A program made the position numbers and the translations under genes. A stretch of DNA of 59,335 bases. It comes from Gemmatimonadota bacterium. Lineage in GTDB: Bacteria > Gemmatimonadota > Gemmatimonadetes > Gemmatimonadales > GWC2-71-9. Of this stretch, positions 1 through 59,335 are shown in pieces; position 1 is the stretch's first letter, and every line of letters begins with the position of its first letter. The stretch lies in NCBI GenBank assembly GCA_025350665.1, contig JANXXJ010000063.1, positions 1 to 59,335 of the forward strand, read 5' to 3'. The notes beneath the pieces were generated by a model. That model made no database searches, was not told the DNA's origin, and worked only from the letters and a program-made list of their open reading frames with translations.

Positions 1-1910
1 CCGGAGTTCCTCTTGCTGGATCCCCTCGACCACCGTCCCGAGTCGCTGCCCGTCGGGACTGGGCGTAAACCGCAGATGAACGGCTTCGTCCACGAGAAGC
101 GGCGTGATCCGCCCATCGCTCGACCATCGCACCAGGCGTCCCGCCTCGGCGTTGATGCCCGGCACATAGACCAGCGCCCCGGCATCGGTGAGGTCGAACT
201 GCCCCGAACCGGAGTAGGTGCTCCGACGCACTCCCGGCACCATTACCACGGATCGACCGACGGTGAGGGAGTCGATGTTCTCGAAGCGGGTGGCCATCAG
301 CGTACCGTCGAGGGACATGTACACCAAGTACTTATCGTCCACGAGGCGGAAGTCCGCGCCGAGCAGCAGGGGCGGGCCGCCACCGGCCCCTTGGGGCGAC
401 CGGCGAATGAACCGCTTCTCATTCGGCTTCGCCGGGTCTTTGGCATAGGCGTGCTTCATCGATCCGCCGCCGCAGAGCAACAGATCGGTTCCGCCGATCG
501 GCTGCGGCAAGAGACACAGCGCGATATTGGCCACGGTTCGCCCCGGCCCCAGTTCCGGATCGATCCAGCGGAGCGTCCGGCCGTCGTCATCGGCGAAGAA
601 GATCTGGCCGCTCGGGAGCCAACCGCCGCCGAACGGATCCTCGGCGCGAGCCACGGTCGTGATCCGACCGTCGCCAAGGTTCACGATTTTTACATCGGTG
701 CCGGACAGGAAGGCGACGCGCTTGTCGTCGGGAGACATCCGGGGCGTGCCGAAGGCCCCTTCAGTCCCCGCGACAACATGGACCTCGGGCCCGGCGAGAC
801 TGCGGTACCACAGCTCCGACGACTCGCCCCGCTTGGCTTCATACACGATGAAGGAACCATCGTGCGAGGCTGCGAAATCCCGCCGGTTGTCCTCCATCAG
901 AATGGGGGCGGTGGGCGGGAGACCGATGTCGCGGGGCACCGAGTGGGCGCGGATTCGCTCAACCACGGCGCCGCCAATGGCGACGGCCGCCACCAGCCCC
1001 ATCGCGACCGCAGCCATTCGCCACCGGCCCGGTATTGCCGGCCCAACGGCGGGAGCACCACTCGCCGCGCCGACGCTGAACGCCGGGTTGGCCAACGCGT
1101 CCGCAAACGCCTTGGCGCTCTCGAACCGGTCGGGAGCTTTTCCAGGCTCTTCGCGACGGCCGCCGCCACGTTCGGCGGCACCGTCTTCCGAAGGGCCGTC
1201 ACCACCGGCGCCGGCTCGGCGATGATCTTCATGATGATCTGCTGTGCGGAGCCGCCCACATGCGGCGGCTGGCCGGCGAGCATTTCATACAGCACCGACG
1301 CCAGCGAGTACACGTCGCTGCGCGGTGTGATCTCCTTTTCCGCCGTCGCCTGCTCGGGGCTCATGTAGTGCGGCGTGCCAAGGGACAGCCCCGTCTCAGT
1401 CATCCGCCCGCCAGCCGCGGCGCTCACCGCCAGCGCGATCCCGAAGTCGGCCACCATCGGCCGGCCGTTGGCGAGCAGGATGTTTTCCGGCTTGATGTCG
1501 CGATGGATCACGCCCTGGGTGTGGGCGTAGTGCAGAGCATCGGCCACCTCGGAGGCGAGCTTGACCGCTTCGCCAACGCCGAGCTGGGTTTCGCGGTTGA
1601 GCTTGTCGCGGAGGGTCTCGCCGTTGATGAACGGCATGACGTAATACAGGAAGCCGTCGGCGGTGCCCGAATCGAACAGCGGCAGGATATGAGGATGCTG
1701 AAGCGCCGCCGTCGTGGTGATCTCCTGGACGAACCGCTCGGCGCCAAGCACGGCGGCCAGCTCGGGCTTCAAGACCTTGAGGGCGACTTTCCGCTTGTGC
1801 TTGAGGTCTTCGGCGAGGTACACGGTGGCCATGCCGCCGGCCCCGAGTTCGCGCTCGACCCGGTAGCGGTCGGCCAGCGCCGCGGCAAGGCGAGTCAGCG
1901 CGTCAGACAT
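1..1910 (-). CDS. Membrane Ser/Thr protein kinase with C-terminal beta-propeller, frameshifted, 3' end outside window
   Basis: Hanks-type kinase. Counting from the ATG at 1910, it has glycine loop GAGGMATVY (about residues 24-32), Lys45, catalytic HRDIKPEN (136-143), DFG (155-157) and MSPEQ (183-187). After residue about 258 the frame breaks: near 1134-1140 the reading changes from LEKLPTGSR to the next frame, which continues as PDRFESAKAF, the expected end of a kinase fold. That frame stays open to base 1 and encodes a transmembrane helix (near 961-1020) and an extracytoplasmic WD40/TolB-like propeller with repeats such as SPDGQRL and MSPDDK. One base appears to be missing. I infer a sensor kinase of the kind abundant in Gemmatimonadota. 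The break could be a sequencing error or a real inactivation; the kinase domain itself is intact. Upstream in-frame codons to 1982 do not look like kinase sequence, so the ATG at 1910 is preferred. Confidence 0.85.
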
Positions 1911-2065
1911 GACCACCCCGCCGAGTCGGCATCCACGATTCCCCGAGCGCTTGGTGGCCCTATGGACCGGCGAGATATCCATATACGGAAGGCATGACTG
2001 AAGCAGCCAGATAATACCTTGCCGGAGAGAGGGCCGCCAGCGAGAAATCCTGAGGTTTGGGCCCG

Positions 2066-3988
2066 TCAGGACCCGGGGCCGTTGGGGTCCGCTTGTCGGT
2101 ACACCAGTTCGAATCGCGGATCGGCGTGCAACGCCCGGAAATCGGCGGCGTGCAGATAGAACCAGAGATAGGCACCCCGCGGGCGGGCCCGTTCGATCAT
2201 GGTGACCGCATCCCGGGTCCGGCCGATCGCGATCAGCGCGCTGGCCGCGAATCGGGCGTTGGTGGGCGACGGGTCGGCGGAACCGAGGTCTTTGAGCAAC
2301 CGGGCGAGTTCGGCGCCGGCCCGGGTTCGGTCACCCTCGGCCAGATAGACCTTGACGAGCAGCGTCCGGGCCGGAATCGTATAGTTGGAGTCCATCGCCA
2401 GGGCGAGGTCCGCGTCGTCGTGGGCCGCCCGGACGTCGCCGCCGTCGAGTTCGATCAGCCCGCGAATCACCCGCACGTACGGACTGGTGGCCGTCCGGCT
2501 GGCCGTCACCGCACTGTCGACGACCCGCCTGGCCTCCGGCAATCGGCCCGACTGCCACAGGATGGCCGCCAGCGACATGAGGACGAGCGGCCGATTGTGA
2601 TCGAGCGCGAAGGCCCGCCGGTAGGCGCCGATGGCCCGATCGTCCTGCCCCAGCGCCATCAGGACCTGGCCGAACTGATACCAGCCCTCGGCGCTGGTTG
2701 AGTCGATCGCCAGCGCCCGGGTGAATGCCTCCACCGCACCCTTCATCCGGTACGGGTCGTCCGCGGAGAGGAGGTACGCCCGGGTGAGCCAGGCCTCGCC
2801 GGAGAGCGAATCCGCAGCGAGGGCCCGCTGCGAATAATCGATGGCTCGGGCATGCAGGTCCGCCGAGCTGAGCCGCTGATAGGCCCAACCCCATTCGTTG
2901 AACAGGGCGTAGGTGTACCCGATTTTCGCCAACGCAATCGGATTCGCCGGTTCCCGGGCCAGCACCGCCTCGTACTCCGCGATCGCCTGACCCGCGGCCT
3001 CCGGTGTCCGCGCTGCCAATAGCTGGTTGCCTCGGGCCAGGTGCGAGCCGATCCCCGGGATCGGACCCGGGGTCGACCGAACGATGAGGAACGCCGCGAC
3101 GCTCACCGCCGCGACCGCAATGCCGGCCCCGGCCCATCGGGGCCAGGTCCGGCGGGCGCCGGTGGTCCCTTCCCGGAGCGCCGTGACAAACGCGCCGGCG
3201 CTCGGAAATCGGTCGGCCGGCGCGGGTGAGAGAGCCCGAATGATGGCCCGGTCGGCGTTCACCGGAACAGCCGGCCGAAACCGCCGCGGCGACGGGACCG
3301 GGCCGGCAACCCGTTTGGTCAGGATCGCCAACGCCGTCGGCCCGGAATAGGGCGGTTCGCCCGTCACCATTTCAAAGCCGACCGCGGCCAGGCTGTAGAC
3401 ATCGCTCGCCGCCTCCACCTCGCGGTCGCCGGCCGCCTGCTCCGGACTCATGTACGCGGGGGTCCCGATGGCGAGCCCAGTGGACGTCAACCGGCCCCTG
3501 TCTCCATGGATCGCCCGGGCAATACCGAAATCGGTGATGAGGGCGTGACCCCGTGACAGCAGGATGTTCTCGGGCTTGATGTCCCGGTGGATGACGCCCT
3601 GCCCGTGGGCATAGTCGAGACCGTCGGCGATTTCGCCCAGGAGATGAAGCGCAGCGGGGATGTCGAGCGCCCGCTCCCGGGTCAGCCGGTCCCGCAGGGT
3701 CTCACCCTCCACGAAGGGCATGGTGTACCAGAGGATCTCGTCGACCCCACCGGAGTCGAAAACCGTCAGGATATGAGGGTGCTGGAGCCGCGCCGCAATT
3801 TCGATTTCGCGGCGAAACCGTTCGGGACCCAGCGCGTGGGCCAGTTGGGGATCCAGGACTTTGAGGGCCACGGCGCGCCCGTGCCGGAGGTCCTGCGCGA
3901 GATAGACAGTCGCCATCCCGCCCCGGCCCAGTTCCCGTTCGATGGTGTACCGGCCGGCGAGCGCGGAGACCAAACCGTCCGGAATCAT
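2066..3988 (-). CDS. Membrane-anchored Ser/Thr protein kinase with TPR sensor domain
   Basis: 640 aa. The cytoplasmic kinase domain (about residues 1-275) has loop GRGGMATVY (21-29), Lys43, HRDIKPEN (134-141), DFG (153-155) and SPEQ (181-184), so it should be active. A single hydrophobic helix rich in Ala and Val (near 290-310) follows, then an extracytoplasmic region of tandem TPR-like repeats (about 330-600), including segments such as AEGWYQFGQVLMALGQDDRA. Kinases of this shape pass a periplasmic or envelope signal to cytoplasmic Ser/Thr phosphorylation; the ligand is unknown. The start ATG at 3988 overlaps the stop of a tiny upstream ORF (ATGA), suggesting translational coupling. It lies on the same strand as, and upstream of, the frameshifted kinase, separated by about 155 bases; the two may be paralogues. 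Confidence 0.93.
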   Translation of the reverse strand: MIPDGLVSALAGRYTIERELGRGGMATVYLAQDLRHGRAVALKVLDPQLAHALGPERFRREIEIAARLQHPHILTVFDSGGVDEILWYTMPFVEGETLRDRLTRERALDIPAALHLLGEIADGLDYAHGQGVIHRDIKPENILLSRGHALITDFGIARAIHGDRGRLTSTGLAIGTPAYMSPEQAAGDREVEAASDVYSLAAVGFEMVTGEPPYSGPTALAILTKRVAGPVPSPRRFRPAVPVNADRAIIRALSPAPADRFPSAGAFVTALREGTTGARRTWPRWAGAGIAVAAVSVAAFLIVRSTPGPIPGIGSHLARGNQLLAARTPEAAGQAIAEYEAVLAREPANPIALAKIGYTYALFNEWGWAYQRLSSADLHARAIDYSQRALAADSLSGEAWLTRAYLLSADDPYRMKGAVEAFTRALAIDSTSAEGWYQFGQVLMALGQDDRAIGAYRRAFALDHNRPLVLMSLAAILWQSGRLPEARRVVDSAVTASRTATSPYVRVIRGLIELDGGDVRAAHDDADLALAMDSNYTIPARTLLVKVYLAEGDRTRAGAELARLLKDLGSADPSPTNARFAASALIAIGRTRDAVTMIERARPRGAYLWFYLHAADFRALHADPRFELVYRQADPNGPGS

Positions 3989-4101
3989 TCGCTCGATCGA
4001 TTCATCGCCGCGCCCGGGCTCTGGGCCGCCAACGGCTGCGCGCTCACGGCGGCAATCAGGGCCGCGACGACCAGCGGACAGGTCTTCACGATGTCAACCA
4101 T
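3985..4101 (-). CDS. Tiny secreted-peptide or leader ORF coupled to kinase
   Basis: 38 aa, starting at the ATG at 4101 and ending with a TGA that overlaps the ATG of the downstream kinase (ATGA). The product starts MVDIVKTCPLVVAALIAAVS and continues to a cleavage-like site PLAAQS, leaving only about 12 residues after the cut. It looks like a complete Sec signal peptide followed by almost nothing. It could encode a small exported peptide sensed by the kinase, be a leader that couples translation, or be the remnant of a deleted exported protein. No family is recognised. It lies in the divergent intergenic region, so its own promoter would be just upstream of 4101. Evidence rests on the start, frame and signal peptide only. 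Confidence 0.45.
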   Translation of the reverse strand: MVDIVKTCPLVVAALIAAVSAQPLAAQSPGAAMNRSSE

Positions 4102-4227
4102 GGTGATTCGGTGGAAGGTACCCGCCCGGCGGCTTCCCCTCCACCCGTTGCAACAATACCCGCCTCTGGAGCTGGCCGCCTGGTCCCTTTTCGCGTATCC
4201 TCAGGGTGGCCCTCACCCCGAGCCCCA

Positions 4228-5664
4228 TTGCCAGCCCTCCGTCACCTGCTCGCCAGTCTGCTCGTCGCGCCGGTTTCCCTGACCGCGGCTCAAGGGCCGG
4301 CCAATCTGCCGCCCTCGGAACGCCAGTTCGTCGCGATCGATGCGCCGGTCGTCGCGCTGGTCGGTGTGACGCTGATCGACGGCACCGGCGCCGCGCCCAG
4401 GGACGACCAGACCATCATCCTCGAGCAGGGCCGGGTCCGCTGGGTCGGGCCCCGGGCCTCGGCTTCGATCCCCGCCAACGCCACGGTGCTCGATCTCGCC
4501 GGCCACACCGTGATTCCCGGCCTGGTCGGCCTCCACGACCACACGTTTTACGGCGGCGCGGATTGGCCCTACGTCCATCTGCCGGTAAGCGCTCCGCGCC
4601 TCTACCTCGCCTCGGGCGTGACCACCATCCGCACCACTGGCACCAACGCGCCCTACCAGGATCTGATCGTCAAGCACGACATCGACCGCGGGCACCAGGT
4701 CGGGCCGCGGATGTACGTGACCGGCCCCTACCTGAACGGGGCCGGCGGAAACCACGGAATCATGTTCGAGGTCACTACACCCGAGGCGGCCCGTCGGGTG
4801 ACCGCCTACTGGGCTGCGGAGGGCGTCACCTGGATCAAGGTCTACGACCGGATCGCTCGCGCCGAACTCGCGGCGGTGGTGGACGAGGCCCACAAACACG
4901 GGGTCAAGGTCACCGGCCACCTCTGCTCCATCGGCTATCGCGAGGCCGTCGCGGCCGGCATGGACGCGGTCGAACACGGCCTCTACGCCAACCAGGAGTA
5001 CGACCCCGACAAGCAGACCGACAAGTGCCCGGGGGTGAAGATGAGCGTGTTCGAATCCCTCGACCTGAACAGCGAGGCGGTCAAGGCGACGTTCCGCGAC
5101 ATGATCGGGCATCACGTCGGGATGACCTCGACCGTGGCGATCTTCGAGGGGTTGATGGCCGACCGCCCGCCGCTCGAGCAGCGGACCCTGGACGCTCTCT
5201 ATCCCCCGGCCAAGGACGCCTATCTCGCGGCGCGCGCCCATCTGGCGAGCCCCGCGGCCAAAGGCAGGGCCATCAGCGACGCGGCGTTCAAGAAGCTGCT
5301 CGCCTATGAAGTCGCCTTCGTACGGGCGGGCGGCGTGCTCGCGGCCGGCGTCGATCCGACCGGGATCGGCGGCGTGCTGGCCGGCTTCGGCGACCAGCGG
5401 AACTACGAGCTTTTCATCGAAGCCGGCTTCACCCCGGCCGAGGCCGTCAAGATTCTATCGGCCAACGGCGCCCACATCCTCGGCGCGGATCAGGATTTCG
5501 GAACGGTCACCGCCGGCAAGTCCGCCGACCTGGTCGTGATCCACGGCGACATCGTCGCCCGGCCGGCCGAGATTCGCAACGTGACCCTGGTGTTCAAACA
5601 GGGCATCGGCTACGACTCACCGAAACTGATCGCCTCGGTCAAGGGCATGGTAGGGCTCCGATGA
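4228..5664 (+). CDS. Secreted imidazolonepropionase-like amidohydrolase
   Basis: About 478 aa from the preferred TTG start at 4228, which places a Sec signal peptide (ALRHLLASLLVAPVSLTAAQ) at the N terminus; the frame is open further up to a GTG at 4111. Metal-dependent hydrolase fold: N-terminal beta-sandwich with LIDGTGAAPRDD, then the metal motif HDH (about 103-105) after VIPGLVGL, further metal ligands in KVTGHLCS and DAVEHGLYAN, the catalytic-Asp region AAGVDPTGIGG, and a C-terminal ADLVVI segment. Family members hydrolyse cyclic amides, dipeptides or related C-N bonds; the substrate cannot be read. It is the first gene of a three-gene unit, overlapping the next gene by ATGA. A TATCCT at 4196-4201 is a possible -10 element. 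Confidence 0.88.
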   Translation: MPALRHLLASLLVAPVSLTAAQGPANLPPSERQFVAIDAPVVALVGVTLIDGTGAAPRDDQTIILEQGRVRWVGPRASASIPANATVLDLAGHTVIPGLVGLHDHTFYGGADWPYVHLPVSAPRLYLASGVTTIRTTGTNAPYQDLIVKHDIDRGHQVGPRMYVTGPYLNGAGGNHGIMFEVTTPEAARRVTAYWAAEGVTWIKVYDRIARAELAAVVDEAHKHGVKVTGHLCSIGYREAVAAGMDAVEHGLYANQEYDPDKQTDKCPGVKMSVFESLDLNSEAVKATFRDMIGHHVGMTSTVAIFEGLMADRPPLEQRTLDALYPPAKDAYLAARAHLASPAAKGRAISDAAFKKLLAYEVAFVRAGGVLAAGVDPTGIGGVLAGFGDQRNYELFIEAGFTPAEAVKILSANGAHILGADQDFGTVTAGKSADLVVIHGDIVARPAEIRNVTLVFKQGIGYDSPKLIASVKGMVGLR

Positions 5665-6230
5665 CGTCCAAGCTCATCGTCTTCAACAACGTCTCGATCG
5701 ACGGCTGCTTCGCCGACTCGGCCGGAGACATGTCGTGGGCCCACCAGGGCTCCGCCGACCCCGAGTTCGCCGAGTACACCGCGGGCAACGCCAGGGGCGA
5801 CGGCCGGCTCCTCTTTGGCCGAATCACCTATCAGATGATGGCGGGGTACTGGCCCTCGCCGATGGCCGCGAAGAACGATCCAGTCGTCGCCGAGCGGATG
5901 AACCCGCTGACCAAGTACGTCGCCTCCCGCACCCTCACCGAAGCGGCGTGGCGAAACACCACGCTGCTCGCCGGCGACCTCGTCGCCGCGGTCCGGCGGC
6001 TCAAGGCGGACGGCGGCGCCGACATCGCCATCCTCGGCAGCGGCACCCTGGTGTCTCAACTGGCCGAGGCCGGCTTGATCGACGAATTCCAGCTGGTGGT
6101 GAACCCGGTGATCGTTGGCCGGGGCCGGTCGATGTTCGAGGGCGTGATGGCGAAAATCCCGCTTCGCCTCGAGGGAACCCGGGCCTTCAAGAACGGCAAG
6201 GTGGTCCTCAGCTACGCCCCGGCCACGTGA
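5661..6230 (+). CDS. DHFR / RibD C-terminal domain family reductase
   Basis: 189 aa, close to the usual size of single-domain RibD-C/YwjB-like proteins. It begins with the typical strand and loop KLIVFNNVSIDGCFADSAGD, has LLFGRITYQMMAGYW (NADPH-fold region) and ends with IAILGSGTLVSQLAEAGLIDEF followed by NPVIVGRG, the family signature. Members are NAD(P)H-dependent reductases related to DHFR and to riboflavin deaminase-reductase, usually of unknown substrate and cytoplasmic. Start overlaps the amidohydrolase stop (ATGA) and its stop TGA overlaps the next ATG, so the three genes are probably co-transcribed and translationally coupled, although no shared pathway is obvious. Confidence 0.9.
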   Translation: MTSKLIVFNNVSIDGCFADSAGDMSWAHQGSADPEFAEYTAGNARGDGRLLFGRITYQMMAGYWPSPMAAKNDPVVAERMNPLTKYVASRTLTEAAWRNTTLLAGDLVAAVRRLKADGGADIAILGSGTLVSQLAEAGLIDEFQLVVNPVIVGRGRSMFEGVMAKIPLRLEGTRAFKNGKVVLSYAPAT

Positions 6231-7387
6231 TGCCCGATCCGGCGCGGCAACTGAGGGTCGCAACGTTGATGGCGCTGGCGGTCCTGGCGGCCGGATGCGG
6301 CAACGTCAGTGGCCCCGGCAGCGGACCACCCTCCGGCCTCGCTGCCTGCGGCTCGGCACCCCTGTTCACCGTACCGCCCATCCCGATCGGCTCGATCGCG
6401 GTGCTGGCCCCGCTCGGCAACCTGAACCCTCCGGGCCACACCTTGCCGACCGACCACCTCTATTTCTACCCCGGTGGCGCGGCGGGCACCTCCAATCCGG
6501 TGCCCCTGAGCGCCCCCGGCGACATCACGATCCACTCGGTCACTCGCCAGACCCGGTCCGGCGGCGGCGCGGCCGACCTGGTCGACTACGGCCTGTCCTT
6601 CACTCCCTGCACCGACGTCGACTTCTACTTCGCCCACATCTCATCGATCACCCCCGCACTCGCCTCACAGATCGGAACCTTCACGTCCTGCAACCCCGCC
6701 TACAGTACTGGTGGCTTCACCTACATCCAGTGCTACAAGGAGGTCGGCATCCGGCTGGCCGCCGCCACCGCGATCGGCACGGCCGGCGGCCCCGGAGAAG
6801 GGGCGCTCGACCTCGGCGGGTACGACCGGCGAGTAGCGCCGCTGGCCTTCGTGAACCCGTCGCGCTCCTACGGCAGCGGGACCTCGTTCGGACAGAACCA
6901 GACGATCTGCCCGGTCGACTACTTCACGACGGCGGTTCGGGACTCACTCCGGGCGATCTTCGGCCGGCCGGGCCGACGGCGCACGGTGGAACCTCTTTGC
7001 GGCACCCTGATGCAGGACGTTTCGAACACGGCTCAGGGCCGGTGGTATTTCGGCCAGGCCGGCAACGACGACCCGCACCTGGCCCTGGTCCATGACAACG
7101 TCGATCCGACCGAGGGAGCGTTTTCCGTCGGCGTTTCGATCCCGAGCCTCCCGAGCACCGTCTACCTCTTCACGCCGGCCACGACCGGCCGACTCAACCT
7201 GGATTTCTCCCGGGTCACCGCCGACGGCCAGCTGTACTGCTACGAGCCGATCACCACCGGAACCCGCCACATTCTGCTGCAGCTCACCTCGAGCACCACG
7301 ATCCGGATCGAAGGCGGTACGGGCCCGACCTGCGGACCGTCGTCTGGGTGGGCCCTGAGCGCGGCCGCCGTGACGTTCAGCCGTTAG
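6230..7387 (+). CDS. Hypothetical lipoprotein
   Basis: 385 aa. N-terminal hydrophobic stretch with lipobox VLAAGC (modified Cys near residue 24), so an exported lipid-anchored protein. The mature part is rich in Gly, Ser, Thr and Pro, with scattered Cys (for example FTPCTDVDFYF, FTSCNPAYS, IQCYKEVG, CGTLMQD) that may form disulfides. The middle, with LPTDHLYFYPGGAAG and DITIHSVTRQ, looks like beta-rich secreted sequence. I do not recognise a family. The ATG shares one base with the upstream TGA, so it is the last member of the amidohydrolase/reductase unit. It may have been retained as an envelope factor working with the secreted amidohydrolase; this is inference. Confidence 0.8.
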   Translation: MPDPARQLRVATLMALAVLAAGCGNVSGPGSGPPSGLAACGSAPLFTVPPIPIGSIAVLAPLGNLNPPGHTLPTDHLYFYPGGAAGTSNPVPLSAPGDITIHSVTRQTRSGGGAADLVDYGLSFTPCTDVDFYFAHISSITPALASQIGTFTSCNPAYSTGGFTYIQCYKEVGIRLAAATAIGTAGGPGEGALDLGGYDRRVAPLAFVNPSRSYGSGTSFGQNQTICPVDYFTTAVRDSLRAIFGRPGRRRTVEPLCGTLMQDVSNTAQGRWYFGQAGNDDPHLALVHDNVDPTEGAFSVGVSIPSLPSTVYLFTPATTGRLNLDFSRVTADGQLYCYEPITTGTRHILLQLTSSTTIRIEGGTGPTCGPSSGWALSAAAVTFSR

Positions 7388-7438
7388 GAGAGCCATCAAG
7401 GGAAGCCGTCAAGGAGAGCCCCGGCCGTTGGATTCGAC

Positions 7439-7446
7439 TATCTTGG
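7439..7446 (+). promoter_or_regulatory. Candidate -10-like element TATCTTGG before prfC
   Basis: The octamer TATCTTGG lies about 40 bases upstream of the prfC ATG in an otherwise GC-rich gap. The same TATCTT[G/C]G octamer occurs at 20342 and 40143, each time just before a plus-strand gene. It fits the TAnnTTnG pattern known for Bacteroidetes -7 boxes. No convincing -35 box is seen. Confidence 0.35.
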
Positions 7447-7484
7447 GACTCCCGATCGCCGCACGTAATCTCCGGAGTCGCCCG

Positions 7485-9119
7485 ATGTCCGTCCAACCCG
7501 CCGCTACTCGACCCGAGGGGCTCGATCAGCCCCCGAGCCGACTGGCCGCGGAGGTAGCCCGCCGCCGGACCTTCGCCATCATCAGCCACCCCGACGCCGG
7601 CAAGACCACGCTCACCGAGAAGCTCCTGCTCTACGGCGGCGCGATCCACCTGGCCGGCACCGTCAAGGCCCGCCGCCAGACCCGGCACGCCACCTCCGAC
7701 TGGATGGAACTCGAACGGGAGCGCGGGATCTCGGTCACCTCGAGCGTGATGCAGTTCGACTACGAGGGCATCCGGCTCAACCTGCTCGACACCCCCGGCC
7801 ACCAGGACTTCTCCGAGGACACCTATCGCACGCTGATGGCGGCCGACAGTGCCATCATGCTGCTCGACAATCGGAAAGGCGTCGAAGAGCGGACCCGGCA
7901 GCTGTTCGACGTCTGCCGCCTCCGCCGGGTCCCGATCGTCACCTTCGTCAACAAGTGCGACCGCCCCGGGACCGATCCTCTCACGCTGATCAGCGAGGTC
8001 GAACGGGACCTGGGGCTCCATTGCCACGCCATGACCTGGCCAATCTTCGCCAGCAGCGGCCTGATCGGCGTCTACGATCGGCGAACCGAACGGGTGATGC
8101 TGTTCGACCGCACCAGCGACCACGGCGCCTCCCGGGCCACCTCGACCGACATGGCCCTCGACGACCCGGCCTTCGCGAACCTGGTGGGCTCGGCCACCTT
8201 CGACCAGCTGCTCGACGACATCGCCCTGCTCGACGAAGCTAGCCATCCCTTCGATCTGACCGCGGTCCAGGCCGGTGAGCTGACGCCGGTCTACTTCGGC
8301 AGCGCCCTCACCAACTTTGCCGTCGAGCCGTTCCTCCACGACTTCCTCCGCTTCGCGCCGGCCCCAGGAATCCGGACCTCGTCCGCCGGTCCGATCCCGC
8401 CCGACCGCCCCGATTTCTCCGGGTTCGTCTTCAAGATCCAGGCGAACATGGATCCCAAGCACCGGGACCGGATCGCGTTCGTCCGGATCTGCTCCGGCAA
8501 ATTCGAAGCCGGGCTCGACGTCACCAACACCCGGACCGGCAAGCGGATCCGGCTGGCCGCGCCGCAGCAGTTCCTGGCCCGGGAACGGACCCAGACGGAC
8601 GAAGCCTGGTCGGGTGACGTCGTCGGCGTGCTGGACCGGGGCACGCTCCGGATCGGCGACACGCTGGCCGAGGATCCCGCGATAAAATTCGAGGGCATCC
8701 CCCGCTTTGCCCCTGAGCACTTCGCGCGGGTGGTCCCGGCCGACCCGCTCCGGCGGAAGCAGCTCGACTCCGGCCTCCGCGACCTGTCCGAAGAGGGCGC
8801 GGCCCAGGTCTTCTACGTCGACGGCATGTCCGGCTCCGCCCCGATCCTCGGCGCCATCGGCCGGCTGCAGTTCGACGTGATGGTCCATCGCCTCGAGCGC
8901 GAATACAACGCGCCCTGTCGCCTCGAGCCGATGGTCTACGGACATCCGCGCTGGATGACCGGACCGAGAGACGCCATCGAGCAGGCGGGTAACGGCCGAG
9001 GACGATTGCTGGTGTACGACGCCAAGGGGGCGCCGGTGATTCTGTTCGAGAACTCGTCCAGCCTCTGGGCGGCGCAGCAGCACGAGAAGGGCCTCACCTT
9101 CCACGAAGTCGCGCCCTAG
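7485..9119 (+). CDS. prfC: Peptide chain release factor 3 (RF3)
   Basis: 544 aa translational GTPase. P-loop HPDAGKTT (about 35-42), the switch I region containing RGISVTSSVMQF, G3 DTPGHQDF and G4 NKCD, followed by a RF3-type domain II (NMDPKHRDRIAFVRICSGKFE) and C-terminal domain containing GRLQFDVMVHRLEREY and an HEKG region. RF3 recycles RF1/RF2 from the ribosome after peptide release using GTP. The family is normally about 530 aa, so this is full length. ATG 7485 is chosen because GGAG lies about ten bases upstream and the protein aligns from here; a TTG at 7428 is in frame but less likely. The transglycosylase follows after eight bases, so the two may be co-transcribed. Confidence 0.96.
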   Translation: MSVQPAATRPEGLDQPPSRLAAEVARRRTFAIISHPDAGKTTLTEKLLLYGGAIHLAGTVKARRQTRHATSDWMELERERGISVTSSVMQFDYEGIRLNLLDTPGHQDFSEDTYRTLMAADSAIMLLDNRKGVEERTRQLFDVCRLRRVPIVTFVNKCDRPGTDPLTLISEVERDLGLHCHAMTWPIFASSGLIGVYDRRTERVMLFDRTSDHGASRATSTDMALDDPAFANLVGSATFDQLLDDIALLDEASHPFDLTAVQAGELTPVYFGSALTNFAVEPFLHDFLRFAPAPGIRTSSAGPIPPDRPDFSGFVFKIQANMDPKHRDRIAFVRICSGKFEAGLDVTNTRTGKRIRLAAPQQFLARERTQTDEAWSGDVVGVLDRGTLRIGDTLAEDPAIKFEGIPRFAPEHFARVVPADPLRRKQLDSGLRDLSEEGAAQVFYVDGMSGSAPILGAIGRLQFDVMVHRLEREYNAPCRLEPMVYGHPRWMTGPRDAIEQAGNGRGRLLVYDAKGAPVILFENSSSLWAAQQHEKGLTFHEVAP

Positions 9120-9127
9120 CCGGCCCG

Positions 9128-10368
9128 TTGATAATCGGGCCCCTGTTCCACGCGGCGCTCGTCGCCGGCCTGGTCTCCCGGACCCCGGCAACCGACCCAC
9201 CCCGAGGCCTGGCCCGCTGCCTGGAAATCGTTAGGCGCGCCGCCCGGTCGGCCGGCATCGTCGACTCGACCTGGGCCACCGCTACCGCCGGCTTCACCCC
9301 CGACTCGACCGTCCTTCTCGCCGACCGCCACCAACCCGAATTCACGCTGCTGCTCTGGGACTACCTCGCCGCGGTGGTCGATTCCGAGCGGATCGCCGAC
9401 GGCGTGAGCCGGATGGCCGCCTGGGATACCGTTTTGTCCGCCATCGAAACCAAGACCGGCGTCGACCGGGAGGCGGTCGTGGCCGTGTGGGGCGTCGAAT
9501 CGGATTACGGCCGGGCGATGGGAACCCGCCCGCTGGTCCGCTCGCTGCTGACCGGGGCCTGCCAGGGTCGCCGCCACCGGTTCTTCCGGGAACAACTGCT
9601 TGCCGCACTCAAAATCCTCCAGCACGGCGACATTCCCCTCGACCGGCTGGTCGGCTCGTGGGCCGGCGCCTTCGGTCAGACCCAGTTCCTGCCCACCACC
9701 TTTCTCATGAAAGCCGTCGATGGCGACGGCGACGGCCACCGCGACCTGATCGGGTCGGTGCCGGACGCCCTCTGGTCCGCGGCGCGCTACCTCGAGCGGT
9801 CAGGATGGACGAAGGGCGAGCCCTGGGGCTATGAGGTGGCCGTGCCTAACGGCTTCCGCGGCCCAAGCGGCCGGCGGCGGCCCCGATCGCTCGGCCGGTG
9901 GGCGGCCTCGGGCCTGACGCGGATCGACCGCCTGCCCCTCGAGGGTTCCACGCCGGCCGCCCTCATCAGCCCGGCCGGGCCGGACGGCCCTCGTTTCCTT
10001 GTGCTGCGCAACTACCAGGCGGTCTGGAGTTACAACGCGGCCGAAGCGTACACGCTGGCGATCGTCCTCTTGGCGGATCGGCTGGCCGGCCGCGGCGGAT
10101 TCCGGACCCCCTGGCCGACGGATGACCCGGGGCTATCGCGGCAGGAGCGACGAGAACTGAAGGAGCGACTGGCGAAATCGGGATATGACCCCGGCGTCCT
10201 CGACGGCTCGCTCGGCACCAAAGCCCGGGCGGCCGTGGCCGATTACGAGCGCGCCAGCGGAATTCCGGTTACCGGTCGTCCCGGCCAGCGACTGCTGGCG
10301 CGGCTTCGCGCGGCGGCGACGATCCCGCCGCGCCCGGAACGCCCCCGCCGCCAGCACCGGCACCCTGA
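9128..10368 (+). CDS. MltB-type lytic murein transglycosylase with peptidoglycan-binding domain, probable frameshift near C terminus
   Basis: Exported enzyme that cleaves the MurNAc-GlcNAc bond of peptidoglycan. TTG start at 9128 gives a short signal peptide. SLT family 2 features: catalytic Glu in VWGVESDYG, then GAFGQTQFLPTTF and VDGDGDGHRDLIGSVPDAL. A C-terminal PG_binding_1 domain includes YDPGVLDGSLGTKARAAV (near residues 350-395). In the starting frame the ORF runs on to 11287, but the part beyond about 10320 lies antisense to two real genes and has no family sequence. In the neighbouring frame a short Pro/Ala tail (DDPAAPGTPPPPAPAP) ends at a TGA at 10366-10368. I infer one missing base near 10290-10320 and put the gene end at 10368. 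Confidence 0.85.
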
Positions 10369-10411
10369 GCCCCTCCGGGTCGGCCGCGAGCCCGGCCACC
10401 GGTCCACTCAT

Positions 10412-11017
10412 CTAACCGACGTCGAGCCTCGGCATCCCGCGAATGGGGCCGTGCCCGGCATGCACCAGCTGAGCACCGAGCTCCGCCAGCAGTCGCCAGC
10501 TGGCCGCCACCGTGGGGACGTCCTCGTCAACGACCATCCCGGGCCAGGTCAGGTCGCCGGTGAACAGGTGGCCGGAATCGAGCAGCAGCGATACGCTGTC
10601 GTGCGAGTGGCCCGGGGTGGGAACGATCTGGCCGGCGATGCCGAGCCCGGCCAGCAGCGACCGCGACTCGGTGCAGCCGATGACCAGGTTGCCGGCGGGA
10701 ACGATCGGGGTGTAGTGGTCGGCCGGCTTGACGTGGCGGGCCATCAGAGGAATCGCCGACTCCTGCTCTTCCGTCACGATGAGGCGCATGCCCCGGTTTT
10801 TGAGATCCTGGGCAGCGCCGGCATGGTCGAGGTGATAGTGAGTGGCGAGGCCGTGGGAAATTTCCCCAAGCGGGATGTCGGCCCGTTTGAGGTTCGCCTC
10901 GAGCTGGTTGAACATGCCGGGCCAGCCCAGGTCCACCAGCAACCGGGACCGGCCGGCGCTCACCACCCAGAAATTGGTGGACCGGTAGCCGACGTTGACG
11001 ATCGTGACGGCGGGCAT
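10412..11017 (-). CDS. MBL-fold metallo-hydrolase (glyoxalase II-like)
   Basis: 201 aa from the ATG at 11017, two bases after the stop of the PIN toxin gene; a GTG at 11032 is also in frame. Metallo-beta-lactamase fold: HxHxDH as THYHLDHAG, then His in PTPGHSHDSV, the bridging Asp in LFTGDLTWPG, and final His in HAGHGP, so a dinuclear zinc site is complete. Such proteins hydrolyse thioesters, lactones or phosphodiesters; the substrate is not evident. The N terminus IVNVGYRSTNFWVVSAGRS is typical of cytoplasmic members. Its position directly behind VapBC suggests read-through transcription rather than a functional link. Confidence 0.9.
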   Translation of the reverse strand: MPAVTIVNVGYRSTNFWVVSAGRSRLLVDLGWPGMFNQLEANLKRADIPLGEISHGLATHYHLDHAGAAQDLKNRGMRLIVTEEQESAIPLMARHVKPADHYTPIVPAGNLVIGCTESRSLLAGLGIAGQIVPTPGHSHDSVSLLLDSGHLFTGDLTWPGMVVDEDVPTVAASWRLLAELGAQLVHAGHGPIRGMPRLDVG

Positions 11018-11019
11018 GT

Positions 11020-11433
11020 CTACCGGATCCACCGATCGACCGGGAGCCCGGGCACCCGCTCGAATTCCCGCACATTGCCGGTCGCCACCGCGTACCCCGC
11101 CGAGCGGGCAATGCTCGCAATCACCAGATCGCGGTCCGAAATCGGCTTGCTCCGGAGGGCCAGGCGCAATTCGGCGAAATGCGCCGCCGCGGGCCGGTCA
11201 AAAGGAAGCAGGGCCACACCGCTTTCCAGAATCGACTCGACCTGCTCCAGGTTCCCGGCAGGATCCCGGCTCAGGAGCGCGCCATAGCGCAGTTCGGCCT
11301 CAGTCATGGTGGTGATGGCCACGTCCGCCGGCGACAGAGCGCGGAGCCGCTCCCCCACGCCCTTCCGCCGCCTGAGCCACTCGACGCACACATCGGTGTC
11401 GAGCACCCACGGACCGGCCAACTCCGGTTTCAC
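11020..11433 (-). CDS. VapC-type PIN-domain ribonuclease toxin
   Basis: 137 aa, starting at GTG 11433, which overlaps the antitoxin stop (GTGA). PIN-domain acidic residues are in place: first Asp in WVLDTDVCVEWLR, Glu in MTEAELRYG, Asp in SDRDLVIASIAR and the last acidic/Asn cluster in ATGNVREFE. VapC toxins are Mg-dependent endoribonucleases, often cutting tRNA or rRNA, neutralised by VapB. The long in-frame extension up to 12348 is antisense to the CurA-like gene and is not coding. All catalytic residues are present, so it should be active. Confidence 0.92.
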   Translation of the reverse strand: MKPELAGPWVLDTDVCVEWLRRRKGVGERLRALSPADVAITTMTEAELRYGALLSRDPAGNLEQVESILESGVALLPFDRPAAAHFAELRLALRSKPISDRDLVIASIARSAGYAVATGNVREFERVPGLPVDRWIR

Positions 11434-11699
11434 TCGTCGAACCCGCCAAGGACGCGGTCCCGGTGAGGCGCGTCCGGGAGCGGCGCCGGCATCCGGAAAT
11501 CGTCGGTGACGCTCGGCGATCCGTCGAACCAACGCCAGAAGGCGCCGGGCCACTTCGGCTTGGACATCGGCTCGAGAATCACCCGACTCCCCTCCTTCCT
11601 TACCCGGACATAGCGCCCTTCGAAACGGCAGGCCGCCGGCAGCCGCACCGCCTGACTCCCACCGGTCATGAACAACCCGGCCCGATATTCTTCGCTCAT
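11430..11699 (-). CDS. VapB-type AbrB/SpoVT-fold antitoxin
   Basis: 89 aa. The N-terminal swapped-hairpin DNA-binding fold is seen as GLFMTGGSQAVRLPAACRFEG followed by YVRVRKEGSRVILEPM; the NSQAVRLP-like core is diagnostic of VapB/MazE antitoxins. The C-terminal half, with WPGAFWRWFDGSPSVTDDF, is the probable toxin-binding tail. ATG 11699 (reads MSEEYRAG) is chosen because the fold begins there; the frame extends to 11813 without family sequence. The toxin gene overlaps by four bases. The pair should repress its own promoter through the inverted repeat just upstream. Confidence 0.9.
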   Translation of the reverse strand: MSEEYRAGLFMTGGSQAVRLPAACRFEGRYVRVRKEGSRVILEPMSKPKWPGAFWRWFDGSPSVTDDFRMPAPLPDAPHRDRVLGGFDE

Positions 11700-11717
11700 G
11701 AATCCCAGCCTTTGTTC

Positions 11718-11756
11718 GGACGTACATACAGTAGATACGTCCTGCGGTCTTGGCAA
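11718..11756 (-). promoter_or_regulatory. vapBC promoter and palindromic operator
   Basis: On the minus strand, TTGCCA (11751-11756) and TACTGT (11728-11733) are separated by 17 bases and make a -35/-10 pair about 29 bases upstream of the VapB ATG. A perfect seven-base inverted repeat, GGACGTA (11736-11742) and TACGTCC (11718-11724), brackets the -10. This is the expected arrangement for autoregulation by the VapBC complex. Confidence 0.6.
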
Positions 11757-11819
11757 GGGGTCCGGCATCCCGCCCCACACAGGGGACAACATCACGCTGG
11801 TCATGGGTCCCAAAATGCC

Positions 11820-11839
11820 AACGGCCCCGTGGGGCCGTT
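11820..11839 (-). terminator. Hairpin terminator of the fatty-acid oxidation operon
   Basis: Inverted repeat AACGGCCCC / GGGGCCGTT with a two-base centre (or seven base pairs with a six-base loop). On the minus strand it is followed by GGCATTTTGG. It lies about 45 bases after the last gene of the operon. Confidence 0.5.
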
Positions 11840-11885
11840 AACCAAACGAACGCAGGGCGAATCGAATCGCCGCGAACACCCGCGG

Positions 11886-12914
11886 TCAGATGAGCTTGAC
11901 CAGTTGCTTGCCGAAGTTCCGGCCTTTGAGGAGCCCAATGAACGCCTCCGGCGCCGACGCCAGCCCGTCCGCGACGGTCTCCCGGTACTTGAGCTTGCCC
12001 GTGGCCACCAGCCCGCCAAGCTCCCGGAGCGCCTCGGACCAGAGCTCCATGTGCTCCGACACGATGAACCCTTCCACCTTCATCCGGTTCACCAGAATGA
12101 GTTGTGGCGCCAGCATTGGAATCGGCTGGCCGTTGTACCCCGAGATCATCCCGCACATCGCAATCCGCGAGAACGCATTGGCCCGGAACATCACGGCATC
12201 GAGAATCATTCCGCCCACGTTCTCGAAATAGCCGTCGATGCCGTTCGGACAGGCTTCCTTGAGAGCAGCCGAGAGAGATTTGAGATCGGGATGCTGCTTG
12301 TAATCGATGCAGGCGTCGAACCCCAGTTCCTCGACCACGTAGTGGCATTTGTCGGGGCCGCCGGCCAGACCGACGGCCCGGGCGCCCCGCGCCTTGGCGA
12401 GCTGACCGACCACACCGCCCACCGCCCCGCTCGCGGCACTCACGACCACGGTCTCACCCGCTTGGGGCCCGATGATCTTGATCAGACCATACCACGCCGT
12501 CACACCGGGCATGCCGACCACGCCGAGATAGGCCGAGAGCGGAATCCGGCTCGCATCGACCGTTTGAAGCGCGCCGGCGGCCGCGGGAGCGGCATCAACG
12601 ATCGAGTACTGCTGCCAGCCCCCCCAACCAACGACCTTGTCCCCGGCGAGAAACGCCGGGTTCTTCGACACCACCACTTCGCCCACGGTGCCTCCGATCA
12701 TCACCTGATCGAGCGCCTGGGGCGCCGCGTAACTCTTCCCGTCGTTCATCCGGCCCCGCATATAGGGGTCGAGGCTCAGATAGTGGTGCCGAACGAGGAC
12801 CTGTCCGTCGCCAAGTTCTGGAACCGGAGTCTCCACCAACCGGAAGTTGGTCGGAGTCGGTTCGCCGGCGGGGCGCGAGGCGAGCAGCAGTTGCTGGTTC
12901 ACGAAAGCCGTCAT
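11886..12914 (-). CDS. Zinc-independent MDR-family NADP-dependent oxidoreductase (CurA/LTB4-DH-like)
   Basis: 342 aa, full length for the family. N-terminal segment LSLDPYMRGRM and EVVVSKNPAFLAGD, then the Rossmann part with TVVVSAASGAVGGVVGQLAK (nucleotide loop), CIDYKQHPDL, GIDGYFENVGG, and the C-terminal signature ANAFSRIAMCGMISGYNG. Members reduce the double bond of enones and enals with NADPH, for example CurA or prostaglandin reductase. Being the last gene of a beta-oxidation operon, it may reduce unsaturated or oxidised acyl chains; this is inference. ATG at 12914, fifteen bases after the SDR gene, same strand. Confidence 0.93.
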   Translation of the reverse strand: MTAFVNQQLLLASRPAGEPTPTNFRLVETPVPELGDGQVLVRHHYLSLDPYMRGRMNDGKSYAAPQALDQVMIGGTVGEVVVSKNPAFLAGDKVVGWGGWQQYSIVDAAPAAAGALQTVDASRIPLSAYLGVVGMPGVTAWYGLIKIIGPQAGETVVVSAASGAVGGVVGQLAKARGARAVGLAGGPDKCHYVVEELGFDACIDYKQHPDLKSLSAALKEACPNGIDGYFENVGGMILDAVMFRANAFSRIAMCGMISGYNGQPIPMLAPQLILVNRMKVEGFIVSEHMELWSEALRELGGLVATGKLKYRETVADGLASAPEAFIGLLKGRNFGKQLVKLI

Positions 12915-12929
12915 GTCAGGGTCCGTTGC

Positions 12930-13718
12930 TCAGGCGAAAATGCAGGAAACGCCGCCGTCGACGGCGAGGATCTGGCCGGTGATGTGCTTCCCGGCGTCCG
13001 ATGCGAACAGCAGCGCGGCGCCCTTGAGATCGTCGTCATCACCAAGGCGCCGAAGCGGTACTCGGGCGGTGAGATTCTCGACCCCGATTTTTTCGAGCGT
13101 GCCCTTGGTCATGCGGCTCGGGAAGAAACCGGGTGCCAGCGCGTTCACCGTGATCCCGTATTCGCCCCATTCGCCGGCCAGGGTTCGGGTCAGGTTGACC
13201 ACGCCCCCCTTGCTCGCGTTGTACGCCACGGTCTCGTGCCCGGGCGGATTTCCCGCCAGCCCGGCAATCGACGCAGTCATGATGATCCGTCCCTTCCGGC
13301 GCGGGATCATGCTCTTCTTGGCAATAGTCTGGCTGAAGAGAAAGACGCTCCGCAGATTGAGATTCATGACCTTGTCCCAGGCCTCGAGCGGATGATCCTC
13401 GGCCGGAGCCCCCCAAGCAGCCCCGGCGTTGTTGATCAGGATGTCCACCTGGCCCAGTCGGGCGATCGCCTCGTCGCAGACCTTGCGGACCTGGTCCGGA
13501 TCGCTGGCGTCGGCCGTTATCCAGGTCGCGTCGATCCCGCGGGCTTTGAGGTGCGCCGCCGATTCCTCGAGATCCGCCGCTTTCCGGGAAGTGAGTACCA
13601 GCCTGGCCCCCGCCTCGCCCAGGGCCTCGGCCATCTGGAGCCCCAGACCCCGCGAACCACCGGTGATCAGCGCGGTCCGGCCGGTAAGGTCGAACAATTT
13701 ATTGATGGGCGTGCTCAT
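12930..13718 (-). CDS. Short-chain dehydrogenase/reductase
   Basis: 262 aa. Classical SDR: TGGSRGLG cofactor motif near the N terminus, NNAG, catalytic Ser in MTASIAGLAG and the Tyr-Lys pair in AYNASKGG, and the C-terminal PLRRLGDDDDLKGAALLFASD followed by TGQILAVDGG. NAD(P)-dependent alcohol/ketone oxidoreductase; resembles gluconate 5-dehydrogenase and acyl-reductase-like SDRs. Its position between thiolase and CurA-like MDR suggests action on 3-oxoacyl or 3-hydroxyacyl intermediates. ATG 13718 (reads MSTPINKLF) has a CGAGGG purine tract just upstream; the extension to 13778 reads into the thiolase end and is rejected. Confidence 0.93.
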   Translation of the reverse strand: MSTPINKLFDLTGRTALITGGSRGLGLQMAEALGEAGARLVLTSRKAADLEESAAHLKARGIDATWITADASDPDQVRKVCDEAIARLGQVDILINNAGAAWGAPAEDHPLEAWDKVMNLNLRSVFLFSQTIAKKSMIPRRKGRIIMTASIAGLAGNPPGHETVAYNASKGGVVNLTRTLAGEWGEYGITVNALAPGFFPSRMTKGTLEKIGVENLTARVPLRRLGDDDDLKGAALLFASDAGKHITGQILAVDGGVSCIFA

Positions 13719-13729
13719 GGACCCTCGTT

Positions 13730-14905
13730 TCAGAGAACTTCGAAAATGCCGGCGGCACCCATGCCGCCGCCGATGCACATCGTGACGCAGACCCGCTTGG
13801 CGCCCCGGCGCCTGCCCTCGAGCAGGGCGTGACCGGTGAGGCGCTGACCGCTCATCCCGTAGGGGTGGCCGATCGCGATCGCGCCGCCATTCACGTTGAG
13901 TCGGTCCATCGGAATGCCCAGCGTGTCGGCACAGTAGAGCACCTGCACGGCAAAGGCTTCATTCAGCTCCCAGAGATCGATGTCGTTCACGGTGAGCCCG
14001 AGGCGCTTGAGCACCTTCGGCACGGCAAAGACCGGCCCGATTCCCATCTCGTCCGGCTCGCACCCCGCCACCGCAAAGCCCAGGAAACGCCCGATCGGCT
14101 TCAGCCCCTTCTGCTCCGCATACTTCTCGCTGGTCACCACGCAGGCCCCGGCGCCGTCGCTGAACTGGCTCGCGTTGCCCGCAGTCACGACTCCGCCAGG
14201 CACCGCGGTCCTGATGTCCTTGATGCCCTCGTAGGTCGTGCCGGCCCGCATTCCCTCGTCCACCGACGAGGTCACTTCCCGGGTCCTCAGGCCCATGACC
14301 GGGTCGGCGGTGCCGGCCGTGACCGTAATCGGCGCGATCTCGTCCTTGAACTTCCCCGCCTCGTGGGCGGCGCAGGCCCTCTGCTGACTCTCGGCGCCGT
14401 AGTGGTCCATCCGCTCCTTCGGGATCGCGTACCGCTTGGCCACCGTCTCGGCAGTCTGGAGCATGGGCCAGTAGAGTTCCGGCTTGTGCTCCTTGATCCA
14501 CGAATCGGCGAGCATGTGCTGGTTGATCTCCTGCTGAACGCAGGAAATGCTCTCGACGCCTCCCGCCACGAACACCTCACCCTCGCCGCTCATGATCCGC
14601 TGCGAGGCGAGCGCGATGGTCTGAAGCCCGCTCGAGCAGAACCGGTTGACCGTCATCCCGCTCACGGTGACCGGGAGCCCGGCGCGAACGGCGCACTGGC
14701 GCGCGATGTTGACGCCGGTGGCGCCTTCGGGATTGGCGCAGCCCATCAGAACGTCTTCGACGTCCGCGGGGTCGATGCCGGCCCGTTCGAGGGCGGCCTT
14801 CACCACGTGGCCACCCAGGGTGGCGCCGTGGGTCATGTTGAACGCGCCCTTCCAGCTCTTGGCGAGCGGCGTCCGGGCGGTCGAAACGATTACTGCGCGG
14901 CTCAT
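13730..14905 (-). CDS. Acetyl-CoA acyltransferase (thiolase)
   Basis: 391 aa, standard length. Nucleophilic Cys in [14 protein letters not shown] (near 90), loop [16 protein letters not shown], the His of [16 protein letters not shown] and the second Cys in [15 protein letters not shown]. It catalyses thiolytic cleavage of 3-oxoacyl-CoA to acetyl-CoA and a shortened acyl-CoA, the last step of beta-oxidation. Start ATG 14905 has an AAGGAA Shine-Dalgarno tract eight bases upstream. It lies 11 bases after the bifunctional enzyme gene, the usual partner of FadA, so the pair is probably a functional FadBA-like complex. Confidence 0.95.
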
Positions 14906-14916
14906 CGTGATTCCTT

Positions 14917-17022
14917 TCAGGTAAAGCTCTTGCCCTCGGCGACCAGCCGGGCGAGAAGCGGAGCCGGCTGCCAGAAGCCGGCGTCGTCATGAGGGTTCAG
15001 GCCAAAATGCTGCATCGCCCGGACCACGTTGAAGAGGCCCTGGCTGTCGGCGTAACAAAGCGGGCCACCGCGGAACAGCGGAAAGCCGTACCCGGTGAGA
15101 TACACCATGTCGATGTCGCTCGCCTTGTTGGCGATCCCTTCTTCGAGAATCCGGGCCGCTTCGTTCACCAGCGAGTAGACCAGGCGCTGGACGATCTCCT
15201 CTTCCCCGACCTTCCGGGGGGCCCTCCCGATCGTCTTGCGGTAGTCCACGATCATCTGTTCGACCTCGGCCGAGGCGATCGCGTCACGCTGGCCGGCCTT
15301 GTAGTCGTACCAGCCGGCGCCGGTCTTCTGGCCGAACCGGCCCTTCTCGCAGAGCAGGTCCGCCGTCTTGCTGTACCGGATGTTGGGAAACTCGACCGCC
15401 CGGCGCTTCCGGATCGCCCAGCCGATGTCGTTCCCGGCGAGGTCGCTCATGCGGAAGGGTCCCATGGCGAAGCCGAATTTCTCGATGGCCCGGTCCACCT
15501 GGGACGGCGTGCAGCCCTCGTCGAGCAGGAACCCGGACTGGCGAATGTACTGCTCGACCATCCGATTCCCGATGAAGCCATCGCACACGCCGGAGACCAC
15601 CGCGGTCTTCTTGATGACCTTGGCCATCGCCATCACCGTCGCGAGCACGTCCTTGGCCGTCGCCTTGCCGCGGACCACCTCGAGCAGCTTCATCACATTG
15701 GCCGGGCTGAAGAAGTGGAGCCCGACCACATCGGCCGGCCGCCTCGTGAAGCTCGCGATGGTATCGACATTCAGCGTCGAGGTGTTGGTGGCCAGGATGG
15801 CGCCCGGCTTGGCGGCCTGATCCAGCTTCTTGAAGACCGTCTCCTTGACCCCCATCTCCTCGAACACCGCCTCGATGACCAGATCGGCGTCCTTGATGTC
15901 GTCATAGGAGAGCGTGGGCGTCAGCAGGCTCATCCGCTGCTGGTAGACGTCCGACTTGAGCTTCCCCTTCTTGACCTGGCTCTCGTAGTTCCTGGCGATC
16001 GTGGCCAGCCCGCGGTCGAGCGCGTCCTGCCGGGTCTCGAGGATCACGACCGGAATCCCGGCATTCAGGAAATTCATCGAGATCCCGCCGCCCATCGTGC
16101 CGGCACCGATCACCGCCACCTTGGCGATCTTCCGGACCGGGGTATCCTCGGGCACGTCGGGGATCTTGCTCGCCGCCCGCTCGCCGAAGAAGGCATGGCG
16201 AAGCGCCTTCGACTCGGGCGTGAACATGAGCGCCATGAAGAGTTCCCGCTCGTAGGCCATGCCGTCCTCGAACGACCGCTTGACCGAGGCCTCGACCGCA
16301 TCGACACAGCGCGCCGGAGCCGGGAAATTCTTCGCCATAGCCTTGACGGTGTTCCGGGCAAACTGGAAATAGCCGTCGGGGTTCGGATCGGTGGCCGGCA
16401 GGCTCCGGACTCGTGGCAGCGGGGCGCCACCCGCGTGCCTGGCGCCGACGTCGGCCGCGAACGCGAGGGCGCCGGTCATCAGGTCGCCTTCGATCAGCTG
16501 GTCGAACAGCCGCTGCCCCGGCTGCATCGCGAGCAGTTCGCTCTTCACCGGTTCGCCGCTCACGATCATATTGAGCGCCGTTTCGACGCCGAGCACCCGC
16601 GGCAGCCGCTGGGTGCCACCGGCGCCGGGCAACAGACCGAGCTTGACCTCGGGCAGCGCGATACTCGCGCCGGCGACCGCGACCCGGTAGTGGCAGCCCA
16701 GGGCCAGTTCGAGCCCGCCGCCCATGCAGACGCTGTGAATCGCGGCCACCACCGGCTTGCTGCAGCCGTCGACGACTTTGATCAGGGTGCCAAGGTTGGG
16801 CTCGGCCGCCGCCTTCGGCGAACCGAACTCGCGGATGTCGGCGCCGCCTGAAAATGCTTTGCCGGCCCCGGTCAGCACGACAGCTTTGACCGCGGCGTCC
16901 GCTTCCGCCCTGGCGACGCCCGCCGCGACGTCGCTCCGGGTCGCGTGGCCCAGACCGTTCACCGGTGGATTGTCGAGCGTGATGACGGCGATGCCGTCTC
17001 TGACTTCGTAGCGAGCACTCAT
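14917..17022 (-). CDS. Bifunctional enoyl-CoA hydratase / 3-hydroxyacyl-CoA dehydrogenase (FadB/FadJ-like)
   Basis: 701 aa. N-terminal crotonase domain (about 1-190) with [17 protein letters not shown] and [21 protein letters not shown], where the first catalytic Glu sits, and a linker with [11 protein letters not shown]. Then the 3HCDH NAD-binding domain (from about 300), [20 protein letters not shown], with [14 protein letters not shown], and the C-terminal domain [15 protein letters not shown] plus NRMVEQYIR and [11 protein letters not shown]. It performs hydration and oxidation of enoyl-CoA. At about 700 aa it matches the peroxisomal-type or FadJ-type layout. ATG 17022 has GGAAGGAAACGGA just upstream. 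Second gene of the five-gene operon. Confidence 0.95.
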
Positions 17023-17052
17023 GGAGTTCCGTTTCCTTCCGCCTGACCTGGC

Positions 17053-18030
17053 TCAGGCATTGGTCATCACCAGCTTGCCCCGGACCTGGCGGGATGCCAT
17101 CCGCGCATAGGCTTCGGGCAGTCGATTCATCGGTAACACCTGATCAATCACCGGCTTGATCCGGCCCTGACCGTACCAGACGCCGAGCTCCGTCATCACC
17201 CGGCTCCAGTCGGCCGGCTCGCGCCGGACGTAGTCACCCCAGAACACGCCCACCACCGACGCCCCCTTGAGCAGGGCCAGGTTGAGCGGCAGCGAGGGAA
17301 TGGTCCCGCCGGCGAATCCGATCACCAAATACCGCCCCCGCCAGGCGATCGACCGGAAGGCCGGCTCGGTCAGCGCACCACCGACCGGATCGTAGACTAC
17401 GTCCGGGCCCTTGCCCCCGGTCAGCGCCTTGAGCGCGTCCCGGAGGTTCTCCTGCTGGTAGTCGATCGTGGCATCCGCACCGAGCGAGCGGCAGAAGGCG
17501 GCCTTCTCGGGGGTCGAGACCCCGGCGATCACCCGGGCGCCCATCGCCTTGGCAATCTGGATCGCCGCCGTGCCTACTCCGCCGGCGGCGCCCAGCACGA
17601 GCGCGGTTTCCCCGCTCTTGAGGGCAGCCCGGTCAACCAGGGCGTGGTGGGTCGTGCCATACGTCAGGACGAAGGCGGCCGCCTCGTCAAACGGAAGAGC
17701 TGGCGGGAGCGCCACCAGTTGCCCCGCGTCGGCAAGGGCGTGGGTCGCGAAGCCGCCGGTCCCGCCGACCGACGCGACGCGGTCGCCCACCGCGACCTGG
17801 CTGACCCCTGGCCCGACCGCCACCACCGTCCCGGCAAATTCGGACCCCGGCACGAACGGCAGGGCCGGCTTGAATTGGTATTTGCCCTCGATGATGAGCA
17901 GGTCTGGAAAGTTGAGACTGGCCGCGGCGATCGCGACCGATGCCTGCCCCGGCCCCGGTTCAGGCGTAGGGATTTCCCGCCACCGCAAGGCGTCAACGCC
18001 ACTCAGAGCGTCACAGAACCAACCGAACAT
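17053..18030 (-). CDS. NADPH:quinone oxidoreductase family protein (MDR, zinc-free)
   Basis: 325 aa from ATG 18030. The family start fits MFGWFCDALSGVDALRW; the frame is open to 18282 but that 84-residue extension overlaps the divergent promoter and has no MDR features. GroES-like part with ALPFVPGSEFAGTVVAVGPGV and VGDRVASVGG, Rossmann part with TALVLGAAGGVGTAAIQIAK and IDYQQENLRDAL, and the C-terminal GRYLVIGFAGGTIPSLPLN. Members reduce quinones or enoyl thioesters with NADPH. First gene of the beta-oxidation operon. No acyl-CoA dehydrogenase is present in the operon. Confidence 0.92.
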   Translation of the reverse strand: MFGWFCDALSGVDALRWREIPTPEPGPGQASVAIAAASLNFPDLLIIEGKYQFKPALPFVPGSEFAGTVVAVGPGVSQVAVGDRVASVGGTGGFATHALADAGQLVALPPALPFDEAAAFVLTYGTTHHALVDRAALKSGETALVLGAAGGVGTAAIQIAKAMGARVIAGVSTPEKAAFCRSLGADATIDYQQENLRDALKALTGGKGPDVVYDPVGGALTEPAFRSIAWRGRYLVIGFAGGTIPSLPLNLALLKGASVVGVFWGDYVRREPADWSRVMTELGVWYGQGRIKPVIDQVLPMNRLPEAYARMASRQVRGKLVMTNA

Positions 18031-18100
18031 TGCCACCCGATTGACGAGAGCCGCGGCAACGTACGGCGCTTTGCGCCGGAGGTCAAATAACTCGCCGGAC

Positions 18101-18129
18101 TGGACGATTTCGGGCGGTTCCACTATCCA
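18101..18129 (+). promoter_or_regulatory. Candidate promoter of the TPP-riboswitch transcript
   Basis: TGGACG (18101-18106) and TATCCA (18124-18129) with a 17-base spacer. The predicted start, about seven bases after the -10, falls a little before the riboswitch aptamer at 18146. Hexamer matches are moderate. Confidence 0.4.
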
Positions 18130-18145
18130 TTCCTGCATTGCCGCC

Positions 18146-18216
18146 AGGGGTACTCCGCGACAGCGGGGTTGAGAAAGTCTCTTGGAACCTGATCCGGTCA
18201 ACACCGGCGTAGGGAG
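18146..18216 (+). promoter_or_regulatory. TPP riboswitch (THI element)
   Basis: Highly conserved THI-element segments are present in order. AGGGGTA opens helix P2. CTCCGC...GCGGGG forms P3 and is followed by TTGAGA, equivalent to the CTGAGA T-loop that binds the pyrimidine of TPP. GTCTCTT gives the P2 return with wobble pairs. Then comes the pyrophosphate-sensor part, GAACCTGATCCGG, with CCGG pairing, ending in GGCGTAGGGA. The one deviation in the hexamer is C to T. TPP binding normally turns the downstream gene off. The aptamer ends about 80 bases before the ATG of a TonB-dependent receptor, which therefore probably imports thiamine or a precursor. Confidence 0.93.
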
Positions 18217-18224
18217 CGCGGCGT

Positions 18225-18293
18225 GTCGCAGACGCGGCCGGCTCCCCGGCCCCTGCGACCGCGACTCCGGACGCCGCTTCATGCGAGGCGTCC
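18225..18293 (+). promoter_or_regulatory. Riboswitch expression platform: two strong hairpins before the receptor ATG
   Basis: Hairpin A pairs GTCGCAG (18225-18231) with CTGCGAC (18253-18259) and contains an inner GGCCGG/CCGGCC stem. Hairpin B pairs GGACGCC (18269-18275) with GGCGTCC (18287-18293) and ends three bases before the ATG at 18297. The GCGAGG that could serve as Shine-Dalgarno lies in the loop and 3' arm of B, so B would block initiation. There is no U-tract, which favours translational control over termination. Confidence 0.6.
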
Positions 18294-18296
18294 ACC

Positions 18297-20306
18297 ATGC
18301 TCAGTCTGTCACTCATCCTGATCATTGCCGTCCAGGACACCACCCGCCTCCACCAGAAGCCGGATACGCTCGAAACCGTCGTGGTTCGGGCGACCCGGGC
18401 CGGTGCCGCCGCTCCCACCTCTCAAAGCGTCGTGGACCGGGCCACGATTGCCCGGACCTACGCCGGCCAGGACGTGCCCCTGGCACTCCAGGGCCTCACC
18501 GCCGTCACGACCTCGTCGGATGCCGGCGGCTTTTCCGGCTACAGCTACCTCCGGCTCCGCGGAATCGACCAGACCCGGCTGACCGTCTCCCTCGACGGCG
18601 TTCCTCTCAACGACCCCGAAGACCAGGTCCTCTATTTCTCCAACATTCCCGACTTCGCCAACTCGATCCAGTCGATCCGGGTCCAGCGCGGCGTGGGCTC
18701 GAGCGGATTCGGCACCGCGTCGTTCGGCGGGTCGCTCAGCTTCGAGTCGATCCCGATTGCCGCGACGCCCCGGTTCGGCGAGGCGCAGGTTACCGCCGGA
18801 TCGTTCGGAACCGGCCGAGTCAGCGTGGCGGGGGCCACGGGGCTCCAGCACGGCTGGGCTGCCTACGGCCGGGTGTCGGGCCAGACGACGGACGGATACC
18901 GGGCCCACTCCGGGAACGATTCCCGGTCCGGGTTCTTCAGCGCCGGCTGGTTTGGCGCCCGCGATGCCCTGAAGCTGACCGGCTTCGTGGGCCGATCGAA
19001 GACCCACCTGGCGTACTACGCGGCGTCGGAAGCGGATCTATCCGTGGATCGCCGCGCCAACCCGATGTCCCCCGCCGAGCGGGACGACTTCCACCAGGAA
19101 ATGGTGAGCCTCCAGTATTCACGGGCGCTCTCGACAACCGGGTTGCTCACCGCGACCGCCTACCGGAACAGCGCCGGTGGCGAGTACGACGTAGCCGTCG
19201 GCAGCGATCTCTGGAACTTCAACCTCGATCACGCCTGGTACGGCCTCCTTACTACTTTCAACTGGCTACTTGGCCCTGTCGCCTTCACTGCCGGAGCCCA
19301 TGCGAGCACCTACCACCGGGAGCACTTCCTGTTCGTCCGGCCGGATCTCCTGAGCCGGATCTACGACAACACCGGCCGGAAACAGGAGCAGAGCGGTTTC
19401 GTGAAAGCCTCCTGGACCCGCAACGCCATCGACATCCACGCCGACCTGGAACTCCGCCGCGCGGCCTTCCAGTACCAGCCCACCGCTGGGACGCCGATCG
19501 GAACGCCGGCGATCGACTGGGTCTTTCTCAACCCGAAGGTCGGGCTCACCTGGCGCGCCGCGCCGGCCACGACCGCCCACCTGTCGCTCGGGCGGACCGG
19601 GCGGGAGCCGACCCGGAGCGACCTGTTCGCCGGCGCCGATGATCTGGACCAGACCCTGGCGGCCGAACTGCTCCCGCTCGGCCAGGTTCGGCCGGAATCG
19701 GTGACCGACCTCGAAGCCGGCATGCGCTGGACCGGCCGCCGGATCGAATTCGGGGCCAACCTGTTCGCGATGCGGTTCCACAATGAGATCGCCCCGATTG
19801 GCACGTTGTCGATCACCGGGAGCCCGCTCCGGAAGAATCTGCCCCGGAGCCAACGCACGGGCCTGGAACTCGAAGCCGGCTGGCACCCGACACCGCACCT
19901 GGCGTTCACCGGCAACGCCATGCTGATGCGGGCCAGGATTGCCGAATACACGGACGACGCGGCCGGGGTGACCTACCGGAACGTGCAGCCCCTGCTCTCC
20001 CCAGCCGTAATCGCGGCCCTGCAGGGCGAATGGCGTCCTGCCGCCCGGACCGCGCTGGTCCTGTCGGCTCGGCACATCGGCCAATCGCAACTGGCCAACG
20101 ACGGGAGTGCCACCATGGTCCTGCCGCGGGCCACACTGGTGGACGCCGGCGTCAGCATCGGCTGGTCGAAGTTCGAACTTCGGACCCAGGTCCAGAACCT
20201 CCTCAATGCCAACGCCTGGATGAGCGGGTATACCGACGGGAGCACCCGGTACCTCTTCCCGGTGGCAACCCGCACGCTACTCATGACCGTCTCGATCCGC
20301 CCTTGA
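18297..20306 (+). CDS. TonB-dependent outer-membrane receptor, TPP-riboswitch controlled (thiamine or precursor uptake)
   Basis: 669 aa. Short N-terminal signal-like stretch LSLSLILIIAVQ, TonB-box-like LETVVVRATR, plug domain with SYLRLRGIDQTRLTVSLDGVP, NDPEDQVLYFSNIPDF and RVQRGVGSSGFGTASFGGS, then a barrel of alternating beta strands ending in aromatic-poor IRP after TRTLLMTVS. It lacks a CarboxypepD_reg domain, unlike SusC. TonB-dependent receptors bring scarce nutrients across the outer membrane. The riboswitch immediately upstream makes thiamine, its phosphates or a pyrimidine/thiazole precursor the best substrate guess. A small hairpin (TGAGGC/GCCTCA, 20304-20322) follows the gene. Confidence 0.92.
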   Translation: MLSLSLILIIAVQDTTRLHQKPDTLETVVVRATRAGAAAPTSQSVVDRATIARTYAGQDVPLALQGLTAVTTSSDAGGFSGYSYLRLRGIDQTRLTVSLDGVPLNDPEDQVLYFSNIPDFANSIQSIRVQRGVGSSGFGTASFGGSLSFESIPIAATPRFGEAQVTAGSFGTGRVSVAGATGLQHGWAAYGRVSGQTTDGYRAHSGNDSRSGFFSAGWFGARDALKLTGFVGRSKTHLAYYAASEADLSVDRRANPMSPAERDDFHQEMVSLQYSRALSTTGLLTATAYRNSAGGEYDVAVGSDLWNFNLDHAWYGLLTTFNWLLGPVAFTAGAHASTYHREHFLFVRPDLLSRIYDNTGRKQEQSGFVKASWTRNAIDIHADLELRRAAFQYQPTAGTPIGTPAIDWVFLNPKVGLTWRAAPATTAHLSLGRTGREPTRSDLFAGADDLDQTLAAELLPLGQVRPESVTDLEAGMRWTGRRIEFGANLFAMRFHNEIAPIGTLSITGSPLRKNLPRSQRTGLELEAGWHPTPHLAFTGNAMLMRARIAEYTDDAAGVTYRNVQPLLSPAVIAALQGEWRPAARTALVLSARHIGQSQLANDGSATMVLPRATLVDAGVSIGWSKFELRTQVQNLLNANAWMSGYTDGSTRYLFPVATRTLLMTVSIRP

Positions 20307-20341
20307 GGCGGCGGCGGCCTCACCCAAATCGGCCCCCGCAG

Positions 20342-20349
20342 TATCTTGG
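20342..20349 (+). promoter_or_regulatory. Candidate -10-like element TATCTTGG before susC-like gene
   Basis: Identical to the octamer before prfC. It lies 51 bases upstream of the SusC-like ATG in the 94-base gap between receptor and SusC. It would allow transcription of the SusCD pair independent of the riboswitch. Confidence 0.35.
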
Positions 20350-20400
20350 TGAGTGGACCATTCGCCGTACTGTGGTTTCCTCTTCTTTCGGGAGTCCTTC

Positions 20401-23376
20401 ATGCCATGGCGTTTGTCGGGGTTGCTGCTCGCCGGCTTCCTGGCCGCATCGCCCCAAACCGCGGCCGCCCAACAGCGCGACCTGAGCGGTTCCATCACCC
20501 GCGCCGATGACGGGCGCCCCATCGCCGACGCGACGATCACGGTCGTTGGCGGCGCGGCAACCACCCGTTCTGGTGCCAACGGCCGATTTTCGCTCGGTAT
20601 TCCCCGGGGCGGCTCCATCCAGATCCTGGTCCGGGCCATCGGCTTCGTTCGCCAGCAGGCGACGGTCGAACCAACCCAGTCCACCCTCGATCTCCAGCTC
20701 ACGGCGGACGTGTTCAAGCTCGAAGACGTGGTGGTGACCGGGCAGCAGACCGGGGTCTCCCGCCGGAACGCCGCGACCTCGAGTTCGGTCGTCGATGGCA
20801 GCGCGGTATCCCGGGTCGCGACACCGGCGCTCGACAAGGCGCTCGCCGGACGGGTGGCCGGCGCCAACATCCAGAGCAACTCCGGCGCACCAGGCAGCGG
20901 GGCCCAGATCATCATCCGCGGCACCAACACCATCAACGCCGCGGCCGACCCGTTGATCGTCGTGGACGGCGTGATCTTCAGTAACGCGACGGTCCCGACC
21001 GGTCTCTACACCGCGACCGGCAGCAGTGGCAATCCGATCAGCGGGGCTGCCCAGGACGACGGCGCCAATCGTCTCGCCGACTTGAATCCGAACGACATCG
21101 AGCGGATCGAAGTCCTCAAGTCCGCCGCGGCGTCGTCGATCTACGGGTCGAAGGCCGCCAACGGCGTGCTGGTGATCACGACCCGTCGCGGCGCCGCGGG
21201 AAAGACCCGGGCCGAATTGACCCAGCGAGTCGGCTTCTCCTCGTTGCTCCGCGGCTTCAAGCCCCGGGCCTTCACGGTCGCCGAAGCCAAAGATGTCTTC
21301 TCCACCGATGACGCCACCCTGGCGCCGTTTCTCGTCAATGGCCAGCTCCCGGTCTACGACCACCTGAAGGAAGTCGCCGGCAACAAGCCGATGGCGTACG
21401 AAACGGTCTTCTCGCTGAGCGGCGGATCGGAAACCACCAGGTTCTACACTTCACTCGAGGTGAAGAGCGAGGGCGGGATCATCGGCCACACCGGATCCCA
21501 GCGCCAGGCGATCCGGATCAATCTCGACCAGAAGCTCACCAACAACCTCAAGCTCAAGCTGTCGAACGGCTTCGCCCGGAGCCAGGCCGACCGCGGATTC
21601 ACCAACAATGACAACCTCGGCGCGAGCATTACCTATGCGCTGGCCTACATCCCGAGCTTCATTCCGCTCACCCAGAACCCGGACGGCTCCTGGCCGGCCC
21701 CCGCATTCACCTACGCCGGGGCCAACCCTCTCCAGACCGCGGCGCTCGCCACCAATGACGAGCAGGTGCTCCGCAACACGTCGGCGGCCACTCTGGACTG
21801 GTTCGCTCACCAGGGGGAGCGGAGTTCCCTCCAGCTGATCGCCGCGGGCGGCGCCGACTTCTTTTCGCAGAATGCCCAGATTTTCTCACCGCCCGAACTG
21901 TTCTTCGAGGCGGCCAAGTCAAATCCCGGCACCGCGACGCGCGCCAACGCCCAAAGCCGCTATCTCAACTGGAACCTGAACGCCATCCACATCTACTCGC
22001 CGGCCTCCGCCGCCTGGCGCGCCAGTACCTCGTTCGGCGCCCAGTACGAGGACCGGCTGCTCGACCGGAACAGCGCCACCGCGCGCGGCCTCCTGCCGGG
22101 CCAGTCCAACATCGACAAGGGCGCCGTCTTCGGCGAACAGATCGAGATCAACACGAAAGAACGGACCTTCGCGCTCTACGGCCAGGAGGAATTCCTGGCG
22201 TTCCGGGAGAAACTCCTCATCACCGGCGGTATCCGGGCCGAACGGAGCAGCGTGTTCGGCAACACCGACCACTACTACCTCTTCCCGAAGTTCGCCGCGT
22301 CCTACCGGTTCCCGGAACTGCTGGGCCAGGGCGCCGATCTCAAGCTGCGGGCCGCCTACGGCCACATCGGCAATCAGCCGCTCTTCGGCCAGAAGTACAC
22401 TGTCCTGAGCGGACGAAACACGATCAGCGGCAACGCCACCACCGTGGTCGGCGGCTCCGCCGGATCGCCCGACATCCGGCCGGAACGGACCAAGGAAATC
22501 GAAGTCGGTCTCGACGGCAGCCTGCTCCACAATCGCGCCAGCTTCGAGATCACCGCCTTCCGCCGGAACACCTACGATTTGCTGCTGTCCCGAACCCCGG
22601 CACCGTCGTCCGGCTACACCACCCAGTTCCTGAACGGCGGCCAGCTCCGCAACTGGGGCCTCGAGGTCGCGCTCGGCGTGACGCCGGTCCAGAGCCGGAA
22701 CTTCCGCTGGGAGAGCCGGAACACTTTCCAGCTGGTCCGGAACAAGGTGGTCGACCTGCCGATCCCCGACTTCCGGCCCTTCGGCGCCGGATTCGGCCTC
22801 GCCTACGGTGAGTTCTTCATTCAGAAGGGCCGGCCGATCAACCAGATCATCGGCACCACCGGTTTCGACGCCAACGGGGATCCGATCGTGAGCTTCCTCG
22901 GCACCTCGACCCCGGACTTCAAGATCGGATTCAGCAACGACGTGAGCTGGAGGGCACTCACGATCGGCATGCTGTGGGACTGGCAGAAGGGCGGTGTCGC
23001 CCAGAACCAGACCCTGTCGCTGTATGACTGCAACCAGCTCTCCGAGGACAGTGGCCGCCCGTCCGGGCAGGCCCGGGCCCAGGCGTGCCTCAACGACGGC
23101 ATCGCCACGCCGTTCGTCGAGTCGACGACCTACCTCCGCCTCCGCGAGGTCAGCATCGAGTACGAAGTGCCGCGCCGCATTGCCCAGAAGCTGTTCCGCG
23201 GGGCTGACGCGGCTCGGCTCTCACTCTCGGGCCGGAACCTGCTGCTGTTCACCAAGTACACCGGCTACGACCCCGAGTCGAGCAACTTCGGCCAGCAGGC
23301 CGTGTCTCGAAACGTGGACTTGGGCCCGTATCCTCCGTCCCGGAGCTTCTACTTCTCGGTCTCGGTGGGGTTCTAA
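20401..23376 (+). CDS. SusC/RagA-type TonB-linked outer-membrane protein
   Basis: 991 aa. Signal peptide MPWRLSGLLLAGFLAASPQT ending AAAQQ, CarboxypepD_reg domain (about 28-105, GSITRADDGRPIADATITVVGG), TonB box near EDVVVTGQQTGV, plug with APGSGAQIIIRGTNTINAAADPLIVVDGV and LNPNDIERIEVLKSAAASSIYGSKAANGVLVITTR, then the 22-strand barrel ending FYFSVSVGF. SusC forms the transporter beneath a SusD lid and uses TonB energy. ATG 20401 is chosen from the signal peptide; GGGAG lies ten bases upstream. SusD follows after one base. Same strand as the riboswitch receptor, so it may belong to the same uptake locus. Substrate not determinable from sequence. Confidence 0.95.
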   Translation: MPWRLSGLLLAGFLAASPQTAAAQQRDLSGSITRADDGRPIADATITVVGGAATTRSGANGRFSLGIPRGGSIQILVRAIGFVRQQATVEPTQSTLDLQLTADVFKLEDVVVTGQQTGVSRRNAATSSSVVDGSAVSRVATPALDKALAGRVAGANIQSNSGAPGSGAQIIIRGTNTINAAADPLIVVDGVIFSNATVPTGLYTATGSSGNPISGAAQDDGANRLADLNPNDIERIEVLKSAAASSIYGSKAANGVLVITTRRGAAGKTRAELTQRVGFSSLLRGFKPRAFTVAEAKDVFSTDDATLAPFLVNGQLPVYDHLKEVAGNKPMAYETVFSLSGGSETTRFYTSLEVKSEGGIIGHTGSQRQAIRINLDQKLTNNLKLKLSNGFARSQADRGFTNNDNLGASITYALAYIPSFIPLTQNPDGSWPAPAFTYAGANPLQTAALATNDEQVLRNTSAATLDWFAHQGERSSLQLIAAGGADFFSQNAQIFSPPELFFEAAKSNPGTATRANAQSRYLNWNLNAIHIYSPASAAWRASTSFGAQYEDRLLDRNSATARGLLPGQSNIDKGAVFGEQIEINTKERTFALYGQEEFLAFREKLLITGGIRAERSSVFGNTDHYYLFPKFAASYRFPELLGQGADLKLRAAYGHIGNQPLFGQKYTVLSGRNTISGNATTVVGGSAGSPDIRPERTKEIEVGLDGSLLHNRASFEITAFRRNTYDLLLSRTPAPSSGYTTQFLNGGQLRNWGLEVALGVTPVQSRNFRWESRNTFQLVRNKVVDLPIPDFRPFGAGFGLAYGEFFIQKGRPINQIIGTTGFDANGDPIVSFLGTSTPDFKIGFSNDVSWRALTIGMLWDWQKGGVAQNQTLSLYDCNQLSEDSGRPSGQARAQACLNDGIATPFVESTTYLRLREVSIEYEVPRRIAQKLFRGADAARLSLSGRNLLLFTKYTGYDPESSNFGQQAVSRNVDLGPYPPSRSFYFSVSVGF

Positions 23377-23377
23377 T

Positions 23378-24793
23378 ATGCGACGACTCTCGATGCACAC
23401 CGCCACGACGCTGCTCGCCGGACTCACCCTCGGCTGCGGCAGCTTCGATATTCTGAATTCGAACGACCCGAGCGAGGCCGACCTCCTCACCAACCCGACG
23501 CCCTCGAAGATCAGCGTCGCCGGCACCGGTCTCTTCGTCGGCGCCCGCGCCGGAGTAACCGGAGAGATCTGGATTCTTGGCTCGTATGGGCGTGAAGGCG
23601 TCCGTCTCCTCGGCAACAACCAGCCGGACTATCAGGAGCCGTTCTTCGGCCCGATCCAGCAACAGCGGGCCGTGGCCTGGGGCGCCGAATTCACCAACAT
23701 CCGGAGTGCCAACATCTTCCTCGCGGCCCTCGCCAAGACCACCCAGCTCTCGGCCGCGCAGAAGTCAGCCGGAATCGGGCTGGCCCAAACGCTCAAGGCG
23801 CTGGCGGTGTTCAAGGTGATCGCGGTCCGCGGGAAACTCGGTGCTCCGGTGGACGTCGGCCGGGCGCTGTCGGAGGACCCGGCGCCGTTCCTGACGGAAG
23901 ATGGGGTCTACAACTACATCCGGGCCCTCCTCGACAGCGCCAAGACCAATCTCGGCGCCGGCTCGGCGGCGAACTTCCCGCTCGTGCTGCCCGGTGGATT
24001 TTCGGATTTTGCCACGCCGACCGAGTTCCTGAAATTCACCCGGGGCCTGGCCGCCAAGGCCGAAGTGTTCCATGGATCGGCGGGCTGCGGAATCACGTGC
24101 TACCAGCGGGCGCTGACCGAGTTGAGCGCGAGCTATCTGACGTTCGACCCTGGTGCGTTGGCGTTCGGGCCGTATTACGACTTCTCCTCCGGCCCAGGCG
24201 ACTCACCCAACAACCTTTCCGATCCGCTGAACGGCGCCGATTTCTTTGCCCTCCGGGTGAACCAGACCGACGCTCAGCTCCAGCCCAGCGGCGACATGGA
24301 CCAGCGGGTGCTCGACAAGGTCGCGGATGCCACCCGCGATCCGCCGCAGACAGTGGGCGGCTTCCCGATCACCGGCGAGCTCAAGTTCACCAACTATCTC
24401 GCCGGCGGCCGGCCGAACACCGGGGCGGGAATTCCGATCCTCAAGAACGAGGAACTGATCCTGCTTGGCGCTGAGGCCAACCTCGGAATCGGCAACAAGG
24501 CGGCGGCGATCACGTACCTGGACTTCGTCCGGCAGAATGCTGGCGGTCTGGCGCCAACCACACTTACCGCGGCCAGTTCCACCGCCGCGCTGCTCGACGA
24601 GTTGCTCTACAACCGGCGCTACTCGCTCCTCTGGGAGCAGGGCGCGCGGTGGATCGATGCCCGGCGCTACAACCGGCTCTCTACCATCCCGGTGATCGTG
24701 CCGGATGGCGCTGTGCCGGCCGAGGTCCCGATTCCCGAGGCCGAATGCCAGGCTCGGAATCTCACGGCTCCGTGCCGCCCGGCGGGCAACTAA
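23378..24793 (+). CDS. RagB/SusD-family outer-membrane nutrient-binding lipoprotein
   Basis: 471 aa. The ATG at 23378 begins one base after the SusC stop. Signal peptide with lipobox LTLGC (modified Cys about residue 21), then DILNSNDPSEADLLTNPT, typical of SusD starts. The middle carries helical TPR-like parts (SAGIGLAQTLKALAVFKVIAVRG). The C-terminal half has the family motifs ILKNEELILLGAEANLGIG and LLYNRRYSLLWEQGARWIDARRY. It is the substrate-binding lid for the SusC partner. Somewhat short for SusD proteins (often 500 or more). The gene unit ends at the strong hairpin at 24811. Confidence 0.93.
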   Translation: MRRLSMHTATTLLAGLTLGCGSFDILNSNDPSEADLLTNPTPSKISVAGTGLFVGARAGVTGEIWILGSYGREGVRLLGNNQPDYQEPFFGPIQQQRAVAWGAEFTNIRSANIFLAALAKTTQLSAAQKSAGIGLAQTLKALAVFKVIAVRGKLGAPVDVGRALSEDPAPFLTEDGVYNYIRALLDSAKTNLGAGSAANFPLVLPGGFSDFATPTEFLKFTRGLAAKAEVFHGSAGCGITCYQRALTELSASYLTFDPGALAFGPYYDFSSGPGDSPNNLSDPLNGADFFALRVNQTDAQLQPSGDMDQRVLDKVADATRDPPQTVGGFPITGELKFTNYLAGGRPNTGAGIPILKNEELILLGAEANLGIGNKAAAITYLDFVRQNAGGLAPTTLTAASSTAALLDELLYNRRYSLLWEQGARWIDARRYNRLSTIPVIVPDGAVPAEVPIPEAECQARNLTAPCRPAGN

Positions 24794-24810
24794 CGCGACC
24801 CCGCAGCACA

Positions 24811-24852
24811 AACCACGAGGCCCGGGTCAACACGACCCGGGCCTCGTTGGTT
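24811..24852. terminator. Bidirectional terminator between SusD and penicillin acylase genes
   Basis: Near-perfect inverted repeat: CGAGGCCCGGGT and ACCCGGGCCTCG around a CAACACG loop, extended by AACCA/TTGGTT and followed by TTT on the plus strand; the complement carries the same signal for the convergent gene. Shared by the two converging units. Confidence 0.85.
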
Positions 24853-24866
24853 TCCCCGCCCGCCGA

Positions 24867-27041
24867 TTACTGGCCCGGGTGGTACCGGCGCTGCACGTGC
24901 CCCTCGAGCTCGTCGGGATAGAAATAGACGTCGCGCAGTTTGCCCCCCGCGTACCGCTCGGCCTGATCGTTGAAGTGGGGCTCCCTGGGATCGCCGTTCA
25001 GGCCGCCGGCCGTTACCGCTTTGGCTCGAACCCGCTTTCCGAATTCGACCACCGCCACGAAACTGTTGCCGCTGGTGCCGTACATCCGCTTGGTGCCGGG
25101 ATAGGTCCGCGCGCCGAACGACGCCAGCGACCCCCACTGGGCCGAGGCGAACGGCACCGGAATGCTGGGGCCCGCATCGTTGAACGGCTGGATGATGTCT
25201 CCTGTAAGGCGCTGGAATCGGTTGATCTCACCCCAGGGCGTCTTCCACGAGCCGAAATCCGTCGTGAGCCGGTCCACCGCCGCCGTCAGCGCGCCTAGTC
25301 GCTGCGCGACCGTGGTCCGCTTCGCCATGTAGGCGTATACGGACATGGCCTCCGACTCGGCGTCGGCCCGGGTGATCCGCCAGAGCTCCTGACCCCAATA
25401 GACCGCGAGTGAGGTCGGCACCGACTCGGCACCCCAGCGCCGGTCCCAGCCGCGAAGCGCCGCCACCGGCTCGGCCAGCCTGGCCTTGACCGGGTCCCCC
25501 ATGGCCGCGGCGTCGTACGACTCGAACAGCCCGGGGAGCAGGTCGTCGAAGGCGGGAAGATCCCGGTCGAACGCCACGGCGATCAGGGTGTCGAGGGTGT
25601 AGTGGTCGTGACGGCCAAGGGCCCGGAGGGCGTGGATCCCCCGGGGATTCTCGCCAGCCTGGTCGAAGTAGGCCGGATAGTCCGATCCCTTGGGGCTGTT
25701 CGGGCCGGCGGCCGAGTAGGGCCAGTTGTTGGTGTTGAAGACCCAGCCGGTGCCGGGGTTCTTCAGGTTGGGACTCTCGTCGATGGAATGGATGCCGCGG
25801 TACTCGGTGGCCGGATCGCTCCCGTCCACGGGGCGAGTCCAGTCGAACCGCGGGTCCCGGCGCGGGACGCGGTTGGCGTGGAAGTAGGCGATGTTGCCGC
25901 CCGCATCGGCGTACAGGGTGTTGTTCGAGGAGTTGGTGTGGAGCTCCATCGTCTTCCGGAACGAATCGTATCCGGTGGTCTTGATCCTGGTATACGACTG
26001 AGTCAGGGCCTTGACCGGTTCCTCCATCAGCCGGAACGCGATCCACTTGCCGTCGGCCGCGCGGACGATCGGCCCGTGGTGGCTCCGGTAGATGGTGAAG
26101 GTCCGACGGCCCATCCCGTTGGGCGTCTGGAAATTGATGGTCACTTTCCGCGACATCATCCGGCGGGTTGCCGCCCCGTACTTGTACGTCACGACCCGCG
26201 GCCCTGCCGTCACGGTCTCGGCGTATTCGTCGACGGCGTCGGCGCCACTCGAGGTGTGCATCCAGCCGTTCTTCTCATTGAAGCCCTGGTAGACGAAGAA
26301 CTGGCCCCAGGTGATGGCACCATAGGCATTGAGCCCCTCGTCGCTCTGGACCTGGGCTTCCTCGCGGAAGAAGAACGAGGTGTGGGGATTGATGAGCAGC
26401 ATCGCGGCACCCGACTGGGTCCGCGAGGGCCCGATGGCGATGCCGTTCGACCCGCGCGGCTCCGGCATCACGCCCTGGTCGGCGCCCTGGCCCGGCGACG
26501 GCGCTGACGCCGCGGGCCGCTTGTCATAGAAGGCCGCCAGCTGCTCCAGCGGAACCCGCTCGATATCCCAGCCAATGCTGCCCTCGGTGAACGACATCAC
26601 CATCCAGGGCTCGAACCGGGTCAGGACTTTCGGCTTGACCGCCGGATGGGACGCCAAAAAGTAGTTGAGCCCGTCGGCCCAGGCGTTCATCAGCTTCCGA
26701 AGCCAGAGCGGGCTCCGGGCATATTGGCGCTTCATGCTGTCGGGATCGGCGATCAGTCGCATCCGCAGATCCCGGTAGATCGCTGCTTCACCCTCAGCCT
26801 CCGCCACCCGTCCCAGCGCATTGAGATAGTTCATCTCGATCCGATTGAAGTCGTCCTCGGCCTGGGCATAGATCAGGCCGAAGACGGCGTCGGCGTCGGT
26901 GTGTCCCTTGACGTGCGGCACGCCCCAGTCGTCGCGGGTGATCGTGACGGCATCGGCCTGCCGCTTCCAGCGGGCCTGTTCGGGATCCTGCGGCGCAGGG
27001 GACGCCACGGACATGATGACCGCAAGAAGGAACGCTGGCAT
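24867..27041 (-). CDS. Penicillin acylase family (Ntn-hydrolase) secreted amidase
   Basis: 724 aa. Short signal peptide (MPAFLLAVIMSVASPAPQ). Alpha-chain part with VTITRDDWGVPHVKGHTDADAVFGLIYAQAEDDFNRIE, then the Ntn nucleophile Ser at the predicted processing site EPRGSNGIAIGPSRT (near residue 199), and the beta-chain motifs LLINPHTSFFF, TFTIYRSHHGPIV and YADAGGNIAYFHANRVPRR. Autocatalytic cleavage before the Ser yields alpha and beta chains. Family members hydrolyse amides such as penicillin side chains, acyl-homoserine lactones or cephalosporin precursors; which one cannot be told. Periplasmic location is inferred from the signal peptide. Confidence 0.93.
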   Translation of the reverse strand: MPAFLLAVIMSVASPAPQDPEQARWKRQADAVTITRDDWGVPHVKGHTDADAVFGLIYAQAEDDFNRIEMNYLNALGRVAEAEGEAAIYRDLRMRLIADPDSMKRQYARSPLWLRKLMNAWADGLNYFLASHPAVKPKVLTRFEPWMVMSFTEGSIGWDIERVPLEQLAAFYDKRPAASAPSPGQGADQGVMPEPRGSNGIAIGPSRTQSGAAMLLINPHTSFFFREEAQVQSDEGLNAYGAITWGQFFVYQGFNEKNGWMHTSSGADAVDEYAETVTAGPRVVTYKYGAATRRMMSRKVTINFQTPNGMGRRTFTIYRSHHGPIVRAADGKWIAFRLMEEPVKALTQSYTRIKTTGYDSFRKTMELHTNSSNNTLYADAGGNIAYFHANRVPRRDPRFDWTRPVDGSDPATEYRGIHSIDESPNLKNPGTGWVFNTNNWPYSAAGPNSPKGSDYPAYFDQAGENPRGIHALRALGRHDHYTLDTLIAVAFDRDLPAFDDLLPGLFESYDAAAMGDPVKARLAEPVAALRGWDRRWGAESVPTSLAVYWGQELWRITRADAESEAMSVYAYMAKRTTVAQRLGALTAAVDRLTTDFGSWKTPWGEINRFQRLTGDIIQPFNDAGPSIPVPFASAQWGSLASFGARTYPGTKRMYGTSGNSFVAVVEFGKRVRAKAVTAGGLNGDPREPHFNDQAERYAGGKLRDVYFYPDELEGHVQRRYHPGQ

Positions 27042-27144
27042 GGCGAGGCCTGTGATCGGAACGGGGTGGAGCCGGATTGTACCGGCCCCGGATTCTATGC
27101 CACCGGCCGGGGAGCCACTAGGGGCACGCTGATCGAACTAGTGT

Positions 27145-27186
27145 GCATGTGTTTGATTTCATGCGTAGCAATGCTATGATACATGC
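27145..27186 (+). promoter_or_regulatory. Promoter and nested operator of second toxin-antitoxin module
   Basis: TTGATT (27153-27158) and TATGAT (27175-27180) with a 16-base spacer. The -10 ends six bases before the antitoxin ATG, so the transcript is predicted to start at or next to the ATG (leaderless). An 11-base palindrome TAGCAATGCTA (27166-27176) overlaps the -10, flanked by GCATGT (27145-27150) and ACATGC (27181-27186). The region is AT-rich compared with its surroundings. Probable autoregulatory site. Confidence 0.6.
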
Positions 27187-27477
27187 ATGTCAAAACCTGA
27201 TCCCTCTCGCCCCAAGCTGGTCCGGGAACCGGTGCAGGCCTACCTCGCCGGCGACGACGTCGAGCTGTTGAACCGCATGACGGAAGAGACCGGCCTGTCC
27301 AAGGCGGAAATTCTCCGGCGCGGTCTCCGGAGCTTCGCCGCTGAGCAGGGCGGTGAGAGCCCGATGCTTCGCTTTATGGGGGAGCAGGACAGCCGAGGCT
27401 GGCCCGACCATGCCGCTGCCGGGCACGATGAGTTGCTGGCCGACGCCTACAAGGCACCGAGGAAGCGCCGCAAATGA
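27187..27477 (+). CDS. Ribbon-helix-helix antitoxin
   Basis: 96 aa. Core RHH fold DDVELLNRMTEETGLSKAEILRRGLRSF (about 22-49) as in CopG/MetJ-type antitoxins; the C-terminal part, ending APRKRRK, should bind the PIN toxin. ATG at 27187 lies six bases after the -10 box; no Shine-Dalgarno is possible if the transcript is leaderless. The toxin ATG overlaps its stop (ATGA). Confidence 0.88.
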   Translation: MSKPDPSRPKLVREPVQAYLAGDDVELLNRMTEETGLSKAEILRRGLRSFAAEQGGESPMLRFMGEQDSRGWPDHAAAGHDELLADAYKAPRKRRK

Positions 27478-27884
27478 AATCGATGTTCCTCGACACCTCG
27501 GGATGGTTTGCCGCCATGAGTCCCAGGGAGGCACACCACAATGCGGCGTTGAGCGCTTACCGGGCCCGGATCGAGGGCCGCGCCCGTCTGGTGACGACCA
27601 ACCTGGTGGTCGCGGAGATGGAGGTTCTGCTGATGCGATTCCGGGGCCCGGGCGAGGGGCTCCGGTTCATGGAGAGCCTCTATCAGGATCCAGGCCATCA
27701 GGTGGTCTTCGTCGACCGTGACCTCGAGCGGGCCGCGATCGACCGGTGGATCCGCCGGTTTCGGGATCAGCGGTTGAGTTTGGCGGACGCCACGAGTTTC
27801 GAGGTGATGCGACAGCGGCAGATTCACGAGGCGCTCGCCCTGGACGAGCACTTCGAAATGGCGGGCTACGAGCTGGTACCCTGA
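27474..27884 (+). CDS. PIN-domain ribonuclease toxin (VapC family)
   Basis: 136 aa. Acidic active-site residues: Asp7 in MFLDTSGWFAAM, Glu in NLVVAEMEVLLMRF, Asp in RLSLADATSFEVM and the last Asp in LALDEHFEMAGYELVP. ATGA overlap with the antitoxin. Predicted Mg-dependent endoribonuclease blocked by the RHH partner. Distinct in sequence and partner class from the other PIN toxin at 11020, so the two modules are probably independent. Confidence 0.92.
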   Translation: MKSMFLDTSGWFAAMSPREAHHNAALSAYRARIEGRARLVTTNLVVAEMEVLLMRFRGPGEGLRFMESLYQDPGHQVVFVDRDLERAAIDRWIRRFRDQRLSLADATSFEVMRQRQIHEALALDEHFEMAGYELVP

Positions 27885-27909
27885 CTCGGCCTGATCGAAT
27901 CCGGGCGCC

Positions 27910-29457
27910 TCACGGCCGGAGCCCGAACCGGCTCGGCCCTGGCGCCCGCAGCGGCGCGGCGAGGTTGGCGAACTCGCACAGGACCCGCCGGGTCTCCCGC
28001 GGATCGATGATCTGCTCGACCAGATACTTCTCGGCGGTCCGAAAGGGCGACCGGACCTTCTCGAGACGCGCCGTGATCTCGGCCATCAGCAGGTCGGGAT
28101 TCTCGGCCTTGGCAAGATCCGATTTGTAGGCAGCCTGGATCCCACCCTCAATCGGCAGCGAGCCCCAGTCCGCCGAAGGCCAGGCGTAGCGGTAGCGGTA
28201 ACGCGCGTGGTTCCCATGTGACGCCCCCGCCACGCCGAACGCCTTTCGGATCACGACCGTGCACCACGGCACCGTAGCCTGGTAGATCGCGGCCAGGGCC
28301 CGGGCGCCCCAACGCATCGTATTCTCGCGCTCGGCCTTGACGCCGATCAGGAAACCGGGGTTGTCCACCAGGTGAACGATCGGCAGATGAAAGGTCTGGG
28401 CCAGATCGAGAAACCGGATCATCTTCTCGGAACTCGCCGCCGTCCAGAGGCCGCCCAGCACGAACGGATCACTCGCGACCACGGCGACCGGCCAACCGTC
28501 GAGCCGGGCGAACGCCGCAATCACCGAGGGTCCGTTGTAGCGCCCGATCTCGAACACTGATCCAAGATCAAAGATGGCCTCGAGAATCGGCCGCATCTTG
28601 TAGACCCGGCGGCGGTCCCGCGGAACCGCGCCGATCAGCCAGTCGTCGGCGCGAGCCGGATCGTCCGTCCGGGGCGCTCGGGGCGGCAGGTCCCACACCG
28701 ACGACGGCAGATACGACAGAAACCGGCGGGTCCGCTCGAACGCTTCCTCCTCGCTCTCCACCTCCTCGTCGATCCCGCCATTCCGGGTGTGGATCGAGCT
28801 GCCACCCAGTTCCTCCTTGGTGACCTTCTCGCCGACCGCGGCGACGACCGGCGGACCGGCCACGAACATCTGGGCCTGCCCCTTCACCAGCATCGAGTAG
28901 TGGGTGGAGACGAGCCGCGCGGCCCCCAGGCCGGCCACCGGGCCCAAGCCCAGGCCCACGACCGGCACGGTGGCCAAATTCGCAACCAGGTGATCCCAGC
29001 CGTGCAGCGTCGGGAGATAGGTGTACCCGCTCGACGCCAGCGTCTTGACCGAGCCGCCCCCGCCGGTGCCCTCGATGAGACGGACCATCGGGAGCCGGTA
29101 TTCGTTGGCGAGCTGCTCGGACGCGGTCTGTTTGTCGTGAATCGCCGCGTCCGCCGCCCCGCCTCGCACCGTGAAGTCATCGCCCGACACGACCACCGGC
29201 CGCCCCTCGATCTGGCCCCGACCATAGATCGTGTTGCTGGCGGAGAACTTGACGAAGTTCCCCTGATCATCGTACTCCCCGAACCCGGCGAGCGCCCCCA
29301 CCTCGTGGAACGAGCCCGGGTCGAGCAGCCGGTCGAGACGCTCCCGAATGGTCAGCCGGCCGGCATCGTGCTGCCGCTTCACTTTGTCCTCGCCGCCCAT
29401 CTCGCGGGCCATGGCCTCACGACGGCGGAGTTCGTCGACTTCCTTCTGCCAGCTCAT
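27910..29457 (-). CDS. Acyl-CoA carboxylase beta (carboxyltransferase) subunit
   Basis: 515 aa biotin-dependent carboxyltransferase. N-terminal crotonase-type half with GRLTIRERLDRLLDPGSFHEVG, VVVSGDDFTVRGGAADA and GGGGSVKT; C-terminal half with FDLGSVFEIGRYNGPSVIAAFARLDG, HLVDNPGFLIGVKAE and the acyl-binding AFGVAGASHGNH. It transfers carboxyl from biotin to acyl-CoA (propionyl-, acetyl- or methylcrotonyl-CoA family; PccB/AccD-like). No biotin carboxylase or BCCP partner is in the window. Its ATG overlaps the stop of the upstream cytochrome gene (ATGA), an unexpected coupling. The C terminus is extended by a Pro/Gly-rich stretch. Confidence 0.92.
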   Translation of the reverse strand: MSWQKEVDELRRREAMAREMGGEDKVKRQHDAGRLTIRERLDRLLDPGSFHEVGALAGFGEYDDQGNFVKFSASNTIYGRGQIEGRPVVVSGDDFTVRGGAADAAIHDKQTASEQLANEYRLPMVRLIEGTGGGGSVKTLASSGYTYLPTLHGWDHLVANLATVPVVGLGLGPVAGLGAARLVSTHYSMLVKGQAQMFVAGPPVVAAVGEKVTKEELGGSSIHTRNGGIDEEVESEEEAFERTRRFLSYLPSSVWDLPPRAPRTDDPARADDWLIGAVPRDRRRVYKMRPILEAIFDLGSVFEIGRYNGPSVIAAFARLDGWPVAVVASDPFVLGGLWTAASSEKMIRFLDLAQTFHLPIVHLVDNPGFLIGVKAERENTMRWGARALAAIYQATVPWCTVVIRKAFGVAGASHGNHARYRYRYAWPSADWGSLPIEGGIQAAYKSDLAKAENPDLLMAEITARLEKVRSPFRTAEKYLVEQIIDPRETRRVLCEFANLAAPLRAPGPSRFGLRP

Positions 29458-30050
29458 GGGCGGGACGGCGCCACGGGGGGCGGCGGCACCGGCATCGTAC
29501 TCTTGGGCTCATTGGTGCCGCGGTGGCACATCACGCAGGAAACCTTCTCGTACTCCGCGTCCAGTTCCTTCACGGCGGTGAGCTCGTTCCGGTTGAGACG
29601 GTCGGTCATCACCTGCATCTGACGGGCAATCCGTTTGTTCTTGCGAGTGTCCGCGTCGAACGATCCGGCCGCGTGGCAGTTGGAGCAGGTCCAGCCGAGC
29701 CCACGGCCGTAGTTGGTATCCATGGTCTTGAGGAACTCGCCGGCCGTCATGGTGGCCAGGAACTTCACATTCTTGAATACCTTGCCGGCCGGCTCGTTCT
29801 CACGGCCCGCGATGGTCTTCAGGATCGAATCCACCGTGGCCCGCCGAATCGAGTCCTGGACGACCGGGTTCGGCGGCACCCTGCGCCGGGGAGCTGCCTG
29901 CGCCGGGGCCTCGGGGGGCGGCGCGGGCGCGGCGCCCGGAGCCGGGGCGCCCGGACGACTGCCCGGCGACGGCTGGCTGGGAGCGGTGTGAGTGCAGGCC
30001 GCAATGACCGCGGCGCTGAGGAAAGCAAGAAGCAGGCGCTGTTTCGACAC
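29454..30050 (-). CDS. Diheme c-type cytochrome lipoprotein (reaction-centre cytochrome-like)
   Basis: 198 aa from the GTG at 30050. Signal peptide LLLAFLSAAVIAAC with lipobox Cys19, a Pro/Ala-rich linker (about 24-55), then two heme-binding motifs CSNCH (122-126) and CVMCH (172-176) in the spacing seen in reaction-centre cytochrome-like proteins; downstream is RGTNEPKS. Membrane-anchored periplasmic electron carrier. The frame is open to 30221 but that part runs over the divergent DUF885 gene, so the GTG is preferred. Coupled to the carboxylase gene by ATGA. Confidence 0.85.
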   Translation of the reverse strand: MSKQRLLLAFLSAAVIAACTHTAPSQPSPGSRPGAPAPGAAPAPPPEAPAQAAPRRRVPPNPVVQDSIRRATVDSILKTIAGRENEPAGKVFKNVKFLATMTAGEFLKTMDTNYGRGLGWTCSNCHAAGSFDADTRKNKRIARQMQVMTDRLNRNELTAVKELDAEYEKVSCVMCHRGTNEPKSTMPVPPPPVAPSRP

Positions 30051-30113
30051 GAAGGACCCGGAAAGCCTTTGGAGGTGACGGAATATATCGCCCGCATCGG
30101 CTAACTTGATGCC

Positions 30114-31715
30114 ATGACGGCCCCCAAGCCTTTCGGTCCGTGGCTCGATCGCTTTTTCCAGTCGTATTTCCGGCACCGCCCCGTGAACGCGACGTTCATC
30201 GGGATTCATGATCACGACCATCGGCTCCCCGATTTTTCACCGTCCGGCGCGGGCGACGCCTTCGCCGATCTGCGCTCGTTGCTCGAAGCATCCCGGGGGA
30301 TCGACCCGGTTGCTCTGACCGGCCCCGAGCAGATCGACCTCCGCCTCGCCACCGGCTTCCTCGAGACCCAGCGCTGGGAGTTCGAGTCCCGGCATTTCCA
30401 CCAAGGGAACCCGAGCCTGTACACCGGTGAGGCGATTTTTGGCGTGATTTCGCTGTTTCTCACCGATTTCGCACCCTTGGCCGAGCGCGTGGCCGCCGCG
30501 ACGGGCCGGCTCGAGGCCTATGACCGGTTCTTCGAACAGGCCCGGGCCAACGTACCCGAGGCACCGGCGGGCTGGACCGCACGGGCGATCCGCGAATGCC
30601 GGGCAGGGCTGGCACTCCTGACGAGTGGCGTTCGTCAGCTCGCCGCTCAGCCGGGGGCAGACTGGAACCCGTTCCTCGCCGCGGCCGAACGGGCGGCCCG
30701 CCTGCTCGAAGCCCACCGGCATCATCTCGAAACCGACACGCTCCGCCGTCCGGTGACCGCAGTCGCGGCCGGCGCCGATGCCCTGGAGCTGTATCTGCGG
30801 CAGGGTCATTTCCTGGCCGAGTCAGGCGACGCCATCGCTGAATACGCCGAGGCCGAACTCGTCCGGGCCAAACAGTACCTCTCGGAGCGCAAAGATGATG
30901 CGGGTGCGGCCGCCGGCACCGCCGGCACCGACCCTCGGTATCAGGCGGTCTGGGACGACGCCCGCGACACGGCGCTCCGCCACCAGCTCCTCGCCTGGCC
31001 CGATTTCCCGATCCGCTATGTGCCCCGGCCCGCCTGGGCGGCGGAGGCGGCCCCGGACTTGTACTTTCTGTTCTATCGCTCACCCGCGGCATTCGGGCGG
31101 CCGCCGGTCCACGAGTACCTGGTCCCGCCGGACGATCCCGGCGAGAGTGCCGTCAAGCTGAACCACGTGGTCCACCACGGGGGGATCGGGCACCACGTCC
31201 AGAACTGGCACGCCTTCCGGGCCCGTTCCCGGATTGGACGGATGGCCGCGGTGGACTGCGCGTCGCGGATCGCGATGTTCTGTGGCGGGACGATGGCCGA
31301 GGGCTGGGCCTGCTACGCGACGGATCTGATGGGCGAGACCGGCTATCTCACCAACGCCGAGCGTTACGACGAACAGCGGACCCGGGCCCGGATGTGCGCT
31401 CGGGCGGTGGTGGACGTCCGGCTGCACCAGGGCCGCTATTCGCTCGCGGATGCGGCGGCCTACTACGAACGGGAAGCCGCCATGCCGGCCGAAGCGGCGA
31501 TGGGCGAAGCGGTCAAGAACAGCATGTTCCCCGGCGGAGCGCTGATGTATGTGATGGGCACCGACAAGATCCATCAACTCCGGCAGACGTTGTCGGCCCG
31601 GCTGGGAGGCCGGTTTTCGCTCAGGGCGTTCCACGACGAGTTTCTCTCCCACGGATCGATTCCGGTGACGCTGATCGCGGAGACGATGATGGAGCAGGCC
31701 AATGGCGCTGAGTGA
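30114..31715 (+). CDS. DUF885-family protein with altered zinc motif
   Basis: 533 aa. DUF885 proteins are M32-like metallopeptidases, usually carrying HExxPGHH. Here the corresponding segment reads HHGGIGHHVQ: the catalytic Glu is replaced by His and the Pro by Ile, while the downstream signature EGWACYATDLMGETG is kept. The N terminus FFQSYFRHRPVNATFIGIHDHDHRLPDF is standard. It therefore probably folds and binds peptide but may not hydrolyse. No signal peptide. The start ATG at 30114 is six bases after a TAACTT box, so it may be leaderless. Overlaps the next DUF885-like gene by 14 bases; first gene of an operon with a peptide transporter. Confidence 0.87.
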   Translation: MTAPKPFGPWLDRFFQSYFRHRPVNATFIGIHDHDHRLPDFSPSGAGDAFADLRSLLEASRGIDPVALTGPEQIDLRLATGFLETQRWEFESRHFHQGNPSLYTGEAIFGVISLFLTDFAPLAERVAAATGRLEAYDRFFEQARANVPEAPAGWTARAIRECRAGLALLTSGVRQLAAQPGADWNPFLAAAERAARLLEAHRHHLETDTLRRPVTAVAAGADALELYLRQGHFLAESGDAIAEYAEAELVRAKQYLSERKDDAGAAAGTAGTDPRYQAVWDDARDTALRHQLLAWPDFPIRYVPRPAWAAEAAPDLYFLFYRSPAAFGRPPVHEYLVPPDDPGESAVKLNHVVHHGGIGHHVQNWHAFRARSRIGRMAAVDCASRIAMFCGGTMAEGWACYATDLMGETGYLTNAERYDEQRTRARMCARAVVDVRLHQGRYSLADAAAYYEREAAMPAEAAMGEAVKNSMFPGGALMYVMGTDKIHQLRQTLSARLGGRFSLRAFHDEFLSHGSIPVTLIAETMMEQANGAE

Positions 31716-32895
31716 CGCGGCCCTGACCTTCGGCCGTGAGGTGATGACGGCCCTCCTCGGCCTCGATCAGCTCTATCGCCGGGAGAGTGGCGACGAGGAC
31801 GGGCTCGCGGTGTTGAATCTCGATCAGGACCACGAGTTCACCGGGGACGCGTTCGAGAGCTATCGAGTGGCCGCTGGACGGTTCGCCGATCTGCGGCTCC
31901 GGGCGGTTCGGCTCCCCGAGCCGGATCGCCGGGTCTACTATGACGACTTGTGCCATTCCACCCTGGCATTCATTGCCTGGCGCGAACAGGGTCTTTCCTT
32001 CGAGCGCCAGCTGGCGGATTTTCTCCACGTCCCCGCGGCGCCGGTGTCGGAGGCCGACCTGGATCGCCTCCGAATCGACCTCCAGGCCCTGCTCGACCGG
32101 AACGGGTATCAGGGCACCCTCGCGGCCCAGTCCGCGGAGTGGGAGCGGCGCAACCGGGTACCCGCGGCCGACGTCGAGGCGGTGCTGACCCGATGGATGG
32201 ACGACGCCTGGACCCGGACTGAAGCAACGTTGCTCCCGATTCCGGCAGACCGGGCCGATGGCATGCGCGTGACGCCGGTCTCCGGCATGGCCTTCAATGC
32301 CCGCTGCAACTATCCCGGCCGCTCGGTCGAGATCAATACCGATCCGGTCCTGACCGGTCCCGGACTCAAGCATCTTGCGGTCCACGAGGGCTGCCCCGGG
32401 CACTACATCCAATTCAAGATGCGGGAGACGTGGTACCGCCGAGGCCTCGCGGCGGCGGATGTCCTGCTCTCGTGCGTGAACACCGCCAGTTCGTGCGTGT
32501 TTGAAGGGATCGCGGACGCGGGCCTGGAGATGACCGACTGGATCGCGAACGACGACGACCGGATCCAGTCGCTCCAGAACCGGTACCGGGCCGCGGTCGG
32601 TACCGTCGCCGCGTGGCGGCTCCATGGGCTCGGCCACAACGCCGGGCCGGTTGGCGATTGGCTCCGGAGTGTCGCCCTCGTCGGCGGTGAAGGCTGGGTG
32701 GCGAATCGGATGGCGTTCATCCGGGCGCCGGCCCGCGCGGCGCTGATCTGGTCCTACTGGTGGGGCGAACCGACGGTGGCGGCCGCATGGCGGACGGTGG
32801 CGCCGCCCGACCGGCCGGCCTTCCTCGAGTTCCTCCACACCCGCATGCACTCGAATCGGAGCGTGGCCATGTTCCAGGCAGATTCCCGACGATGA
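31702..32895 (+). CDS. DUF885-like metallopeptidase with intact HExxPGH motif
   Basis: 397 aa. Contains HEGCPGHYIQ, the complete zinc-site motif, preceded by SVEINTDPVLTGPGLKHLAV and followed by a distal region CVFEGIADAGLEM that could supply the third ligand. It is shorter than a typical DUF885 protein (500 or more) and lacks a signal peptide, so it is cytoplasmic or depends on its partner. Overlaps the preceding gene by 14 bases and shares ATGA with the transporter binding protein. An obligate partnership of an inactive and an active subunit is inferred. Confidence 0.85.
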   Translation: MALSDAALTFGREVMTALLGLDQLYRRESGDEDGLAVLNLDQDHEFTGDAFESYRVAAGRFADLRLRAVRLPEPDRRVYYDDLCHSTLAFIAWREQGLSFERQLADFLHVPAAPVSEADLDRLRIDLQALLDRNGYQGTLAAQSAEWERRNRVPAADVEAVLTRWMDDAWTRTEATLLPIPADRADGMRVTPVSGMAFNARCNYPGRSVEINTDPVLTGPGLKHLAVHEGCPGHYIQFKMRETWYRRGLAAADVLLSCVNTASSCVFEGIADAGLEMTDWIANDDDRIQSLQNRYRAAVGTVAAWRLHGLGHNAGPVGDWLRSVALVGGEGWVANRMAFIRAPARAALIWSYWWGEPTVAAAWRTVAPPDRPAFLEFLHTRMHSNRSVAMFQADSRR

Positions 32896-34484
32896 GACCG
32901 AAGGATGGCCTGGCCCTGCTTCTGCTCCTGGCGGCCTGCGGCGGCGCAGAGGGCGGCGGCGGCAAGACGATTCTCCGGGTGGCCTACGAGCGGGAGATCG
33001 ACGTCCTGAATCCGTTCACCAGCCAGAACCTGGCCGACATCGGTTACACGATGATCGAAGGCCTGGTCACGACCGACGAACACAACCGCTACATCCCGGT
33101 ACTCGCCCGAACGATCCCCACCCGGGCGAACGGTCTCGTCAAAAACACGGCCGGGAGCATGGTCGAAATCACCTGGCCCCTGCAGGACAGCGTCCGCTGG
33201 CACGACGGCGTGCCGTTCACCAGCAAGGACGTCTGCTTCACCTGGAAGTTCGTCACCAGCCCGAACTCCGAAACTTACAATCGCGAACAGTACCTCCACA
33301 TCCAGGACTGCCGGACCCCGGACGACCACACGGTGGTCTTCGTCTGGGATGGGGAATACGCCTATTACGACGGGCTCTTCGAGGCGATTCTCCCTGAGCA
33401 TATCCTCGGCGCCCTCTCCACCGAGGCGATCGTCAAGTACGAGCCCTACAACCGGGGGCCCAAGACGATCGGAACCGGCCCGTTCAAATTCGCCGAGTGG
33501 AAATCGGGCGAGTATATCCGGCTGGTGCGGAACGATCAGTACTGGCGAGGCCGGGCCCTGCCGAAAATCGACGAGATCGTCTGGGCCTTCATCCCCGACG
33601 CCAATACCCGGCTCAACGCCCTCAAATCGGGCCAATATCACTATGGGCGGATCCAGCCTAACCAGGTGAAGGACGTGAAGGATCTGGCCGGCTACCAGAC
33701 CCATCTGGTCAGTCAGAACTCGGTGATGCACCTCGACGTATCCCGACGAACGCCCCACGGGGCTCTGATCTTCGGCGACGAGCGGGTCCGCCGGGCCATT
33801 TTCCAGGCGATCGACCGGACGGCCATCGCGGGCCAATTGATGGAGGGAACCGTCCAGGTGGCCAACTCGCCCATCAATCCGACCAGCCGGTTCCACAAGG
33901 CCGATCTGGCGGTGCCGGCCGTCGACACGGTGATGTCGAAGCAGCTGCTCGATCAGGCCGGGTGGCTCATGGGAGCCGACGGCGTGCGCCACAAGGGCGC
34001 TGACCGCCTCACGTTTCTGATCTCGAACCGGGCCGGGGCCACCGACCGAATCGCGGTAGCGCAGGTGATTCAGGCCCAGCTCAAGGCGATCGGTGTCGAG
34101 GTGACCTTCGAAACACTGGAAAGTGCGGCCTGGACCAACAAGTGGCGGAGCGGCCAGTGGGAGGCGGTCGTCAGCGCCTGGTTCCTGCCGGCCGATCCGA
34201 GCCTGACTGGCCTCTACGCCTGCGACGGCGCCAACAACATGACCGGTTTCTGCGATCCGGAACTCGACGTGCTGCTCAAGCGCTCCGACCGAACCCTGGA
34301 CGATCAGGCCCGGAAGCGCGATCTCGATCTGGCCCAGGAACGTCTCATCGCCACCGCCCGGACGCTGCCGCTCTACTACAACGTGATCCCCGAAGTGGTC
34401 AGCACCCGGATCGGCAACTTCCGGGCGAGCGGCACCAACTTCGGGAGCTTCTGGAACGTCTTCGACTGGACGCTGGCGCCCTGA
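32892..34484 (+). CDS. Peptide ABC transporter substrate-binding lipoprotein (DppA/OppA family)
   Basis: 530 aa. The ATG at 32892 overlaps the preceding stop (ATGA) and gives a lipoprotein signal LALLLLLAACGG. Family 5 solute-binding fold: TILRVAYEREIDVLNPFTSQNL, LQDSVRWHDGVPFTSKDVCFTW, NRGPKTIGTGPFKF, RNDQYWRGRALPKIDEIVW and VRRAIFQAIDRTAI. Binds oligopeptides or related cationic compounds and delivers them to the permeases. The frame extends upstream to 32760, but that part is within the peptidase gene. Confidence 0.94.
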   Translation: MRPKDGLALLLLLAACGGAEGGGGKTILRVAYEREIDVLNPFTSQNLADIGYTMIEGLVTTDEHNRYIPVLARTIPTRANGLVKNTAGSMVEITWPLQDSVRWHDGVPFTSKDVCFTWKFVTSPNSETYNREQYLHIQDCRTPDDHTVVFVWDGEYAYYDGLFEAILPEHILGALSTEAIVKYEPYNRGPKTIGTGPFKFAEWKSGEYIRLVRNDQYWRGRALPKIDEIVWAFIPDANTRLNALKSGQYHYGRIQPNQVKDVKDLAGYQTHLVSQNSVMHLDVSRRTPHGALIFGDERVRRAIFQAIDRTAIAGQLMEGTVQVANSPINPTSRFHKADLAVPAVDTVMSKQLLDQAGWLMGADGVRHKGADRLTFLISNRAGATDRIAVAQVIQAQLKAIGVEVTFETLESAAWTNKWRSGQWEAVVSAWFLPADPSLTGLYACDGANNMTGFCDPELDVLLKRSDRTLDDQARKRDLDLAQERLIATARTLPLYYNVIPEVVSTRIGNFRASGTNFGSFWNVFDWTLAP

Positions 34485-34485
34485 C

Positions 34486-35431
34486 GTGGGTCGCTATCTC
34501 CGCCGCCGCCTGATTCAGCTGGTGCCGCTGCTGTTTGGCATCTCGATCGTCATTTTCGGCGTGATTCAGGCCGCGCCCGGCGGGCCCGAAGGCAGTCTGC
34601 TCGCGGCGGGCCGGTTCGTGGACCCCAGCGTGATCGAGAGCTACCGCCACCGGCTCGGCGTCGACCAGCCGGTCTGGCGCCAGTATCTCAACTGGCTGGG
34701 CGCCAGCGCACGCGGAGATCTGGGACAAAGCTTCTCGACCAGCCGGCCGGTGACGGCGATGATCGGGGAACGCCTCCCCGCCACACTGGAGCTGATGGGC
34801 GCCGCCTTCCTGTTTGCGGCGCTCGTGGCGCTGCCGTTCGGGCTCTTCTCCGCCCTCAGGCGCTACACCCTGGCCGACATGCTCGGCACCGGATTGTCAT
34901 TTCTCGGGGTGGCCATGCCGGTGTTCTGGTTCGGCCTGCTGCTCCAGCTGATCTTTTCGGTCCGGCTGGGCTGGCTGCCGGTGTCCGGCACCGGTACCAT
35001 CGGCGCCTCGTCGGTCGGCGACCATCTGCGCCACCTGATCCTGCCGGGACTGGTTCTCTCGACTCGGTACATCGCGGGATGGTCGCGATACTTCCGGTCG
35101 AGCCTGATCGGGGTGTCGCGGGCTGGGTTCGTGCGGACCGCGCGCGCCAAGGGGCTCACCGAAACGCGGGTCGTGGGCGTTCACACCGTCCGCAACGCCC
35201 TCGTCCCGGTGATCTCGGTGATGGCGTTGAACGTAGCCGATCTCTTTTCAGGGGCGGTCATCACCGAGACCGTGTTTGCCTGGCCCGGGATCGGGCGGCT
35301 CTTCGTCCAGGGGATGTTCGCGCGGGACTATCCGCTCCTGATGGGGATTCTGCTGATGGGCGCCGTCACGGTGATCCTCTTCAACCTGGTCGCCGATCTG
35401 CTGTACGGCGCGCTCGATCCCAGAATCCGCT

Positions 35432-35439
<8 letters not shown>
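34486..35439 (+). CDS. Peptide ABC transporter permease (DppB/OppB family)
   Basis: 317 aa, GTG start one base after the previous stop. N-terminal GRYLRRRLIQLVPLLFGISI, ILGIWLG-type motif replaced by SLFSALRRY, and six hydrophobic segments. The EAA-loop region is SRAGFVRTARAKGLTETRV, which contacts the ATPase, and the end is typical (ADLLYGALDPRIRYE). Inner-membrane subunit. The last eight bases overlap the partner permease gene. Confidence 0.94.
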
Positions 35440-36286
<847 letters not shown>

Positions 36287-36406
36287 TCCAGCTGCATCGG
36301 AACGTTACGCCCCCGCTCACCACGAGACGGACCGGCGCAGGTGCCAGGCCCGCTCGGCGGCGGCAAGGCATTCTCAATCAAGAACTTGACCTGAGCTGAC
36401 CGCGCT

Positions 36407-36431
36407 GGCCCCGGACCTGCACTTCGGGGCC
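36407..36431 (+). terminator. Possible hairpin terminator after peptide-transport operon
   Basis: GGCCCCG (36407-36413) pairs with CGGGGCC (36425-36431) in the 206-base gap after the permease gene. There is no U-tract, so a weak call. The rest of the gap (36287-36492) contains no gene I can support. Confidence 0.3.
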
Positions 36432-36492
36432 TCGCGGCGAACGCCCATCAACGTGGCACGCCCGCTGTGAGTCCCCAACCAATGGAGTGCCC

Positions 36493-37032
36493 ATGTACCG
36501 TCGCCTGACTGCAGGTTTCGCCGTCGCCGCCGTAGCCTTCAGCCTCGCATGCAGCAATGCCGCGAGCTCGGATTCGGCGTTTGCGCCGTCCCCGCCGGCC
36601 ACGCCCTTTGCGTCCGGCGGGAGCGGCGGCGGGGGCGGGGGCTCGGTCCGGCCCTGTGCCATTCTGACGTTCGGCATCGTGAACAACACCGTATTGAGCT
36701 CGTCGGTCGCCCCGTACTGGCAGCCCAATACCGCATACGGAGCACAGGCTATCGGTTCCACGGAAAAGAGTTGTGACACGGTGCCTGGCGCCGTGATGAT
36801 CTGGACCGACATCACCGGCACCAACGATGGCTGCGACGCCACGATCCCGCGGTTCGTAGGGGCGACTTACGCCAAGTACGGGCTCAAGCCGATGAGCCGC
36901 TTCGACCAGTACTTCGTCTATAGCACCGGCGACAATTGCATCGGCACCACCCGGACAATCAAGGCCACGCTGATCGACCAGACCACCGGCGCCGTGCTGT
37001 CCACGATGACCACGACCTGGCTGGTCGGGTAG
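36493..37032 (+). CDS. Hypothetical cysteine-containing lipoprotein
   Basis: 179 aa. ATG 36493 has GGAG five bases upstream; a GTG at 36487 is in frame. Signal peptide with lipobox FSLAC (Cys near 20), a flexible linker with GGSGGGGGGS, then a domain with several Cys (PCAILTFGI, KSCDTVPGAV, GCDATIPRF, NCIGTTRT). It is probably a secreted, disulfide-stabilised beta domain of the Ig or immunoglobulin-like sort, judging by IKATLIDQTTGAVLSTMTTTW, but no family is recognised. Stands alone, with a strong terminator after it. Confidence 0.75.
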   Translation: MYRRLTAGFAVAAVAFSLACSNAASSDSAFAPSPPATPFASGGSGGGGGGSVRPCAILTFGIVNNTVLSSSVAPYWQPNTAYGAQAIGSTEKSCDTVPGAVMIWTDITGTNDGCDATIPRFVGATYAKYGLKPMSRFDQYFVYSTGDNCIGTTRTIKATLIDQTTGAVLSTMTTTWLVG

Positions 37033-37052
37033 CCCAACCGGCATCGAAGGCA

Positions 37053-37087
37053 GCGGGCCCCGGCCGAGGTTTCCGGCCGGGGCCCGC
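37053..37087. terminator. Bidirectional terminator
   Basis: Thirteen-base-pair perfect stem GCGGGCCCCGGCC / GGCCGGGGCCCGC around a nine-base loop, followed by GTGTTTCG. Lies between converging genes ending at 37032 and 37110. Confidence 0.85.
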
Positions 37088-37109
37088 GTGTTTCGTTCGG
37101 CACCCTGAG

Positions 37110-38966
37110 TCAGTGTCCGATCACCATCTCCAGGTGGGTCGGGTACCGGACCGACTGGTAGATCCGCTGGGTGGCCGGGCGGTAGTCGCCGCGTTTGGCT
37201 TCGAAGACGCTCGGCGTGAACGTCTGCGGGTTCCGGTCGATCAGCGGGAACCAGCTACTCTGGACCTGGACCATGATCCGGTGTCCCTTGAGGAACCGGT
37301 AGTCGACCGAGTGGAGGTCCACCGTGTAGGGCACGACGGCGTCCGCCGCCAGCGCGACGGGCTTCTCGAACCCCTGATGGAACCGGCCCCGGAGCACATC
37401 GCCCATCACCATGAGCTGGTAGCCGGCCATCTTCGGATCGGCGGGGTCGGGCTCCGGATAGGCGTCGATCAACTTCACGATCCAGTCACTGTCCGTCCCG
37501 GTGGTCGAGGCGAACAGCCTGGCCACGATCGAGCCAGAGACCACCACGTCCTGGTCGAGCGGTGGTGTTGTCCAGGAGAGGACATCCTTCCGGCCGGTGA
37601 GGAACCGCTGATCCTGGACCTGCCAGGTGGTCCAGCCGCCGAAGCCTAACGTCGGATCGACCGGCCGTTTGCGGTACGGCACCGGATCGGCGGGGTCGGA
37701 GAGATATTCCGCGAACGCCGCCCCGGGGGCGGGTGGCGTCCAGGCCAGTTTTCCGCCGGGCTGGAGATAGAGGTTCTTCACGGCGGTGCCGGTTCGCTCC
37801 GGCCAGCTCGTGTGCGAGACCCAGCGGTTGGCCCCGGGCTCGAAGGTGGTGGCTTCGGCGAGATCGATCTTGCCCTGGCCCTTCAAGTAGAAGCGGAACC
37901 AGGGGAGCTGGATCTTTTCCCGGAAATACCGGCCCGTCTCGCTTCCGAAACTCACCCGGCCAAGCGAATCACCCTTGCCGGCCGCCCAGCCGCCGTGGTT
38001 CCACGGGCCGACAACCAGGAAGTTCTGGTTGTGGGTGTCGTGGCGTTCGAGCAGTTCGTAAATCCGGAGCGGTCCGTAGAAGTCTTCCTGGTCCCACCAG
38101 CCGGCTACGTTCAGGGTGGGGACCGTGACCTTCGTGAGGTAGGGTGCAAAGGCCTGGCGCTTCCAGAAGCCGTCGTAGTTCGGATGGGAGACGAAGTCGA
38201 CCCAGGTCGGCAACTTGGCGCCGCCGTACTTCTCCTCGACGTTGATCAGTGGCCCAAGGTCGAGGTACCACTGGTACGTGTCGGGGGTCCCGAACTCGAA
38301 CGGCTTCACTTCGGCGCCCCGCTCCATGGCGAAGGCGTATTCCATGGCGTAACTCAGCCGGAAGGCACCGTTGTGGTGGAAGTCGTCGCCCAGGTACATG
38401 TCGGCCGGGGAGGCCTGGGGCGAGACGGCCTTGAGGGCCGGGTGCGGATCGAGCATGGCCATGACCGTGGTCCAGCCCATGTACGACACTCCCATCATCC
38501 CGGCCTTGCCGTTGTTGTTCGGGACGTTCTTGAGCAGCCAGTCGATCGTGTCGTAGGTGTCGGTGCTCTCGTCGATCGCCTTGGGGTCCTTGGAATTCCG
38601 GGGCGGGCGGAGCATGACGAAGGTGCCTTCCGACCGGGATTTCCCGAGGATGTCCTGGAGGACGATGATGAAGCCATCGTCGATCAACTCCCGGAAGGCG
38701 TAGAGCGAGCCTGGGAACCCCTTGGCGTCAACGCCGGACAGGACCCCGTAGGGCGACCGGTTCAGGATGAAGGGCATCGGCTCGCGCCGGCCGATCGGGG
38801 TGTAGATCGCGGTGTGGAGCTTGACCCCGTCCCGAGTCGGAATCATCACGTCCTGGCGGGTGACCTTGGTGGTCCAGTCGACGCGTTCCTGCGCCGCCGA
38901 TCGGTTGACAAGGATCGCGCCGGCGGCCATGGCGATCAGAAGCGAAGTCTGGACACGACGGGCCAT
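37110..38966 (-). CDS. Secreted CocE/NonD-family (S15-like) hydrolase
   Basis: 618 aa from ATG 38966, giving a signal peptide (RRVQTSLLIAMAAGAILVN ending RSAAQ). Alpha/beta hydrolase with N-terminal DVMIPTRDGVKLHTAIYTP, nucleophile Ser in GMMGVSYMGWT, Asp in AGWWDQEDFYGP and His in VVGPWNHGGW, then the jelly-roll C-terminal domain (DLHSVDYRFLKGHRIMVQVQSSWFPL). CocE/NonD enzymes include X-Pro dipeptidyl-peptidases, cocaine esterase and glutaryl-7-ACA acylases. Complete catalytic triad. The frame stays open to 39716 but runs over the next gene. Confidence 0.94.
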   Translation of the reverse strand: MARRVQTSLLIAMAAGAILVNRSAAQERVDWTTKVTRQDVMIPTRDGVKLHTAIYTPIGRREPMPFILNRSPYGVLSGVDAKGFPGSLYAFRELIDDGFIIVLQDILGKSRSEGTFVMLRPPRNSKDPKAIDESTDTYDTIDWLLKNVPNNNGKAGMMGVSYMGWTTVMAMLDPHPALKAVSPQASPADMYLGDDFHHNGAFRLSYAMEYAFAMERGAEVKPFEFGTPDTYQWYLDLGPLINVEEKYGGAKLPTWVDFVSHPNYDGFWKRQAFAPYLTKVTVPTLNVAGWWDQEDFYGPLRIYELLERHDTHNQNFLVVGPWNHGGWAAGKGDSLGRVSFGSETGRYFREKIQLPWFRFYLKGQGKIDLAEATTFEPGANRWVSHTSWPERTGTAVKNLYLQPGGKLAWTPPAPGAAFAEYLSDPADPVPYRKRPVDPTLGFGGWTTWQVQDQRFLTGRKDVLSWTTPPLDQDVVVSGSIVARLFASTTGTDSDWIVKLIDAYPEPDPADPKMAGYQLMVMGDVLRGRFHQGFEKPVALAADAVVPYTVDLHSVDYRFLKGHRIMVQVQSSWFPLIDRNPQTFTPSVFEAKRGDYRPATQRIYQSVRYPTHLEMVIGH

Positions 38967-39031
38967 CGGGAGCCTCGACTCATTGGATGGTGACAGGGAC
39001 CGGGATGATAGCGGATCGACCCCCCGAACAG

Positions 39032-40039
39032 TCAGCCCGCGGCTTTCACACCGGTTTCTGCCTGGGCGAGGTGAGCCCGGCGCAACGCCGTCGCCGTCTT
39101 GTGGTCGCCCGTGTGGCTCCAGCCCGGGGGCATCACGACGTAGCGGATCTTGTTGAGAAGACCCGGCGCCCGCCACACGTCCCGCGCCAGCAGCACGATC
39201 TCGCCGAAATAGACGTCGAGGAAATTGCCGGGATTCACCTTGCGGGTGATCCCGTAATCCGGCTGGACCGAGAGCTGTTCGTGCTGCAAGGTGCCGAAGA
39301 CCCGGTCCCAGACGTTGAGCAGGTTGCAAAAGTTGGTGTCGATGTAGAGCGGGTTTCTGGAATGGTGGACCCGGTGGTGGGACGGCGTGAGAATCAGCCG
39401 CTCGAGCGGCCCCAGCCGGGCATCCACCAGGAGGTGTTCGCCGGCATGGATGAACATGCCCCACATGCCGTCGATGAACATGATCAGAAACAGGAGCGGC
39501 GGGCTCAGACCCAGCAGAATGCAGGTCGAGGTCCGGATGACGTCGGCGTACGGGGCTTCGAGGAAGAAGTGGGCGTGGCTGACGAACAGATTCATGCTCT
39601 CGGGCGCATGGTGGGTCGAGTGGAGGCACCACAAGAGCCGGACCTTGTGGGCCAGGTAGTGATAGATGAAGTGACCCAGCTCCCAGACCACGTAGCCGTA
39701 CAGCAGCCCGTACCACGTGATTTTGAGACTGAAGGGGGCGATCGGCGTGAACACGCCGATCGCGAACGCGGTCGCGGCGATCGACACCCAGCCCGATATG
39801 ATCCGGTTGAACACGTAGATCAGAAAGATCAGCCGGTACTCGCGACCGCGGAACGTGCGCGTCCAGAGCGCCCTGACGATCTCGAACACCAACAGCAGAG
39901 GGAGCAGCGGCCCGATCGCTCCCGTGAACCCGCTCCAGGTCCTGAGACTCGAATAGTCGCCGGACTGGACCATCGTGATCCAGGAGCCCAGACCCAGAAA
40001 GCCGGTCAGCTCATGCAGCAGGGTGGTGAGGACGGTCAT
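39032..40039 (-). CDS. Sterol desaturase / fatty acid hydroxylase family membrane protein
   Basis: 335 aa from ATG 40039 (the ORF is open to 40111). Multi-span membrane protein with His clusters for a di-iron site: HFIYHYLAHK, HSTHH, HAGEH and HHRVHH, the pattern of the SUR2/ERG25 superfamily. Family members hydroxylate or desaturate sterols, fatty acids or related lipids with O2. The two C-terminal His clusters are followed by YIDTNFCNLLNVWDRVFGTL. It is divergent to MarC and lies 65 bases after the S15-family gene on the same strand. Confidence 0.88.
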   Translation of the reverse strand: MTVLTTLLHELTGFLGLGSWITMVQSGDYSSLRTWSGFTGAIGPLLPLLLVFEIVRALWTRTFRGREYRLIFLIYVFNRIISGWVSIAATAFAIGVFTPIAPFSLKITWYGLLYGYVVWELGHFIYHYLAHKVRLLWCLHSTHHAPESMNLFVSHAHFFLEAPYADVIRTSTCILLGLSPPLLFLIMFIDGMWGMFIHAGEHLLVDARLGPLERLILTPSHHRVHHSRNPLYIDTNFCNLLNVWDRVFGTLQHEQLSVQPDYGITRKVNPGNFLDVYFGEIVLLARDVWRAPGLLNKIRYVVMPPGWSHTGDHKTATALRRAHLAQAETGVKAAG

Positions 40040-40142
40040 CGGATGCCATGCTCGAATGGTGGCCGCGGCAAGATCGCCGAAAAGGTACCGCCGGACCGCC
40101 GACGCGGCCACCAGGTGACCTCCCCGCGACAGCCGCCCAAGC

Positions 40143-40150
40143 TATCTTCG
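40143..40150 (+). promoter_or_regulatory. Candidate -10-like element TATCTTCG before marC-like gene
   Basis: TATCTT ends six bases before the MarC ATG at 40155. If it works as a -10, the transcript is leaderless. The other octamers of this type are at 7439 and 20342. Confidence 0.35.
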
Positions 40151-40154
40151 GGCC

Positions 40155-40751
40155 ATGCTTTCCATCACCTCGGCCGCCGTCCTGCTGTTCTTCGTCATGG
40201 ACCCACTGGGCAACGTGCCGCTGTTCCTCGCGGCGCTCACGCATGTGGCGCCTGCTCGCCACCGGCGGGTGATCATCCGGGAACTGGTCATCGCGCTCGC
40301 GGTCCTGGTGGCTTTTCTGTTCGGCGGGCCGAAACTGCTGGAATTGCTGCGAGTGTCGGGGACGGCGCTCACGGTTGCGGGTGGAGTGGTGATGCTGCTG
40401 ATCGCGCTTCGAATGGTTTTCCCGACCGCCGACAGCAACTTGGTTGAAGCCGTGGAGGCCGAGCCGTTCGTCGTGCCGCTCGCGATCCCTTACGTAGCCG
40501 GCCCAAGCGCCATGGCAACGGTGCTGCTGTTCACGAGCCGCGAGCCGGACCGCTGGCCGGCCTGGCTGCTGGCTCTCCTCCTGGCGTGGCTCGCCACCGG
40601 GGTGGTGCTGTTCTTCGCCTCGGGCTTTGCCCGGCTGCTCGGATCGCGTGGACTGCTCGCCATCGAGCGGCTGATGGGCATGCTGCTCGTGATCGTGTCG
40701 GTCGAGATGATCCTGAGCGGTCTCCGGCAATACCTCGCGGCTCCGCTCTAG
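40155..40751 (+). CDS. MarC/YhgN-family integral membrane protein
   Basis: 198 aa with about six hydrophobic segments. It carries the family's opening FFVMDPLGNVPLFLAAL and VPLAIPYVAGPSAMATVLL. MarC proteins are inner-membrane proteins of uncertain function, sometimes called NAAT transporters. Possible leaderless start six bases after TATCTT. Converges on the M28 peptidase gene with four bases between the stops. Confidence 0.93.
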   Translation: MLSITSAAVLLFFVMDPLGNVPLFLAALTHVAPARHRRVIIRELVIALAVLVAFLFGGPKLLELLRVSGTALTVAGGVVMLLIALRMVFPTADSNLVEAVEAEPFVVPLAIPYVAGPSAMATVLLFTSREPDRWPAWLLALLLAWLATGVVLFFASGFARLLGSRGLLAIERLMGMLLVIVSVEMILSGLRQYLAAPL

Positions 40752-40755
40752 CCGA

Positions 40756-42378
40756 TCAGGGCACCGGCCCCTCGCTGAAGAATCGCGGGCCGGCGCCGCG
40801 CCACACCGGCCGGCCCGGCGCATTCGCCACCGCATAACCGATCCGCAGATTGGCCTCGCCGTAGACCACCGCCGCCTGCCAGTCGATGCCCTGGTCAAAC
40901 CGGTCCCGCGGCGTATGATGGACCCGGCCGAACCAAGCCCGCTGAGCCTCGACCCCGGTCTGGGCGCCGTGACCGCTCATCTTCCCCGGGAACAGCATGA
41001 CGCCTGGCACGCCAACCCGCATGAAACTGTAGTGATCACTCCGGGTGAAGATGGTCATCCAGGGCAGAGCATCCTCGCTGAGTTTGAGCCCAAGGCCCCG
41101 GATCGCGCCGCCGACGACGTCATCGAGACTCGAGTACTTCGCTCCATACGCCACCAAGTCCTGCACCGGGTTGGTGAAGACGAAGTTGTCGAGGTTGATG
41201 TCGGCCACAATCCGCCCGATCGGTACCGGAGGATGGTGGGCGAAGTAGTCCGAGCCGAGGATGCCCTTCTCCTCCCCGGTCACCGCCAGAAAAATGATCG
41301 ACCGTCTCGGCCGAGGCCCGGTGGCAAACGCCCGGGCAACGGCCATCATCGTCGCGGTGCCGCCGGCGTTGTCGATCGCGCCGTGGTAGACGCTGTCGCC
41401 GTCCACGGGGTCCCCGATGCCGACATGGTCGAGATGGGCGCTGTAGACGACGTATTCCTGCTTGAGACGAGGGTCGCTGCCCTCGAGGACGGCGGCGGCG
41501 TTGGAAACGGTGACCGGCCGATGCCGGAACCGGGCCTTGAAACGCAGACTGGCATTCATCGGAAAAGAGACCGGCCCTTTGGCAAGGTCCCGGGCGACGT
41601 CTTCGAATTTCCGTCCCGCCGCCTCGAAGAGGGCCGCGGTGCCCCGATCGGCGAATCGGAGCACGGCGCCGGTCTCGAAGAACGGGGAATGAGCCCGCCC
41701 CGCATCGTCGAGCCATCCCAACCCCTCGAGCTGGCCGAGGCTCCGGCTGAGCGCCGGCCCCGGGACCGGCATCAGCGTGACCACGCCGACGGCGCCGTGC
41801 TCGAGCGCATTCCGTTCCTTGGCCGCCAGCGAGGCGAAATGACCCCGTTCGTCCGGTGCCAGTGAGGGCGGGCCGCCGAAGACCATGACCGCGAATTTGC
41901 CGCGCACATCGATGCCCTGGTAGTCGTCGTACGCCAGGGCCGGCGCGGTCACACCCCAGCCGACGAACACGGCCTCCCCCGCCAGATCCACCGAGTCCCG
42001 CCCCTTGTCGGCATGAACCAGGAAGTCCACGTTGAGTTCAAGGACACGCGACCCCGACCGAGTGACGAGCTCGAGCACGACACCGGCCGGATCGAGCTCC
42101 GACCGGCGAAGCGGCACCGGCAGCAGTCGCGACGAATCGGCGCCCAACGGCTTCAAGCCAAGGGCCTCGAACTCGGCCGCTACGTAGCGAGCGGCGATTT
42201 CCGCCCCTCGTTGGCCGGTCTCCCGCCCTTCGAGGTACCGGTCAGCCAGAAATCGGATGTGACTGGCGATCCACTCCGGCCGGATCCGGCTGGCTGGCGG
42301 CGCGGCGCGCTTCGGTCCAGACTGGGCGGAGACCGTCGACGCGACCATCACCGTCACGGTCAGGGCAAGTCGGGTCAT
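40756..42378 (-). CDS. Secreted M28-family aminopeptidase
   Basis: 540 aa from ATG 42378; signal peptide MTRLALTVTVMVASTVSAQ. PA-domain-like insert (about 140-260: WGVTAPALAYDDYQGIDVRG) and M28 catalytic domain with zinc ligands in YSAHLDHVGI, GAIDNAGGTATMM, TGEEKGILGS (catalytic Glu and metal Glu), IVADINLDNF and HHTPRDRFDQ. Zn-dependent aminopeptidase acting in the periplasm or outside. The two-metal motif is complete. Follows the tricorn-like protease gene on the same strand. Confidence 0.95.
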   Translation of the reverse strand: MTRLALTVTVMVASTVSAQSGPKRAAPPASRIRPEWIASHIRFLADRYLEGRETGQRGAEIAARYVAAEFEALGLKPLGADSSRLLPVPLRRSELDPAGVVLELVTRSGSRVLELNVDFLVHADKGRDSVDLAGEAVFVGWGVTAPALAYDDYQGIDVRGKFAVMVFGGPPSLAPDERGHFASLAAKERNALEHGAVGVVTLMPVPGPALSRSLGQLEGLGWLDDAGRAHSPFFETGAVLRFADRGTAALFEAAGRKFEDVARDLAKGPVSFPMNASLRFKARFRHRPVTVSNAAAVLEGSDPRLKQEYVVYSAHLDHVGIGDPVDGDSVYHGAIDNAGGTATMMAVARAFATGPRPRRSIIFLAVTGEEKGILGSDYFAHHPPVPIGRIVADINLDNFVFTNPVQDLVAYGAKYSSLDDVVGGAIRGLGLKLSEDALPWMTIFTRSDHYSFMRVGVPGVMLFPGKMSGHGAQTGVEAQRAWFGRVHHTPRDRFDQGIDWQAAVVYGEANLRIGYAVANAPGRPVWRGAGPRFFSEGPVP

Positions 42379-42440
42379 GGCTGCCTCGGCTCGGATACCA
42401 CGGGTAACAGCAGACGCGAGGCGGTGCCGGGCCGCGGCTC

Positions 42441-45400
42441 CTACTGCGGCGACCCCGGCCGCTTCGAACGGATCGGGAACGGCGGTTCCGGCTTGAGAAT
42501 CACCGGCTTCTCCTTGAGCAGCCGCAGCGCCTCTTCGACCGCACGCTCGAGCTGGGGCTCCCGCCCGGCGGCGACGTCCTTGGGCAGCATGTCGACCGCA
42601 ATGTCGGGCGCCACACCCTCGTTCTCGACCGCCCACTTGCCGTTCACGTCGAAGAACCCGCCCCGCGGCGCCAGCATCGCCCCGCCGTCGATCAGCGGCG
42701 GCGTGTCCCAGATCCCGACCAGCCCGCCCCAGGTCTTGGTGCCGATCAGCGGACCGATCTTCATCTGCTTGAACATGAACGGCAGCATGTCGCCACCGGA
42801 CCCCGAGCTCTCGTTGATCAGCATCACCTTGGGGCCCCAGATCCCGGCCTCCGGAGTCGTGAACGGCTGGCGGTTGCCGACCGGATTGTTGAAGTAGCCC
42901 TGGAGCGGCCGGCTCAGCAATTCCACGATGTAGTCGGCCGCCGACCCGCCGCCGTTGAACCGTTCGTCGATCACCGCGCCCGGCCGGTCCTGCTGGGCGA
43001 AGTAGTACCGGTTGAAGAAGGTGTAGCCGGCGGTCGACGTGTTAGGCAGATAGACGTACGCCAGCTTCCCGCCAGACAACTTGTCGACCAGCCGGCGGTT
43101 CGCCTCGACCCAGTCGAAGGTCCGCAAGCCGGCTTCGCTCGCGACCGGCACCACGGTCACCCGGCGAGCCCCGTCGAGCACGGGCTTGGCGTTGACCGAA
43201 ATCGTGATCTGGCGCTCGGCCGTACCCTCGAGCAGCCGGTCGAGATTGTCCCGGGCCGTCAGTTCGACGCCGTTCACCGCCACCAGGTAGTCCCCCACTT
43301 GGACGTCGATCCCCGGCGCCGACAACGGGGCGTGGAGCCCCGGGTTCCAGCTTTCACCGGTCAGGATCTTCGCGATCCGGTACCGTCCCTCCGCGATCTC
43401 GTAGTCGGCGCCCAGCAGGCCGGCCTTGGCGCTCGCCACCGGAGGCAGGTCACCGGGGAAGACGAAGGAGTGACCGACCGCGACTTCGCCGCCCAGCATG
43501 TCCTGCAGGAACACCAGGTCCGACCGGTGCCGTACGTGGGCCAGCATCGGGGCGTACATCGCCTTGGTCTTGACGTAGTCCGCGCCGTGCATGTTCGGCA
43601 CGTAGAGGAAATCCCGCTGGAACCGCCACCCCTCGTCGAACATCTGCTTGAATTCAGTCTTGGGATCCACCAGCATCCGGACCGACGCGAGGCTGACCGT
43701 CCCGGCTCCGGCCGCGGGTGGTGCGGCGTCCCCGTCCACGATCTGCCAGGCCGGACCCGACTGGACCAACAGCTTCTTCCCGTCCGCCGAGACTCTGAAG
43801 CTGGTGACCCCGGTGGTGAACGGCACGGCCTTCCGGGTCTTGAGCTGGTAACGATGGAGGGTGCTCCCCCCGCGCATCGGGGCGGTCCCGGTTTGCGGGA
43901 TCGACTCGAGGAAGAAAAACGTGCCCGCCGACCCGGACCGGAGCATCTGGTAGTCCCGCGCCGCGGCGTCGGTCGCCACGATCCGGCCGGAGAGGCCGTC
44001 AAAATCGATCACCACCGGCTTGACCGTGGAGGTGTCCTTCTTTTCGGCAGGCTTCGCGGGGTCGATCACCGGCTCGTCGTCGCTCTCCGGCAGCAGCGGA
44101 GACGGGTCGCCTTTCTTGAGCACGGCGAGATAGAGCGATCGCGTCACCTCGCGGCCCATTGACTGCATCTCGAGCCACCCGGTGTTGAGACCCAGGTCGG
44201 TCGAGGCGAGGAAGGCGAGATACTTGCCAGACTGGTCCCATGCCGGCCAGACCGCGTCCGCCATGCCGTCCGTCGCCTGATGGACCTTCCCGAGCGCCAC
44301 ATCATAGACGTAGATCGCGTGCAGCTGGGTCGGCAGACGCTTGGCGTACGCGATCCACTTCGAGTCCGGACTCCAGACCGGGTTCATCGACCGCTGCGGC
44401 ACCATCCACTGGTCGGTGTCGGCCTGGGTGGCCTTGCCCGTCGCCACGTCGACGATCCACAGGTTGAGCCCCGTGTCGGTAAACAGGATCTTCTTCGAAT
44501 CCGGCGACCAGGCCGGCGTATAGTAGAACGTCGGCTTCGGCAGCTCGATCTCGCGGGGCGCGGTAGCCCCGTCCGCGGGCGCGATGACCAGGCGGTATTC
44601 CCCGCTCTGATCGCTGAACCACGAGATCGACTTCCCGTCCGGCGACCAGACCGGGTTCCGGTCCGCCGCCCCGGGTGAGTTGGTCAGATTCCGCCAATCG
44701 CCCTTCTCGGCGGGAACGGAGAAGATCTCACCCCGGGCCTCGAATAGCGCCCGCTTGCCCGTCGGCGAGAGCGCCGCGTTGAACACCAGGTCCGCCACCG
44801 GCTTCCACGAGGGCTCCATCCAGGGGAAGTCGCCCCGCACAGTGACGTTGACGGCCTGCGCCTTGCCCGCCTTGGGATCGAACAGGTGGATCCGGCCGCC
44901 CTGCTCGTACACCAGCACGCCGCCCCCGGCCGATAGCGACTTGATATCGTAGTCGGTGAACCGGGTGACCTGGGTGGTCTGCTTCGTTCTGGTGTCGTAG
45001 GCCCAGATGTTCATCAGGAAATCGCGGTCCGACAGGAAGTAGACGGTCTCGCCGATCCACGATGGCGACAGGTCCCGGCTCCCCGACCACGACGGGCTCT
45101 CCACCTCCAGATTGTCCATCCGGGCAATCCAGATTGGCCGGCTCTGCCCGCCACGGTAGTTCCGCCATTCCGGATCCCAGAAATTGGGCATGACGTAGGC
45201 GAACTTCTTTCCGTCGGCACTGTACTGGCCATCCGATCCCCTCGGAATCGCCAGAGGGACTTCGGCCCCGCCCTCGACGGACACGGTCCAGAACTTGGTG
45301 ATGTTGCCGGGTCCGGAGGTCCGCGACGAGGTGAACACCACTGAGCGGCCGTCCGGCGTCCAGCCGGTCACGTCGCCGCCGGCCGGGTGCCAGGTCAGGC

Positions 45401-45695
45401 GGCGCGCCTCGCCGCCCTCGACCGGCACCACATACACCGAGCCATGCCCCCCGTACTGACCCGTAAAGGCGACCCACGTCCCGTCGGGCGAGAGTTTCGG
45501 ATCCGAGGTCTGCCCCCCGTAGCTGGTGATCCGGCGAGCATCGCCGCCGGCCCGGTCCACGACCCAGATGTTGTTGGCGTAGGCAAACGCGATGTTCTTC
45601 TCGCTCACCGACGGCTGCCGGAGCAGCAACGTCTGGCCGGACACGGTCGCGGTGGCCGTCGCGAGAAGGGCGAGCGCAACGTACTGGATTCGCAT
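42441..45695 (-). CDS. Exported tricorn-type S41 protease
   Basis: 1084 aa. Signal peptide MRIQYVALALLATATATVSG, then two beta-propeller arrays with DP-rich repeats (SYGGQTSDPKLSPDGTWVAF, NPVWSPDGKSISWF and others, about 25-570), a PDZ domain (around VQVGDYLVAVNGVELTARDN), and the C-terminal S41 peptidase core. Catalytic candidates are the His in VGHSFVFPGD, the Ser in NESSGSGGDML and the Glu in VENEGVAPD. The residue after the nucleophilic Ser is Gly where archaeal tricorn has Asp. Cytosolic in archaea, exported here. Begins three bases after the rho stop, so probably co-transcribed. Confidence 0.94.
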   Translation of the reverse strand: MRIQYVALALLATATATVSGQTLLLRQPSVSEKNIAFAYANNIWVVDRAGGDARRITSYGGQTSDPKLSPDGTWVAFTGQYGGHGSVYVVPVEGGEARRLTWHPAGGDVTGWTPDGRSVVFTSSRTSGPGNITKFWTVSVEGGAEVPLAIPRGSDGQYSADGKKFAYVMPNFWDPEWRNYRGGQSRPIWIARMDNLEVESPSWSGSRDLSPSWIGETVYFLSDRDFLMNIWAYDTRTKQTTQVTRFTDYDIKSLSAGGGVLVYEQGGRIHLFDPKAGKAQAVNVTVRGDFPWMEPSWKPVADLVFNAALSPTGKRALFEARGEIFSVPAEKGDWRNLTNSPGAADRNPVWSPDGKSISWFSDQSGEYRLVIAPADGATAPREIELPKPTFYYTPAWSPDSKKILFTDTGLNLWIVDVATGKATQADTDQWMVPQRSMNPVWSPDSKWIAYAKRLPTQLHAIYVYDVALGKVHQATDGMADAVWPAWDQSGKYLAFLASTDLGLNTGWLEMQSMGREVTRSLYLAVLKKGDPSPLLPESDDEPVIDPAKPAEKKDTSTVKPVVIDFDGLSGRIVATDAAARDYQMLRSGSAGTFFFLESIPQTGTAPMRGGSTLHRYQLKTRKAVPFTTGVTSFRVSADGKKLLVQSGPAWQIVDGDAAPPAAGAGTVSLASVRMLVDPKTEFKQMFDEGWRFQRDFLYVPNMHGADYVKTKAMYAPMLAHVRHRSDLVFLQDMLGGEVAVGHSFVFPGDLPPVASAKAGLLGADYEIAEGRYRIAKILTGESWNPGLHAPLSAPGIDVQVGDYLVAVNGVELTARDNLDRLLEGTAERQITISVNAKPVLDGARRVTVVPVASEAGLRTFDWVEANRRLVDKLSGGKLAYVYLPNTSTAGYTFFNRYYFAQQDRPGAVIDERFNGGGSAADYIVELLSRPLQGYFNNPVGNRQPFTTPEAGIWGPKVMLINESSGSGGDMLPFMFKQMKIGPLIGTKTWGGLVGIWDTPPLIDGGAMLAPRGGFFDVNGKWAVENEGVAPDIAVDMLPKDVAAGREPQLERAVEEALRLLKEKPVILKPEPPFPIRSKRPGSPQ

Positions 45696-45698
45696 GGG

Positions 45699-46811
45699 TC
45701 AGTCCTGGCTGAACTTGATGAGGGTGTCGTTGTCCGCGTGCCGGCGCATCAGGCCGAGCAGCATTTCCATCGCGGCGGCCGGAGGCTGCCGGTCAATCTG
45801 GCGTCGGAGCTTCTGGGTGGCGGCCAGCGCCCCTGGACTCAGGAGCAGCTCCTCCTTCCTGGTCCCACTGCCCACCAGGTCGATCGCCGGAAAGATCCGG
45901 CGGTCGGCGAGGTCGCGGTTCAGCACCAGTTCGCTGTTGCCCGTTCCCTTGAACTCTTCGTAGATCAGCTGATCCATCTTGCTGCCGGTGTCGATCAGCG
46001 CCGTGGCGATGATGGTGAGCGACCCGCCGCCCATCTTGGGGTCGACTTTCCGGGCGCTCCCGAAGAACCGCTTCGGATGCTCCAGGGATTCCGCCCCCAC
46101 GCCACCCGACAGCGTGCGGCCACTCCCCTTCACCACCGAATTGTAGGCCCGGGCCAGCCGGGTGAGCGAATCGACGATCAGGACCACGTCCTCGCCCTGC
46201 TCCACCCGCCGGCGGGCTCGTTCCAGCAGGAGTTCGGCGCAGGCCACATGGCGGGCCGGCGGATGATCGAACGTGGAAGCGATCACCTCGCCGAATCCCG
46301 CGGCCTCGATCTCGAAGACCTCCTCGGGCCGCTCGTCGACCAGCAGGATGAACAGGGCCGCGGCCGGCTGGTTGACGCTGATCCCCTCGGCAATGGCCTG
46401 GAGCACCATCGTCTTGCCGGCCTTGGCCGGGGCCACGATCAACGCGCGCTGTCCCTTGCCGAACGGGCACATGAGGTCGATGACCCGCGTGGTGTAGTCC
46501 GGTTGTCCTCGCCGGACCAGACGACATTCCAGTTTGAGCGCTTCGTTCGGATGGATCGCGGTCAGGCGGTCGAACGCGGGACGCTCCCGGATCGACTCCA
46601 GCGCGCGGCCGTTCACCTTGAGGATCCGGCCCAGCGAAGGCCGGCCCCCCGGCTTGGGCTCGGCCTCAATCTCATCTCCCGGCCGAAGGCCCAGCTGGCC
46701 AATCAGGTTGCCAGGCACCTGGATGTCGCGCTGATCCGGCTGGTACGCGTTCTCACGCCGACGGAGCACTCCGTTGTTGCGGCCGGTCAGCTCGAGAATC
46801 CCTTGAATCAT
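45699..46811 (-). CDS. rho: Short variant transcription termination factor Rho
   Basis: 370 aa hexameric RNA-dependent ATPase. Walker A is [13 protein letters not shown], where most Rho proteins read PPKAGKT; Walker [17 protein letters not shown]-loop [10 protein letters not shown] and R-loop [23 protein letters not shown] are well kept. The N-terminal helical Rho_N domain is missing, and the primary RNA-binding motif that reads DGFGFLR in E. coli reads RNNGVLR here, so both aromatics are lost. The ORF could not be extended upstream. It may be a second Rho with changed RNA selectivity or the only Rho of a divergent type. Heads a unit with tricorn and M28. Confidence 0.93.
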
Positions 46812-46973
46812 GCATCCTCATTCGACACGAGAACGGCGCGGCCCTGCCGCCGAACGGCGGCCAGGGAGCGCCTGAACCTGAAGATTACTGGTCCGATAAT
46901 ACCCGGACTGGGCGAAAAGGCCCATGCGGCGGGGCTTTACCCTCGTCCCGGCGGGCACTACCCTTGGCTCGCC

Positions 46974-48161
46974 ATGCCCACTCCACTTCGCGTTGCCGTC
47001 ATCGGCGCCGGCCGCTGGTCCGCCTCGGCCCACCTCCCCGGATTCTACCGGTCCCAGCTCTCGGAAATCGCGGTCATCTGCGACCTCGATCGCGAACTGG
47101 CCCTGAAACGAGCCGCCCAGTTCGGCGATCCCGAGGTGACGACCGATTACCGGACCATTCTGGCCCGGCCCGACATCGACATCATCGACATCGTCACCCG
47201 TGGCGATCACCAGGACCTGGTCTTCGAAGTCCTCGAGGCCGGCAAGCACTGTCTGGTCGAAAAACCGGTCTGTCACGACTATCGCGACGTCTGGCGAGCC
47301 CATCGACTGGCGGAATCCAAAGGCCTCAAGACCAAAGTCGGGCTCACCTTCCGGTATGCCCCGGCGATGATGTACGCCTTCGACCTGATCCGGCAGGGCT
47401 TCATCGGGGAGCCGTTCATTTTCAACGGCTACGAGCAGAACTCCCAGTGGCTCGACCCCGACAATCCAATGGACAAACGGATTCACAAGGCCAAACCGGT
47501 CAACGAGAAGCCCTGGGGGGTCGATCCGTCCCGCGAGGGGATCACGGTGTCCTCGCTCGAGGGTTATGGCGCCCCCACCATCGACATCGGCCTCGAAATG
47601 GTCGGCAGCGACCTCTCCCGCGTGATCGGCATCCTCGCCAACATGGTCAAGCACCGCCGCCGCACCAACCTCGACACCGCGCGGGAACGAATCAACATCG
47701 ACGACGCCGACATGTTCATGGGCGAGGCGGCCAATGGGGCCCTCTACTCGATGCAGTCGAGCTACGTGGCGGTGGGAAACTATCCGGGCATCGAAGCCAG
47801 GATCTCCGGATCGAAGGGCGCCATCAAAGTCCGGCTGGTCGAGGAGTTCGGCGTGATCCAGACGATCCACACCGCCACCGCCGAGAAGGTGGAGTTTGTT
47901 CAGCAGGAAATCCCGGCCCACTATTTTCCCCCGGGTTTCCGGACCGACGACCCGTGGAGCACGGCGTTCTACGGCAACCTGGTTCACAATTTCTGCCAGG
48001 AGATCGTGGCCGGCGGAGCCGAGAACCAGGGCAACTTCGCCCAGAGCGCCCGGGTTCAGGAGATCATCAACGGCGTCGCACTGTCCCACCGCGAACGCCG
48101 CTGGATCGACCTCCCGCTCGACACCACGCGGGACATTACCATTCAATCGAGCCCGTTCTGA
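46974..48161 (+). CDS. Gfo/Idh/MocA-family NAD(P)-dependent oxidoreductase
   Basis: 395 aa. N-terminal Rossmann motif RVAVIGAGRWSASAHLPGF, CDLDRELALKRAAQFG, and the sugar-dehydrogenase signature HCLVEKPVCHDY. Typical of dehydrogenases acting on sugars, inositols or related polyols. ATG 46974; a CTACCCTTGG stretch is 10-19 bases upstream and no Shine-Dalgarno is seen. Divergent to rho. The long ORF upstream of the ATG is antisense to rho and not coding. Confidence 0.93.
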   Translation: MPTPLRVAVIGAGRWSASAHLPGFYRSQLSEIAVICDLDRELALKRAAQFGDPEVTTDYRTILARPDIDIIDIVTRGDHQDLVFEVLEAGKHCLVEKPVCHDYRDVWRAHRLAESKGLKTKVGLTFRYAPAMMYAFDLIRQGFIGEPFIFNGYEQNSQWLDPDNPMDKRIHKAKPVNEKPWGVDPSREGITVSSLEGYGAPTIDIGLEMVGSDLSRVIGILANMVKHRRRTNLDTARERINIDDADMFMGEAANGALYSMQSSYVAVGNYPGIEARISGSKGAIKVRLVEEFGVIQTIHTATAEKVEFVQQEIPAHYFPPGFRTDDPWSTAFYGNLVHNFCQEIVAGGAENQGNFAQSARVQEIINGVALSHRERRWIDLPLDTTRDITIQSSPF

Positions 48162-48217
48162 CTATCCGGGGAGCGAGCCCCCATGACTGTTGATGGAAGG
48201 TGAGCCCTGACAACGGC

Positions 48218-49606
48218 ATGACCCCGCCAGCCCGACCGATCGATCGGCCCCTCGCCGAAGCGCTCGCCTCCCAGGCGATCGACCTGGGTGAATGGATCGG
48301 TGAAGGAGCGACCGCGATCGTCTATCGGGCCTCCGACCGGAAGCACGACCGGTCGCTGGCCGTCAAGGTCCTGCGGGATGCGGTCCCCACGGAGTTCGGG
48401 GCGGCCCGGTTCGCCAACGAAATCAAAATCAGCGCCCGCCTGCGGCACCCCGGCATCCTCCCCCTGATCGATTCGGGCCAGACCGCCGACGGCCGGGTCT
48501 ACTACCTGATGCCCTTCGCGGAAGGCGAGACCCTGGGGGCCCGGCTCGCCCGCGGGCCGCTGCCACTCAATGAGGCGATCCGGATGGCGGGGGAGCTGGC
48601 CGAGGCGCTCGCGTTTGCCCATCAGGCCGGGTATGTCCACCGGGACGTCAAGCCCGATAACATCATGATCGAGGCCGGCCGGGCCGTGCTGGCCGATTTC
48701 GGGCTGGCCCGCCGGATCGTGGCGACCAGCGTCGGACCCGGCTACCGGACGGAGCCCGGAATCGCGGTCGGCACGCCCGCGTACATGAGCCCCGAACAGC
48801 TGGCCGGCGAGGAACCGCTCGACGGTCGTTCGGATGTCTACGCGCTCGGCGTGGTTCTGTGCGAAATGATCACCGGGCGGTCGCCGTTCGCGGCCACCAA
48901 TACCCTCCGCATGATGACGGCCCGGTTCGATCCCAACAACTCGCTCAGCGAGATCCTCGCGCCGATCCCCGACCCCCTGAAACCCATCCTCCGAAGTGCC
49001 CTCGCCGTCGATCCCGCCCGGCGACCGACCGCCGACGAGTTCGTGGCGGCGCTGCGCCAGGTCGAATCGGGCGCCCGGCCCGGTGTTCCCACCCGGCCGG
49101 GTCGGCGCTGGCTCGGCGTCGGCATGGTGGCCCTGGCCCTCGGCGCCGGAGCCTGGTGGTCGCTCCGAGGCGTCACGACCCTCGATCCCCGGCGCGTTCT
49201 CGTGGCCGACTTCGCCAACGAAACCAATGACCCGTCCCTCGATCGGATCGGGCCGATCGCCGGCGACTGGATTTCGGCGGCCCTGGCCCCGATGTCGCGG
49301 CTCTCGATCCTGAACGGGGCCTTCATCCTCGGCGCCCCGCGGCGAACGGTGGGTCAGAACGAAGCCGCCACGTCGATCAGCCGGCTCCGGGTCGTGGCAG
49401 ACTCGAGCGGGGCCGGCACGGTCATCACGGGTTCCATTTACGGCACGCCGAGCCGTCTGGAACTGTTCGCCGAGGTCCTCGACGCCCGGAACGGACGCCT
49501 GCTTGGCGCCATGGGGCCGTTGACCGGCCGGGTGGGCGCACTCGACTCGCTGATGACCGAGCTGCGAAACCGGATCACCCCGATCGTCGCGTCACGGATC
49601 CCATGA
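48218..49606 (+). CDS. Ser/Thr protein kinase with periplasmic FlgO/TolB-like sensor domain
   Basis: 462 aa from ATG 48218 (GTG at 48200 also in frame, but the purine tract is adjacent to it). Kinase domain with GEGATAIVY (28-36), Lys50, HRDVKPDN (141-148) and DFG (160-162). One transmembrane helix (near 300, VGMVALALGAGAWW) then an extracytoplasmic domain, RRVLVADFANETNDPSLDRIGPI, ending SIYGTPSRLELFAEVLDAR, like the sensor part of other Gemmatimonadota kinases but without TPR repeats. The stop overlaps the next ATG (ATGA), so it is coupled to a plug-only TonB-like protein. Confidence 0.93.
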   Translation: MTPPARPIDRPLAEALASQAIDLGEWIGEGATAIVYRASDRKHDRSLAVKVLRDAVPTEFGAARFANEIKISARLRHPGILPLIDSGQTADGRVYYLMPFAEGETLGARLARGPLPLNEAIRMAGELAEALAFAHQAGYVHRDVKPDNIMIEAGRAVLADFGLARRIVATSVGPGYRTEPGIAVGTPAYMSPEQLAGEEPLDGRSDVYALGVVLCEMITGRSPFAATNTLRMMTARFDPNNSLSEILAPIPDPLKPILRSALAVDPARRPTADEFVAALRQVESGARPGVPTRPGRRWLGVGMVALALGAGAWWSLRGVTTLDPRRVLVADFANETNDPSLDRIGPIAGDWISAALAPMSRLSILNGAFILGAPRRTVGQNEAATSISRLRVVADSSGAGTVITGSIYGTPSRLELFAEVLDARNGRLLGAMGPLTGRVGALDSLMTELRNRITPIVASRIP

Positions 49607-51432
49607 TGACCGGCCAGGCCCGCCCGATGATCGCATGGACCGTCATGGCACTGGCGGCCGCCGGCAGTGCCGCCGCCCAGTCGGTCCGGGTCCACGTCGT
49701 CGAGGCCGAGACCAGGCAACCAGTCCCCGGCGCGATCGTCAGCGTCGTGGACGGGACCAATCGGCGGCTCGTCCAGGGCCTCACCGGTGAGTCGGGCCGG
49801 CTGGTCCTTCGCGCACCAACGCCCGGATCCTTCCGGCTCCGCGCCGACCGGATCGGCCACCCCGGGATCTGGAGCGAACCGTTCGATCTCGGCGACTCGA
49901 TCTCGATCGAATTGGTGATGCCCGTCGATCGCGTGACCCTGCCCGAGCTCACCGTCCGCGCCACGTCGAATTGCGAGCCCCGCGCCGACGGGGAACAGAC
50001 CGCAACGCTGTGGGAGGAAATTCGGAAGGCCCTCTCCGCCGGGCAGATCACGTCGGTCACGCAGAGCGTCGAGTTGGACGTGCAGCGGTTCCGACGCTAC
50101 CGGACCTGGTCGGGCAGCCTGCGGGCCGACAGCACGATCGAGGAGTACAGCACGCGGAGCTCACCCTTCGTCAGCCCCGCTCCGTCCGCGCTGCGGGCGG
50201 AGGGCTACATCCGGCAGTCTGGTGACCAGTATCAGTTTCGAGGGCCCGATGCGACGGTCCTGCTGTCACCGGAGTTCCTCGAAACCCACTGCTTCGAGCG
50301 GAAGGCGTCTCGGAATACCCCGGGACTCGTAGGGCTGGGATTTCGCCCGACCCGGGAGGTCGAGCTCCCCGACATCCAGGGAACATTGTGGGTCGATCGT
50401 GGCACGCTCGAGCTCCACCACCTCGACTTCGAATTTCAGAACGCGCCCCCTGCGGTCCGCGCCCCCGGCATCGGCGGACGGGTGGAGTTCGAGCGGCTCG
50501 CCACCGGGAGCTGGATCATCCGGGACTGGTACATCCGGAGCCCCGACCGAGTCGTCATCGCTCGCCGCGGGGCCTCGCCGCTGGATGCCGTTCGGGACAG
50601 CATCGTCGGCTATGTCGACGAGGGAGGCACTGCGCGCCCGGTAGGGGATGTCCGGACGGCGCTCCGGGAGACCGCAGCCAACGTGCGCGAGGCCACTCGG
50701 ACGTCAGGAGACCTGCGAGGGCGGCTGGTCTCCCCCGAAGGCACGCCGATCGCCGGGGCCCTGATTGCCGTCGCGGAGACGGATTCCGTCTACACCAGCG
50801 GGGGCGACGGGCGTTTCGAGGTGCGCGACCTGCCGTCCGGCCGGCTCCAGGTCCGAATCCGTGCCATCGGGTTCCGGCCGTTCGGCGCCGAATTCGCCCT
50901 GTCGAGCGGGCGGCGGTTGATCGACACGACCCTGATCCTGCAGCACTCGGCCCAGATCCTCGATTCGGTCGTCGTGACCGCCAGGGCGACGACGTTCGAA
51001 GCCGGGAAGATGGCTGACGTCGAGCGCCGGATGAAATCAGGCTTCGGGCGGTTCATCACCCGGACCGCGCTGCACGACCCGCTCCAGGGCGGCCTGGACA
51101 CTCAGCTCCGCCGATTCGCCCGGATGCGGCTGGCGCCGTTGTGTCACGGGATCGGCCTGGGCGCGATGTCCGCCACGCGCGGCGACTCGCCGATCGGTGT
51201 GAACTGTCACCCCCAGGTTCTCACCGGGTGTTTCATGGCGGTGTTCATCGACGGGGCCTTGTACTGGTCACCGGACATGGGCGCGGTGGCCGAGCCGCCG
51301 GATCTGACCAAGTTCAACCCGCTCGACCTGGAAGCAGTCGAGGTCTACCGGAGCGACGCCGAGCTGCCGATCGAGTTCGGCGGTACCAACGCGTCATGCG
51401 GCGTTTTGCTGCTCTGGACTCGGGTCGGATGA
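49603..51432 (+). CDS. Exported protein with two CarboxypepD_reg domains and a TonB-plug-like end, no barrel
   Basis: 609 aa. Signal peptide AWTVMALAAAGSAAAQ. A first CarboxypepD_reg domain (about 28-108) and a second (about 363-445, LRGRLVSPEGTPIAGALIAV) flank a middle region I do not recognise (EYSTRSSPFVSPAP to DWYIRSPDRVV). After the second domain comes a segment GCFMAVFIDGALYW and LDLEAVEVYRSDAELPIEFGG, resembling the plug of SusC proteins, and the protein ends CGVLLLWTRVG. There is no beta-barrel, so it cannot be a transporter by itself. ATG 49603 overlaps the kinase stop. Confidence 0.85.
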   Translation: MMTGQARPMIAWTVMALAAAGSAAAQSVRVHVVEAETRQPVPGAIVSVVDGTNRRLVQGLTGESGRLVLRAPTPGSFRLRADRIGHPGIWSEPFDLGDSISIELVMPVDRVTLPELTVRATSNCEPRADGEQTATLWEEIRKALSAGQITSVTQSVELDVQRFRRYRTWSGSLRADSTIEEYSTRSSPFVSPAPSALRAEGYIRQSGDQYQFRGPDATVLLSPEFLETHCFERKASRNTPGLVGLGFRPTREVELPDIQGTLWVDRGTLELHHLDFEFQNAPPAVRAPGIGGRVEFERLATGSWIIRDWYIRSPDRVVIARRGASPLDAVRDSIVGYVDEGGTARPVGDVRTALRETAANVREATRTSGDLRGRLVSPEGTPIAGALIAVAETDSVYTSGGDGRFEVRDLPSGRLQVRIRAIGFRPFGAEFALSSGRRLIDTTLILQHSAQILDSVVVTARATTFEAGKMADVERRMKSGFGRFITRTALHDPLQGGLDTQLRRFARMRLAPLCHGIGLGAMSATRGDSPIGVNCHPQVLTGCFMAVFIDGALYWSPDMGAVAEPPDLTKFNPLDLEAVEVYRSDAELPIEFGGTNASCGVLLLWTRVG

Positions 51433-51520
51433 CGGGGCGGACACTGTGAAGACAACCTCACACCGGGTTGCAGGCCCGGATATGCCTCTCCGGGTAGGTT
51501 GAATCTCCCCCGGAGGTTCC

Positions 51521-52105
51521 ATGCGTCGCATTCTGCTCGCCTATGGCACGACGGACGGTCACACCGCCAGGATCGCGGCCACGGTTGCCAACAAACTCAA
51601 GGCCATGGGAGCGCAGGTCGATGTGCGCACCGGCCAGGACGCCCTGACCAACTGGCTGCTGCCCGAGGACTACGAGGGCGTGGTCGTGGCGTCCTCGATC
51701 CACGCTGGCGGCTTCCAGCGATCCGTGAAAACCTGGGTGACCCACCACCATCAGGCCCTGAACGCCCGCCCGACCCTGTTTCTGCCGGTGTGCCTCGCGG
51801 TGCTCCAGAAAGACCCGAAGGTCGAAGCCGAGTTGCGGGGAATCGTGGACGGGTTCCTGAAGCATGCAGGCTGGAGTCCGACGGTCACCCGTCCGGTGGC
51901 CGGCGCCCTGCTGTACACCCGGTACGGCTGGTTTAAGCGAATGATCATGAAACGGATCGCGCGCAAGGCGGGCGGGGATACCGACACGACGAAAGACTGG
52001 GTGTACACCGACTGGAAGGATCTCGATCGGACCGTGGGCGCGTTCTATCAGGCCGTGGCGCCGCCGGCCGAGAGCCGCACCCTGGCCGGAGCCGGGAGCC
52101 GTTAG
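51521..52105 (+). CDS. Flavodoxin-domain protein, HemG-like
   Basis: 194 aa. FMN-binding loop LLAYGTTDGHTARIA at the N terminus and VVVASSIHAGGFQRSVKTWVTHHH, the mark of HemG-type protoporphyrinogen oxidases, plus LFLPVCLAVLQ. HemG couples protoporphyrinogen oxidation to the quinone pool; other members are general flavodoxins. An ideal Shine-Dalgarno (GGAGGTT, 51512-51518) precedes ATG 51521. Converges with the amidohydrolase gene by a four-base overlap. No other heme genes are adjacent. Confidence 0.88.
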   Translation: MRRILLAYGTTDGHTARIAATVANKLKAMGAQVDVRTGQDALTNWLLPEDYEGVVVASSIHAGGFQRSVKTWVTHHHQALNARPTLFLPVCLAVLQKDPKVEAELRGIVDGFLKHAGWSPTVTRPVAGALLYTRYGWFKRMIMKRIARKAGGDTDTTKDWVYTDWKDLDRTVGAFYQAVAPPAESRTLAGAGSR

Positions 52106-53325
52106 CGGCGTCCGGTCCAGCGGTAGACCACGCCGCCTTTCATCACGAACACCACCCGCCGAACCGCCGAGAGGTCCTCCCGGGGATCGCCGTCGAGCGC
52201 AATCAGGTCCGCCTGATACCCGGCCCCGATCGACCCGATCTCCGACCCCAGACCTAACGACTCCGCCGCGAGCGATTCCGCCGACACCAGCGCGTCCATC
52301 ACCGGCTGCCCGCACGTCACCACCCGCCCGAAGAACTCCTCGGCGTTCCGGCCGTGGGCGCCGGCCGTCGCGTCGGTGCTGAAGACCATCTTCGTCCCCG
52401 GTGTAGTCATTGCATGGCGGCAGATCACCGAATCGAGCGGGAGATCGCGCGCCATGATCGCGAAGCCCTCCTCGGTGTAGTTGCCGATGCCGAGGTAATG
52501 GGCCTTGTTCTCGAGATAGTTCTGGGTCACCAGCCCCAGCTGCGGACTGAAGTACACCCCCGCCTTCGCCACTGCCGCCACGTCATCGGCCGAACCATAG
52601 GTGGCGTGCTCGACCTGGGTACATCCGGCCAAGGCCGCCTCCCTGATTTGCGATCGGTAGGCGTGCACCATCGAACGGAGGCCCAGGCGCTTCGCCTCGC
52701 CGCACAGGATGGCTAACTGTTCGCGGGTGAGCGTCGGACCCGCCCCGACCCGCATGCTCTTTGAGGAGAAGATCTTGATCAGATCGGCGCCCTGCCGCGC
52801 CCGCTCCTGGACCATGGCGCGAAGCTGGTCCGGCGTGCCGGTCGAATCGCCGCGGCCGAAGATCGGCTCGAGCGAGGTCAGGAGGCGGGGACCGGGCAGC
52901 CCGCGCGTGATGGCTTCCCGGAGCGGAAGGTCCAAAGCCTCGCCGACACTCTGGACGGTCGTGAAGCCGCCCATCAGCGTGCGCCACGCATTGGCGGCCG
53001 CGCCAAGAGTTTGATCGGCGGGGCTCTCGCTCTCGGTCGCCAGGCGCCCGTCCCGACCGAAGTGGGAGCCAATGTGAACGTGGGTGTCGATCCAGCCCGG
53101 CAGCACGGTGAGCCCGCGAAGATCGTAGGTCACGCCGCCGGCCTTGGGATCCAGCCCGGCGATCTTGCCCTGCTCGATCACGATCCGGGTCGGCGCCAGC
53201 ACGCCGCCGCGGCCGTCGAAAATCCGATCGGCCTCGATCACGGTCCTCGCGACCGGTGCCTGCGCCCCAACCGCGGCCGGCATCAATCCCAGGACCAGGA
53301 CGGCGCGAACGATCGACACGGTCAC
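52102..53325 (-). CDS. Secreted imidazolonepropionase-like amidohydrolase
   Basis: 407 aa, beginning at GTG 53325, one base after the helicase stop (GTG 53319 is also possible). Signal peptide SIVRAVLVLGLMPAAVGAQ. Metal site THVHIGSHFGRDG, a region KIFSSKSMRVG where a carbamylated-Lys-type position could be, then MVHAYR, CTQVEHATYG and the Asp in VFSTDATAGAHG. It hydrolyses C-N bonds of cyclic or linear amides; the substrate is unknown. It resembles the enzyme at 4228 only in family. GAGGTGA lies just upstream. Possibly co-transcribed with the helicase. Confidence 0.9.
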   Translation of the reverse strand: MTVSIVRAVLVLGLMPAAVGAQAPVARTVIEADRIFDGRGGVLAPTRIVIEQGKIAGLDPKAGGVTYDLRGLTVLPGWIDTHVHIGSHFGRDGRLATESESPADQTLGAAANAWRTLMGGFTTVQSVGEALDLPLREAITRGLPGPRLLTSLEPIFGRGDSTGTPDQLRAMVQERARQGADLIKIFSSKSMRVGAGPTLTREQLAILCGEAKRLGLRSMVHAYRSQIREAALAGCTQVEHATYGSADDVAAVAKAGVYFSPQLGLVTQNYLENKAHYLGIGNYTEEGFAIMARDLPLDSVICRHAMTTPGTKMVFSTDATAGAHGRNAEEFFGRVVTCGQPVMDALVSAESLAAESLGLGSEIGSIGAGYQADLIALDGDPREDLSAVRRVVFVMKGGVVYRWTGRR

Positions 53326-53326
53326 C

Positions 53327-55087
53327 TCAGGTGGGCCGCCGGGTGGCCTGGTCGCGCCGGACCGTGAGGCGTTTGCCCTTGACCTTGGTGGCCCGGAGCG
53401 CGGTGACCACGGCGTCCACCGACTCATCGGGCAACTCCACCAGCGAAAAGTTGTCGGTGATTTCAATGCCGCCGATGGCGGCGGCCGCGATCCCGGCCTC
53501 GTTCACGATCGCGCCGACCAGGTCGGCCGGGCGCATGTTGGCCTTGCGGCCCGCGCCGACGTAGATCCGCGACATCCCCGCCGTCCGGCGCTTGGCGCGG
53601 GACGGGGCCACGGGCCGCTCGCCCGCCCGGGGCGCGGAAGCCTTCGGCGCGGAAGCCCTCGGTCCGGAAACCAAAGGCGCAGACGCATGAACGGTGTACG
53701 CCCCGGGGGCCGAGGCCCGGACAGCCCGCTCCGGCGGCGGCGACATGTCCACGATGGGCGGCCCGCTCTCTTCCTCCGCCGGTCCCGCCGTCGCCTCGTG
53801 GGCCAGCTGCACCGCCGCCGCCGCGATGTCCATCACGTCGAACTCGCCCGCCAGCGATTCCACCACGACCCGGTAGCTCTCCAGCCCCTCCCCGATGATC
53901 GCCTCGCGGAGCGATGCTCGCGTCACCTCGAGGCGCTTGGCCCGGACGTCGAACACCGTCGGGAGCCGGGCGATTTCGATCTTCTGCCCGGTCACCTGCT
54001 CGATGTTGCGGAGCATCCGGTGTTCGCGGGGCTCCGCCAGCGTGATGGCCACACCTTCGCGGCCTGCCCGCCCCGTGCGCCCGATCCGGTGCACGTACGC
54101 GCCCGGAGACTCGGGAACATCGAAGTTCACCACATGGCTCAACTGCTCGATGTCGAGCCCGCGGGCGGCGACGTCGGTCGCGATCAGCAGATCGAGCACG
54201 CCCGTCCGGGTCCGCTTCATCACCCGATCGCGCTGCATCTGGGTCATGCCGCCATGCAGCGCCTCGGCCTGATAACCCCGGCCGCCGAGACTTTCCACCA
54301 GACCGTCCACCTCGGTCCGGGTCCGGCAGAACACCAGCGCCAGGGTCGGCATCTCGAGATCGAGGACCCGGCCCAGCGCCGCCACCTTCTGCGCCCGGGT
54401 CACCATGTACGCCGTCTGACGGGTCTTGGGCAGCTTGCCGGCCGCGACCTTCTTCTGCTCGAGCAGCACCCGGACCGGGTTCTTGAGGTGCCGGTTGGCG
54501 ATGGTGATGATCCGGGCCGGCAGCGTCGCGGAAAAGAGCGCGGTCTGCCGCTCCGCCGGCGCCGCCGCGAGAATCGCCTCGAGGTCCTCGGCGAATCCCA
54601 TGTCGAGCATCTCGTCGGCTTCGTCCAGCGCCAGCGACACCAGGCCGCTCAGGTCGAGCGTGCCGCGGCGGATGTGGTCGAGGGCCCGGCCAGGCGTGGC
54701 AATCACCACATGCACGCCACGCCGGAGGGCCCGGATTTGCTGGTCGAAGGCCTGCCCGCCGTAGATCGGCACGGTCTGCGCCCCAAACGCCCGTCCGTAC
54801 CGGTGGAATGCCTCCGCCACCTGCATGGCCAGCTCGCGGGTCGGCACCAGCACCAGCACGGCCGGCCGTGACGAGGGTGGTGCCCCGGGCGGCAGCCGTT
54901 GCAGCAGCGGCAGCGCGAAGGCCGCCGTCTTGCCAGTGCCGGTCGCCGCCTGCCCGAGCAGGTCGCGTCCCGCCAGAAGAGGCGGAATCGCCTCGCGCTG
55001 AATCGGCGTGGGCTCCTCGTAACCGAGGGCCGTGAGCGCTTCGCCCAGTGCGGGAGCGATACCGAGGTCTGCGAATGTGGTGGTCAT
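53327..55087 (-). CDS. DEAD-box RNA helicase with DbpA-type RNA-binding domain
   Basis: 586 aa. Q motif region FADLGIAPALGEALTALGYEEPTPIQ, motif I ATGTGKTA, Ia PTRELA, II DEAD (in LALDEADEML), III SATLPA, V LLIATDVAARGLD and VI HRIGRTGRAGR. Then a linker with repeated ASAP units (about 455-500), low-complexity Ala/Pro, and a C-terminal DbpA/CsdA-type RRM (RIYVGAGRKANMRPADLVGAIVNEAGI). ATP-dependent RNA unwinding in ribosome assembly or mRNA turnover. Full length for CsdA-type proteins. Another long ORF, 53463-55127 in a shifted frame, is a shadow. Confidence 0.96.
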   Translation of the reverse strand: MTTTFADLGIAPALGEALTALGYEEPTPIQREAIPPLLAGRDLLGQAATGTGKTAAFALPLLQRLPPGAPPSSRPAVLVLVPTRELAMQVAEAFHRYGRAFGAQTVPIYGGQAFDQQIRALRRGVHVVIATPGRALDHIRRGTLDLSGLVSLALDEADEMLDMGFAEDLEAILAAAPAERQTALFSATLPARIITIANRHLKNPVRVLLEQKKVAAGKLPKTRQTAYMVTRAQKVAALGRVLDLEMPTLALVFCRTRTEVDGLVESLGGRGYQAEALHGGMTQMQRDRVMKRTRTGVLDLLIATDVAARGLDIEQLSHVVNFDVPESPGAYVHRIGRTGRAGREGVAITLAEPREHRMLRNIEQVTGQKIEIARLPTVFDVRAKRLEVTRASLREAIIGEGLESYRVVVESLAGEFDVMDIAAAAVQLAHEATAGPAEEESGPPIVDMSPPPERAVRASAPGAYTVHASAPLVSGPRASAPKASAPRAGERPVAPSRAKRRTAGMSRIYVGAGRKANMRPADLVGAIVNEAGIAAAAIGGIEITDNFSLVELPDESVDAVVTALRATKVKGKRLTVRRDQATRRPT

Positions 55088-55200
55088 TGTCTGGCCAATC
55101 TAACGGATGGGGGCGATTCGGCCCCATTCCACGGCTTCACCGCCCCTTCACTCATTGGGCGCTACCATGCAGGGTGAAGCGGCAGCCCTGGGAGGGCCCC

Positions 55201-55434
55201 ATGTCGAAGCTGATGGACAAACTCACCGGCGCGCCGAGGACGGCGCTCAAGAAGGCCTACAAGAAGGTGGAAACCGAGGTACTGGCCGCGGAAGGACGTC
55301 GTTCTCTGGAACGAAAGAAGGCGGTCGCCAAGGCGGTCACGAAGCGAGCGGCAAAAGCCGCCCTGATGGCCGGGGCCATGGCAGCCGCCTCCGTGGTGGT
55401 TCGGGAGATCCGGAAGCGCCGCGCCCCGGGCTAG
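55201..55434 (+). CDS. Small basic hypothetical protein
   Basis: 77 aa, Lys/Arg/Ala-rich: LMDKLTGAPRTALKKAYKKV, then KKAVAKAVTKRAAKAALMAG and a short hydrophobic run GAMAAASVVVREIRKRRAPG. Predicted mostly helical, with a possible single membrane or DNA-contacting stretch. ATG 55201 follows GGGAGGG by four bases, a good ribosome site. No family recognised. Convergent with the aminotransferase, the stops overlapping by four bases. Confidence 0.6.
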   Translation: MSKLMDKLTGAPRTALKKAYKKVETEVLAAEGRRSLERKKAVAKAVTKRAAKAALMAGAMAAASVVVREIRKRRAPG

Positions 55435-56744
55435 AGCATACCCTCGTCCACCATGGCGCCGACCGAGGCCGTCAGCGCCTCGACCGTCAGGGCGATGTCG
55501 GCGCTGGAATGGGCCGCTGACAAGGTGAACACCTCACCGCGGGTGGTGGCGATCCCGCGGGTCAGGAGTTGGAGTTCCAATCGCTGATACCGCGCGGCAG
55601 CTCCCGGATCGACCAGCCGGGCGGTGTCCGACACCGGCGGATCGGCGTCCGTTTCGCGCTCGATCGCCCCGAGATAGATATGGCAGATCGATCGCCCGTA
55701 CAGTCGGGCCGGCAGCCCGGCCCGCCGGAGCGACGTGTTGGCCTGCTGCCGCAACTGGGCGGCGGCGGCGTTCGCGGCCCGCTGGGGCGCTCCGTCTTGG
55801 TACAGACCACAGGCTGCCACGCCCGCCGCGCAGGTCACCGGCACCGCGTTCCAGGTGCCCCCATGAAGCACCCCTCGCCCGGGCGGCGCATCGGGTGACA
55901 GCGCGGCCAGCAGATCGGCTCTGCCTAACAGTGCGCCGCAGCCCATCCCGCCACCGGCCGCCTTGCCCACCGAAGTGAGATCAGGCCGGATCCCAACCAC
56001 CGACTGCCAACCGCCCGCGGCCTCCCGAAAACCGGTCACCACTTCATCGAGCAGAAGCAGTGTGCCGTACCGTTCGCACAGCCCGGGCATGGCCCGGAAG
56101 AAATCGGGATCGGTGGGAACCCGCCCGGACAGCCGTCCGCCGCCGCCCTCGATCAGCGCACAGGCATATGTCCCGCTCGCGAGTTCCCGTTCGAGCAACT
56201 CCAGGTCGTTGGCCCCGATCGTGGTGATGTGGTCTTCGAGCGCGCCGGCCGTCCCCGCCCCCGCCAACTCGTCGGCCCAGCCGTGGTAGTTGTATTTGAA
56301 CTTGAGGAGCCGCTTCCGCCCCGTGGCCACCCTGGCCAGGCGGATCCCCATCTGATTGGCTTCCTGCCCCGAGGCAAAGAACTCGATCCGTTCGGCCGCC
56401 GGCATCAGCGCCCGAATCAGTTCGGCCCATTCCACCTCGAGCGGATGGCTGTCCCCGTAATGGAGCCCCAATCGGCTTTGCGCTCCGATCGCCTCGATCA
56501 CCGCCGGATGACTGTGCCCCAGGATCAGCGCCCCGTGGCCCATCACGTAGTCGACATATTCGTGTCCGTCGGCATCCCACTTTCGGGCACCCTGGGCCCG
56601 GACGATGTAGGGACGGAACGGCGCCATCACACGCGAGAAGTGAGTCGCGCCCCGGGCCGCAAAGAACCCCCGGGCCCGGCCCGCCAGCGCCGCCGATCGC
56701 GGCCGGGCCCCGATATAGGCCCGGGTCAGGTCATCCGATTCCAT
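55431..56744 (-). CDS. Class III aminotransferase, glutamate-1-semialdehyde aminomutase-like
   Basis: 437 aa PLP enzyme. Substrate/dimer segment KWDADGHEYVDYVMGHGALILGHSHP, aspartate region LLLLDEVVTGFREAAGG, and the PLP Lys in TSVGKAAGGGMGCGALLG; ends GVFHSS-like with TLSAAHSSADIALTVEAL. Closest to GSA-aminomutases (HemL) or related decarboxylating transaminases. It may make 5-aminolevulinate, but the genome's housekeeping HemL could be elsewhere, and the neighbourhood here offers no heme genes. Start ATG 56744; the cytochrome gene lies 11 bases downstream of its start, upstream in transcription. Confidence 0.88.
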   Translation of the reverse strand: MESDDLTRAYIGARPRSAALAGRARGFFAARGATHFSRVMAPFRPYIVRAQGARKWDADGHEYVDYVMGHGALILGHSHPAVIEAIGAQSRLGLHYGDSHPLEVEWAELIRALMPAAERIEFFASGQEANQMGIRLARVATGRKRLLKFKYNYHGWADELAGAGTAGALEDHITTIGANDLELLERELASGTYACALIEGGGGRLSGRVPTDPDFFRAMPGLCERYGTLLLLDEVVTGFREAAGGWQSVVGIRPDLTSVGKAAGGGMGCGALLGRADLLAALSPDAPPGRGVLHGGTWNAVPVTCAAGVAACGLYQDGAPQRAANAAAAQLRQQANTSLRRAGLPARLYGRSICHIYLGAIERETDADPPVSDTARLVDPGAAARYQRLELQLLTRGIATTRGEVFTLSAAHSSADIALTVEALTASVGAMVDEGML

Positions 56745-56755
56745 GGGAAAGCGGC

Positions 56756-57496
56756 CTATGGCTTGAGCATGCGGTCGACCTGCTGCTGAATCATCGGCTT
56801 CATGTTGTCGGGCGCGATCGCCAGGGCCTTGTCGAAGCTCGCCTTGGCTCCGTCCTTGTCGCCGGACTGGACCTGGGCGCCGCCTAACGCCAGCAACGTC
56901 CGCACATCCTCGCCGTTGTTGGCGATTTCGAGCTGCAGGAACTTGACCGCCTCGGCGAACTTCTGTTTCTGGGCCATCCGCTCACCCAGGCCGGTCAGCG
57001 GACCCCGGGCAAAGTTGTAGGCAAATCCGCCGTAGTAGCGCTTCCGCAACTCATCGTACTTCGCGGTGGCCGCGTCCATGCCGGCCGAGTCGAGAGCGGC
57101 TTCGAGGACGTCCTCGATCGGCACCGGACGGGCCAGCCCGCGATGGCAGGTGGTGCAGGTGACCGTCAGGCGCTTTTCCCCCAGCTCGGCCAGGTGGGTT
57201 CCGTTGATCGCCTGCAGCATCTTGAGCATGACCCGCGCCTTCTGCTTCGCCGGCTTGTCGTCGGACGCGAAATCGAAGGTATTGAGGTCGCCCTGGCCGA
57301 CGTGGCAGTGGTCGCAGCGGACGCCGAGTGCGCCGGTGAAGCCGCGCATCACCTGACCCAGCCGCTGACCCCGGATGCTGTCCGGCAGCACTTTGATGTT
57401 CTTGGGATTGTCGGGCCAGCGGAAGCCGCCCTGGGCCAGCGCGAGAGACGGGATCGAGCCGAGCAGAACGGCAGCCAGCAGCAGCGAGCGGCGCAT
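56756..57496 (-). CDS. Diheme c-type cytochrome with C-terminal TPR-like region
   Basis: 246 aa from ATG 57496 with signal peptide MRRSLLLAAVLLGSIPSLAL ending AQ. Two heme motifs, CDHCH (61-65) and CTTCH (114-118), in the context GALGVRCDHCH, followed by a helical C-terminal part with EDVRTLLALGGAQVQSGDKDGA resembling a TPR repeat. Same general class as the lipoprotein cytochrome at 29454 (both have two CxxCH and reaction-centre-type spacing) but without lipid anchor. Periplasmic electron carrier. The aminotransferase follows on the same strand. Confidence 0.9.
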   Translation of the reverse strand: MRRSLLLAAVLLGSIPSLALAQGGFRWPDNPKNIKVLPDSIRGQRLGQVMRGFTGALGVRCDHCHVGQGDLNTFDFASDDKPAKQKARVMLKMLQAINGTHLAELGEKRLTVTCTTCHRGLARPVPIEDVLEAALDSAGMDAATAKYDELRKRYYGGFAYNFARGPLTGLGERMAQKQKFAEAVKFLQLEIANNGEDVRTLLALGGAQVQSGDKDGAKASFDKALAIAPDNMKPMIQQQVDRMLKP

Positions 57497-57608
57497 CGAA
57501 ACTCCGAGCCAAAAGGGGAGCGCTAAAGGTCGCCCGATCCCGCCACCGCGCAAGCGGCCAGACCCGCGGACTTGGCAGCCGGACCGGCCTCAGGCCACAT
57601 TGCTTCCT

Positions 57609-58622
57609 ATGACCGAACCGATGCTGCGATGGGGCATCCTCAGTACCGCCAATATCGGCCGGGGGGCGGTGATCCCCGCGATCCAGGCGTCGCGGAACGG
57701 TCAGGTCGTGGCCGTCGCCAGTCGCGATGCGGCCCGGGCCGCCGCCTTCGCCGCCCACGCCGGCATCCCCGTGTCACTCGGCAGCTACGAAGCCCTGCTC
57801 GCCGATTCGGCCATCGACGCCATCTACATCCCGCTCCCCAACAGCCTGCACCACCCCTGGACCATCCGCGCCGCGGAACACGGCAAGCACATCCTTTGCG
57901 AAAAACCGCTGGCGCTCACGACTTCGGAATGCCTTGAGATGGAGGCGGCCGCCCGGGCCAACGGCGTCCAGCTGATGGAAGCGTTCATGTACCGGTTCCA
58001 TCCCCGAACCACCCGGGTGGTCGACCTGATCCGCGCCGGCGCGATCGGCCAGCTCAAATCAATCCGCAGCGCCTTCACCTTCCGCCTCAGCCGGCCCGAC
58101 AACATCCGGCTCCGGCCGGACCTGGGCGGCGGAGCGCTGATGGATGTGGGCTGCTACTGCGTCAACGTCAGCCGCACCATCGCCGGCACCGAACCAACTC
58201 GCGTGCAGGCCTGGGCCGAGTGGACCTCGGGCGGGGTCGACGGCCGACTGGCGGGGACACTGTTCTTCCCCGACGACATCACCGCCCAGTTTGACTGCGC
58301 GATGAGCATGGAACGCCGGGAATGGGTCGAGGCAGCCGGCACCGACGGCGCCCTCCGAGTTACCTCAGCGTTCGTCCCCGGAACCGGCCCCGTCCCGATC
58401 GAGCACCACCGCGGCCGCGACCTGACCACCGAGTCAATCCTCGGCGCCGACGAGTATCAGGCCATGGTCGAACACTTTGCCGACTGCGTTCTGACCGGGA
58501 CGACGCCGCGATATCCTGCGAAGGAAGCGGCGGCCAACCTGGCCGTGATCGCCGCCTTGTACGCATCGGTGCGGTCAGGTGGAGGCCCGACGGATGTTGC
58601 GGATTCGGGATTTGTTCGGTAA
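57609..58622 (+). CDS. Gfo/Idh/MocA-family oxidoreductase
   Basis: 337 aa. N-terminal RWGILSTANIGRGAVIPAIQ, SRDAARAAAFAAHAGI and ILCEKPLALTTSEC, then a C-terminal domain with GGGALMDVGCYCVNVSRTIAG, where the catalytic His of some members is replaced by Tyr/Cys in this stretch. NAD(P)-dependent sugar or trans-dihydrodiol-type dehydrogenase (GFOD2/DHDH-like). ATG 57609 is preferred. TTGGCA at 57572-57577 and a weak CACATT suggest a promoter that starts transcription near the ATG. Divergent to the cytochrome gene. Confidence 0.92.
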   Translation: MTEPMLRWGILSTANIGRGAVIPAIQASRNGQVVAVASRDAARAAAFAAHAGIPVSLGSYEALLADSAIDAIYIPLPNSLHHPWTIRAAEHGKHILCEKPLALTTSECLEMEAAARANGVQLMEAFMYRFHPRTTRVVDLIRAGAIGQLKSIRSAFTFRLSRPDNIRLRPDLGGGALMDVGCYCVNVSRTIAGTEPTRVQAWAEWTSGGVDGRLAGTLFFPDDITAQFDCAMSMERREWVEAAGTDGALRVTSAFVPGTGPVPIEHHRGRDLTTESILGADEYQAMVEHFADCVLTGTTPRYPAKEAAANLAVIAALYASVRSGGGPTDVADSGFVR

Positions 58623-58694
58623 CATGGATCTGGTCGGTACCTCAACCAGCCGGTGACCCAATCGCCGGCGTTCCGCTACCCGGATGACGCCATC

Positions 58695-59096
58695 ATGACT
58701 TCAGACATCGGTTTCAAAAAACTCACCCCGGTTATGGTGGTCGATACCGTCGAACCCTGCCTTGCCTTCTGGAGCGAGCGGTTCGGATTCGAGACCGGGG
58801 CCACCGTCCCCGGCCCGGACGGGAAGATTCTCTTTGCGATCACGGCCAAGGGCGGGATCGAGTTGATGTACCAGACCCGGGCCAGCGTTCTGGCGGAGGA
58901 CCCCGCCGCGGCCAAGGACCTCGACGGCCATTCGATCGCATTGTTCTTCGAGGTCGAGAGCATCGACGCCGCGGAGCGGGCATTGGCCGGAGCCACCATC
59001 GTCAAGCCGCGGCACCAGACCTTCTACGGCAGCACCGAGATCTACGCCCTCGAGCCCGGTGGCAATTCCGTCGGCTTCGCCCAGATGGGCGGCTGA
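58695..59096 (+). CDS. VOC-superfamily (glyoxalase-fold) protein
   Basis: 133 aa, typical single VOC domain. FKKLTPVMVVDTVEPCLAFW, RFGFETGATVPGPDG, KGGIELMYQTRASVL, IALFFEVESIDAAERAL, and YALEPGGNSVGFAQ. Often a dioxygenase or glyoxalase I fold with two betaalphabetabetabeta units, or a bleomycin-resistance-like binding protein. The C-terminal metal Glu of glyoxalases is not obvious. ATG 58695 gives the family start; the frame extends to 58653. Confidence 0.88.
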   Translation: MTSDIGFKKLTPVMVVDTVEPCLAFWSERFGFETGATVPGPDGKILFAITAKGGIELMYQTRASVLAEDPAAAKDLDGHSIALFFEVESIDAAERALAGATIVKPRHQTFYGSTEIYALEPGGNSVGFAQMGG

Positions 59097-59103
59097 ACAA
59101 CGA

Positions 59104-59335
59104 TCAGGGCGTCCTGGTGATATCCTCGACCCGGGTGGAATAGGTCCCGTCGGCGGCCCGAATGATCGCCACCGTCTTGGCTTGGCCGGCCGCCACCGGG
59201 AAGACCCCGAAGGACGCGACCACCGTCTTGGTATTCCGCAGGGTGAACGTCACCCCCACGAGGCCCGGGGTGGTGTAGAAGAAGGTCGAGTACGATGGCG
59301 CCTGGGCCTCCATCCGCACCACCGGCGTCGCGGCC
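59104..59335 (-). CDS. 3' end of an unidentified protein gene
   Basis: Only the last 77 residues are visible; the 5' part is outside the window. The segment reads VVRMEAQAPSYSTFFYTTPG, then VGVTFTLRNTKTVVASFGVF and ends YSTRVEDITRTP. Beta-strand-rich with GQAKTVAIIRAADGTY. Could be the end of a DUF4397-type or other beta-sandwich secreted domain; I do not identify it. Converges on the VOC gene with seven bases between. Confidence 0.65.
   Translation of the reverse strand, partial: AATPVVRMEAQAPSYSTFFYTTPGLVGVTFTLRNTKTVVASFGVFPVAAGQAKTVAIIRAADGTYSTRVEDITRTP

Follow-up and report, generated by a model that had tools for sequence, protein, structure and literature searches.

A TPP riboswitch in front of a probable thiamine TonB-dependent receptor in Gemmatimonadales

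The riboswitch and receptor locus

The window, that is, the whole stretch of DNA analysed (59,335 nucleotides of contig JANXXJ010000063.1, from a member of the Gemmatimonadales), contains a riboswitch aptamer followed by a TonB-dependent receptor gene, with a dehydrogenase gene running in the opposite direction. The features concerned are the following:

17053..18030, minus strand: zinc-type dehydrogenase (Pfam ADH_N / ADH_zinc_N), divergent neighbour outside the switch
18136..18233, plus strand: TPP riboswitch aptamer (RF00059; cmscan, 59.4 bits; single copy in the genome)
18139..18144, plus strand: 5' strand of P1, UGCCGC (from the sequence; partner 18218-18223)
18218..18223, plus strand: 3' strand of P1, GCGGCG (from the sequence; downstream competitor strands are also complementary to it)
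18297..20306, plus strand: TonB-dependent receptor of 669 aa, probable thiamine transporter (PF07715 and PF00593 over their cut-offs; TPP-linked in 119/121 genomes)

The aptamer was the sole match in the window when all of Rfam 15 was searched with cmscan (E = 3.8e-9), covering the full-length model (1-105) and scoring above the gathering score of 54.3 bits. The core motifs TTGAGA, GAACCTGATCCGG and GGCGTAGGGA, on which the sequence-only reading had founded its proposal of a TPP aptamer, are all found. That reading had assigned the region 18101-18300 to the riboswitch, which does lie there, but the aptamer starts at 18136; positions 18031-18135 are intergenic space up to the divergent gene, whose likely start is 18030. 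The P1 closing helix has six base pairs (UGCCGC/GCGGCG) by reading of the sequence and one mismatch in Rfam's register. The copy in the window is the one copy of RF00059 in the whole source genome, a draft of 366 contigs and 4.59 Mb. As a separate observation, a second TPP riboswitch match of genome G023 (L032, C5:127745-127870, 67.9 bits) is located upstream of a zinc-type dehydrogenase, an unexpected target.

The receptor gene begins 63 nt downstream of the aptamer, and its product matches both Plug (8.9e-13) and barrel (1.7e-24) domains over the Pfam cut-offs, in agreement with the target originally named. General TonB-siderophore models match it weakly, below their cut-offs, and no relative was found by sequence in the PDB at E 0.001. 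About 90 bp past the receptor stop, a SusC-like receptor and a SusD-like protein are encoded on the same strand (window 20398-24793).

Receptor, ThiC and PnuC across the order

The distribution of the receptor was surveyed in 288 Gemmatimonadales genomes. The receptor was found in 123 and ThiC in 136, the two occurring together in 4 and neither being present in 33 (Fisher 3.5e-44, a statistic which, like the counts themselves, ignores relatedness). The receptor mostly replaces ThiC across the order, and does so almost perfectly. Moreover, a TPP riboswitch lies directly upstream of the receptor in 119 of the 121 genomes in which the upstream sequence was readable (113 by pattern and 6 more by cmscan), and in these the receptor is a member of the TPP regulon. 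Neither pattern nor cmscan gave a riboswitch before the receptor in G222 and G223; in both (L130, L131), PnuC is found on the same strand some 0.9 kb upstream of the receptor orthologue. In the window's genus, five genomes carry the receptor and lack ThiC; in G002, also of this genus, the riboswitch precedes ThiC and the receptor is missing. Both states also exist inside several genera (g1, g40, g41 and g62), which argues for repeated exchange between receptor and ThiC. A contig scan for relatives returned five, all labelled as Gemmatimonadota, Gemmatimonadetes or Gemmatimonadaceae MAGs.

In the source genome, a draft about 94% complete, neither ThiC nor ThiG was found. As regards ThiE, a sub-threshold match was rejected, as it sits in an IMP-dehydrogenase-like reading frame; the ThiG matches of most receptor genomes (E 1e-5 to 1e-3) were likewise discarded, being in unrelated frames, compared with values of 1e-29 to 1e-109 for true ThiG. 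Thiamine pyrophosphokinase (TPK, PF04263) was detected in 0 of 61 genomes. Genome G043, in which the receptor and a homologue of ThiE are present and ThiC is not, contains a second TPP riboswitch (L018, C1:4358699-4358796), in this case before hydroxyethylthiazole kinase (ThiM).

Furthermore, the receptor is accompanied by a transporter of the PnuC family, present in 117 of the 123 receptor genomes versus 27 of the 165 others. In 41 genomes the transporter and receptor genes are no more than 1 kb apart, and in four genomes the transporter is directly downstream on the same strand, with gaps of 63-104 nt. In G233, PnuC stands behind a TPP riboswitch of its own, located 31 nt upstream. In the source genome PnuC is unlinked to the receptor and its gene is overlapped by that of a NadR-kinase-like protein, a type of protein which adjoins PnuC in 15 of the 15 loci readable on both sides:

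L202:3546-4103, contig C145 of the source genome: PnuC-family transporter
L202:4079-4621, contig C145 of the source genome: NadR-kinase-like AAA_28 gene, overlapping PnuC

This pair may represent a thiamine transporter and an unrecognised thiamine kinase, the NadR-like protein being a candidate for the kinase in genomes that gave no match to the standard thiamine pyrophosphokinase family. The most serious alternative, although an unlikely one, is that both proteins carry out ordinary nicotinamide riboside salvage and co-occur with the receptor through lineage only. Their family names (TIGR01528, TIGR01526) point in that direction, as do the NCBIfam assignment of the transporter to PnuC (nicotinamide riboside), above cut-off, the nearest solved structures of the kinase, which are all NadR, and the 27 genomes with PnuC and no receptor. 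Nevertheless, PnuC is split unevenly between receptor genomes and the rest, immediately follows the receptor gene in four genomes and has a TPP riboswitch to itself in G233, observations which argue against this alternative. A regulatory RNA is tied here to a clean metabolic swap, in which genomes hold either thiamine pyrimidine synthesis (ThiC) or the receptor together with PnuC and a NadR-like kinase, and almost never both.

Leader platforms in the window and in related genomes

Between the aptamer and the start codon, the window leader offers several pairing elements, all on the plus strand:

18225..18259, plus strand: hairpin 1, GUCGCAG/CUGCGAC with GGCCGG/CCGGCC (from folds)
18259..18268, plus strand: anti-P1 strand CCGCGACUCC (free-state MFE; the CACUCC here is conserved in relatives)
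18271..18277, plus strand: alternative antisequestor ACGCCGC (from the sequence)
18269..18293, plus strand: Shine-Dalgarno (SD) sequestor hairpin, GGACGCC/GGCGUCC (-14.0 kcal/mol; conserved among relatives)
18285..18288, plus strand: SD-like GAGG (from the sequence; 8 nt upstream of the ATG)

The two stems initially read after the aptamer both exist. The arms of the second, at 18269-18275 and 18287-18293, end 3 nt upstream of the ATG at 18297 as had been proposed, but its cover of the SD-like sequence is partial: the GG of GAGG is paired in the stem and the GA is in a loop or bulge, leaving the motif half-sequestered. Two strands could compete for the 3' side of P1. The anti-P1 strand is complementary, with one A bulged, to GGAGCGCGG (18213-18221), a pairing present in the free-state MFE. 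ACGCCGC, in turn, is a perfect 7-nt complement of 18218-18224 and shares bases with the sequestor's 5' arm, and its pairing with the P1 3' strand is not favoured by equilibrium folding.

Folding of the window leader by itself has limited value. The whole-leader folding energy is ordinary for its composition (z = -0.96) and was rejected as uninformative, so that the evidence for the hairpins is comparative. The SD sequestor is formed at equilibrium both with and without P1, for which reason the equilibrium fold was rejected as proof of switching. Opening of the SD arm requires 7-8 kcal/mol freely and 9-12 kcal/mol with P1 forced; the P1-to-SD coupling amounts to +2.0 kcal/mol and was matched by 17 of 60 shuffles, and computed switching for this leader alone is not above chance. 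Repression of translation by TPP, as first suggested, is still the likely direction.

The comparative evidence comes from 34 receptor leaders of related type, belonging to genera g1, g33, g43, g45 and g72, a set which is biased towards the hairpin, as ten leaders whose start was doubtful or which lacked a hairpin of this kind were excluded. A hairpin right upstream of the ATG recurs in nearly all 34, with CACUCCGGA or a close variant on its 5' side and, in many, GAGG or GGAG on its 3' side. The GGACGCC/GGCGUCC stem is common to G000, G001 and G004, while other inner stems are found elsewhere (CCUU/GAGG in g33, UCGC/GCGA in g45 and a changed stem in G005). The SD hairpin is kept across at least four genera with altered stems that retain their complementarity, as the expectation of a stem conserved among relatives implied. 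When arms were exchanged between genera, the 5' arms of g1 reached -16.5 kcal/mol with their own 3' arms versus -11.4 kcal/mol with those of other genera, and the true assignment ranked second among 120 permutations, because in g45 and g72 the 5' arms find nearly as good partners among the 3' arms of other genera. A column-wise count of covariation was dropped, since the stem register shifts between genera in the alignment.

The CACUCC conserved in these leaders can pair with the GGAGUG on the 3' side of the aptamer, which constitutes an anti-P1 arrangement. Moreover, when P1 is forced in the 34 leaders, the SD arm becomes more costly to open, with a mean coupling of +1.9 versus +0.3 kcal/mol in linker shuffles (Wilcoxon p 4e-5, the leaders not being independent).

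The platform could instead act on transcription, TPP binding leading to termination at hairpin 1 or to coupled Rho-dependent termination, with the SD hairpin as a by-product. Relatives lend this some weight: a terminator-like hairpin occupies the place corresponding to hairpin 1 in G003, of the window's own genus, and in many g33, g43 and g45 leaders, most of them with a U-rich tail, and the E. coli thiC riboswitch couples the transcription and translation levels (PMC5234074). In the window leader, however, no U-tract follows hairpin 1 or hairpin 2, an intrinsic terminator was rejected as no plus strand terminator-like site exists, and within the window's genus conservation up to the start codon concerns the SD hairpin and not hairpin 1. 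A transcriptional switch is therefore improbable here, and translational control by the SD hairpin is preferred.

Examples of aptamer-receptor pairs whose leader has a terminator-like hairpin followed by a U-rich tail are L051 (G003), L027 (G037) and L043 (G053); some leaders of these genomes also have the SD hairpin, so that a dual transcriptional and translational platform is possible in them. A further arrangement is seen in about fifty leaders of family f2, whose start codon lies 5-10 nt past the AGGGA of the aptamer and in which the aptamer itself may hold the SD. One aptamer-receptor pair is served by three platforms among related lineages: SD sequestration, a terminator and a start codon placed immediately after the aptamer.

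The probable thiamine uptake module and known systems

These results are best interpreted as a module for thiamine uptake, subject to feedback by TPP, in bacteria auxotrophic for thiamine. Taken as a whole, the explanation that a TPP riboswitch represses a TonB receptor for thiamine (or thiamine phosphate), as part of the uptake module of an auxotroph, is considered probable. At high intracellular TPP, the riboswitch would repress the outer-membrane transporter: with TPP bound, P1 would be locked and the GGACGCC/GGCGUCC hairpin would mask the ribosome-binding site. With TPP absent, the 3' strand of the aptamer would pair with CCGCGACUCC and/or, during transcription, with ACGCCGC, opening P1 and making the ribosome-binding site more accessible. 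The organism, with no detectable thiC, thiG or thiE, would depend on uptake, and the receptor would be partnered by the unlinked PnuC/PnuT-type inner-membrane transporter and the NadR-kinase-like protein, which probably phosphorylates and traps the vitamin. Thiamine would thus cross both membranes before being phosphorylated, TPP exerting feedback on the outer-membrane step. As TPK is found in none of the 61 genomes, the enzyme for the step to TPP is left unassigned. In a largely uncultured phylum, the receptor would provide a sequence marker of B1 auxotrophy, and such auxotrophy suggests a thiamine supplement for media.

It is quite improbable that the receptor is only co-regulated by TPP and transports another substrate, whether a siderophore, cobalamin or a thiamine precursor (for instance HMP). 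The sub-cut-off matches to siderophore models would fit such a substrate, and the need for a precursor also affects a TPP switch; yet the near exclusion with ThiC and the co-occurrence of PnuC speak for thiamine, and salvage of HMP needs the thiazole branch and ThiE, missing in the source genome and most relatives with the receptor. That the aptamer is degraded or non-functional, as its margin of just 5 bits over the gathering score might suggest, is hardly credible given its intact core, the aptamers of G001 and G004, which are 89-91% identical and likewise stand before this gene, and the linkage of riboswitch and receptor through the order.

The TPP riboswitch is genuine, the receptor behind it is probably one for thiamine, and a switch of this kind is already known. 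In Bacteroides thetaiotaomicron, a TPP riboswitch precedes OMthi (BT2390), accompanied by pnuT-tnr3, and the receptor supports growth at low thiamine (PMC5613172). The module described here shares with OMthi the riboswitch before a TonB-dependent receptor and the partnership with PnuT and a thiamine-phosphorylating enzyme, a role which is predicted for the kinase. Unlike Bacteroides, which also has a biosynthetic operon, Gemmatimonadales mostly have the receptor in the place of ThiC, and the enzyme partner is NadR-like instead of tnr3. Such switches, cited from Bacteroidetes in the sequence-only reading, also occur outside that group, Proteobacteria included: a TonB-dependent receptor belongs to a TPP-regulated thiamine operon in Variovorax (PMC10409787), and omr genes follow THI-elements in metagenomes (PMC2211319, citing Rodionov 2002), so that the window receptor shares with both its place in a TPP regulon outside Bacteroidetes. 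The Variovorax receptor, however, is in the biosynthetic operon of a prototroph, whereas that of the window is preceded by a separate switch and its genome lacks thiC.

The platform, formerly described as different-looking, resembles the published design of E. coli thiC, a translational OFF switch whose anti-P1 stem is not the predominant form in full-length RNA (PMC5234074). Both have the aptamer, a downstream strand that competes for the 3' side of P1 and an RBS-sequestering stem, and in both the equilibrium of the full-length RNA leans to the sequestor. The target gene differs, the platform sequence is unrelated, and the design, demonstrated in E. coli, is deduced here from sequence and folding. 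The riboswitches before thiC of Gemmatimonadales, including G002, belong to the same aptamer family and order, the downstream gene in their case being a synthesis enzyme.

Thiamine synthesis is known to be less prevalent in Gemmatimonadales (PMC10469786). Within the literature searched, lying mostly outside subscription journals, neither a TPP riboswitch nor a TPP-controlled TonB receptor was described for Gemmatimonadota, nor was a NadR-like thiamine kinase. What is new is the order-wide replacement of ThiC by the receptor-PnuT-kinase module, together with the candidate kinase. A broader proposal can be advanced tentatively: auxotrophic Gemmatimonadales might take up thiamine with three parts, the TPP-controlled receptor, PnuT and the free-standing NadR-kinase-like AAA_28 protein, of which the last would be an unrecognised thiamine kinase or pyrophosphokinase in place of TPK. 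The module would have replaced thiC repeatedly in the order, and the window's genus would probably have acquired it from a different family.

Finally, the relationships of receptor and aptamer bear on this last point. No receptor was found in the other f1 genera searched, and in the receptor tree the window's genus (family f1) adjoins g33 of family f2, nested among f2 receptors. The window aptamer is 82-84% identical to the receptor aptamers of g33 and 81-84% identical to receptor-linked aptamers of another family, compared with 78% for the ThiC aptamer of G002, from its own genus. Riboswitch and receptor were likely transferred together into the window's genus.
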